From Chloroflexaceae bacterium (lineage in GTDB: Bacteria; Chloroflexota; Chloroflexia; Chloroflexales; Chloroflexaceae), in assembly GCA_028282325.1 (NCBI GenBank), contig JANQID010000060.1, forward strand, positions 1 through 40,125: a stretch of 40,125 nucleotides of DNA, written 5' to 3'. Shown piece after piece: positions 1 to 40,125 of the stretch. Made by a program: the position numbers and the translations under genes. A model generated the notes under the pieces. That model made no database searches and had not been told where the DNA came from. It saw only the letters and a program-made list of their open reading frames with translations. Within the stretch, counting starts at the first letter, position 1; the number at the start of each line of letters is the position of its first letter.

Positions 1-1
1 G

Positions 2-166
2 CGGCATACGCCGCCGCCGGTCCGACAGAAACCTGTGGACTATGAACAACAACCTTCGCTTCAGTTGGTAAGGTACTCCGACCGGACGGCCGTTTTGCAC
101 ATATCAGATAGTTTCTGGTATGTATTGCAGGGGGAGATAAGTTTACGTTTCCCTGGCAACTTTTGA
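2..166 (+). CDS. C-terminal fragment of an unknown protein
   Basis: An open frame runs in from the left edge and stops at TGA 164-166, giving 54 residues that end in LRFPGNF. The composition is protein-like (mixed polar and hydrophobic, GC-rich third positions), whereas the overlapping minus-strand frame is low in information. I do not recognise the family and no domain can be named from so short a tail. It could be a chance frame. The 188 bases between it and the peroxiredoxin gene show no further gene. Confidence 0.35.
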   Translation, partial: RHTPPPVRQKPVDYEQQPSLQLVRYSDRTAVLHISDSFWYVLQGEISLRFPGNF

Positions 167-354
167 ATTATAGTAGTCGGGCAGTTTTTTGTCAAGGTAT
201 TTGCGACGGCATTGCGTTTGTCTGGGTGTGGTTTGATCTGGTGAGGGGGTTTGTTTGGCAACGTCTTGTTCGAGTGGTAAGGCTATGTTAGCAAAGGGGC
301 CAACACAGCCTTGGCTATTTGGGCCTCTAAGATTCCATCTGTCTGCTGTTTGCC

Positions 355-816
355 TTATTCCAATGTTGCCAGCGCTTTTGCGACTCTGTCTGCGGGTTTG
401 ACTTTGCGTTCGGCGGCAATGATTACGCCCTCCTCATTAATGACGAAGTGTGAGCGCTCGATGCCCATATACTTTTTGCCATACATCGATTTTTCCACCC
501 ACAAGCCGTACATTTCAGCAACGGCGTGCTGGTTATCAACCAGCAGCATAAATGGCAAGTTGTGTTTGGTTTTGAACTTCTGATGCGATTTGACACTATC
601 GGGGCTCACCCCGAGAACGACGGTGTTTTTCTCCTCGATTGTCGGGTATGCGTCGCGAAAACCACAGGCCTGCGTGGTACAGCCGGAAGTATCGTCTTTT
701 GGGTAAAAGTAGAGGATTACCCGCCGACCGCGGAAATCTGATAGCTTGACGGAATCGCCGCTGTCATTGAGCAACTCAAAGTCGGGTGCAACAGAACCGA
801 TCGTTGGTAAAGACAT
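355..816 (-). CDS. bcp: Thioredoxin-dependent peroxiredoxin, Bcp/PrxQ type
   Basis: This is a 153-residue cytoplasmic thiol peroxidase that reduces H2O2 and organic hydroperoxides with electrons from thioredoxin. The sequence shows the AhpC/TSA fold with the motif DDTSGCTTQACGF: peroxidatic Cys46 and resolving Cys51 five residues later, the spacing of the atypical 2-Cys Bcp class. The start is set at ATG 816-814 because an AGGAGA ribosome site lies 8 bases upstream; an ATG 14 codons earlier lacks one and would add an unconserved leader. It is transcribed away from the membrane-protein gene and stands alone. Some members of this family carry selenocysteine instead of cysteine; here the codon is cysteine. 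Assignment is secure. Confidence 0.93.
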   Translation of the reverse strand: MSLPTIGSVAPDFELLNDSGDSVKLSDFRGRRVILYFYPKDDTSGCTTQACGFRDAYPTIEEKNTVVLGVSPDSVKSHQKFKTKHNLPFMLLVDNQHAVAEMYGLWVEKSMYGKKYMGIERSHFVINEEGVIIAAERKVKPADRVAKALATLE

Positions 817-1022
817 GTCACTGTTCTCCTGGCGTGCTACATGGTCAAACTTGTGCAATATAATTTCATGTGAATTGTATCACGGTTTTGTGTATCAGAA
901 ACCTTTTCCTAAAGCCAACGGAAAATCGCGAAACCTTGTAACCTTAGCCATATTGCTTGCATCAAATAGTGCGGAAAGGCCAAAAAAGTATGTGCAAAAC
1001 CTTTATAAATTAGGAGGATGGA

Positions 1023-2249
1023 ATGGCTTTGCGGACTGCTATGAGGAGAGATTTGAAGGAGACCTACTCGCCATTGTTTATGTTGGCGTCGCTCGGCAAT
1101 GGCGGTATGGCAGTTACGTTTTTCATTTACTTAATGTTTATGACTCCACATCCCAACACGCCGATTCCGACGTTTGACAGCCTGTTCCCGCTGATCACCA
1201 GCGAGAATCGCTTGACCAGCGGTCTCATTTTGCTCGCGATGGGTTTGATCATCTTCTTCGCATTCCGTCACTTTTCGCTGCTGATCTGGAACCTGCGCGA
1301 GTATGTCAAGTTCCGCAAGACTGACGCTCATGCAGCTTTGCGCCAGAGTAATGCTGAGGTTTCGCTGATGGCGATCCCGCTGACTCTGGCGATGTCGGTC
1401 AATGTCTCTTTCATACTCGGCGCGGTTTTTGTGCCTGGTCTGTGGAACTATGTTGAATATCTTTTTGTGATGCCGTTAGTTGCCTTCAGCGCTATTGGCG
1501 TATACGCGATGTCGATTGTGATGTCATTCTTCACTCGCGTACTCTCGACCGGCAATTTTGATTGCACGCGAAACAATAACTTGGGCCAGATGGTGCCGGT
1601 CTTCGCGCTGACAATGATCGCGGTCGGTTTTGCAGCTCCAGCGGCGATGAGCACAGTCAAGCTCACAGCGTCGCTGGGTATGCTTGGTTCGATCTTCTTC
1701 CTCAGCGCGGCTGGTCTGTTGGGAGCGGTGAAGTTTATTCTCGGCTTCCGCTCGATGCTGGAACACGGCATCAACAAGGAGAACAGCGTTAGCCTGTGGA
1801 TTATCATCCCGATCTTGACTCTGGTCGGCATCACCGGCATTCGCTTGTTGCACGGTCTGCATCACCACTTCGAGTTTCACACCCAGCCGGTGATGTTCTT
1901 GATCCTGACCAGCCTAGTTGCGTCAGCACAGCTCCTGTTCGGTATGCTGGGTTTCTTCGTGATGCGCCGGGTTGAGTACTTCAAGACCTATGTTGATGGC
2001 GGCGTGCGTAGTCCTGGCTCGTATGCGCTGATTTGCCCTGGTGTCGCGTTCTTCGTCTTCGGTATGTTCCTGCTGAATCCGGGCCTGGTACAGAATGGCA
2101 TAATCGCGAAGTTCTCGCCGGCCTACTTCCTGGTGCTGTTGCCGCTGGTCTTTGTGCAGTTCCGTACCATTCTAGTGATGTTCAAGCTTGATCGCAAGCT
2201 GCTCCGCGTCGTCCCAAGCGTGGCTGATGCCGACGCCGTCGCGGCGTAA
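1023..2249 (+). CDS. Polytopic membrane protein, TsoY-family-like
   Basis: This is a 408-residue inner-membrane protein with about ten hydrophobic segments and no signal peptide. It has a striking conserved-looking core: YSPLFMLASLGNGGMAVTF near residue 15, EVSLMAIPLTLAMSVNVSF near 112, and GNFDCTRNNNLGQM at 178-190. The last motif precedes a long hydrophobic stretch. From memory it resembles proteins annotated as the TsoY family of (seleno)proteins, whose biochemical role I cannot state; if so, Cys181 (TGC 1563-1565) would be the position to compare with selenocysteine forms. The start is supported by AGGAGG at 1012-1017. The gene is monocistronic and ends in a strong terminator. An alternative is an unrelated TehA/SLAC1-like transporter. 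Confidence 0.7.
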   Translation: MALRTAMRRDLKETYSPLFMLASLGNGGMAVTFFIYLMFMTPHPNTPIPTFDSLFPLITSENRLTSGLILLAMGLIIFFAFRHFSLLIWNLREYVKFRKTDAHAALRQSNAEVSLMAIPLTLAMSVNVSFILGAVFVPGLWNYVEYLFVMPLVAFSAIGVYAMSIVMSFFTRVLSTGNFDCTRNNNLGQMVPVFALTMIAVGFAAPAAMSTVKLTASLGMLGSIFFLSAAGLLGAVKFILGFRSMLEHGINKENSVSLWIIIPILTLVGITGIRLLHGLHHHFEFHTQPVMFLILTSLVASAQLLFGMLGFFVMRRVEYFKTYVDGGVRSPGSYALICPGVAFFVFGMFLLNPGLVQNGIIAKFSPAYFLVLLPLVFVQFRTILVMFKLDRKLLRVVPSVADADAVAA

Positions 2250-2272
2250 CTCTTCACCGCTGAAGTATGTGA

Positions 2273-2306
2273 ATGGGCGATTCTTTGTCAGGATCGCCCA
2301 TTTTAT
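2273..2306 (+). terminator. Rho-independent terminator of the membrane-protein gene
   Basis: Perfect 8-bp stem TGGGCGAT (2274-2281) / ATCGCCCA (2293-2300), 11-base loop, followed by TTTTATTTG. It ends the plus-strand gene stopping at 2249. It overlaps the stop region of the convergent sugar dehydrogenase gene by a few bases. Confidence 0.85.
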
Positions 2307-3622
2307 TTGTTAGCCTCAGCGCGTCTTTGGTCTGCTACCACAAGTTGGTATGCTGCCCCGCTAGCTTGATCGACCAGATAGATCTCCCCAGCTTCGTCCT
2401 CGCCGAACGAGGTGATGTTCATCCTGGTTTCCATCACGCGCACATTTTCCCACTTTCCATCAATGTGACGGAGCGCCCAGATGTAGCCGCTACAGTAATC
2501 GGCGTAGAAGTAGACGCCGTTGATCGACGGAAACGCGCCGCCCCGATAGACATGGCCTCCCGTTATCGAACAGCCGCCGGCGGCGTGGGAATAGACCGCG
2601 ACGGGCATCTCCAGATCGTCGCGATTGCAGTTGGATGAGGGATTGAAGCAGGCGTCGCCTTCCATAATATTCCAACCGTAGTTTTCACCGCCATTGCTGG
2701 TTGCCGACTGAACGTGAATCTCTTCGTAGCGATTCTGGCCCACGTCGGCGATGTAAAGATCGCCGGTCGCGCGATCGAACGAAAAGCGCCAGGGGTTGCG
2801 CAAGCCATAGGCCCAGATTTCCGAACGCGAATCGGTTTGCTCGACAAAGGGATTGTTGGCGGGAATTGCATAGGGTGAAGCATCATCTACAACAATGCGC
2901 AGCAATTTGCCGAGCAGTACGCTCCGATTCTGGGCATTGTCCCAGGGATCATCCGCGCGCCCACCATCGCCCATGCCAATGTAGAGATAGCCGTCAGGAC
3001 CGAAGGCGATCATACCGCCGTTGTGGTTGGCTGCCGGCTGGTCGATGGTCAACAACGTTTTTGCGCTGTCAACGTCGGCGCTATCACCATCGGCGGAGGC
3101 GCGATAACGCGCTACAACTGTGTCGCCATCCCGGTTCGTGTAGTTGACGAAGAACTGTCTGTTTTCAGCAAAGCGGGGGTGAAATGCCACGCTCAATAGA
3201 CCCTGCTCATTGCCCGATGACTCCACTCGATCGCGGATGTCAAGAAATGGCTGCGGCGCGCGCTGCCCATCACGTATGCTCCAGATCAGCCCGGCCTGTT
3301 CGACGACGAACAAACGCCCGCTATTGTCGTTAGCATGGGTGATATGGGTTGGGCGTTCAAAGCCATCCGCGATCGGCGCGAGGGCGAAGCCGAGCGTGGA
3401 GAGATCAACCGGGTCGGTTCGAGACGCCGGCGCTTCTGGTATAGGAGTCGGCGATGGGGCGCCGCCCGGCGTTGGATCGGCGGGCGCAGCAGTTGGCGCG
3501 ACTATGGGGGTAGTCGGTGCGGGCGACGCAAGCGTAGCGAGTTCAGGGCGGTTGGAACCAACGCTGCAACCGGAGAGGAAGCCACATACTCCCACAGCAG
3601 CGACAAGAAGCGAGCGATGCAT
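2303..3622 (-). CDS. PQQ-dependent sugar dehydrogenase family lipoprotein
   Basis: This 439-residue exported protein belongs to the soluble glucose dehydrogenase / Hhip-like beta-propeller family, which oxidises aldose sugars using PQQ. A signal peptide ends in the lipobox LSGC (Cys19), followed by a Pro/Thr/Ala-rich stalk to about residue 70, so it is probably tethered outside the membrane. The propeller carries the family signatures NEQGLLSVAFHP, NHNGGMIAFGPDGYLYIG, GLRNPWRFSFD, GGENYGWN and a late TGGHVYRGG. The start has GGAGAA upstream. It is a single gene between convergent and divergent neighbours. Actual PQQ binding and substrate are inferred from the family; many members have unknown substrates. 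Confidence 0.9.
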   Translation of the reverse strand: MHRSLLVAAVGVCGFLSGCSVGSNRPELATLASPAPTTPIVAPTAAPADPTPGGAPSPTPIPEAPASRTDPVDLSTLGFALAPIADGFERPTHITHANDNSGRLFVVEQAGLIWSIRDGQRAPQPFLDIRDRVESSGNEQGLLSVAFHPRFAENRQFFVNYTNRDGDTVVARYRASADGDSADVDSAKTLLTIDQPAANHNGGMIAFGPDGYLYIGMGDGGRADDPWDNAQNRSVLLGKLLRIVVDDASPYAIPANNPFVEQTDSRSEIWAYGLRNPWRFSFDRATGDLYIADVGQNRYEEIHVQSATSNGGENYGWNIMEGDACFNPSSNCNRDDLEMPVAVYSHAAGGCSITGGHVYRGGAFPSINGVYFYADYCSGYIWALRHIDGKWENVRVMETRMNITSFGEDEAGEIYLVDQASGAAYQLVVADQRRAEANK

Positions 3623-3793
3623 AGAGTCGGTTCTCCAGACATAAGGAATGGTTTGCGATCTTTCACAGGGATGCGTAGAACAACGCCATATTCAGCATAC
3701 CATGATTGCTTTGCCCAACATCATAAAGAGCGGTTGTGCGTCGTAACCGCTCCTCATGAGGGCAACTTGCTGAAAGGTGATTGAGGCTGAGTG

Positions 3794-5239
3794 CTAGAAG
3801 ACCGACGTGCGCTCTTTGAGCTTCGCGTCGAGCGTGGTTTGAATAGCGCAGCGTGCTTGTTCGGAAAGCATAAACACAATCAGCGAGTCATCGGCGCTTT
3901 CTGGGCCATATTGCGCAGTGGGAATGGGTTCGCCAAATGTGATCGTCCAGCGACTGGGCAGTGGAATGAGGCCGAGCGGCCCTAGCCAGGGGAAGAACGG
4001 CGTAACCGGAAAATAGGGTAGACCTAGCATCTTCGCAATGGTCTCGGCATTAGAGAGGATTGGGAACGTTTCCGCCGACCCCGTAATAGCGACCGGCGTC
4101 AACGGTGCGCCGGTGCGCAATGCCGTCTGCACAAAGCCGCCATGACCAAAGCGACCCAACCGATAGCGATTACGGAAGAGCTTGCCTATCCCGTTCATAC
4201 TTTCGGGAAATACGCATACCAGCTCATCTTCCTCCAATAGACGTAGAGCATTTTCTGGCAGGCCGGGCACATTTCCCAATGCAGCCATTGCCGGTGCGAT
4301 GAACGGCAGCGCATTAAACCACGGCAGGAACAAGTTGCGCACCAACCGCGGTGATGGGTGCTCTTCAGCGATGGCTGTGCCGATCATTGCGCTTTCCCAG
4401 GACAGAATGCCGCCGTAATTGGCAACGATCAGGGAGCGTCCGGCTTCAGGAACGTTCTCGATGCCCTCGGTTGTGATGCGCCACCAGGTGCGATACATAA
4501 ACGACATAAACGGGCGCATACGATCAACCAGTTCATAATCAAGACCATAAGGATCGATCGGGTAGTCGCCGCGCAGCCGCCGCTGAACAAATTCGTATTG
4601 CTCTTGGAACTGATAGCTTACGACCATCCAGATGCCCTCCCAGAAGTTAGGATCTAGAAAGTCACGTGGGTTGATGCCACGCAGCATATCCAACGCCTGA
4701 CGCACCTGTTGTGGGGTCATGCGTTGCAGGTTTTCACCGATCATGCGCAGCAGGCTCGCTGCAACAGCGCCGATCCCGGCAGCGAGATCATCTTGCCCGT
4801 CGGCGTGCTCGCGCACCTCGATCTCGATTTCATACACGGAGTCCGCAGCTTGGCCGATAGCAGCGTATGGCAGCGCACCCCCGTCGGTGGGTTGGGAATT
4901 GGCCGACGCTCTGACATCACGGATGGCAATCTCTCCATCATCATCATCTACATCTTCCGGTCGCGGCTGTTCTGGTTGCGCAACGTTCGCAGCAGCAGAT
5001 TTGTCTGTTGCAGATTGCGGCTTCGCTGTTAACGCCATATGGACGCGACAATATGCAGAGCCGGATAACGCCTGATTGCCGCAGGGCTTGCCTTTGCGCG
5101 TGGTTGCGGCGCACATACGCTGCTCTACGGCATCGCCGTTATTCGTGGATTGGGTCTTTGGTGCTACGTTGTGCGAGTTGTCAGACAATAAGGGGACGCC
5201 GGCGTGCTGTTGTTCGCGAGCAACTCTCTCATCGCTCAT
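3794..5239 (-). CDS. Lysophospholipid acyltransferase-like protein with N-terminal DUF5763-type Cys/His motif
   Basis: 481 residues. The first 70 contain C43-x9-C53-x10-C64-x2-H67 with the TRKGKPC and YCRVH signatures of the small DUF5763 putative metal-binding motif. A low-complexity acidic linker follows, then from about residue 255 a PlsC/DGAT2-like acyltransferase domain. In this domain the expected NHSG-x-LP-x-D motif reads NYGGILSWE: catalytic His is Tyr275 and the Asp position is Glu282. The FPEG motif reads FPES. The fold is recognisable, but activity by the usual His-Asp mechanism is doubtful. The start overlaps the stop of the upstream SDR gene by four bases (ATGA), so the two are translationally coupled. 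A membrane-peripheral lipid role is inference. Confidence 0.8.
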   Translation of the reverse strand: MSDERVAREQQHAGVPLLSDNSHNVAPKTQSTNNGDAVEQRMCAATTRKGKPCGNQALSGSAYCRVHMALTAKPQSATDKSAAANVAQPEQPRPEDVDDDDGEIAIRDVRASANSQPTDGGALPYAAIGQAADSVYEIEIEVREHADGQDDLAAGIGAVAASLLRMIGENLQRMTPQQVRQALDMLRGINPRDFLDPNFWEGIWMVVSYQFQEQYEFVQRRLRGDYPIDPYGLDYELVDRMRPFMSFMYRTWWRITTEGIENVPEAGRSLIVANYGGILSWESAMIGTAIAEEHPSPRLVRNLFLPWFNALPFIAPAMAALGNVPGLPENALRLLEEDELVCVFPESMNGIGKLFRNRYRLGRFGHGGFVQTALRTGAPLTPVAITGSAETFPILSNAETIAKMLGLPYFPVTPFFPWLGPLGLIPLPSRWTITFGEPIPTAQYGPESADDSLIVFMLSEQARCAIQTTLDAKLKERTSVF

Positions 5240-6240
5240 ACATCACTCCTTCGTGAAAGAAAGGCCTGGAGCGCTCCTTCAGCCAGAGTATATTCGTCAT
5301 ACGCGTCTTGTTCAGCCGCCAGTTCGTGCAATGCGGTTTCGATATCGTATTCAGCTGTCCATCCAAGTTCATTGCCGGCGCGCTGCGTATCGACAACGCA
5401 AGCATATCGCAGAAATGCTTGATCGAACGGCCAGTCGCCGGACGCTTTCTGGTTCATTCGCAAGGAGGCGCCGACATTCAACAACAGTTCAGGTAACGGC
5501 AAAGGCATATGGCCTACCAACCGGATGGCACGCTCAAGCGTCGTTGAGCCTGATGAAGCCAGATTAAATGGCCCGACAGCATCGCTTGTCGCTGCCAGAA
5601 CGAATGCTTGCGCTGCATCATCGGCGTGTAATACTTGTACGCGTGGATTGTATCCCAACAGCGTGGCGGGCATTGCCTGGTTTAGATAACTTGCAAATGG
5701 CGACCAGACGCCTCCGCCAACTAGTGGCGCACAGCGTAACGTAACAACCTGAAGGTCAGGATTTGCGTCCGGCATCTCCGATACAAACGACTCGAGATCG
5801 CCATAGCTAAGCGCCGAAACCTCTTCAGCAGGGGCTGGAAGCGGTTGTTCTTCGCTAATAAAAGCCGGATTGACCGGATTCGCTCCGTAAACGAGGCTGC
5901 TGCTATGGATAACAATCCGCTGTACACCATTCGCGGCATAGGTCATTATAGCATCGGCGGTTCGTCGAATATCTGGCTGGTGCAGCAGCGTATTATCGTT
6001 GTCGGACGATATCTGACTGGCCGGATCCAGGCGAATTACCGTATCGATGCCTTCAGCCTGGATCAGCTTCGCGATCTGGTCATCGCTGAGTCTGGCAGTC
6101 AACACATCAACGGTTTGCAATGGCATTACCGGCGGTCGATTGCCCCATCCGATCAAGCGCACCCCATCTTGATCGACCAGCTTTTGCGCCACCTTTATGC
6201 CCAATATGCTATCTATCCCGTATAGTAAAATTGTGGTCAT
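5236..6240 (-). CDS. Extended SDR family NAD-dependent epimerase/dehydratase-like protein
   Basis: 334 residues with an N-terminal Rossmann region (LLYGIDSILG), a mid-region IVIHSSSLVYG strand and a C-terminal substrate lobe typical of nucleotide-sugar epimerases. Two canonical elements are weak: the glycine-rich loop is YGIDSILG rather than GxxGxxG, and the YxxxK pair appears as SYGDLE, lacking the lysine. This may be an atypical SDR or a binding protein. It sits between the Doc-like and acyltransferase genes with four-base overlaps on both sides. I recall the same SDR plus acyltransferase pairing in mycobacteria (Rv0501-Rv0502), which suggests a conserved envelope function, but the substrate cannot be named. 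Confidence 0.8.
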   Translation of the reverse strand: MTTILLYGIDSILGIKVAQKLVDQDGVRLIGWGNRPPVMPLQTVDVLTARLSDDQIAKLIQAEGIDTVIRLDPASQISSDNDNTLLHQPDIRRTADAIMTYAANGVQRIVIHSSSLVYGANPVNPAFISEEQPLPAPAEEVSALSYGDLESFVSEMPDANPDLQVVTLRCAPLVGGGVWSPFASYLNQAMPATLLGYNPRVQVLHADDAAQAFVLAATSDAVGPFNLASSGSTTLERAIRLVGHMPLPLPELLLNVGASLRMNQKASGDWPFDQAFLRYACVVDTQRAGNELGWTAEYDIETALHELAAEQDAYDEYTLAEGALQAFLSRRSDV

Positions 6241-6671
6241 AGCCCTTCTCTCCCAGCAGCCGGAGGGTGCTCTGAACTGTCCGAAGCAAATACAAGGCTA
6301 TCGCGCAACCATTGATCAAGGCCTTCTTTATCGAGATCAGAGTGGCTCAATGCCCGCACAAGCCAGACCAATTCGCCGGCGCTGATGTTGAAGCGCAGCA
6401 TAGCGTCATTGATATCGAGGAAGCGTAGGAAAGCCATCAGAGCAGTAACCTCATTGCCATCGACAAACGGGCGACTCTTGACCAACAGATACATCAGAGC
6501 GGCGGCTTTGCTGCACAAATCGGGATACAATTCAACGCCGAACATTTTTTGGCGCGGCGCATTCAATACCGTCTGCAGACGATCCTGGCTGGCTATTCCC
6601 AACAGACCGCCATAACGAGTTACAGCATAAGTATGTAAATCAAGCAGTTGTTCTTTTGTTAGATACTGCAT
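6237..6671 (-). CDS. Degenerate Doc/Fic-family protein
   Basis: 144 residues. The start MQYLTKEQLLDLH and the helix bundle around residues 52-85 match the Doc (death-on-curing) branch of Fic proteins, which phosphorylate or AMPylate targets. The active-site loop, normally HPFxDGNKRT, reads RPFVDGNEVT: catalytic His is Arg67, and Lys-Arg are Glu74-Val75. The CAC-to-CGC change is visible in the DNA. The protein is therefore probably not a kinase or AMPylator. Downstream it overlaps the SDR start by ATGA; upstream, 86 bases away, is a small antitoxin-like gene, the usual Phd-Doc order. It may be a domesticated remnant kept for its place in the operon. Confidence 0.75.
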   Translation of the reverse strand: MQYLTKEQLLDLHTYAVTRYGGLLGIASQDRLQTVLNAPRQKMFGVELYPDLCSKAAALMYLLVKSRPFVDGNEVTALMAFLRFLDINDAMLRFNISAGELVWLVRALSHSDLDKEGLDQWLRDSLVFASDSSEHPPAAGREGL

Positions 6672-6757
6672 AGCGTTAGTACAGAGACAATATGGAACAA
6701 CGATTTTTCACAGGGCGCTTACGCGCATCTCTCAAAATACAGGGTGTAGGGTGCGCC

Positions 6758-6973
6758 TTACAAGCCGATAATCTGTCGAAATGCCTTATCATACTTATCG
6801 CCGACATTCTTGGCCCAGGCGCGCAATTGCGGACTCATCGGGCGCCGCAACAGCACTTCGCTCTCTGTGAAGATGATCTCAACGACATCCTCATCAGCCA
6901 GACCGACGGCTTCTAACCATCCGTGAACAACATCGGGCAAATTCTCGCGCTCAACGGTAAACGAGCGGGGCAT
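6758..6973 (-). CDS. Small protein, candidate antitoxin partner of the Doc-like protein
   Basis: 71 residues. It has no firm family match. The middle (GLADEDVVEIIFTESEVLLRR) resembles the beta-rich 'level of hydrophobicity, then acidic, then LRRP' layout of AbrB/MazE-type DNA-binding antitoxins, and the position just ahead of a Doc-like gene fits that. A good AGGGAG ribosome site lies inside the last codons of lysS, and the gap to the lysS stop is only four bases, so it is co-transcribed with lysS. Function as an antitoxin is inference from context. Confidence 0.6.
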   Translation of the reverse strand: MPRSFTVERENLPDVVHGWLEAVGLADEDVVEIIFTESEVLLRRPMSPQLRAWAKNVGDKYDKAFRQIIGL

Positions 6974-6977
6974 TCCA

Positions 6978-8447
6978 TCACTCCCTTGTGCGCAGATGCG
7001 GGAACAAAATGACTTCGCGAATGGTCGGTTGATCAGTCAGAATCATCACCAGTCGGTCAATCCCAATACCAAGACCTCCGGTTGGCGGCATCCCATACAT
7101 AAGCGCGTTGATATAATCAGCATCCATCTGGTGAGCCTCATCGTCGCCAGCGGCATACGCTCGCCCTTGCTCGAGAAAGCGTTGCTCCTGATCGAGGGGG
7201 TCGTTCAACTCGGTAAATGCGTTGCCGATCTCCATACCTGCCACGAACGGTTCGAAACGCTCGGTGAAAGCGGGATTGTCGGGCTTGCGTTTTGCCAGTG
7301 GTGATAGCTCTACCGGAAAGTCTACCATAAACGTCGGTTGAATCAGCGCCGGTTCAACATAGGTGCTGAAAAGTTCATCCACCTGCTTGGCCCACGAGGC
7401 TTTGCGTTCGACTTTGAGCTGAGCAGTAAGAATAACATCCCACAGCGTATCCAGATCAGCGGTTCTGGTAATATCAATTCCAGTCTTCTCGTGAATCGCC
7501 TCAACCAACGATACGCGTGGCCAGTCCGGCGTAAAATCGATGCGATGCCCTTGATATGTGACAACGGTATCGCCGATAACTTCGTGCACGATGCGCCGCA
7601 GCATTTCCTCGACAAGACGCATCATGTCGTTATAATCGGCGTAAGCTTGATAACACTCCATCCCAGTAAATTCGGTGTTGTGGCTGCGATCAACTCCTTC
7701 GTTGCGGAAATTTTTGCCAATCTCGTAGACGCCGTTGAAACCGCCGACGATCAGACGTTTGAGATAGAGTTCAGGCGCAATCCGCAGATAAAGCTGCTGA
7801 CTCAACTGGTTGTGATGGGTGATGAATGGGCGAGCCGCCGCCCCGCCGTAGATTGGTTGCAGAATCGGCGTCTCTACTTCCACAAAATCACGCTCATCGA
7901 GGAAGCGCCGCATCGCCGTGATTGTTCTTGCGCGCATGCGAAAGATGTCGCGGCGGTCTGTGTTGACGATCAAATCGAGATAGCGCTGGCGTAGACGTTC
8001 TTCAATGTCTTTCAAGCCTTCCCATTTCTCAGGCGGGGGATTGAGCGCCTTCGCCAGAATGTTCAGATGTGTAACGAACAGCGACGCCTCGCCGCGTTGG
8101 GTAAAGCGTAAAATGCCAGTGGTTTCGACAATATCGAAGGTGTCGACATCATCGCGAAAACTGGCAAACAACGTTTCGCCCGCCTCGCCGCGGCTGATCC
8201 AGAGTTGAATCTGGGCGCTGCCGTCGTCGATATGCGCGAATGCGATTCTGCCCATTACGCGACGGGCGCCGATGATGCGCCCCGCCAACGTTATTGGCTG
8301 GCCTGATTCGGCGAATTCATCGAATGCAGATAGTGCAGCGCTAATCGTATGGGTGCGATTGGCGCGCGCCGGAAATGGTTCGGTTCCAGCTTCCCGTAAA
8401 CGATTGAGTTTGGCAAGGCGTTGGGTTTGGAGTTCGTTCAAATCCAT
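6978..8447 (-). CDS. lysS: Lysyl-tRNA synthetase, class II
   Basis: 489 residues from the preferred start. It charges tRNA-Lys in the cytoplasm. An N-terminal OB-fold anticodon-binding domain (about residues 50-150) is followed by the class II catalytic core: motif 2 [17 protein letters not shown] and motif 3 [12 protein letters not shown] near the C-terminus. I chose ATG 8447 because [11 protein letters not shown] is the usual beginning. The tandem ATGs at 8510 and 8507 lie only about 20 bases after the predicted transcription start and would add 21 residues. Neither start has a strong ribosome site. It heads the operon with the antitoxin-like, Doc-like, SDR and acyltransferase genes. Confidence 0.96.
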
Positions 8448-8537
8448 AGTAGTATCAATCACCCGGAACACAATGACGCCGCGCCCAGGTTTATCCGCAA
8501 TATCCATCATTTACTTTGCGTAAACAGATCTGGAATT

Positions 8538-8566
8538 ATTATACCATTGTCGCATACGCGGATAAA
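8538..8566 (-). promoter_or_regulatory. Extended -10 promoter of lysS operon
   Basis: On the minus strand the sequence TGGTATAAT gives a perfect -10 (8538-8543) with the TGn extension. The -35 at 17-bp spacing (TTTATC, 8561-8566) is weak, as is usual with extended -10 promoters. Predicted start near 8531. Confidence 0.7.
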
Positions 8567-8581
8567 CGCTTGCGTTAATAC

Positions 8582-8614
8582 AAAAAAGGCCTACCCTGAA
8601 TGTTCAGAATAGGC
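8582..8614 (-). terminator. Rho-independent terminator of greA
   Basis: Minus-strand stem GCCTA...CTGAA / TTCAG...TAGGC (8589-8614) with a 2-base loop region and one internal bulge, followed directly by TTTTTT (8587-8582). It isolates greA from lysS. Confidence 0.88.
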
Positions 8615-8631
8615 GCCAATATATTGTGGAT

Positions 8632-8673
8632 AACAGTCGTTAAGATCGGTGTCAGCTAATCTTAACGACTGTT
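8632..8673 (-). repeat. 15-bp perfect inverted repeat across the greA stop codon
   Basis: Arms AACAGTCGTTAAGAT (8632-8646) and its exact complement (8659-8673), 12-base loop. The 8659-8673 arm is the last five greA codons before Ser-stop; the other arm is in the 3' untranslated region. No T-run follows, and the true terminator is 18 bases further on. It would form a stable 3' hairpin enclosing the stop codon. Confidence 0.85.
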
Positions 8674-9125
8674 AAATTCATTACTCCAGAAGGCGTCTGC
8701 ACAACAACCTTCTGGCGAGCGCGTTTACCGATTAACGCTGAACCAATTGGCGACTCGTTCGAAACCTTGCCTTGACGAGGGTTGGCTTCTGCACTGCCCA
8801 CAATCGTCCAGGTTTCTTCCTCTTCCGAGTCGTCCAGTTTGACCGTGACCGAGGCTCCTACACAGACCTCGCTATAACCGTTCTGACCATCATCAATAAT
8901 CTGGGCGCGCGAGAGAATGCTCTTAATGTCGCGAATACGTCCTTCGAGCAAAGATTGAGACTTCTTTGCGTCTTCGTATTCTCCGCTTTCAGAAATGTCA
9001 CCAAGCTCCTTTGCAGCAGCAATACGCTCTGCGACAACTTTGCGCTCGCTCGTTGTTAATTCTTCAAGCTCTGCTTCGAGCTTTGCTCGACCTTCGCGCG
9101 TCAAGTAAACGGGCTTATCACTCAT
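8652..9125 (-). CDS. greA: Transcription elongation factor GreA
   Basis: 157 residues. GreA enters the secondary channel of RNA polymerase and stimulates cleavage of backtracked RNA. The N-terminal coiled coil carries the acidic tip LGDISESGEYEDAK, with the Asp and Glu that hold the catalytic metal; the C-terminal FKBP-like domain has NESPIGSALIGK. Start ATG 9125 (MSDKPVYLT) is chosen because it matches family length; an in-frame ATG 25 codons earlier lies inside the leader. It is a single gene with its own promoter, a leader of about 170 bases and a terminator. Confidence 0.96.
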   Translation of the reverse strand: MSDKPVYLTREGRAKLEAELEELTTSERKVVAERIAAAKELGDISESGEYEDAKKSQSLLEGRIRDIKSILSRAQIIDDGQNGYSEVCVGASVTVKLDDSEEEETWTIVGSAEANPRQGKVSNESPIGSALIGKRARQKVVVQTPSGVMNLTVVKIS

Positions 9126-9223
9126 TGTTAATCTGCCTTTTGCTGAACGCATCGCCTGCACGGAGCTGACAGAATGGAAGGGTGAGACACCCTGCTCCAC
9201 GAGGCGGTTTTCAACGTAAATAA

Positions 9224-9243
9224 CTGAGAGTACATACTCTCAG
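9224..9243 (-). promoter_or_regulatory. Palindrome in the greA leader
   Basis: CTGAGAGT / ACTCTCAG with a 4-base loop: 8-bp perfect arms, located about 55 bases after the predicted greA transcription start. It may be an RNA hairpin in the long leader or an operator. No known riboswitch consensus was recognised around it. Confidence 0.5.
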
Positions 9244-9303
9244 CCTGAAGGGGATGGTTCTGAGAACACATGCGTCTGCCATCTGAAACCGTTGGCGATT
9301 GCA

Positions 9304-9332
9304 ATTATACGGTACGTTCTAGCTTTTGTAAA
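9304..9332 (-). promoter_or_regulatory. Sigma70-type promoter of greA
   Basis: Minus strand TTTACA (9332-9327), 17-bp spacer, TATAAT (9309-9304): five of six and six of six matches to consensus. Confidence 0.82.
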
Positions 9333-9337
9333 GCATC

Positions 9338-9366
9338 TTGACGAATACTATCCTTTACGTTACGAT
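9338..9366 (+). promoter_or_regulatory. Candidate promoter of the phosphohexomutase operon
   Basis: TTGACG (9338-9343), 17-bp spacer, TACGAT (9361-9366). Five of six and four of six matches; start expected near 9373, about 23 bases before the ATG. It lies back to back with the greA promoter. Confidence 0.6.
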
Positions 9367-9395
9367 CTCGTTATCTATGCCGCCAGGAGAAAGCT

Positions 9396-10811
9396 ATGGC
9401 CAATGTCGTCAATCCGACTATTTTTCGCGCCTATGATATTCGCGGCGTCGTTGACGTTGATCTGACGGAACAGACGTATTTCATACTCGGCCAGGCGACA
9501 GGCACGTATTTTGGGCGTCATGGCGCACAGGTAATGGCGATTGGCCGTGATGCTCGACTTAGCTCCCCTCTTTTCCAGCAAGCGTTTATCGCCGGTCTGC
9601 GTACTACTGGCATCGATGCTATTGACATTGGCGAGGTTCCCACGCCTGTGATGTATTTCGCCGTCGAGCATCTGGGGGTCGGGGGCGGGGCTATTATCTC
9701 GGCAAGCCATAACCCATCGCGGTACAATGGACTGAAGCTACGAAGGGCGCATTCCCGCTACGGCAGCGAGCCGCTGACAAGCGCGGAGATTCAAGCGTTA
9801 GAGCGGATTGCAAATAGCGGTGTGTTTGCGCAAGGTCAGGGTTCGCTGAGGGCTGCTGATGTACGTGATGCATATATTCAGAGCGCTGCTGCACTGCTGC
9901 GCTTGCCGGACTCATACCGCCCGCGCGTCGTGCTTGACGGCGGCAATGGCGTGGCTGGCCCTTGCGGCGTGCGTTTGCTCGAAGCCATCGGAGCCGAGGT
10001 TATTCCGCTGTATATCGAGCCAGATGGCGCCTTCCCCAATCACCATCCCGATCCGCTGAAACCCGAAAATATCCAGGATCTTAGCAAGACTGTGCGCGCC
10101 CACGGCGCCGACCTGGGAATAGCGCTAGACGGCGACGGCGACCGATTGGGCGTTGTAGATCACACTGGCGAGATCGTCTGGGCCGATCGCTATCTGATAG
10201 TTCTGGCGCGCTATTTGCTGTCAAAACGCCGCGGCCCCGTCGTCTTTGATGTAAAATGCAGCACGGTTCTTGCGGATGCTATTCGCGACCTGGGCGGCGC
10301 GCCTGTGATGTGGAAAACGGGTTACTCAAACCTTTCAGCAAAAATGCGCGAAACGGATGCTGTGCTTGGCGGTGAGCTCAGCGGACATACAATTTTTCCA
10401 TATGCCCGGCACTACTATGACGATGGCGTATTTGCAGGCGCTCACCTCCTCTATGCGCTTACACAACTTGCTGATGATGGACGACTATTACCGCTGGCGG
10501 ATGCGTTGGCGTCGTATCCTGCGCTCCCATCAATCGATGAGGGACGCATTCCGTTTGACGAGACAACCAAGTTTCAAGTGATAGCCTATGTCCGAGATCA
10601 CTTTGCACGTGACTATGCAGTGATCGACATTGATGGGGTGCGTGTTGATTTTGGCGACGGATGGGGACTTGTACGCGCTTCAAATACCGAACCGGCCATC
10701 ACTACTCGTTTTGAGGCTGCAACCGAGGAGCGAGTACGCGATATCCGCACAGCGATGATGACAGTAGTCGAAGATTTTCGCCGCACATTAGATCGGCAGG
10801 TGACGGGTTGA
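9396..10811 (+). CDS. Phosphomannomutase/phosphoglucomutase (alpha-D-phosphohexomutase)
   Basis: 471 residues. It interconverts hexose 1- and 6-phosphates through a phosphoserine enzyme. All signatures are present: FRAYDIRG near the start, phosphoserine loop SASHNP with Ser104, metal loop DGDGDR (Asp245, Asp247, Asp249), sugar-binding GGELSGH near 335, and phosphate-binding RASNTEP near 435. AGGAGA precedes the ATG. It is first in a five-gene plus-strand operon with sugar-nucleotide genes, so it probably feeds mannose- or glucose-1-phosphate (or glucosamine) into envelope precursor synthesis. Sugar specificity cannot be told from sequence alone. Confidence 0.94.
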   Translation: MANVVNPTIFRAYDIRGVVDVDLTEQTYFILGQATGTYFGRHGAQVMAIGRDARLSSPLFQQAFIAGLRTTGIDAIDIGEVPTPVMYFAVEHLGVGGGAIISASHNPSRYNGLKLRRAHSRYGSEPLTSAEIQALERIANSGVFAQGQGSLRAADVRDAYIQSAAALLRLPDSYRPRVVLDGGNGVAGPCGVRLLEAIGAEVIPLYIEPDGAFPNHHPDPLKPENIQDLSKTVRAHGADLGIALDGDGDRLGVVDHTGEIVWADRYLIVLARYLLSKRRGPVVFDVKCSTVLADAIRDLGGAPVMWKTGYSNLSAKMRETDAVLGGELSGHTIFPYARHYYDDGVFAGAHLLYALTQLADDGRLLPLADALASYPALPSIDEGRIPFDETTKFQVIAYVRDHFARDYAVIDIDGVRVDFGDGWGLVRASNTEPAITTRFEAATEERVRDIRTAMMTVVEDFRRTLDRQVTG

Positions 10812-10858
10812 AATCGTAGCCCCTGGTTCCAAATTGCAAACAACCAAGCACGGGATAT

Positions 10859-12016
10859 ATGCCTGAACGCCTTCAGATTGTGCAAAAATTCTGGGAAGGG
10901 ATCTACACTGTCGATTTTACGTTGGAGCAGATGCGGCGACGTTGTTCTCGTCTAGGGGTAGATCTGCTGGCGCGAGGATGGGACTGTCTGATAGCGCATG
11001 ATACGCGCTTCATGTCAAATCTTTTTGCGCGTGATGTGTATCGCCAACTAGACTCGCAGGGTGTACCGGTGTATCTTTTTTCGGCAACGCCCGCGCCGCT
11101 TCCCTCAATCCGGTTCGCGCTCGAAGAACAACGTGCGCGGTGCGCCTTAGTTGTTTCGGCGCGCAATCGACCTTACTGGTTCAATGGGTTGGTATTCCTG
11201 TATCCTGATATAGCAGATATTCCTCTTCAGCCCGATGGTGAGATATCGGGAACTGGCTTTGAATTTCCCCAATTGGACGATATTGGCGGTGGCATCCATA
11301 TCCAGAACTTGCGCGATCCATATCTAGCTGCGCTCCAGTCCCATATCGATGTTGAAATGATACGTCGTTCGGCGTTGACTATCTTTGCCGACCCGATCCA
11401 CGGTACGACTGCGGGGTATCTGCCGGCTATAATCACCGAGAGCGGTCAGGCCAGGGCGATTGAGATCAATCGTGATCCTGACCCGCTGTTTGGACGAAAT
11501 ACGCCGTTGCCCGCCGAAGCTAGCCTGGCCCGAATGCGCAAGCTCGTGCGCGAGAGCGACTCGCATCTGGGTTTGGCCTTCTCCGCCGACGGTACGGCGT
11601 TGAGCGTCGTTGACAAGAATGGCGATCGACTGGAACATCTGGAGGTAGCGCTGCTGCTGGCGGCATATCTGATGCGCCAGTATCGACAGAAAGGTATCGT
11701 GATTGTACCGCCGCCTGCCGCAGATTCACCGTTGAGCCAATCTCTGGTTGGGATTCAACGATGGGAAGATGCGACCGGCATCCATGTAGAATTGAGTAAC
11801 GATGCGAAGACGCGGATAAACGAAGTTCTGGCTCAGGATCGTTCCAATCTTCTGATCGGATGCACTGCAGAAGGCGAGATTATCCAAGGGCAAGATCGAG
11901 CATATCCCGATGCCTTACGAGCCGGATTGTTGATTATAGAGTTGGCTGCACGTAATGGCGGCAATCTGCGTTCTTTGTTGGATGAATTACGAGGGCAACT
12001 CCTCCGAAAATCGTAA
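10859..12016 (+). CDS. Catalytically degenerate phosphohexomutase paralogue
   Basis: 385 residues, shorter than the neighbouring enzyme (471). It aligns with it without gaps at two active-site blocks. The phosphoserine block SASHNPSRYNG corresponds to SARNRPYWFNG (100-110), so the catalytic Ser is Arg102 and the following His is Asn103. The metal loop LDGDGDR corresponds to FSADGTA (241-247), losing two of three Asp and the Arg. GCTAEGE replaces the GGE sugar loop, and domain 4 with its phosphate loop seems missing. Open frame and codon use look normal, so it appears maintained rather than decaying. Likely role: regulatory or scaffold partner of the active enzyme (inference). Confidence 0.78.
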   Translation: MPERLQIVQKFWEGIYTVDFTLEQMRRRCSRLGVDLLARGWDCLIAHDTRFMSNLFARDVYRQLDSQGVPVYLFSATPAPLPSIRFALEEQRARCALVVSARNRPYWFNGLVFLYPDIADIPLQPDGEISGTGFEFPQLDDIGGGIHIQNLRDPYLAALQSHIDVEMIRRSALTIFADPIHGTTAGYLPAIITESGQARAIEINRDPDPLFGRNTPLPAEASLARMRKLVRESDSHLGLAFSADGTALSVVDKNGDRLEHLEVALLLAAYLMRQYRQKGIVIVPPPAADSPLSQSLVGIQRWEDATGIHVELSNDAKTRINEVLAQDRSNLLIGCTAEGEIIQGQDRAYPDALRAGLLIIELAARNGGNLRSLLDELRGQLLRKS

Positions 12017-12058
12017 TCGTATTATACGTCTGGCGCCTGATGGAGAATCTGAACAGAT

Positions 12059-13333
12059 ATGCAAACTATCATTCGTAGATTGTCATCATTGGTCTACCTT
12101 TTTCAACCTCTGGCGCTTACCTTGCTTGGTGTTGTATTGCTGTCGTTAGGGTTTGCATATCTAGTCATCCATGTGTATCGCACCATCGAATTTCCAGAGC
12201 TTTTCTACTATCTGACGCTGCAGTTTTTGCCGCGCCCGACCCGCGGCATTCTCTTGTTGATTCTGGGCGTTGGGACGCTTGGTATTGGCATATGGCGGCT
12301 CAGCGGCGTTGTTGTCATCCCATTGAGCGCCCAGCAGGCGTCAAGCGAAGTCGTGGTCGGCTATCGTCGAACAGGCAGATCGCCGCGTGTCGCAGTGTTA
12401 TCGGGCGGCGCAGGCGTGATAGTGTTGTCTAGCCTGGGCGAGCATATCGAGCGTTTAACGTGTATTACGCCTATTCAGGATCCAGTGGAATATTACTGGC
12501 GCGCGTCGAGTCTAATCACTTCAGGCTCGATCTATTTTGTGGCGCCGTCGCCTGTCCCGGTACAGGTATTTGCCGAGCTTGACGACGCGACCTTGATCAA
12601 TATCAAGTACATTGACGTTGATCCACAATTGGCTCCTCGCTATGTGAAAACCTTGATGTTGCGCACGGAACAGCATCTGGATGACGAGCACCTTGGCGTC
12701 GGGAATGGCATCGAGCAGACAAGTGGTCAAGCCAGCAGCTCAGGCGCACAGGCGTTATCATCAACGATGACTGTGAGTTTGCCGCTTACTCGGCTAGCGC
12801 TCGAAGCGATTCGTGAAGCCGACGCTATCGTGCTCGGGCCGGGAAGCTTGTTCGAGAGTATTCTGCCTAACATGCTAATAGATGAATTACGTGAGGCGTT
12901 ACAGCAAAGCAAGGCGCGCAAGATCTATATTTGCAACTTGATGACGGAACCTGGCTTCACCACAGGCTTCAGCGTGGGCGAGCACATTCGCCAGATTAAA
13001 CGCTACGGCGGGTTTACGCCTGATTATGCTCTGGTGAATGCACAACGCATCGAACCGGCCGTCTATAAACTGTATGAGGCGGCAAATCAGCTTCCGGTGT
13101 ATTTGAACCCGGAAGAATATGAAGAGACCGTCGTCTTCGCCGGCGAGCGTCTGTCTGAGCGTCATATCGTCGTCGAGGGCAGCCTGGTGTTCGAAGCCGA
13201 CTTATCCAGTTCGGTCATCCAACACACTGTAGACATCGACAAACCCGATGAAGTGCGCGCGGTTCGAGTTTTGCGTCACGACGGACAGAAGCTTGCAGCG
13301 GCCATATTGGAGTTGCTCAAGCGTGGGGCATAA
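12059..13333 (+). CDS. YvcK/CofD-like protein with N-terminal membrane anchor, degenerate binding loop
   Basis: 424 residues. Two membrane segments (about 14-38 and 62-85) are followed by a YvcK/CofD-type Rossmann domain. The hallmark distal motifs are good: ADAIVLGPGSLFESILPN (254-271) and CNLMTEPGFTTGFSVGEHI (292-310). The N-terminal GGGTG loop is SGGAG (115-119), and the DDGGSSG motif that follows in true YvcK reads as QDPVEYY. YvcK proteins bind UDP-sugars and tune cell-wall precursor synthesis; with this altered loop ligand binding is uncertain. Position between a dead hexomutase and a GlmU-like gene fits a membrane-anchored regulator of sugar-nucleotide metabolism. Confidence 0.75.
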   Translation: MQTIIRRLSSLVYLFQPLALTLLGVVLLSLGFAYLVIHVYRTIEFPELFYYLTLQFLPRPTRGILLLILGVGTLGIGIWRLSGVVVIPLSAQQASSEVVVGYRRTGRSPRVAVLSGGAGVIVLSSLGEHIERLTCITPIQDPVEYYWRASSLITSGSIYFVAPSPVPVQVFAELDDATLINIKYIDVDPQLAPRYVKTLMLRTEQHLDDEHLGVGNGIEQTSGQASSSGAQALSSTMTVSLPLTRLALEAIREADAIVLGPGSLFESILPNMLIDELREALQQSKARKIYICNLMTEPGFTTGFSVGEHIRQIKRYGGFTPDYALVNAQRIEPAVYKLYEAANQLPVYLNPEEYEETVVFAGERLSERHIVVEGSLVFEADLSSSVIQHTVDIDKPDEVRAVRVLRHDGQKLAAAILELLKRGA

Positions 13334-13354
13334 CACCCTCTCAGCGAGTAAGCT

Positions 13355-14716
13355 ATGACGATCCTCCTTTTTGAAGGCGATCTCTGGCGCAATTTTGCAC
13401 CACTGGTATATTCACGTCCGCTCTTTGAGCTACGCTGTGGCGGTTTTACGCTACGTGAACGAGCAGAAGCCCTGGCAGCGCAGTGTGCCAATCAATCATC
13501 GCGGAAGGAACGTTGCCCGCATGTGGCTGGTTTGTGTCGCCCCCATCTGATGGAATACTATGGATCGCCTGGCGGTATGCAGTCGCTGATCTGCGACAGT
13601 GAGCCGATAACGCTCATCAACGGTCGAGTCTTGGATTTGAGCTGGCTGCTCGACTTGATCAACGGCCCGGTCGGAACGGTCTACGCGAAAGAAGGCGTGC
13701 TGGTCGGTGCGCATCTTTCACCAGCGCTGGCTAGCGCTGTTCTCTATTATTTGAAAGATCAACACGTCGCCGCCACGTTTGAGGAGTTGAAACGCTTTTG
13801 CCGGATTGTAGAGATTGATACGCCATTGTTGCTTTATCCTTGGGATCTGATCTCGCTGGTCGGTGAACAGTTGGTGCGCGATATACCGCTGTTATCCGCA
13901 AGATTGCCCCGCTATTCCGGCGCCAACGAGCAGATTGCGGTTCGCGGCGGCGAGCATGTGTATGTCGCGCCGACGGCGCGGTTGGATGGGCCGTTGGCGC
14001 TGGATGCGCGCGACGGGCCCGTGTTCATCGATGAGCATGCTCATATCGAGCCGTTTAGCTTCATCCAGGGTCCGGCGTACATTGGTGCAAAGACGCTCGT
14101 CGCCAGCGCACGCATTCGCGGTGAAACCAGCTTCGGCCCGGTATGTCGGGTCGGCGGCGAGGTAGAGGCCAGCATTATCGAGGGATATAGCAACAAACAC
14201 CACGATGGCTTCCTGGGGCATAGCTGGCTCGGCGAGTGGGTCAACATCGGTGCGATGACCACCAATAGCGACCTGAAAAATAACTATGGCAGCATTCGTG
14301 TGACGATGGAAGGCGTAGGTCAGCTTGACAGCGGGCAGATCAAGCTGGGCTGCTTTTTGGCCGATCACGTCAAACTGGGCATTGGGTTACACCTCAACGG
14401 CGGTACGGTTATCGGCGTCGGCAGCAACATTTTTGGCGTTCACGCCGCCCCCAAAACCATTCCCCCCTTCACGTGGGGCGGCGATGTTTTCCGTGAATAT
14501 CGCATCGACAATATGGTGAAGGTGGCGCACACCGTTATGCAGCGGCGCAAACGCGAATTAACGCCGGCCTACGAAACGTTGTTGCGCAAGGTGTTCGATA
14601 TGACGCGCCATGATCGTCGTACGCTGGTCGATGAAATACCCAGTGAGGCGGTGGTGCGATCTGGTATGAGTGAGACAGCGCTGGCTCGTGCTGAGGCCGA
14701 AGCAATTCGCGCATAA
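13355..14716 (+). CDS. GlmU-like putative sugar nucleotidyltransferase with left-handed beta-helix
   Basis: 453 residues. The N-terminus (FEGDLWRNFAPLVYSRPLFELRCG) matches the GlmU_N / NTP_transf_4 type in which the usual GGxGTR loop is absent. From about residue 195 to 400, hexapeptide repeats form a left-handed beta-helix acyltransferase-like domain, including NKHHDGFLGHSWLGEWVNIGA and TNSDLKNNYG, both typical of this alternative GlmU family. Substrate is probably an N-acetylhexosamine phosphate, but this is inference. It lies 21 bases after the YvcK-like gene and 78 before selA, on the same strand, presumably in one operon. Confidence 0.85.
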   Translation: MTILLFEGDLWRNFAPLVYSRPLFELRCGGFTLRERAEALAAQCANQSSRKERCPHVAGLCRPHLMEYYGSPGGMQSLICDSEPITLINGRVLDLSWLLDLINGPVGTVYAKEGVLVGAHLSPALASAVLYYLKDQHVAATFEELKRFCRIVEIDTPLLLYPWDLISLVGEQLVRDIPLLSARLPRYSGANEQIAVRGGEHVYVAPTARLDGPLALDARDGPVFIDEHAHIEPFSFIQGPAYIGAKTLVASARIRGETSFGPVCRVGGEVEASIIEGYSNKHHDGFLGHSWLGEWVNIGAMTTNSDLKNNYGSIRVTMEGVGQLDSGQIKLGCFLADHVKLGIGLHLNGGTVIGVGSNIFGVHAAPKTIPPFTWGGDVFREYRIDNMVKVAHTVMQRRKRELTPAYETLLRKVFDMTRHDRRTLVDEIPSEAVVRSGMSETALARAEAEAIRA

Positions 14717-14794
14717 ACTTCCCAATCTGAGCGAGCGCTCCGTCTCCGTTTCCACACTTGATTGCTCCCGGCTACTTTGGAATAGGTTACGGCA

Positions 14795-16231
14795 ATGACA
14801 GCCTTTCGCAATTTGCCCAGCGTTGAACGGCTCGTGCGAGCGGTAGAGGAGCAGATCGGCGCAGAGGCTTTGCCCCGCACGCGGCTGGTTGAGGCGGCTC
14901 GCGCTGAGCTGGATGCCGTTCGCGCCGTGCTGCGCGAACAGCGTGACGGGCAACAGAACGATGTGAACGTTGTCACCGAGCCAGAAAACGCTTACCAGGC
15001 GTTCGAACGCTTGGTCGCAGCTGTCCGGCGACGTCTGCATACATTGACGACGCCGAGTTTGCGCCCGGTGATCAATGCCAGTGGCGTGATTATCCAGACT
15101 AATCTGGGCCGCGCGCCCTTGAGCGATGCGGCGCTGGCGGCAATGCAGGCCATAGGAACGGGCTATTCCAACCTGGAGTATGATCTAGACGCCGGTCAGC
15201 GGGGCAGCCGTTCGGTGCATCTCACCGCGTTGCTGTCCCAGATTACAGGCGCAGAATCTGCACTTGTCGTCAATAATAACGCCGCCGCCATCTACCTGGC
15301 GCTGATCGCATTGGCAACCGGTCGTGAGGTTATCATTTCGCGCGGGCAAGCCGTCGAGATCGGCGGCGGCTTTCGCATTCCCGATGTATTGCGGCAGAGC
15401 GGGGCCACGCTGGTCGAGGTCGGAACCACCAACCGCACCTACGCACGCGACTACGCTGCCGCGATCAACGATCGTACCGCCTTGCTGATGCGTGTTCACA
15501 CTAGCAATTTTCGGTTGGCTGGCTTTGTTCACGAGACTAGCTTGGCCGAGATCGTCGCGGTTGGCCGCCAGCACGGCGTGCCAGTTCTGGACGACCTGGG
15601 AAGCGGAACGCTGTTGCCCACCGCGCTGTATGGCCTCTCGCCCGAACCGACCGTGCAGGAGAGCCTGGTCGCCGGGGCCGATCTGGTGATGTTTAGCGGC
15701 GATAAGCTCCTTGGAGGTTCGCAGGCCGGATTGATCGTCGGGCGCAAGGATCTGACGGATCAGCTGAAGGGCCACCCGCTGGCGCGGGCGTTGCGGGTGG
15801 ACAAAAACACGTTGTCGGCGATGGAAGCGACGCTGATGGCCTATGCGCGCGGAACGGCGCCGGATGAGATTCCCGTGTGGCGGATGATCTCCATGCCGTT
15901 GGAGCGCCTGCGTCCGCGGGTTGAAGCGGTGGCCAACCAATTGCAGGCAGCAGCGATACCCGCGCACGTTGTGGAATGCGCCAGCGCCGTCGGTGGCGGT
16001 TCGTTGCCCGGCGACACGCTGCCGAGTCTGGGTGTCGCGCTCAATGCGAGCGATCTTGCTCCGCTCACGCTGGACGATATTGCGAGGGCGTTGCGTACTG
16101 GAGAACCGGCGGTTGTGCCGCGCATCGCCGCCGAGCAGCTTATCTTCGACTTGCGCACCGTGTCGCCGCAACACGATTCGACGCTATTCGAGCGTATTTG
16201 TAACGTAGTCAAACATCAGACAACACCGTAA
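14795..16231 (+). CDS. selA: L-seryl-tRNA(Sec) selenium transferase
   Basis: 478 residues, the family length. This PLP enzyme turns Ser-tRNA(Sec) into selenocysteinyl-tRNA using selenophosphate. N-terminal domain with LPSVERLV; INASGVIIQTNLGRAPLS near 92; SNLEYDL; and the PLP lysine in FSGDKLLGGSQAG (Lys304). All match SelA closely. Its presence implies that the organism makes selenoproteins. No selB, selD or tRNA-Sec gene is visible in the window. It is last in the sugar-nucleotide operon and ends in a strong hairpin. Confidence 0.95.
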   Translation: MTAFRNLPSVERLVRAVEEQIGAEALPRTRLVEAARAELDAVRAVLREQRDGQQNDVNVVTEPENAYQAFERLVAAVRRRLHTLTTPSLRPVINASGVIIQTNLGRAPLSDAALAAMQAIGTGYSNLEYDLDAGQRGSRSVHLTALLSQITGAESALVVNNNAAAIYLALIALATGREVIISRGQAVEIGGGFRIPDVLRQSGATLVEVGTTNRTYARDYAAAINDRTALLMRVHTSNFRLAGFVHETSLAEIVAVGRQHGVPVLDDLGSGTLLPTALYGLSPEPTVQESLVAGADLVMFSGDKLLGGSQAGLIVGRKDLTDQLKGHPLARALRVDKNTLSAMEATLMAYARGTAPDEIPVWRMISMPLERLRPRVEAVANQLQAAAIPAHVVECASAVGGGSLPGDTLPSLGVALNASDLAPLTLDDIARALRTGEPAVVPRIAAEQLIFDLRTVSPQHDSTLFERICNVVKHQTTP

Positions 16232-16236
16232 CACAC

Positions 16237-16272
16237 GACAAACGCGGGAAGGAAGCCCTTCCCGCGTTTGTC
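16237..16272. terminator. Bidirectional hairpin between selA and the ferredoxins
   Basis: Perfect 16-bp stem, 16237-16252 paired with 16257-16272, loop AAGC. GC-rich core (CGCGGGAAGG). There is no long T-run outside the stem in either direction. It lies between convergent genes, so it probably ends both transcripts. Confidence 0.8.
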
Positions 16273-16298
16273 CATTGTACCCTCGCCGGAAGCCTGCG

Positions 16299-16535
16299 CT
16301 AGAGACCAAAGAACTTGCGATTCTTCTCGATGTAGCTGATCCACTTATCGGGCACGCCGTCATCGGGGAAGATTGCTTCAACCGGGCACTCCGGTTCGCA
16401 TGCGCCGCAGTCCAGACACTCATCAGGGTTGATGTAGTACTGATCATCACCCTCGTAAATGCAATCGACCGGGCATACGGAGACACAGGCCGAGTCTTTG
16501 GTATCCACACATGGTTCAGCAATAACGTGTGGCAA
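16299..16535 (-). CDS. 7Fe ferredoxin, copy 1 (TTG start)
   Basis: 78 residues. A small soluble electron carrier with one [3Fe-4S] and one [4Fe-4S] cluster. Spacing C-x7-C-x3-C-P then C-x2-C-x2-C-x3-C-P is that of Azotobacter FdI / Thermus-type 7Fe ferredoxins; the second Cys of a full 8Fe cluster is replaced. The start is placed at TTG 16535-16533: an AAGGAGG ribosome site directly abuts the ATG at 16541, leaving no room, but lies six bases before the TTG. That start also makes the protein the same length as its paralogue. About 80% identical to copy 2 by eye. It has its own promoter. Confidence 0.92.
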   Translation of the reverse strand: MPHVIAEPCVDTKDSACVSVCPVDCIYEGDDQYYINPDECLDCGACEPECPVEAIFPDDGVPDKWISYIEKNRKFFGL

Positions 16536-16582
16536 ATTCATCCTCCTTACAGTATTGAGAAACCCGAATACTTTCGTGCTCT

Positions 16583-16611
16583 ATCGTAATAGAAGAGCTG
16601 CTTTATGTGAA
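16583..16611 (-). promoter_or_regulatory. Promoter of ferredoxin copy 1
   Basis: Minus strand TTCACA, 17-bp spacer, TACGAT (16588-16583). Just downstream is the near-palindrome CGAATACTTTCG (16565-16576, plus strand), also present before copy 2. Confidence 0.6.
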
Positions 16612-16663
16612 AAAGCCGTTCAACCTTTAACGTAGGTCGGCGCTCTGCGCACCGAAGTCTACG

Positions 16664-16900
16664 CTAGAGGCCGAAGAACTTGCGATTCTTCTCGGTGTAA
16701 CTAATCCATTTCTCGGGCACCGCATCCTCGGCGAAGATAGCTTCGACGGGGCACTCTGGTTCGCACGCGCCGCAGTCAATGCATTCGTCGGGGTTGATGT
16801 AATACTGATCGTCGCCCTCGTAGATGCAATCGACCGGGCATACAGCGACACAGGCCGAGTCTTTGGTATCCACACACGGTTCGGCAATGATGTAGGCCAT
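16664..16900 (-). CDS. 7Fe ferredoxin, copy 2
   Basis: 78 residues. Same cluster ligands: Cys9, Cys17 and Cys50 for [3Fe-4S]; Cys21, Cys40, Cys43 and Cys46 for [4Fe-4S]; plus an extra Cys25, as in FdI. GGAGGAGGG precedes the ATG. It is a tandem duplicate of the downstream gene with differences mostly near the C-terminal half (AEDAVPEK versus PDDGVPDK). Its electron partners are unknown; no oxidoreductase is adjacent. Confidence 0.95.
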
Positions 16901-16946
16901 GCCAACCCTCCTCCGGTGTTTATAAGTCCGAAAACTTTCGTACTAT

Positions 16947-16975
16947 ATCATAGTCGAAGATCTGATCTGTGTAAA
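16947..16975 (-). promoter_or_regulatory. Promoter of ferredoxin copy 2
   Basis: Minus strand TTTACA (16975-16970), 17-bp spacer, TATGAT (16952-16947). The shared element CGAAAACTTTCG lies at 16929-16940, in the same place relative to the -10 as in copy 1. Confidence 0.7.
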
Positions 16976-17027
16976 GCAAAGTAGCACGGCCCCAAACGAC
17001 CGTCTACGACTAAAGTCGCAGATGACG

Positions 17028-17687
17028 TTATGCATCGGCGGCTTCGCGCAGGCGTTCAGGATCCAGGACAATCACACGGCCCCGTTTGAGCTGTACCAGC
17101 CCCTCTTCGGCAAGCTGACGCAACGCTCGCCCAACGATCTCACGAACAGTTCCGACATGCTCGGCCAGTTCCTGATGCGTCAGTTCTGCCGCGCCCTCGG
17201 CAGCTTCGGCCAGCAAACGGCGCACCACGCGCGCACGCACCGACCGAAACGCCAAATCTTCGACCAGGCTCACCAGTTCGCGCAATTGCCCAGCCATCTC
17301 GCTCAGCATAGCCAATGCCAGATCGGGATGTTGGCGCATCAGCGCCAACAAATCATCGCGCGGCAGCATCAGGCACACGACCGGACTCATCGCGCGGGCG
17401 GTGGCCGGATTGGGCCGGCCGTCGAAGATCGGAACTGGATTGAAATTCTCACCGGGCCCGATCATAGCGAGCACCTGTTCGCGACCGTCCGACGCAATGC
17501 ATGAGAGGCGCACCCGCCCGCGCACAACCAAGAACAGTCCGGGAGGTTGATCGCCTTCGAAGATAATATGCTGACCGGGGCGAAATGAAAGCCGTTGCAT
17601 ACGGTGATACGTTGCGGCAAGGGTTGGATCGTCAAGCGAAGCGAACAGGGGCATTACGCGCAACTCATCATATGTTGCTGGACTCAC
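17028..17687 (-). CDS. Crp/Fnr-family transcriptional regulator
   Basis: 219 residues from a GTG start. N-terminal cyclic-nucleotide-binding-like beta-roll (about 12-125, with FRPGQHIIFEGDQPPGLFLVVRGRV-type layout), dimer helix, and C-terminal winged helix-turn-helix ELTHQELAEHVGTVREIVGRAL near 168-190. No N-terminal cysteine cluster, so not an Fnr oxygen sensor; the effector is unknown. GTG 17687 is chosen because AGGAG (17695-17699) lies seven bases upstream. A longer frame would overlap the preceding SDR gene by about 90 bases. It is 22 bases after that gene and last in the carB operon. It may be autoregulatory or act elsewhere. Confidence 0.9.
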   Translation of the reverse strand: MSPATYDELRVMPLFASLDDPTLAATYHRMQRLSFRPGQHIIFEGDQPPGLFLVVRGRVRLSCIASDGREQVLAMIGPGENFNPVPIFDGRPNPATARAMSPVVCLMLPRDDLLALMRQHPDLALAMLSEMAGQLRELVSLVEDLAFRSVRARVVRRLLAEAAEGAAELTHQELAEHVGTVREIVGRALRQLAEEGLVQLKRGRVIVLDPERLREAADA

Positions 17688-17709
17688 CGGCGTTCTCCTC
17701 GGCGCCCCG

Positions 17710-18438
17710 TCACTTGAGGCGTTGTCCCCCGTCAACGGGCAGCGTTGCGCCGGTGATGTAATCGGCGCTGGCGAGAAAGACTGCCGCTTTGGCGACATCT
17801 TCGGCGCGCCCTACGCGATCAAGCAGTGTGGTGCGTGCAATCTTCGCATGCTGTTCAGCATCCCAGTCGTCGGGTAATAGGACCGGGCCGGGAGCGATGG
17901 CATTGACCCGTACGTTGGGTGCGAGATCGCTGGCCAGATTTTGTACCATCATAGCCAGGGCGGCTTTGCTGGCGAGGTAGGGAGTGTAGCCTTTCCAACT
18001 TCCCGTAATGCCGGAATCAGCCACTGCGACCAGGCTGCCGCGGGCGGCGCGTAGATACGGCGCGGCGCGTTGGGCCATAAAAAACGGCGCGCGCGCGTTG
18101 ATCGCGAACACGTTGTCCCACCATTCCGCATCGACTGAACCCACCGGAGTCTGTCCCCAGACGCCTGCGCTGCACACCAACACGTCAAGCCGATCCCACT
18201 GCGCAATGGCGGCATCGACAATGCGCTCGGCTTCGCCCACGCTGGATAGATCGCCGGCGATGGGGGCGGCCTGAACGCCCAGCGCCTGAATATCCGCAAT
18301 CGTCGCGTTGGCTTTCTCCACGGAGCTGTGGTAGTGCAATGCGATATGCGCCCCTGCCTCCGCAAGGGCCAGTGCAATCGCGCGCCCCAATCGGTGGGCG
18401 CCGCCTGTCACCAGGGCGACACGGTCGTGCAGTTTCAT
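17710..18438 (-). CDS. SDR oxidoreductase, pteridine-reductase-like
   Basis: 242 residues from ATG 18438 (AAGGAAA upstream). Classical short-chain dehydrogenase: NADP-binding TGGAHRLGRAIA, NAG equivalent CSAGV, catalytic Tyr-x3-Lys in PYLASKAAL, then NAIAPGPV. The TGGAxRLG loop and the basic residue after it resemble PTR1/FolM dihydromonapterin/pteridine reductases. It lies 11 bases after carB and 22 before the Crp-like gene. Substrate assignment is inference; a general NADPH reductase is possible. Confidence 0.88.
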   Translation of the reverse strand: MKLHDRVALVTGGAHRLGRAIALALAEAGAHIALHYHSSVEKANATIADIQALGVQAAPIAGDLSSVGEAERIVDAAIAQWDRLDVLVCSAGVWGQTPVGSVDAEWWDNVFAINARAPFFMAQRAAPYLRAARGSLVAVADSGITGSWKGYTPYLASKAALAMMVQNLASDLAPNVRVNAIAPGPVLLPDDWDAEQHAKIARTTLLDRVGRAEDVAKAAVFLASADYITGATLPVDGGQRLK

Positions 18439-18449
18439 TCTATTTCCTT

Positions 18450-21701
<3,252 letters not shown>

Positions 21702-21748
21702 GAACTCCTACTCCTCGCGGCAACCGCCTGTCCAGATCAGCGGGGCTG

Positions 21749-21777
21749 ATTATACCATGTGGCCGTTCATCGGTCAG
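21749..21777 (-). promoter_or_regulatory. Promoter of the carB operon
   Basis: Minus strand CTGACC (21777-21772), 17-bp spacer ending in TGG, TATAAT (21754-21749). The extended -10 TGGTATAAT is identical to the lysS promoter. Confidence 0.75.
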
Positions 21778-21784
21778 ATCATGC

Positions 21785-21840
21785 GAAGAGGCCGAGCGCG
21801 GGCCGCCGCCGCAACCGGCGATCACACGCTCGACCTCTTC
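21785..21840 (-). terminator. Long-stem hairpin downstream of the duplicated lipoprotein gene
   Basis: Arms GAAGAGGCCGAGCG (21785-21798) and CGCTCGACCTCTTC (21827-21840): 13 of 14 pairs, with a GC-rich 28-base loop. It lies 27 bases after the lipoprotein stop and just upstream of the carB promoter. There is no T-run, so termination is likely but not typical. Confidence 0.55.
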
Positions 21841-21866
21841 GTTGTCACATCAATCAGCGCAATTGG

Positions 21867-23099
21867 TTAGCCGCTAATAGAAACGGACGGATCGATTTGA
21901 TACGAGTTAATGATCTCGTTAATATCAGCTTCAAGCGCGTCAAACTGCTCGTCCGGCACCACCACATTCATAATCGACAGCTTATCACCGCGCTGCTCGA
22001 TAAAGGTGTTGCCCAGCATATCCACCATCACGCCGCCGCTTGCTTCAGAAGTGTACGACCAGATGATTAACACGCTTCCATCGTTTTGCGGAGTTGGCTC
22101 ATCGGTGAAGAAGTCCTGCTGTGAGCCAAACGTATTATCAAGGTATTGTTGCAAGAATTCCGTCAACTCCTCCTCGGTCGGCTCAGCCGTATTCTCTAAG
22201 AGATCGACGCTGATCAACCCGTTATTAGTCGGGTCAAACCAGAGCATAATAATCTCATCGGCCTTGCTGCTATCGGTGAGCGACCAGTTTTCCGGTATGT
22301 CGATACTGAACAAGCCGGTAGGATGCGTATAAGTCTGAAGCGAACCGATCTCCACTTCTTGCGTTGAGATTGATTCGTCCGGCGGAGTGCCGCCAATCGT
22401 TGCGTCAGTATTGATCGTATACGAGTTGATGATCTCGTTTGTATAGTCCAGCAGCATATCGAACTGTTCTTGCGGCACCAACGTCGAGAGGATCGAAACC
22501 TTGTCCTCCCGTTGTTCGATAAAGCTATTGGCCAGCAAGGTGGCTTCGATGCCGCCCGTCGCTTCAGCAGTGTAGGTCCAGACAATCAGAATGCTGCCAT
22601 CATTTTGCACGATTGGATCATCGAGGAAAAAGTCCGGTTGATTGCCAAAGGTGTCGCTCAGATATTCTTCGAGGAAGTCGGTCAGCTCCTCCTCGGTAGC
22701 CTGTTCTTCGCGCTCGAAGATGTCTACAGCAACCAGGCCGTTGTTGGTCGGGTCAGTCCACAGCATAATGATTTCATCAGCTTTGCTGCGATCGTCCAGG
22801 TCCCAGTTTTCGGGGATGTCGATCGAGAAGATGCCGTCTGAGGATGTGAAGGTTACTAAATTCCCTATTTCGACTTCTTGAAGATCACCCGTCGATTCTT
22901 CGGCGGGTTCTTCGGTTGGCTCAGCGGTAGGTTCTTCGGTTGGCGTTGGCGCTTCGGTCGGTTCAGCGGTAGGTTCTTCGGTTGGGGCTACGGTCGATTC
23001 GGCAGTGGGATCGGCAGCGGGTTGACCGCCGCATGCTGCGAGGGACAGCAGAGCAACGGCCACGATGATTCCCAAAACCCGGCGGATGTGAAATGGCAT
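21867..23099 (-). CDS. Lipoprotein with two tandem PsbP-like domains
   Basis: 410 residues from ATG 23099 (AAGGAG upstream). Signal peptide with lipobox LAAC (Cys23), then a Thr/Glu/Pro stalk (about 28-72). Two copies of a roughly 145-residue domain follow, each starting QEVEIG, continuing with FSIDIPENW, SKADEIIMLW and DPTNNGL, and ending NEIINSYTI/QI. The copies are about half identical, an internal duplication. The domain resembles PsbP/LpqN-like folds found in exported lipoproteins of unknown role. Expected outside the membrane. Stand-alone gene, convergent with nothing nearby. Confidence 0.82.
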   Translation of the reverse strand: MPFHIRRVLGIIVAVALLSLAACGGQPAADPTAESTVAPTEEPTAEPTEAPTPTEEPTAEPTEEPAEESTGDLQEVEIGNLVTFTSSDGIFSIDIPENWDLDDRSKADEIIMLWTDPTNNGLVAVDIFEREEQATEEELTDFLEEYLSDTFGNQPDFFLDDPIVQNDGSILIVWTYTAEATGGIEATLLANSFIEQREDKVSILSTLVPQEQFDMLLDYTNEIINSYTINTDATIGGTPPDESISTQEVEIGSLQTYTHPTGLFSIDIPENWSLTDSSKADEIIMLWFDPTNNGLISVDLLENTAEPTEEELTEFLQQYLDNTFGSQQDFFTDEPTPQNDGSVLIIWSYTSEASGGVMVDMLGNTFIEQRGDKLSIMNVVVPDEQFDALEADINEIINSYQIDPSVSISG

Positions 23100-23587
23100 A
23101 GTGAACTCCTTGCGTGGTTTCAAACCCAGCGACTACAACTGCGCTGACATGTACGGAGGTCCGGTACGCTTCCGAGTATAGTATGGTCTTGTATACAATT
23201 CCGGTATGCGCCCGGATATACCCCAGAAGTCATCGTTCATTATAGTACTTTTGGATAGGTTTTGCTTTCACTATGTAGACGGAATCGTTGAGATGCGGCT
23301 TAATTTAAGGATCCGGCCAGCCTTGACCCTGGGCAGATAGCGGAGCAGCTGCAAACTATTTCAGCCTCAGCCTTTTGTAAACCGGGCCAGTTTTTGCTGA
23401 ACCGGCTGGCTGTTGTATTTTCAAGGCTTCAATCAATCGGTGCAGAGACGCGATTGGTGTGATAAACTAGAAGCGCCTGGCATATCTCACCTACCGCCCT
23501 CCGACCTGCAGAGGAGTTTTCTTCACGAGATGTGAGGTTGTCAGAACGACGTATACAGCGTCTTATGCGCATCAACGGGGGATTGCT
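23100..23587. other. Non-coding interval between lipoprotein and caspase genes
   Basis: 488 bases with divergent promoters expected for the two flanking genes. Candidate -10 elements (TATACT on minus near 23176; TATAGT on plus near 23241) lack convincing -35 partners. No gene, repeat or RNA was recognised. Confidence 0.5.
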
Positions 23588-25162
23588 ATGTTCAACCAGG
23601 GACACGCTTTGATCATCGGTGTTGGCGACAACCGCTACGAGGTGCGTCTGCGTGCGCCGATCACCGCCGTTGATGCGCAGGCGGTCGCCGACGTGCTGCG
23701 CGACCAGCGTTACGCCGGATAGCCGGCGTCGCAGGTGCATACGCTTGCCAACGACACGGCGACGCGGGACGGCATTCTCGCCGCGCTCGACAACCTTGCC
23801 GCAGCCGTCGGCGAAAATGATACGCTGTTTCTGTTTTACAGCGGCCACGGATCCTACGGGACGGACGGCAACTACTACCTGACCGCCAGCGATACCCGGC
23901 TGAGCGGCGACAAAGTCGCGCCGGGCAGCGGTATCAGCCAGATCGAGCTGCTAGAGCGCCTGCGCGCCGTCGAAGCGAAGCGCGCGCTGCTGATCTTCAA
24001 CGCCTGTCACTCCGGCGAGATCTCGCCCGTGCTCGGCGAAGGCGATGAACCGTTCACCGGCGCGAATCCGCCCGTGCAGACCACGACGGCGCTGCTGGCC
24101 ACCGGCGAAGGACGGGTGATTATCACCGCCAGCCGCGCCAATCAGTACTCGTTTATCGGTGATGCTGACAAGGGCCTGACGTTGTTCGCCCAGGCGCTGG
24201 CCGAGGGACTGCGTGGCGAGGGGATGGACATTGTCAACCGCGACGGTTTCATCAGCGCGTTTGATCTCTACACTCATCTCTACTACACGCTCGGCGAGTG
24301 GGCGACTCGGCGGGTGTCGGCGAGTGTGCGCAAGACTTACGGCGATAAGCAAGAGCCGGAGTTGACCGTGCTGAAAGGCGTCGGCCCGTTTGCCGTGGCG
24401 ATCTACAACGGCGCGACGACGTTGGGTGAGTTCAGCGCGCCGGAAGACCTTGACGATGGTTTGCCTGTACAGAAATCTGATCGTGCTCGCAGCGAGCGGA
24501 TCCTCCAGAACCTGCTCCAGATCCAGGCTGGGCGTGATGTGACCCAGATCGGCGGCGATCAGATCAACGCCGAGGGGTCGCAGGGCTTTGTCAACCGACC
24601 GACCGGCCCGGTGACGCAGACCTTCGGTGATACCATCCATGGCGACAAGGTTGGTGGAGATAAGGTCGGCGGTGACAAAATCGTTGGTGATTCAGGCATT
24701 ACCTTTGGCAGCGGTCAGACAATCGGCGATATTACGATAGGCGATGTAGCCGGAGGTGGAATCTACAAGACCGACATCAATGTGGGCGACCGCATCAGCA
24801 CGGGTGACATCAGCGGCAGCGGTGTGGCGATTGGGCGCGGGGCGCGCGCCAGTGTGCGTACGGGCGGCGGGAGCGAGGATTTGGCGCGGGCGTTCGCTGC
24901 GATCTATGACCGCATCAATGCCCGCGCCGCCGATCCGGAGCCGATCAAGCAGATTGTTATTCAGCAGGTGAAATCGGTTGAAGAGGAAGCAGCGAAAGGC
25001 GAGCAGGCTGACACCGGCAAGATTGAGGGAGCGTTTGCCGTAATTGCGCGCATGACGCCCGATATTCTGGAGGTCACTGCAAGCACGTTGCTGAGTCCAA
25101 TTTCCGGCATTGCCACAGTGGTGAAAAAGGTTGCTGCCAAGGCTCGCGAGGGCAGACAGTAA
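23588..25162 (+). pseudogene. Caspase-family (peptidase C14) protein interrupted by an in-frame TAG
   Basis: The frame from ATG 23588 reads MFNQGHALIIGVGDNRY, the usual caspase opening strand. It hits TAG at codon 45 (23720-23722), then continues open for 479 codons. The catalytic dyad is intact: His87 in FYSGHG and Cys140 in FNACHSG. After about residue 290 comes a Gly-rich region with repeated GGDKVGGDK-type units and a C-terminal helical part. Similar glycine-rich tails occur with NTPase or caspase effector proteins in Chloroflexi and cyanobacteria; a conflict or cell-death role is inference. The expected residue at the TAG is probably Tyr. No good ribosome site precedes the GTG at 23735. 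Recent nonsense mutation, readthrough or a sequence error are all possible. Confidence 0.8.
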
Positions 25163-25171
25163 TTGCACAAA

Positions 25172-25204
25172 TGGACGGGCAGGCTTACAGCGCCTGCCCG
25201 TCCA
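25172..25204. terminator. Bidirectional terminator hairpin
   Basis: Perfect 13-bp stem TGGACGGGCAGGC (25172-25184) with its complement 25192-25204, 7-base loop. It lies between the convergent caspase and DUF3352 genes. On the minus strand the stem is followed by TTTGTG. Confidence 0.8.
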
Positions 25205-25235
25205 GAAAACGCACTCTGCGGATAGTTCTTTCACA

Positions 25236-27020
25236 TCACTCGCCGATATGCACAAATAACCGCGCACGGGCCACGCCGTTCGCGTCGATGCCCGGCTCGC
25301 CGGCTGCCGAAATCGCCTTGATCGGCTTGAGGTTCTGCGCCTCCTCGCTCTCTGCGAAGAACGGATCAAAGTCTTCGTACGCCGTCAATACATTGTCCAT
25401 ACTCACATAGATCACGCCGCCGTTTGGATCGGCCAACGGCGCTGAGGCTGTCTGGAACATCGCGTTGGCGGTAATCGGCGACTGGCTGCCGTTGCTCGCG
25501 CCTTCCATCGCCGTGTTGCCGAATGCGATCACCAGGGCATCGTTGATGAAACTGTAGCCGCCGACCGATTGCTGCATAAAGGGTTCTTTAACTGTTTGCC
25601 AGCTTGCATCGGCCAGTTGTTCCTCGCTGAAGACGACTTCGCCGCTGGAAGCCGTCTCAATCGCGGCGGCGATCCGCGACATTCCAGCCTCGGCGGCGGC
25701 TGTGTCTTGCGGACGAATGGTGAAATAGCCGGTCATCGGCAGGGTGAAATCGGCCATTTGCTCGCCGGGCAGCAGCACCAGCGCCGCATCGCCGACAAAC
25801 CAGTCAAGCAGGTCGCGCTCCAGGTCAAAGCCGTACATATCCTCGAATTGGGCCAGCTGTTCGGAACCGCCCGGCTGCACTTCAATCGCCGTGATGATCT
25901 GTTCCTTGAGTGTGCTGGGGATCTTGAAAGTCATCAGCGCCAACGCATCATCACGAATGGTTGCGAGCATTGCGGCGTCGACCGGCTGGCGGATCTCTTC
26001 GATCTGCACCGTGGCGGCTTCATTCAATTTGCTCAGATCCATTGTCATTACGGTATCGAATTGCACGCCGGTCTCGATTACCGAGATCGACAGTCCGATG
26101 CCTTGAAAAGCATCGACATTCTGCATCTGCTCTTCAAGCTGATCACGTTGATCCGGGGGCATGCGCGTAAGCGCCGAGGTGATGCTCGCGCGGGAAAACT
26201 GGCTCAGCGGCTGCCCGTCGATATAGACGTATCCTACCGCTGTGTCGGGCAGGTTGTCTTTTACGGTCGTAAAGCGCGCCGAGCTCTGGAGCGTATCCGC
26301 GCCGTTGGGGTCACGATCCAACATCGCGGTGATTACACTGGACCGGTTTGCAAACACGACGTTGTTTTGCACCAGCGCAAACGCTGCGATCGGGCTGTTA
26401 TCGGATTCTTGCTGCTCATAGATCGTCACGTTGTTATGCGCGCTCTCGTTGAACGTTTCACCCTGCTCGGTGCGGCTGGCGCGCTGCTTGTCGAGAAAAG
26501 CCTGGGCTTGCTCATTATCGCGTGAAGCCAGAATGATCGCGATATCGGCCTGTTCGGCCATCTGCTCGACGGCGTCGGAGTCGAGACTGCTGTTCGTCAG
26601 GTCGAATTCCTCCAGGCCGCTAACTGCAAAGGCCATCTCGTTGCCAATCCAGGGCGCGATGTCTTGTTGGAATGTCACTCCGAGCAGTTCCTCGAGTTGC
26701 TCATCCGCGTTCGATGAGTCCCGATCAACGAACAACTCCGGGTAAGCTTTCTGGAGACGCTGTACATTCGGAATGTCACTCAAGTTTGGTGTGAGGGTGG
26801 CGTACACCTGTGTGTCCGCACTGAGCAATTGTGGGATGCTGCTAGGGCGTTGAAACATCGTCATCGCCAGCGCAACCGCGCCGACGGCGATCAAAACGAC
26901 GGCCAGCACGCCGGCCCCGATCAACGCAAACATCATCCCGCGATTCGAGCTTTTGGATGGCATGGGCTGCCCGGTTGGAAGCGACGATTCGAATTGTTCA
27001 CGCCATTGCGGATCGGACAT
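25236..27020 (-). CDS. DUF3352 domain protein, membrane anchored
   Basis: 594 residues. A short cytoplasmic N-terminus rich in Ser/Pro is followed by one membrane segment (about 30-54), then a large extracytoplasmic domain of the DUF3352 type. Features: LSADTQVYATLTPNLSD after the anchor, PWIGNEMAFAVSG near 120, repeated AxAFLDK/ANRSSVITAML segments, and AVGYVYIDGQPL. DUF3352 has no known biochemical function. AAGGAGG lies 10 bases before the ATG. Single gene. Confidence 0.85.
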   Translation of the reverse strand: MSDPQWREQFESSLPTGQPMPSKSSNRGMMFALIGAGVLAVVLIAVGAVALAMTMFQRPSSIPQLLSADTQVYATLTPNLSDIPNVQRLQKAYPELFVDRDSSNADEQLEELLGVTFQQDIAPWIGNEMAFAVSGLEEFDLTNSSLDSDAVEQMAEQADIAIILASRDNEQAQAFLDKQRASRTEQGETFNESAHNNVTIYEQQESDNSPIAAFALVQNNVVFANRSSVITAMLDRDPNGADTLQSSARFTTVKDNLPDTAVGYVYIDGQPLSQFSRASITSALTRMPPDQRDQLEEQMQNVDAFQGIGLSISVIETGVQFDTVMTMDLSKLNEAATVQIEEIRQPVDAAMLATIRDDALALMTFKIPSTLKEQIITAIEVQPGGSEQLAQFEDMYGFDLERDLLDWFVGDAALVLLPGEQMADFTLPMTGYFTIRPQDTAAAEAGMSRIAAAIETASSGEVVFSEEQLADASWQTVKEPFMQQSVGGYSFINDALVIAFGNTAMEGASNGSQSPITANAMFQTASAPLADPNGGVIYVSMDNVLTAYEDFDPFFAESEEAQNLKPIKAISAAGEPGIDANGVARARLFVHIGE

Positions 27021-27183
27021 AAGCGAAACCTCCTTTAGCGCTTATTGACGTTGGGAGAGGACAAGATGCGGAGCCTGGCAGGAATGAACGGTTGTGGAAG
27101 GCAGTAGATGGCACTCTGAATGCTGACCATAGCAAGGCAGCGTTACTATGCGATTACCATTTCTGGCGAGTTTCATGGTACGA

Positions 27184-27371
27184 TACCAAACAATATGGGA
27201 GACACCGCATGGGGTCATTCTGAGCGCAGCGAAGAATCTCTGATTCCCCCAACGCCGAGACCCTTCCCCTTCGCTGCGCTCAGGGTCAGGGTGACATGCG
27301 GCATAGGTAGCCTCCACGCTGCCTGCGGCTCCGTTCAGGGTGCCATGCGGCATGGGTAGCATCGTTTGGTA
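27184..27371 (+). repeat. MITE-like dispersed repeat, copy 1
   Basis: 188 bp bounded by TACCAAAC and its complement GTTTGGTA. The core holds the GTCATTCTGAGCGCAGCGAA block and the CCTTCCCCTTCGCT block with GTGACATGCGG. It is longer than the other two copies because the GACATGCGGCATRGGTAGC portion is duplicated internally. It fills most of the 442-base gene-free interval 27021-27462, which shows no gene. Confidence 0.8.
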
Positions 27372-27462
27372 GATACCCGCAGTGTTTAGCTTTTCCCGAT
27401 GCGCTGAAAAACCATGCGCCCGGTCGTTTGCATATACTTGTCTGATTGATGCGAGGTGCTTT

Positions 27463-28203
27463 ATGCGGGTGGGCTTCCGTCTGCGTTTGTTGCTGCCGCT
27501 GCTTCTGTTCGTCTTGTTACTGGCCGGGTGCGGGGTCGACGCTCCGGAAACGCCGACTGCTGTTCCGACACCCACGCCGACCCCGCGCGAGATCGGCGTA
27601 CGAATCGCCGAGGCGACGCGGGCCAGCCAGAGCCTGCATTTTACGATCACGCTCAGCGGCGCGCCGGTCTATGCCGATCCGACGCAGGTGTTTGCAATCA
27701 CCAGCATTGAAGGCGATTTGAAGCGCCCCGATGGCATGTTGGCGACGATCCAGGTCACCAGTCCGGCGGCGTTGGCGGAGATTCGCTCGGTGTCGTTGGC
27801 CGGCCAGCAGTATTTCACCAATCCGATCACGCGCCAGTGGAGCTGTCTGGAATCGGGCGCGCTTTTCGATCCGGTGGTGTTGTTCAGCCCGGATCAAGGC
27901 GTGGAACATCTGCTCCAGGAGGAATTTGAAGAGGTAGAGTTGGTCGGGATCGAAGATCTCGACGGGCGCGCGCACTATCACCTGCGCGGCGAGATCGAGG
28001 GGCAATGGCTGATGGCGATCAGCGCCAACACGCTCGGCGTGGGGCGTGTGGGTGCGGATCTGTGGGCGGATACCACGACCCGGCAATTGACCCGCATGGT
28101 GCTGACGGATATCGGAACCGATCCGGCGAATCCGAGCATATGGACAATGACGTTTAGTGAGTATGGTAAAACGGTTGATGTGCGCGCTCCGGTTGATTGT
28201 TAG
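27463..28203 (+). CDS. LppX/LprAFG-like lipoprotein
   Basis: 246 residues from ATG 27463 (AGGTG upstream). Signal peptide with lipobox LAGC (Cys23), Pro/Thr stalk to about residue 43, then a domain whose opening (IAEATRASQSLHFTITLSG) and layout (AEGDL, VSLAGQQYFTNPITRQW, GRAHYHLRGEI) match the LppX_LprAFG/LolA-like fold. Such proteins carry lipids across the cell envelope in actinobacteria; for Chloroflexi this is inference. Convergent with dnaG, 9 bases between stops. Confidence 0.85.
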   Translation: MRVGFRLRLLLPLLLFVLLLAGCGVDAPETPTAVPTPTPTPREIGVRIAEATRASQSLHFTITLSGAPVYADPTQVFAITSIEGDLKRPDGMLATIQVTSPAALAEIRSVSLAGQQYFTNPITRQWSCLESGALFDPVVLFSPDQGVEHLLQEEFEEVELVGIEDLDGRAHYHLRGEIEGQWLMAISANTLGVGRVGADLWADTTTRQLTRMVLTDIGTDPANPSIWTMTFSEYGKTVDVRAPVDC

Positions 28204-28212
28204 CAACGGCGG

Positions 28213-30186
28213 CTACTCGCGCGGGATCGTGGTGCGCAAGTCGTTGTAGGCGCTGCTGCGCTTCTGCGTGTTGATTTGAGACAAGTAGCGACTGAGTTCG
28301 ACGATCATCTCGGTTGCGTGCTCACGATCGTGCGAATCCTCCAGGTCGATGTTCTGCTGGCTGAGACGCCACTTCCGGCGATTTACCTGATCCACGCGGA
28401 TCAGGCGGGCGCATTCTTCGGCTTCCTGGCGGTGGCGATATTCCTGGGCAGGCGGCTGGTCGGCTTGCACCAGGCGTGCAGCCTGGTCGCGCACCGCTTC
28501 GTCAAGCTGTTGGATCCACTCAATGAGTTGTTCGTCATCCGGCGCGGCGGCGTTACTATCCATCTGCGCTGACCAGGCGCGCCAGATTTCGCGGTGGTCG
28601 GCGCGCTCTAGCAGACTCGCGATGTCGCTACCCAGCATCGCCTGAATGCGCGGGAATTCCTGCAAGCTTTGTGCGAGCCATTCCTCAATCGCCGGTTGCA
28701 CCGGCGGATAGCGCAGCGCCAGCGTGATCAGGTACTCCTCGCGGGTGAGCCCCGCCGACGGCTGACGCGGCCTCGAAACCGCCCCGACTGGCGGCTGCTG
28801 CGGCGCCGGTTGCGACGCGCTCTTCTTCGCCGGGCCGCGACCGGCCAGCGGACGCTGTCCGGCTATCAGCCCCAGGATCAACTCGGCGCGCATACCGACG
28901 ATAGGCTCCAGCCGTGTGACATATACACGCTGCTGGGTCGCGCCAAGCTCGGCTAGCAGCGGCAGCAGCCGTTCGAGCGCGGTCCGCTGGTCGGCGGCGT
29001 TGGCCATATCCAGATCGGCGGTATACGCGTCGATGTAGAAATCCATCACCGGCGCGGCGGCCTCGACCAGCGCCTCCCACTGCGTCGGGTCGGCCTTGAT
29101 CACATCGTCGGGATCGCGGCCTTCGGGCAGCTTGATGATGCGCAGCTCGATGTCGCTTTCCCAGCGCACGAGTCCTTGCGCCGTCGTCACCGGGTGAGCT
29201 GCGGCGTCGCTCGCGGCGTTTTCTTGCAATATGTGCAGCCCGCGCAGTGTCGCTTTCCGCCCGGCGGCGTCGGCGTCCAGGCACAAATACAGCCGTCGCG
29301 CAAGCTTCTTGAACAGCGCGATGTGCTCGCGAGTCAGCGCGGTGCCCAGCGGCGCGACCACATTGCGGAAGCCGTGTTGGTGCGCGGTGATAACATCGAT
29401 ATAGCCTTCGACCAGCACGACGGCGTCGGCGCTGCGGATTGCATCGCGGGCCAGATCGATTCCGTACAGGGTCTGGCTTTTGTCGAAGAGCAGCGTCTGC
29501 GGCGTGTTCAGATATTTCGGCTGGGCGTCGCCCAACGCCCGCCCGCCGAAGCCGATCACTGCCCCTTTTACATTGCGGATCGGGAAGATCAGGCGGCCCC
29601 GGAAGCGGTCGTAGAAGCCGCCTTGCTCGCGGTGGATCGCCAATCCCGCCGCCTCGACCTCCTGTGGTGTGAAGCCTTTGCGATCGGTCAGATAGGTTAG
29701 CAGCGCGCTCCATTCGTCCATGCTATAGCCGAGTTGGAACGCTTCGATCGTTTCGGCGTTGATGTTGCGTTGCTCGACATAATCGCGACCGGGTTGGCCG
29801 CGTTTGTGGCTGGCCAGCAGGTAGTTGAAATAGCGCGCCGCTGCTGCGGTCAGGTCGAGCAGGCGGGTGCGCTGCTGGTCTTGCTGACGTTCTTCGTCGG
29901 TGCGTTCGCGCAGTTGCACGCCGGTACGCGCCGCCAGCCGTTCCAACGTCTCGCGGAAGTCGAGACCTTCTTTGCGCATCACGAAGTCGAAGGCTGTGCC
30001 GGAGGCGTGGCACCCGAAGCAGTAGAAGCTTTGCGAGTCGGGGTAGACCGTGAAAGCCGGGGTGCGCGTATTCGGGTGAAATGGGCAGAAACCGACATAG
30101 GCGCGGCCTGTTTTGCGCAGGTTCACGCTCTCACCGATCAATTCGACGATGTCGATCCGCGCTTTGATGTCGTCAATTATGCCCAT
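28213..30186 (-). CDS. dnaG: DNA primase
   Basis: 657 residues from ATG 30186 (GAGGTG upstream). It makes RNA primers at the replication fork. Zn-binding domain CPFH...CFGC with Cys34, His37, Cys56 and Cys59; catalytic core with FRGRLIFPIRN; TOPRIM signatures LVEGYIDVITAHQ and LCLDADAAG; and a C-terminal helicase-binding domain. An Ala/Pro/Lys linker near 480-510 separates core and C-terminal domains. It lies 37 bases after dgt, apparently one transcript. Confidence 0.97.
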   Translation of the reverse strand: MGIIDDIKARIDIVELIGESVNLRKTGRAYVGFCPFHPNTRTPAFTVYPDSQSFYCFGCHASGTAFDFVMRKEGLDFRETLERLAARTGVQLRERTDEERQQDQQRTRLLDLTAAAARYFNYLLASHKRGQPGRDYVEQRNINAETIEAFQLGYSMDEWSALLTYLTDRKGFTPQEVEAAGLAIHREQGGFYDRFRGRLIFPIRNVKGAVIGFGGRALGDAQPKYLNTPQTLLFDKSQTLYGIDLARDAIRSADAVVLVEGYIDVITAHQHGFRNVVAPLGTALTREHIALFKKLARRLYLCLDADAAGRKATLRGLHILQENAASDAAAHPVTTAQGLVRWESDIELRIIKLPEGRDPDDVIKADPTQWEALVEAAAPVMDFYIDAYTADLDMANAADQRTALERLLPLLAELGATQQRVYVTRLEPIVGMRAELILGLIAGQRPLAGRGPAKKSASQPAPQQPPVGAVSRPRQPSAGLTREEYLITLALRYPPVQPAIEEWLAQSLQEFPRIQAMLGSDIASLLERADHREIWRAWSAQMDSNAAAPDDEQLIEWIQQLDEAVRDQAARLVQADQPPAQEYRHRQEAEECARLIRVDQVNRRKWRLSQQNIDLEDSHDREHATEMIVELSRYLSQINTQKRSSAYNDLRTTIPRE

Positions 30187-30223
30187 CGATGCACCTCTAT
30201 GCCGCGACCAAGCCGTCGGCCCG

Positions 30224-31291
30224 CTATGCACTCCACGTCTTCGGGACAAACAGGCGCTGGAAGACCTCCAGCGCGTAGCGGTCGGTCATACCCGCAATGT
30301 AATCGACGACGGCGCGCTCGATCGGCTCCTGGCGCTGTTGATTGATCTGCAACAACTCGGCGGGCAATTGTTCAGCGTGTTGGGTGAAATGCCCGTAGAG
30401 CGCTTCGATGATAAAACGAACTTTGTCATCAGCCTTGGCCGAGTCGCTGGTGTAGACGTTCTCGAACATAAACTCGCGCAGCTTGTTGGTTGCGTCCAGC
30501 ACCGGCTGGCTCATCGAGATGCGCGGTTCGGCGGGCGGCGGTTCCGTGCCGGCGGCCCGCCAGTTGTGGGCGATCATATCTGCGACCATCGTATTGATGC
30601 GTTGCGAGTGCGTGCGCCCCAGAAGCTCGATGCAATCAGCGGGCAGATCTTCCAGCCGCAGGATTCCGGCGCGGATGGCGTCGTCGATATCGTGGTTGAT
30701 ATAGGCCACGCTATCGGCAAGCTTGATGATCTGGCCTTCCAGCGTGCTTGCTGTTCCCCAGGCCGTGGTGGTAATGTCGCGGCGGGCTTTGGAATGCATC
30801 GCGATGCCCTCGCGCACCGCGTAGGTCAGGTTGAGTCCCGCGCCGTTTTTCTCCAGTACCTCGATGATGCGGCGGCTCTGCTCGTTGTGCCGAAAGTGTT
30901 TGGGAAAGATACGCGTCAGCGCCGTTTCGCCAGCGTGGCCGAATGGCGGATGTCCGATATCGTGCCCCAGGCCGATGGCCTCGACCAGGTCTTCGTTGAG
31001 GCGCAGCGCCCGTGCCACCGTCCGGGCGATCTGCGTCACCTCCAGCGTGTGGGTCAGGCGCGTACGATAGTGATCGCCCAGGGGCGCGATAAATACCTGC
31101 GTTTTGTGCTTCAGACGACGGAAGGGTTTCGAGTGCAGAATACGGTCGCGGTCACGCTGAAAGGCGGTGCGGATCGGGCAGGCTTCCTCCGGGCGGTCGC
31201 GCACCGCATCGACGCTCCGGGCGGCCAGCGGCGAGAGATGCGTTGCTTCCAGTTGCTCGTGGTACAGACGCACGTCGATATGTGATGGCAT
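30224..31291 (-). CDS. dgt: Deoxyguanosinetriphosphate triphosphohydrolase-like protein
   Basis: 355 residues from ATG 31291 (GGAGC upstream); a longer frame adds 32 unconserved residues. An HD-domain dNTP triphosphohydrolase: RTAFQRDRDRILHSKPFRRL, His81 in THTLEVTQIAR, then HD pair His110-Asp111 in GLGHDIGHPPFGHAGE. This is the shorter type 2 family that cleaves dNTPs to nucleoside and triphosphate. Upstream of dnaG in the same direction, an arrangement that links dNTP control to replication. A TATGAT at 31383-31388 (minus) may be its -10. Confidence 0.93.
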   Translation of the reverse strand: MPSHIDVRLYHEQLEATHLSPLAARSVDAVRDRPEEACPIRTAFQRDRDRILHSKPFRRLKHKTQVFIAPLGDHYRTRLTHTLEVTQIARTVARALRLNEDLVEAIGLGHDIGHPPFGHAGETALTRIFPKHFRHNEQSRRIIEVLEKNGAGLNLTYAVREGIAMHSKARRDITTTAWGTASTLEGQIIKLADSVAYINHDIDDAIRAGILRLEDLPADCIELLGRTHSQRINTMVADMIAHNWRAAGTEPPPAEPRISMSQPVLDATNKLREFMFENVYTSDSAKADDKVRFIIEALYGHFTQHAEQLPAELLQINQQRQEPIERAVVDYIAGMTDRYALEVFQRLFVPKTWSA

Positions 31292-31494
31292 AGGCGCTCC
31301 AGACGATTGGCTGCTGTTCAGATCGGCCAAAGCTTCGGGTTTAAACGCGCTGCGCTTACTCTGGCACATCAGCTTGATCTGAATCATACCGCAAGTTTGC
31401 TAGTGCTGCTTACAGCTTAGCACAAGATCTGACAGCTTTACCAAGCGATACCAAACTCGATATGATAATTCTTATAAGGGAATCAAATCCTCGC

Positions 31495-32589
31495 TCAGGA
31501 GTTTGCATAATGAATACGAACCGACGTATCTATCGCGCTCAGAAACGTTTCGACCTCCGCGCCGAACGCATCGGGCTGGGTGTAGAACGGGAAGTGGCCG
31601 GCGTCGGCGATGACCTGAAACTGCGCGTTGGGAAAAGCTTCGGCGTATGCGCGGCTGGCAGCCTCCGGCTGCAGATCGTTCGCCCCGTGGAGCACCAGCA
31701 CAGGCGCGGTTACGCGACTCAAGGCAGGGCGGTAATCGTGGCGCTGGCCCATGCTGAAGTACATTGCGTGGGTCATCCATCCTCCCCCTGCGCCGCCCTC
31801 CGGAATCGCGTCCGACGTGATCGCGGCGTAGAATGTTGCGAACTCGTCGTTTAGCGCCGCCAGCTCCGCCTCGTTCCGAGTGAAAATCGTGCCATAGTCG
31901 AAATAGCGTTGCAACCAGTCGGCATAGGCGGCGCGCTGGTCTTCCGGCAGGCGCTCTTCGATCTGGGTGAAGAGTCCGCCGTCGTTGGGCATCACCAACA
32001 CATCGGCGGGCGCGACGAGGATCAGCGCGGTCACGTGTTCGGGAAATTCTGCTGCGTACAGTGACGCCAGGAAGCCGCCAAAGGAATGGCCGATGAGAAT
32101 CAAGCGTTCCTCGCCGAGGATCTGGCGGATGCGCTCAATGTCGGCGATTTGTGCGCCGAGTCCGAGCGTCGTATCGAGCGAATGCACGTTCTCGATGTAG
32201 TTGCTGGCAGCAAAACGCTCGATTGGTCGTGTGGATTTTCCGCATCCACGCTGGTCGTAGTACGCGAACGTATAGGTGCTAGTGAGCCGATCCAGGCCAG
32301 GCCACGGTTCGCGATAGGGGCGCCCTGGTCCGCCGTGAATAACCAGCGTCGGTTGGCCCTCTCCGGCAGTGAAATGATACAACGCAATATCGTTCTCAAC
32401 TTGCCAGAAGTCCGGGTTGTCGTTCTGAGGCGGTGGTGCGAGCGGTGCGCGTAGCCCGTCGCCAGCGCGTACCATACCTGGCTCGTAGAGCGGTTGTCCG
32501 GAAACATACCAGAAGAATGCGCCCACGCCAACGACAAGAACCAACAGCATTGCCAGTATCGCCCCGATGATGATCCATACGCGTTTCAT
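31495..32589 (-). CDS. Alpha/beta hydrolase, proline-iminopeptidase-like, membrane anchored
   Basis: 364 residues from ATG 32589 (GGAGGAA upstream). One N-terminal membrane segment (about 4-27), then an alpha/beta hydrolase fold exposed outside. Oxyanion motif HGGPG, DQRGCGKS, nucleophile in GHSFGG, acidic residue in LHGANDLQPE, and His in DAGHFPF. HGGPG plus DQRGxGxS is typical of peptidase family S33 (prolyl aminopeptidases). Substrate unknown. The gene stands alone. Confidence 0.88.
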   Translation of the reverse strand: MKRVWIIIGAILAMLLVLVVGVGAFFWYVSGQPLYEPGMVRAGDGLRAPLAPPPQNDNPDFWQVENDIALYHFTAGEGQPTLVIHGGPGRPYREPWPGLDRLTSTYTFAYYDQRGCGKSTRPIERFAASNYIENVHSLDTTLGLGAQIADIERIRQILGEERLILIGHSFGGFLASLYAAEFPEHVTALILVAPADVLVMPNDGGLFTQIEERLPEDQRAAYADWLQRYFDYGTIFTRNEAELAALNDEFATFYAAITSDAIPEGGAGGGWMTHAMYFSMGQRHDYRPALSRVTAPVLVLHGANDLQPEAASRAYAEAFPNAQFQVIADAGHFPFYTQPDAFGAEVETFLSAIDTSVRIHYANS

Positions 32590-32964
32590 GCTATTCCTCC
32601 CGTCGTTCAATGCTTCATACTGTCGGCTCCAGTGTAGCGCCTCCAGCGACGGGAGAGTCAAGCGTGAGCGTGTGGCTATATTCCAGCGGTAAACTGCGAT
32701 GCATATCTGTTTGCGGAGAATTTACGTTGAACTTGACGAGGTTGTAATGTTATCTTCCAGAAACTATCGATTGTAACAACGACTGTGTGACGGCATTCCG
32801 CATTGTTATATGATGCACTGTATCTGTAATTTTTTGTCACTGAATCATTGTCCATAATTCATCCTGATGCGACGGTGATGATGCTAGAATGATGCCCAAC
32901 GTGCAACGATTTACTTTCGATCTACTAATAGAGCTTTAATATCGTAAATACTGTTTTATGTAGC
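32590..32964. other. AT-richer non-coding interval
   Basis: About 375 bases with no open frame of note, lower GC than neighbours. I see no repeat, tRNA or clear promoter. It runs into MITE-like copy 2. Confidence 0.4.
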
Positions 32965-33098
32965 TACCAAACGAATTTGGATCTACCGCAAGCGGTCATT
33001 CTGAGCACAGCGAAGAATCCCGGCTATCGGGGATGCTGAGACCCTTCCCCTTCGCTCAGGGTCAGGGTGACATGCGGCCTGTTCATTATCGTTTGGTA
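32965..33098 (+). repeat. MITE-like dispersed repeat, copy 2
   Basis: 134 bp between TACCAAACGA and TCGTTTGGTA; with one more base pair on each side plus the next, the terminal inverted repeat is 12 bp perfect (GCTACCAAACGA). Core blocks GGTCATTCTGAGCACAGCGA and CCTTCCCCTTCGCTCAGGGT are shared with copies 1 and 3. Confidence 0.8.
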
Positions 33099-33260
33099 GC
33101 AGCAAGCGCCGAATACAGACTGACAAGGAGCAATAATCGCTCCTGCTTGCGCGCAAAGTCAACAGTATTTTGCACAGGTCGCATGTGCCCTCAGAATTCG
33201 TATCGACCCATCGTATGCATTCGATCTCGTATGTATTGTTGCTCTGCACGGAGGAAAAGG

Positions 33261-34529
33261 ATGCTCATAGTTCAATCGCGGCGTTGGTTGTGGTTAGGTG
33301 TTTTGCTGTTTGCGCTGATCATTCCACTAGGTATCCCCCATACTAGCCATGCGACTGTGAAAGCTCTTGGACAACGCGGTTGCGCCGATGGAACGGTTGT
33401 TGGCGGTCCCAATCTTATAGCAAATGGTGATTTCTCGACTTCCGCCGGACCGGGTCCGGACATTAATCCTGCGGCAGGTTTCACCAGCGAACTGAAAAAC
33501 CGCGGGCCAAACAAATATCCGAATGACGGCGAAGGGGTCGGTTTTTTTTCGATCTGGAGCGGGAATCGGACCTATGACCCTGATCCCGCCTCTGATGAGC
33601 CACTGATTATTGGTCGGACTTTTCCTGGCGATAGCGGGCGCGATATTCCGGCTACCGAGACCTATTTTTATTCCAATCCGGTTTGGGAACTAAACACGGA
33701 GGAGATTCTTCTTTGGCGTCAGGAAGTGACGGTGGTTGAGGGAACTACCTATAACTTTTATGCGTACTTCGATAATCTCATCAATGTAGATATTGGCGCT
33801 CCTTCCGAACCGGTGATCGAGCTGCGCGTCGATGGGCAAACAGCCGGTCCGGCGGTGGTGGTTCCTGAGGCACCCGATCAGTGGGTCCCGGTTCAGTTTG
33901 CTTTCACGACCGATGCAAGCCAGACGTCCGCAACCCTGGAGATCTACGATCTGGCGGGAGATCAAGTCGGCGATGATTTTGCAATGACCCAGATCAATTT
34001 GAGGCAGTGTGTGTCGGGTCTGGGTGTTGCCAAAGCCTTGCAGTCACAGACGCAAAACGACGATGACAGCTACGACATTGAATATCTGATCACGCTGCAA
34101 AATTATGGCAGCGACCCGGCTCCTTTATCGTATCTCCAGGTGACCGATGATCTGAAGCAGGTGTTTGCCAATGCGAGCGATTTCAGCGTCATTCGCCTGG
34201 AGAGCAATGAGTTGGAAGTCAACTCGACTTTCGACGGTATCACCGACAAACGCTTGTTGCTGGGCAATGATGCGCTGCAATCACAAACAACAGCGACCAT
34301 CACGCTGGAAATTCAGGTGCAACCCGGAACCGGGTCGGGTGGCTACGGTCCCTTTAATAACAGCGTTTCCGCAACCGCCAAAGCCGGCGACCTGGAGATC
34401 GATGTCGGGGATGTATCGAGCCCAGGAACCGATCCCGATCCCGATGGGGATGAGAATCCAAAGGATGATAACCAGCCAACCAAAGTCTACCTGCGCTACG
34501 ATTATTTCTTGCCCATCGTCGTGCAGTGA
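33261..34529 (+). CDS. Secreted surface protein with DUF11-like domain
   Basis: 422 residues from ATG 33261 (GGAGG upstream). Signal peptide to about residue 30. Domain 1 (about 45-255) opens with NLIANGDFSTSAG and has a lectin-like beta-sandwich pattern (YNFYAYFDNL, VELRVDGQ, ATLEIYD). Domain 2 (from about 260) is DUF11-like, with SYDIEYLITLQNYGSDPAPLSY-type wording. A DPDPDGDENP linker and the C-terminal end YDYFLPIVVQ follow. The short hydrophobic 'LPIV' tail is frequent in secreted Chloroflexi proteins and may be a sorting signal (inference). No enzyme motif. Confidence 0.82.
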   Translation: MLIVQSRRWLWLGVLLFALIIPLGIPHTSHATVKALGQRGCADGTVVGGPNLIANGDFSTSAGPGPDINPAAGFTSELKNRGPNKYPNDGEGVGFFSIWSGNRTYDPDPASDEPLIIGRTFPGDSGRDIPATETYFYSNPVWELNTEEILLWRQEVTVVEGTTYNFYAYFDNLINVDIGAPSEPVIELRVDGQTAGPAVVVPEAPDQWVPVQFAFTTDASQTSATLEIYDLAGDQVGDDFAMTQINLRQCVSGLGVAKALQSQTQNDDDSYDIEYLITLQNYGSDPAPLSYLQVTDDLKQVFANASDFSVIRLESNELEVNSTFDGITDKRLLLGNDALQSQTTATITLEIQVQPGTGSGGYGPFNNSVSATAKAGDLEIDVGDVSSPGTDPDPDGDENPKDDNQPTKVYLRYDYFLPIVVQ

Positions 34530-34578
34530 TATGCATCCGGTGATGTGTAGATAGTTATAATTGGCTCCAGAAACTGGA

Positions 34579-34624
34579 CCACATGCGATGTGCGGATCCT
34601 CCTAGATCCGCACATCGCATGTGG
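34579..34624. repeat. 20-bp perfect inverted repeat upstream of the transposase
   Basis: Arms 34579-34598 and 34605-34624 with loop CTCCTA. In RNA it would place the orfA ribosome site just after a hairpin, a known means of keeping external transcription from raising transposase levels. Confidence 0.75.
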
Positions 34625-34632
34625 AGGAGTGC

Positions 34633-35243
34633 ATGGCCAAGAAACGCCAACGGCGCTGCGCCGACTTCACGTTCCGGGTCGCACCTGAAGCGCTGAAAGC
34701 GCAGAAGACGCTCAGCCAGCTGGCCAGCGAGTACGAGGTGCATCCGACCCCGATCACCCCATGGAAAAAGCCATTCCTCGACGGCGGGAGCGGCTTGTTT
34801 GGCCAGCAGCGCGCCCGCGAACATCAGGCGCAGACCGCCCGCGAAGCCGAATTGTTCGAGCAGATTGGTCGGCTCCCGATGGAGCTGGCGGGGCTGAAAA
34901 AAAGTTGCCCGGTTGGGTTGAGCAGAAACAGGCGCTCCGAGAACCGGAGCATCCCGACTACCAAATGATGATACCCATGCCGCATGTCACCCTGACCCTG
35001 AGCGAAGCGAAGGGGAAGGGTCTCGGCGTTATTGGAACCTGAGATTCTTCGCTGCGCTCAGAATGACCGCATGCGGTGCCTCCCATATTGTTTGGTAGAC
35101 CTCAGCATCCGCCGCCAATGCGCCCTGCTGGGGCTGAGCCGGGCCTGGAGGTGATGCGCACAATCGATGCGCAATACCGGAAGCTCCCGTTTTACGGCTG
35201 GCCGCGGATGACGGCGGCGCTGCGAGCGCTGATACAGGGTCGA
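34633..35243 (+). pseudogene. IS3-family transposase OrfAB, disrupted
   Basis: OrfA starts at ATG 34633 (GGAGGAG upstream) and reads like the standard IS3 helix-turn-helix protein: LKAQKTLSQLASEYEVHPT, then FGQQRAREHQAQ. At 34897-34904 an A7G run allows a -1 shift, after which the frame reads LKKKLPGWVEQKQ and EPEHPD, as in intact OrfAB. A 139-bp MITE-like element then separates it from LSIRRQCALLGLSRAW (35101 on). A further deletion/shift joins to MRTIDAQYRKLPFYGWPRMTA (35152-35220). The DDE core is missing, so the transposase is dead. Confidence 0.8.
34959..35097 (-). repeat. MITE-like dispersed repeat, copy 3, inserted in the transposase
   Basis: 139 bp, inverse orientation to copies 1 and 2, ends TACCAAAT / GTTTGGTA. 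Flanked by GAC on both sides (34956-34958 and 35098-35100). Removing the element and one GAC restores the transposase reading ...EHPD-LSIRRQ..., so the duplication is real. Confidence 0.88.
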
Positions 35244-35291
35244 GCGGGGAACCGCCAGGACGCGGCAGATGCGGCGCAACGACAAGCTGGG
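35223..35291 (-). pseudogene. Fragment of a second transposase
   Basis: About 23 residues, SLSLRRICRVLAVPRSTLYQ, resemble the N-terminal part of IS3-type OrfB proteins (LRRICRxLGVxRSTxY). It lies opposite to and abutting the first transposase remnant, so two IS copies seem to have been joined and deleted here. Confidence 0.45.
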
Positions 35292-35319
35292 CGGCGGTGG
35301 TTGCGGTGTATGGGTGCGG

Positions 35320-35607
35320 TTAGGTCGAGGTGTGATCCGCACCGGCCAGTAATTGGGCAACCGAGATATCTTCATCCAACTCCGGCCAATGCAGGGATCG
35401 CCCCCCAGCACCGATTTCGTAACGACTGCGCTGTTCGGATGCGGCGGCGTGCAACAGCGGAAACCAGATGATTGGCACGCTCACAATCCGTCCATCCGTT
35501 AGGGTGACATGCATAAGCGCATCGTCAAAATTGACCGCTTTCGCAAGCGCAGTCGTTGGAATATACGCCCGCACGTGGCGGAGATTAGGTCTGGCTGAAG
35601 TAGTCAT
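35320..35607 (-). CDS. DUF2442 domain protein
   Basis: 95 residues from ATG 35607 (GGAGG upstream). Matches DUF2442: ALMHVTLTDGRIVSVPIIWFP, EIGAGGRSLHWPELDEDISVAQLL. DUF2442 genes commonly follow a DUF4160 gene and are thought to form a toxin-antitoxin-like pair; the DUF4160 gene is truncated here. Located on the cassette side of attC A, first gene of the left-most cassette. Confidence 0.85.
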   Translation of the reverse strand: MTTSARPNLRHVRAYIPTTALAKAVNFDDALMHVTLTDGRIVSVPIIWFPLLHAAASEQRSRYEIGAGGRSLHWPELDEDISVAQLLAGADHTST

Positions 35608-35652
35608 GCCATGCCTCCAAGAGTTCCGTTTGATGCTCCACATTGATGCGCC
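35585..35652 (-). pseudogene. 5'-truncated DUF4160 gene
   Basis: The minus strand right after attC A reads INVEHQTELLEAWHDYF and stops at TAA 35587-35585, overlapping the DUF2442 start by about 20 bases. This matches the C-terminal end of DUF4160 proteins (HxxELLExW). Everything upstream has been replaced by the attC site. Confidence 0.6.
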
Positions 35653-35784
35653 GCCCAACGCCTGGCTTCAGGCGCGCCACTGGCGGCTTCGATAAATGGC
35701 AGAACTGACGGCACGCGACGGCGCTGCAAACAAACGCCAGGTTCCGGGCCGCGCCCGCAGCGTCGCCGGCGAGCGATGTTGGGC
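35653..35784 (-). repeat. attC-like site A
   Basis: 132 bp. Ends GCCCAAC (35653-35659) and GTTGGGC (35778-35784). Arms pair imperfectly; on the minus strand the 5' arm has GGCGACGC against GGCG-CGC in the other arm, an unpaired A in the same place as in sites B and C. Minus-strand 3' end reads GGCGTTGGGC, the common attC end. Confidence 0.7.
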
Positions 35785-35818
35785 GACTATAGCAGTTATT
35801 TTATATGCACATTATAGT

Positions 35819-35858
35819 TAAGAATATACAGTGTTTTTGTTGATACTGTATATTCTTA
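35819..35858. repeat. 14-bp perfect inverted repeat, AT-rich
   Basis: Arms TAAGAATATACAGT (35819-35832) and complement (35845-35858), 12-base loop. It lies between the antitoxin stop and attC A. It may end the cassette transcript, though it lacks a T-run, or be an operator. Confidence 0.7.
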
Positions 35859-35928
35859 TTAAGATATTGAGCGAAATATACATCTTTTTTTCACATGCAT
35901 CGCGACGTAGTATCCAACGCTGATGGCG

Positions 35929-36177
35929 TTAGTCGATACCTAAGTCAGCTTTCAATGCGGCAAGATCAATCGTTGCTGGTTCTTGTGCACGCGCATCCAA
36001 TAACGCCATCAGGGCTGCATTTTTTCGCGTACGGACAATCTCCTCATCGAAACTATCAATCGCCGTAAGGATGAAGGCTTGTCCATCCGCGAGTTGCACC
36101 AAGATATCCTCTTGGCGGGCTTGGTTCGGGAGGGCAAGCAGCATCGCTTCCGGTTCGGTAATACTGACCGTTTTCAT
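35929..36177 (-). CDS. Antitoxin of a RelE-type pair, module 1
   Basis: 82 residues, MKTVSITEPEAMLLALPNQARQEDILVQL at the start, acidic C-terminal region with VRTRKNAALMALLDARAQE. It is homologous to the 90-residue protein at 37999-38271 and to small antitoxins that follow RelE-like toxins in cyanobacteria and Chloroflexi. Overlaps the toxin stop by four bases (ATGA). Open frame intact. Confidence 0.75.
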   Translation of the reverse strand: MKTVSITEPEAMLLALPNQARQEDILVQLADGQAFILTAIDSFDEEIVRTRKNAALMALLDARAQEPATIDLAALKADLGID

Positions 36178-36475
36178 AGCGTGTACTCCGTTCCACGGAT
36201 ATAGAGCCGATTGCCATCCTTATAGCCAACAGCAAGAATGGAAACAACCGTATCTTCAAGCATGACATCATAAAAAATGCGATACTGACCAGCACGTAAC
36301 TCCCAACGCGCCAGTTTGGTTGGGTCGCATGTATTTTCGTTGCTGCGTTGGAACGTCTGGTTCATGGAGTAACTGCGCTTCAATAGCGGCCACGATTCGC
36401 TGTTGATCGTATTTCCGAAACCATCGTATATCGTATATCTTCCCGTGCTGATGGTGTAAACGCAATGGTGTACAT
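36174..36475 (-). pseudogene. RelE/ParE-like toxin, module 1, two frameshifts
   Basis: Reading across frames gives a RelE-type ribonuclease: MYTIAFTPSAREDIR, WFRKYDQQRIVAAIEAQL, QQRKYMRPNQTGA, WELRAGQYRIFYDV, GYKDGNRLYIRG. Break 1 is a 7-bp tandem duplication, TCGTATA twice at 36424-36437; deleting one copy restores EDIRWF. Break 2 is an extra base near 36305-36325, before WELR. The toxin gene therefore cannot be made as written, while its antitoxin is intact. A sequence error is unlikely to explain the 7-bp duplication. Confidence 0.8.
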
Positions 36476-36511
36476 ACCATGACTATCTGTTCATTGACTC
36501 AATGCGATTTA

Positions 36512-36541
36512 AGTATAGCACAATATACTCAGTTCTGTCAT
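36512..36541 (-). promoter_or_regulatory. Promoter of TA module 1
   Basis: Minus strand ATGACA (36541-36536), 18-bp spacer, TATACT (36517-36512), about 37 bases before the toxin ATG. It gives the cassette its own transcription. Confidence 0.6.
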
Positions 36542-36666
36542 AAATGCTTTACAAATGATGCCTGATTTCCTGCTTTCGGACGGCTTCTTCCTTGGTTCGA
36601 TGATAGCATATTCACGGATACCACCTGCTCGGTGGAGCATGCATCTGGCACAGCTCTATGTGAGCC

Positions 36667-36798
36667 GCCCAACGCCGGGCTTTAGCGGCGCTGCGGGCGG
36701 GTTTTGTAGACGGCACTCCTGGCAGCATGGGGCAGCGTTCTAAAAAACACCAGCTTCAGGGCCGCGCCCGCGGCGTCCGCTGCGAGCCGATGTTGGGC
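36667..36798 (-). repeat. attC-like site B
   Basis: 132 bp. Ends GCCCAAC (36667-36673) and GTTGGGC (36792-36798). Minus-strand 5' arm CAGCGGACGCCGCGGGCG pairs with the other arm TAGCGGCGCTGCGGGCG with one unpaired A, the attC-type asymmetry. Confidence 0.75.
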
Positions 36799-37034
36799 AG
36801 CGCGGCTGGGGAGCAGGTGAGCGTTGTCGCACCCCGGCAGTGCGGTACCCACGAACGGGCTATACGGGACGTTGCAGGCGTGTGGGTGCAGGTGCACCGC
36901 AGCCGCCGTTGGGCCGGGGATTGCCACAGCGATGGGGCGAGTGTGTCAGCGATAGCTGGACGAGCCTTGATGTTGCGGTACTGATGTTATGGCATAGGGG
37001 AGCGGTAACGCAGCTGTATGCGCTTCGGTGCTCC
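36799..37034. other. Cassette interval without a gene
   Basis: About 236 bases between attC B and the PIN-gene promoter. Open frames here have no recognisable content. No hairpin or repeat was recognised. Confidence 0.4.
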
Positions 37035-37063
37035 TTGTCAAGGGTGAGGGTGTATGGTATATT
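37035..37063 (+). promoter_or_regulatory. Promoter of the PIN/Phd module
   Basis: TTGTCA (37035-37040), 17-bp spacer ending in TGG, TATATT (37058-37063). Confidence 0.75.
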
Positions 37064-37065
37064 TG

Positions 37066-37081
37066 TTGTACAATTGTACAA
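37066..37081 (+). promoter_or_regulatory. Operator palindrome of the PIN/Phd module
   Basis: TTGTACAATTGTACAA, a perfect 16-bp palindrome starting two bases after the -10, covering the transcription start. The position fits autorepression by the toxin-antitoxin complex. Confidence 0.8.
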
Positions 37082-37102
37082 ATTATAGAAGGACATGCGG
37101 AC

Positions 37103-37501
37103 GTGGATATTATTGTTGATACATCGATCCTCATTGCGGTGATTACCAATGAGCCTACGCGCGCTCGGCTGATTGAATTAACTGCAGAGGCCCATTTACT
37201 TGCACCTGGGTCAGTTCCTTGGGAAATGGGCAACGCCTTGTCGGCGATGCTGAAACGAAAACGTGCCACACTTGCGCAGGTGCATCAGGCCTGGAATGCC
37301 TATACGCACATACCGCTTCGTCTCGTGGAGGTAGACATGGAACAGGTTCTGCGTATCGCGGCTCAGTACGATATATACGCCTATGACGCCTATGTGATTG
37401 TCTGTGCGCTCCAGCAGAAGAGTCCGCTCCTCACACTCGATGGCGACCTGCGCCAGGCAGCAATCCATGCAGGCGTGAAGATCTTGGAGGTCACAGAATG
37501 A
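37103..37501 (+). CDS. PIN-domain toxin (VapC-like)
   Basis: 132 residues from GTG 37103 (AGAAGGA upstream). PIN ribonuclease fold with the acidic residues in VDTSILIAV (Asp6), PWEMGNAL (Glu), YDAYVIVCAL (Asp) and TLDGDL (Asp). All four expected acidic positions are present, so it should be active; usual targets are tRNA or rRNA. Toxin precedes antitoxin, the reverse of the common order, with a four-base ATGA overlap. It is on the strand opposite to the attC orientation. Confidence 0.88.
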   Translation: MDIIVDTSILIAVITNEPTRARLIELTAEAHLLAPGSVPWEMGNALSAMLKRKRATLAQVHQAWNAYTHIPLRLVEVDMEQVLRIAAQYDIYAYDAYVIVCALQQKSPLLTLDGDLRQAAIHAGVKILEVTE

Positions 37502-37719
37502 AAGAATATACGTACTCTGAGGCCCGTCAACGGCTGGCAGATCTGTTGGAACTTGCGCAACGAGAAGGTGGCGTACGCATTCGTCGCCGTGATGGGCGTG
37601 TGTTTCTGATCTCGCAGGTGGTGACGACGGCCTCACCATTAGATGTACCAGCGGTTGATATACGAATGACGCGTGATGAAATTATTGATGTCATTCGTGA
37701 AGGGCGACGACGTACATAG
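37498..37719 (+). CDS. Phd/YefM-family antitoxin
   Basis: 73 residues. MKEYTYSEARQRLADLLELAQREGGVRIRRRDGRVFLI is the Phd/YefM DNA-binding fold; the C-terminal half, rich in Asp and Arg (RMTRDEIIDVIREGRR), would bind the PIN toxin. It ends 22 bases before attC C. Likely repressor at the upstream palindrome. Confidence 0.85.
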   Translation: MKEYTYSEARQRLADLLELAQREGGVRIRRRDGRVFLISQVVTTASPLDVPAVDIRMTRDEIIDVIREGRRRT

Positions 37720-37741
37720 ACTGCGTTATGGGCTGAGGGCG

Positions 37742-37875
37742 GCCCAACGCCGGGCTTTAGCGGCGCGGCTGGCGGGGTCGATGAACCGGCACGACTGATG
37801 GCACACGACGACATTGGTAAAAAGCGCCAGATTGCGGGCCGCGCCAGCGGCGTCCGCTACGAGCCGATGTTGGGC
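37742..37875 (-). repeat. attC-like site C
   Basis: 134 bp. Ends GCCCAAC (37742-37748) and GTTGGGC (37869-37875). Arms pair over about 35 bases: TAGCGGACGCCGCTGGCG on the minus 5' side against TAGCGGCGCGGCTGGCG, one unpaired A. Closely related to B. Confidence 0.78.
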
Positions 37876-37998
37876 TGCGGGTTGACAACACACAGTGATT
37901 TAGCTCTTTACAAAGACGTAATCTTGTGTAAACCGTCAAGTATTTATGTCGTACCCCATCGTGACCATCACGGCGTGCCCGGTGCTATACTCGATGGC

Positions 37999-38271
37999 TC
38001 AGGTATCCAATCCCAGGCGTCGTCGTGCTTCTTCCGCTGTCACCCGTGACTGCTCCTGCGACCGTGCCTCAAGCAGTTCCATCAGGACACTATTCTGTCG
38101 CGTTCGTGCGATTTCATCAGCAAAATCACTATCTTCCGCATCGTCTTCTGCGACCGCACGGAGGAAAAAGACCTTCCCGTTTGGCAGCCGGAGCAAGACG
38201 CCAGCATCCGTCGCAAGATCAAGCAGTTCTTCCACTGCGTCTCCGACGCGCGTGAGTTCTACAGTTTTCAT
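37999..38271 (-). CDS. Antitoxin of a RelE-type pair, module 2
   Basis: 90 residues. Homologous to the module 1 antitoxin: MKTVELTR start, LRLPNGKVFFLRAV, EIARTRQNSVLMELLEARSQE, then LGLDT near the end. ATGA overlap with the toxin. Intact. Stop is 124 bases before attC C in its reading direction. Confidence 0.75.
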   Translation of the reverse strand: MKTVELTRVGDAVEELLDLATDAGVLLRLPNGKVFFLRAVAEDDAEDSDFADEIARTRQNSVLMELLEARSQEQSRVTAEEARRRLGLDT

Positions 38272-38559
38272 AGGTGATACTCCCGACCACGAATGTAGAG
38301 CCGGTTATGCTCTTTCCAGCCCACGGCTTTCACCAGAACCACCTGGTCACTGACTTCAACAGCGTAGAAGATCCGATACTTCCCGACGCGAACTTCCCAG
38401 CGGGCCAGCGGGTTCCATCGGCTTCCGATTGCGTACCTCGCGTAACGGCTCATAGGTCAACTGGGTTTCAATCGCTGTAGTGATCAATCCCCGTTCGTAT
38501 TTGGTGAAGTAGGCGATATCGTCGATCGCACTGTCCGTGTATTCGATACGGTATGCCAC
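38268..38559 (-). pseudogene. RelE/ParE-like toxin, module 2, frameshifted
   Basis: From GTG 38559 (AAGGT upstream) the frame reads VAYRIEYTDSAIDDIAYFTK, then ETQLTYEPLREVRNRKPMEP. It shifts by one base near 38400-38416 and continues as NPLARWEVRVGKYRIFYAV, KAVGWKEHNRLYIRGREY. Together this is a complete RelE-type toxin. The shift is just before the conserved WE[LV]R, the same spot as break 2 in module 1. A TATACT at 38594-38599 (minus) is a likely -10. Confidence 0.78.
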
Positions 38560-38834
38560 AGGTCGTACCTTCACATGTATGGTCACCAGAGCAAGTATAG
38601 CATACCGCTGCGCACCTATCGGCGCATCCAGGCTCAAGCACGTCGCAATGGAGGAATATGGTTTACGATTATGCTGATATTCTCTTGTTGGGGAGGTTTT
38701 CTAAACAATAGCCTGTATAGCGTTTATGATAGCCTCGTGATTTCTTTGCTCGCATCCAGCCGTACGTAGGATAGCTTTAAGGACTGTATTCCTCTATCTG
38801 TCCAGCTTGGAAGGGCGTTACGGATTGAGGCACC

Positions 38835-38926
38835 GCCCAACGGCAGTCGTAACCGGGCGACCGTCCCAAATTTTCCATTTGCGCACGGGTTACCGGTCGC
38901 TCCGGTTCACGACATTGTTATGAGGC
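38835..38926 (-). repeat. attC-like site D
   Basis: 92 bp. Plus ends GCCCAAC (38835-38841) and GTTATGAGGC (38917-38926). Minus 5' arm TCGTGAACCGGAGCGACCG pairs with TCGTAACCGGGCGACCG, leaving two unpaired bases (G and A) on the same side as in A-C. Different family from A-C but same orientation. Confidence 0.75.
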
Positions 38927-38939
38927 CCTTGAGGCGATG

Positions 38940-39755
38940 TCAGCGCCGAATATTCTTCTGGATTTCGCGATATCTTGCTGTAGCCGGTTTGGAAGGTATG
39001 CCTTTCTCGCAAAACACGAGCCCTTTCAATCCGCGGTGAGTTTTTTCGACGACCACTTTCCCGTCATCGAGTTTCGATTCCAAGGCGTGTAGCGCGGCGG
39101 TGAAGTGTGAATCGCTGCGCGCCCGCTCGAAGAACGAAAGGACATAAACGTAAAAGAACAGATTGTAACGCAGAAATGGATATTCAATTTGCATGAACTG
39201 ACTGCCGATTCCCCAGTGGCACGGGCCAATTGGTTTACGAGTGTCCCAATGCTCGAGCAACGACTCAACGGCTCGATCAACAACTTTGCTGCTGGTGCGA
39301 TGCTTGGAAATCCAACGCACTACGTCTAATGTATACAGCGTCGCGCCAGGATTGGCGAATTCGGTCTCCGGTCCCCGGCCAAATCTGGTGAAGCTGCAGC
39401 GCCACCCACCGGATTCGTGTGTGTTTTCAAGCAAATACGCGATGGTTCGTTTTACGGCCACGTTGGTCTTTAGGCCGAAGCGACACAGTATCCGAGCCGC
39501 TTCAGCGGTGTAACAGGGATACATCGGTGCCTTCGGTGCAACGCGAATACGACCGTCGTCTCGCACGGCATCGAGAATAAGACGCAGTCCACCTTGCACA
39601 GCCTCATGAGTTTTGTTGACACCGAGTTCATAAAGCATTCCCAGCGATGAGATTGTGCTAAACGGATTGCCGACGTAGATGCGACCATCGGCAGTGCCCC
39701 AGTAATCGGCACCATTGTCGTGACGTCGTGCGAGAATTGCCTCGATATCAGACAT
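38940..39755 (-). CDS. Prenyltransferase/squalene-cyclase-fold-like protein of unknown function
   Basis: 271 residues from ATG 39755 (MSDIEAILARRHDNGADYW). A TTG start 14 codons earlier is possible; neither has a clear ribosome site. Repeated helix pairs with Gly/Trp-rich turns (GGLRLILDAVRDDGRI, YPCYTAEAARILCRFG, ESGGWRCSF, PGATLYTLDVVRWI, GPCHWGIGSQF) suggest an alpha-alpha toroid like prenyltransferase or squalene-cyclase repeats. No DxDD or metal site was seen, so an enzymatic role is not claimed. It ends 14 bases before attC D, a normal cassette arrangement. Several cysteines (YPC, RILC, PCHW) may be structural. Confidence 0.72.
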   Translation of the reverse strand: MSDIEAILARRHDNGADYWGTADGRIYVGNPFSTISSLGMLYELGVNKTHEAVQGGLRLILDAVRDDGRIRVAPKAPMYPCYTAEAARILCRFGLKTNVAVKRTIAYLLENTHESGGWRCSFTRFGRGPETEFANPGATLYTLDVVRWISKHRTSSKVVDRAVESLLEHWDTRKPIGPCHWGIGSQFMQIEYPFLRYNLFFYVYVLSFFERARSDSHFTAALHALESKLDDGKVVVEKTHRGLKGLVFCEKGIPSKPATARYREIQKNIRR

Positions 39756-39883
39756 GTGGGCTACGGCAGACAATTTCTTAGCCTCATAATGCCCCAAAAT
39801 TAGCCGCCGCCGAGCCTGCCTCGACTATAAACCAAGCCTTGCGAAAAGAACCAAGCTCCAAGTGTTCGGATGCATTTTTATTG

Positions 39884-40078
39884 TTAGGATAAATTTGGCA
39901 GTACAAGCTTGGGCAGATATTCTTTGACAGCTTTATATTGGGCAACCTTTTCTATTGATTTAATCGAATTACCATGTGGAAAGGCAATATTGAAAAACAT
40001 TGATGGACAATTAGGAATAAGTTTGCCTAGTACTACAACGAGAGAACGTTTGAGCGATTTCGTAGCCTGATGTGGCAA
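39884..40078 (-). CDS. Short hypothetical frame in AT-rich cassette DNA
   Basis: 64 residues, starting at a TTG, basic at the N-terminus, ending KEYLPKLVLPNLS. No family recognised. Local base composition is much AT-richer than the rest, so it may be a different cassette. The gene could begin further right or not be real. Confidence 0.3.
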   Translation of the reverse strand: MPHQATKSLKRSLVVVLGKLIPNCPSMFFNIAFPHGNSIKSIEKVAQYKAVKEYLPKLVLPNLS

Positions 40079-40112
40079 AGCGCATATCAGAACGTTTGAG
40101 CGTTACGTAGCC
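40043..40112 (+). repeat. Two direct repeats, 46-base period
   Basis: AGAACGTTTGAGCG followed after 3-4 bases by CGTAGCC occurs at 40043-40067 and 40089-40112. Only two copies are seen before the window ends. Confidence 0.6.
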
Positions 40113-40125
40113 GATGGCGTCCCAA

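Follow-up and report, generated by a model that had tools for sequence, protein, structure and literature searches.

The vertebrate protein PGM5 (aciculin) is an inactive phosphoglucomutase for which a protein-binding role has been proposed (PMC7761743). GlmM deprived of domain 4 binds the membrane cyclase CdaA through domain 2 and inhibits it (PMC8573169). In trypanosomes, a dead paralogue, the AdoMetDC prozyme, activates the live enzyme (PMC5201418). GlmR/YvcK binds UDP-GlcNAc and both controls and stimulates GlmS (PMC7525490). No description of a prokaryotic pseudo-phosphohexomutase of the kind presented below was found in the open-access papers searched, which also yielded nothing on the phosphoglucosamine mutase of Chloroflexus aurantiacus or on Chloroflexi phosphomannomutase in combination with CofD.

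The window analysed here is a stretch of 40,125 nucleotides (contig JANQID010000060.1) from a Chloroflexaceae bacterium. The genes and segments relevant to this work are the following:

9396-10811, plus strand: active-type phosphohexomutase (PMM/PGM/GlmM-like), 471 aa, with Pfam domains I-IV
10859-12016, plus strand: pseudo-phosphohexomutase, 385 aa, with domains I-III only and the catalytic motifs lost
11159-11173, plus strand: degenerated phosphoserine loop of the pseudo-mutase, residues 101-105, A-R-N-R-P as against A-S-H-N-P
11462-11491, plus strand: conserved domain II segment EINRxxDPLF of the pseudo-mutase, residues 202-211, with E, I, N, R, D208 and F invariant
11582-11596, plus strand: former metal-binding loop of the pseudo-mutase, residues 242-246, S-A-D-G-T as against D-G-D-A/G-D
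12059-13333, plus strand: YvcK/CofD-fold protein with two predicted N-terminal membrane helices (Pfam CofD; structure match)
13355-14716, plus strand: alternative GlmU (UDP-GlcNAc diphosphorylase / GlcN-1-P acetyltransferase; TIGR03991)
14795-16231: selA, following the alternative GlmU gene

The pseudo-mutase ORF starts 47 nt past the end of the intact mutase gene, whose product carries the motifs SASHNP, DGDGDR, GELSGH and RASNTEP. All four Pfam domains are matched in this neighbour; the pseudo-mutase matches PGM_PMM_I (E 8.9e-10) and PGM_PMM_II (4.5e-16), with no match to domains III and IV. The two proteins are 25% identical over 240 aligned positions with 17 gaps, so the gapless alignment reported in the original prediction does not hold. 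The loss of the phosphoserine does hold for the ORF in the window: Arg stands at residue 102, the position of Ser in the neighbour's SASHNP, and the loop TASHNP of full-length relatives aligns with SARNRP. The arginine, however, is not a general feature. Across 42 homologues, position 102 is occupied by Arg in 20, Gly in 13, Cys in 7 and Ser in 2, and in both Ser102 proteins the His at the next position is replaced by Asn. The loop pattern in the 42 proteins is (S/T)A(R/G/C/S)(N/K)(R/Q...), and none of them has (T/S)ASHNP. Loss of the serine is thus the rule, and Arg102 is no signature. The metal-binding loop, DGDADR or DGD(G/A)DR in active enzymes (DGDGDR in the neighbour), has become SADGTA. 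Its reported loss is thus correct except for the middle Asp (D244), the one residue retained, so that two of the three metal ligands are gone; both D244 and S242 are invariant in 42/42 homologues. The last domain is indeed missing: domain IV, including the phosphate loop RxSGTEP, is absent, and matches to full-length mutases and GlmM do not go beyond roughly residue 370. Further losses had escaped earlier notice. The N-terminal FGTDGWRG of full-length relatives aligns with xxWEG, the domain III sugar-recognition loop GGEESGG (GEES/GELSGH) has given way to GxTxxGE, and the TPVGFK (GFK) loop of the same domain is also gone. The loss of these motifs predicts that the protein has no mutase activity, i.e., that it is catalytically dead.

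A different enzymatic activity might nonetheless be exerted through the residues S242, D244, H236 and E232, clustered in or near the old metal site. Their conservation in 41 or 42 of the 42 homologues is stricter than a mere scaffold would predict. Part of this conserved block, however, is similar to the active subfamily and may be a structural inheritance; moreover, every mutase motif examined is lost together with domain IV, and position 102, being R, G, C or S, leaves no conserved nucleophile loop. We regard such an activity as very doubtful. The domain II segment EINRxxDPLF, too, appears to be inherited in part, from the FGTDGWR subfamily described below.

An AlphaFold2 model built on the 42-row alignment (pLDDT 87.7, pTM 0.90) predicts with confidence that the pseudo-mutase has a phosphohexomutase fold, domains I-III, of the alpha-D-phosphohexomutase superfamily. 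Among solved structures, 1tuo, a putative phosphomannomutase of Thermus, matches best (Z 33.7 over 353 residues, rmsd 3.4). Tied with it is 7olh, the B. subtilis GlmM without domain 4 in its complex with CdaA (Z 33.2), to which the model aligns up to residue 369. Since the match extends this far along the domain-4-less GlmM, domain III is predicted to be present as a fold, too diverged for Pfam to detect.

To describe the distribution, 158 genomes of the class were covered by a profile search in which f1 designates the window's family (Chloroflexaceae-like) and f4 the sister family (Roseiflexaceae-like), names inferred from the record titles of named relatives. The three-domain pseudo-mutase occurs in 39/41 f1 genomes and in 12/26 f4 genomes. 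In the two f1 genomes without it, the stretch concerned is missing from the assembly (G022 has its YvcK-like gene starting 212 bases from a contig end; in G046 neither neighbour of the pseudo-mutase was found). Outside the two families, near-full-coverage matches sit in frames of 470-600 aa, the size of full-length mutases. Named carriers include, for f1, Chloroflexus, Ca. Chloroploca, Ca. Viridilinea and Oscillochloris and, for f4, Roseiflexus and Kouleothrix. When 84,980 species were scanned, the Chloroflexales operon came up at 44 loci; one further match was a full-length mutase from a cyanobacterium. Many of the loci are from draft metagenome assemblies; as far as the contigs reach, the order mutase - pseudo-mutase - YvcK-like is found in 44/44, with the alternative GlmU also next in most. 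Hence the search for the pair in other Chloroflexi, suggested along with the original prediction, finds mutase and pseudo-mutase together and in order at all 44 loci. At the junction between these two genes, a 4-nt overlap is seen in 22 of 40 cases. One of the operons lies in a record titled Candidatus Gracilibacteria (locus L035, JAAUTF010000445.1); the matching genome, G016, belongs to the window's family, which makes a mislabelled title probable.

The pseudo-mutase gene is functional, under purifying selection and not eroding, on account of its presence across the genomes, its unbroken synteny and its dN/dS (median 0.116, range 0.058-0.268, in 24 close pairs). The frame is therefore well kept, as originally stated, and the homologues are neither unconserved nor in the course of erosion. 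That the gene is decaying and persists by chance or operon inertia is highly improbable, since the data on selection and conservation already go most of the way to refuting it. The pseudo-mutase does evolve faster than its neighbours (mean pairwise distance 0.42, as against 0.28 in the mutase) and has gone from two lineages, g21 and g31, as a decaying gene might. A dN/dS near 0.12 and the retention of a single clade across two families argue the other way, and the apparent breaks, all in draft assemblies, come down to a gap of N in L074, a probable frameshift in L072 and an indel of one base within a run of G in L063; we thus rejected the reading of the broken copies as pseudogenes. The indel in L063, a deletion relative to the sister genome L077, also accounts for an 822-aa pseudo-mutase/YvcK fusion ORF (L063, G014), which was discarded as proof of contact. 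An 878-aa ORF in L090 is no fusion either, as it runs out of frame across the mutase gene. A joint fold of pseudo-mutase and YvcK by way of the frameshifted ORF was set aside because the mixed alignment was poor.

In a phylogeny of 38 proteins (SH-aLRT supports), the pseudo-mutases form one clade with support of 100. They share one side of a branch, also supported at 100, with full-length FGTDGWR mutases from families f2, f3 and others; across it, the neighbouring mutase falls among other PMM/GlmM proteins. The locus had been described as tandem active and inactive copies. An active mutase does adjoin the inactive protein, but the two are not copies, since the tree assigns them to separate subfamilies and excludes a recent tandem duplication of the neighbouring mutase. 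Judging from the tree, the pseudo-mutase was recruited beside the mutase and not duplicated from it. One or two FGTDGWR enzymes of active type are present in families f2 and f3, and no neighbour-type mutase was found in them at E 1e-100. Within genomes that have the pseudo-mutase, no further match of FGTDGWR strength was found. The tree placement, the content of f2 and f3 and the lack of a second FGTDGWR match lead us to infer that an FGTDGWR-subfamily enzyme, sharing an operon with a mutase from a different subfamily, seems to have become inactive in the ancestor common to f1 and f4.

Two Roseiflexaceae lineages, g21 and g31, keep mutase-YvcK-GlmU while the pseudo-mutase is absent. A tree of mutase plus YvcK indicates at least two later losses of the gene from the sister family, the other operon genes staying in place. 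Since these lineages retain the other three genes, the module can run without the pseudo-mutase. The same tree has long stem branches in both lineages, and the identity of their mutase to that of the window drops from about 61% to 55-58%. A LysS control, however, diverged in parallel, falling from about 70% to 63-66%; the effect therefore looks genome-wide, and faster evolution of the partners after loss of the pseudo-mutase was rejected.

The gene following the pseudo-mutase is conserved in the operon-bearing Chloroflexales, and the window's genome has a separate, canonical YvcK on contig C13. Alignment with the latter shows that the YvcK-like protein is without a segment of some 80 residues that includes PGDLR and GNL, and its score against TIGR01826 (115.2 bits) is below the cut-off of 196. 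The structural model (pLDDT 74) has a Foldseek match to the UPF0052 structure 2hzb (E 7.3e-16). This predicted membrane protein is a shortened, divergent relative of YvcK that may itself be degenerate, a candidate pseudo-protein. Genome G027, of lineage g21, lacks the pseudo-mutase; there, the YvcK-type gene beside GlmU (L082, 7871-8872) also looks degenerate, having GAGRG and PGAAV where GGGxG and PGDLR are usual. The alternative GlmU of the window scores 391.1 bits against TIGR03991, above the curated cut-off of 225.3. Beyond selA lie two direct copies of 259 nt (16289-16547 and 16654-16912), 83% identical and 365 nt apart, and the ORFs within them are partly alike. Elsewhere in the window, a Fic/Doc family protein is encoded at 6237-6671 on the minus strand (Pfam Fic, E 5.6e-15); its motif reads RPFVDGNEVTA versus the usual HxFxDGNKRxA, which suggests that it may be catalytically altered.

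The identity of the active mutase bears on the pathway. Among NCBIfam models, PgmG gives 386 bits and Arch_GlmM 359 bits, both below cut-off; the GlmM model TIGR01455 gives 205.8 bits, below its curated cut-off of 447.55, which no protein in 41 Chloroflexales genomes passes. Four mutase-fold proteins are encoded in the window's genome: the mutase at 9396-10811, the pseudo-mutase, a PMM/PGM on contig C7 and an 842-aa protein on contig C60. Because it adjoins the alternative GlmU, we infer the first of these to be the best candidate phosphoglucosamine mutase of the genome. The locus thereby marks a GlmM candidate in bacteria without a protein passing the standard GlmM model.

The genes adjoining the pseudo-mutase belong to the metabolism of UDP-GlcNAc, a cell-wall sugar, and this context fits the regulatory or complex-forming role proposed at the outset. 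We lean, with slightly better than even confidence, towards the pseudo-mutase being a catalytically dead, non-catalytic subunit kept in the UDP-GlcNAc module encoded with it. Its domain II would contact the mutase and/or the membrane YvcK-like protein, with a phosphosugar or UDP-sugar as the possible signal, bound in what is left of the domain II cleft (S242, D244, EINR, DSH). By analogy, the mode of action could be that of the AdoMetDC prozyme, a dead paralogue serving as activator, or that of domain-4-less GlmM on CdaA. Besides the motif loss, the predicted fold, the purifying selection and the constant gene order, this reading draws on the conservation of domain II, on distance covariation and on the published precedents. 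Domain II is as conserved in the pseudo-mutase as in the active mutase (0.75 in each), whereas domains I and III reach only 0.57-0.58. The covariation of distances with the pseudo-mutase is modest and computed over pairs that are not independent (partial r 0.46 for the mutase, 0.35 for the YvcK-like protein and 0.27 for GlmU), which makes it a weak sign of partnership. Several points count against the subunit reading: the module can run without the pseudo-mutase in g21 and g31, conservation of an operon alone is no proof of contact, and GlcN-6-P and Glc/Man-6-P are both candidate substrates of the active mutase. One elaboration, a Chloroflexales-specific, membrane-anchored UDP-GlcNAc control module in which two degenerate proteins, the pseudo-mutase and the shortened membrane YvcK, would act as one in detecting a sugar metabolite and in keeping active mutase and alternative GlmU together, is a tentative and rather speculative proposal.

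Conservation of domain II would also be expected of a stand-alone ligand sensor or adaptor, with a phosphosugar or a nucleotide sugar bound in the domain II cleft and a target encoded elsewhere, e.g., CdaA as with the GlmM of Firmicutes. GlmM touches CdaA via domain 2, with domain 4 dispensable, and a DAC-domain protein is present in 21/21 genomes tested; DAC is, however, equally present in families without the pseudo-mutase, and no DAC gene was seen at the pseudo-mutase locus. In the alignment, the positions concerned have retained their acidic residues (D150 in 39/42, E/D194 in 41/42), but ordinary mutases have them too, so they do not discriminate and were dropped as evidence for docking on CdaA. 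The tight operon, for its part, suggests local partners. We consider a sensor of this sort unlikely and retain the non-catalytic subunit of the UDP-GlcNAc module as the preferred reading.

By tree, the closest relatives of the pseudo-mutase are the full-length FGTDGWR mutases (L030, L079, L088; nearest structure Thermus 1tuo). They share with it DTRF, EINR/DPLF-like and KLVxES-like segments in domains I-III; unlike it, they have domain IV and the motifs TASHNP, DGDADR, GGEESGG and RxSGTEP. PGM5 resembles the pseudo-mutase in being an inactive, evolutionarily kept member of the same superfamily. It differs in that it is eukaryotic, with a nearly intact active site and conserved substrate binding, whereas the pseudo-mutase is operonic and devoid of both the motifs and domain IV. 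A lineage of bacteria rich in phototrophs keeps, beside an active mutase, a pseudo-mutase without mutase motifs and domain IV. As with the prozyme, a dead paralogue stands beside a live enzyme of one pathway; activation by the prozyme has been demonstrated, while the pseudo-mutase would be a putative activator and belongs to a subfamily other than that of its neighbour. GlmR/YvcK (PMC7525490, PMC10128056) has the same fold as the product of the downstream gene, which differs from it in being membrane-anchored and in missing the PGDLR segment. The GlmM-CdaA complex of Firmicutes offers a mutase fold without domain 4 as a binding partner, by way of domain 2. There the deletion was engineered and GlmM is an active enzyme, whereas in the pseudo-mutase both losses are natural; the protein provides a natural test of the three-domain mutase core as a regulatory or scaffold part, such as the GlmM-CdaA work suggests.
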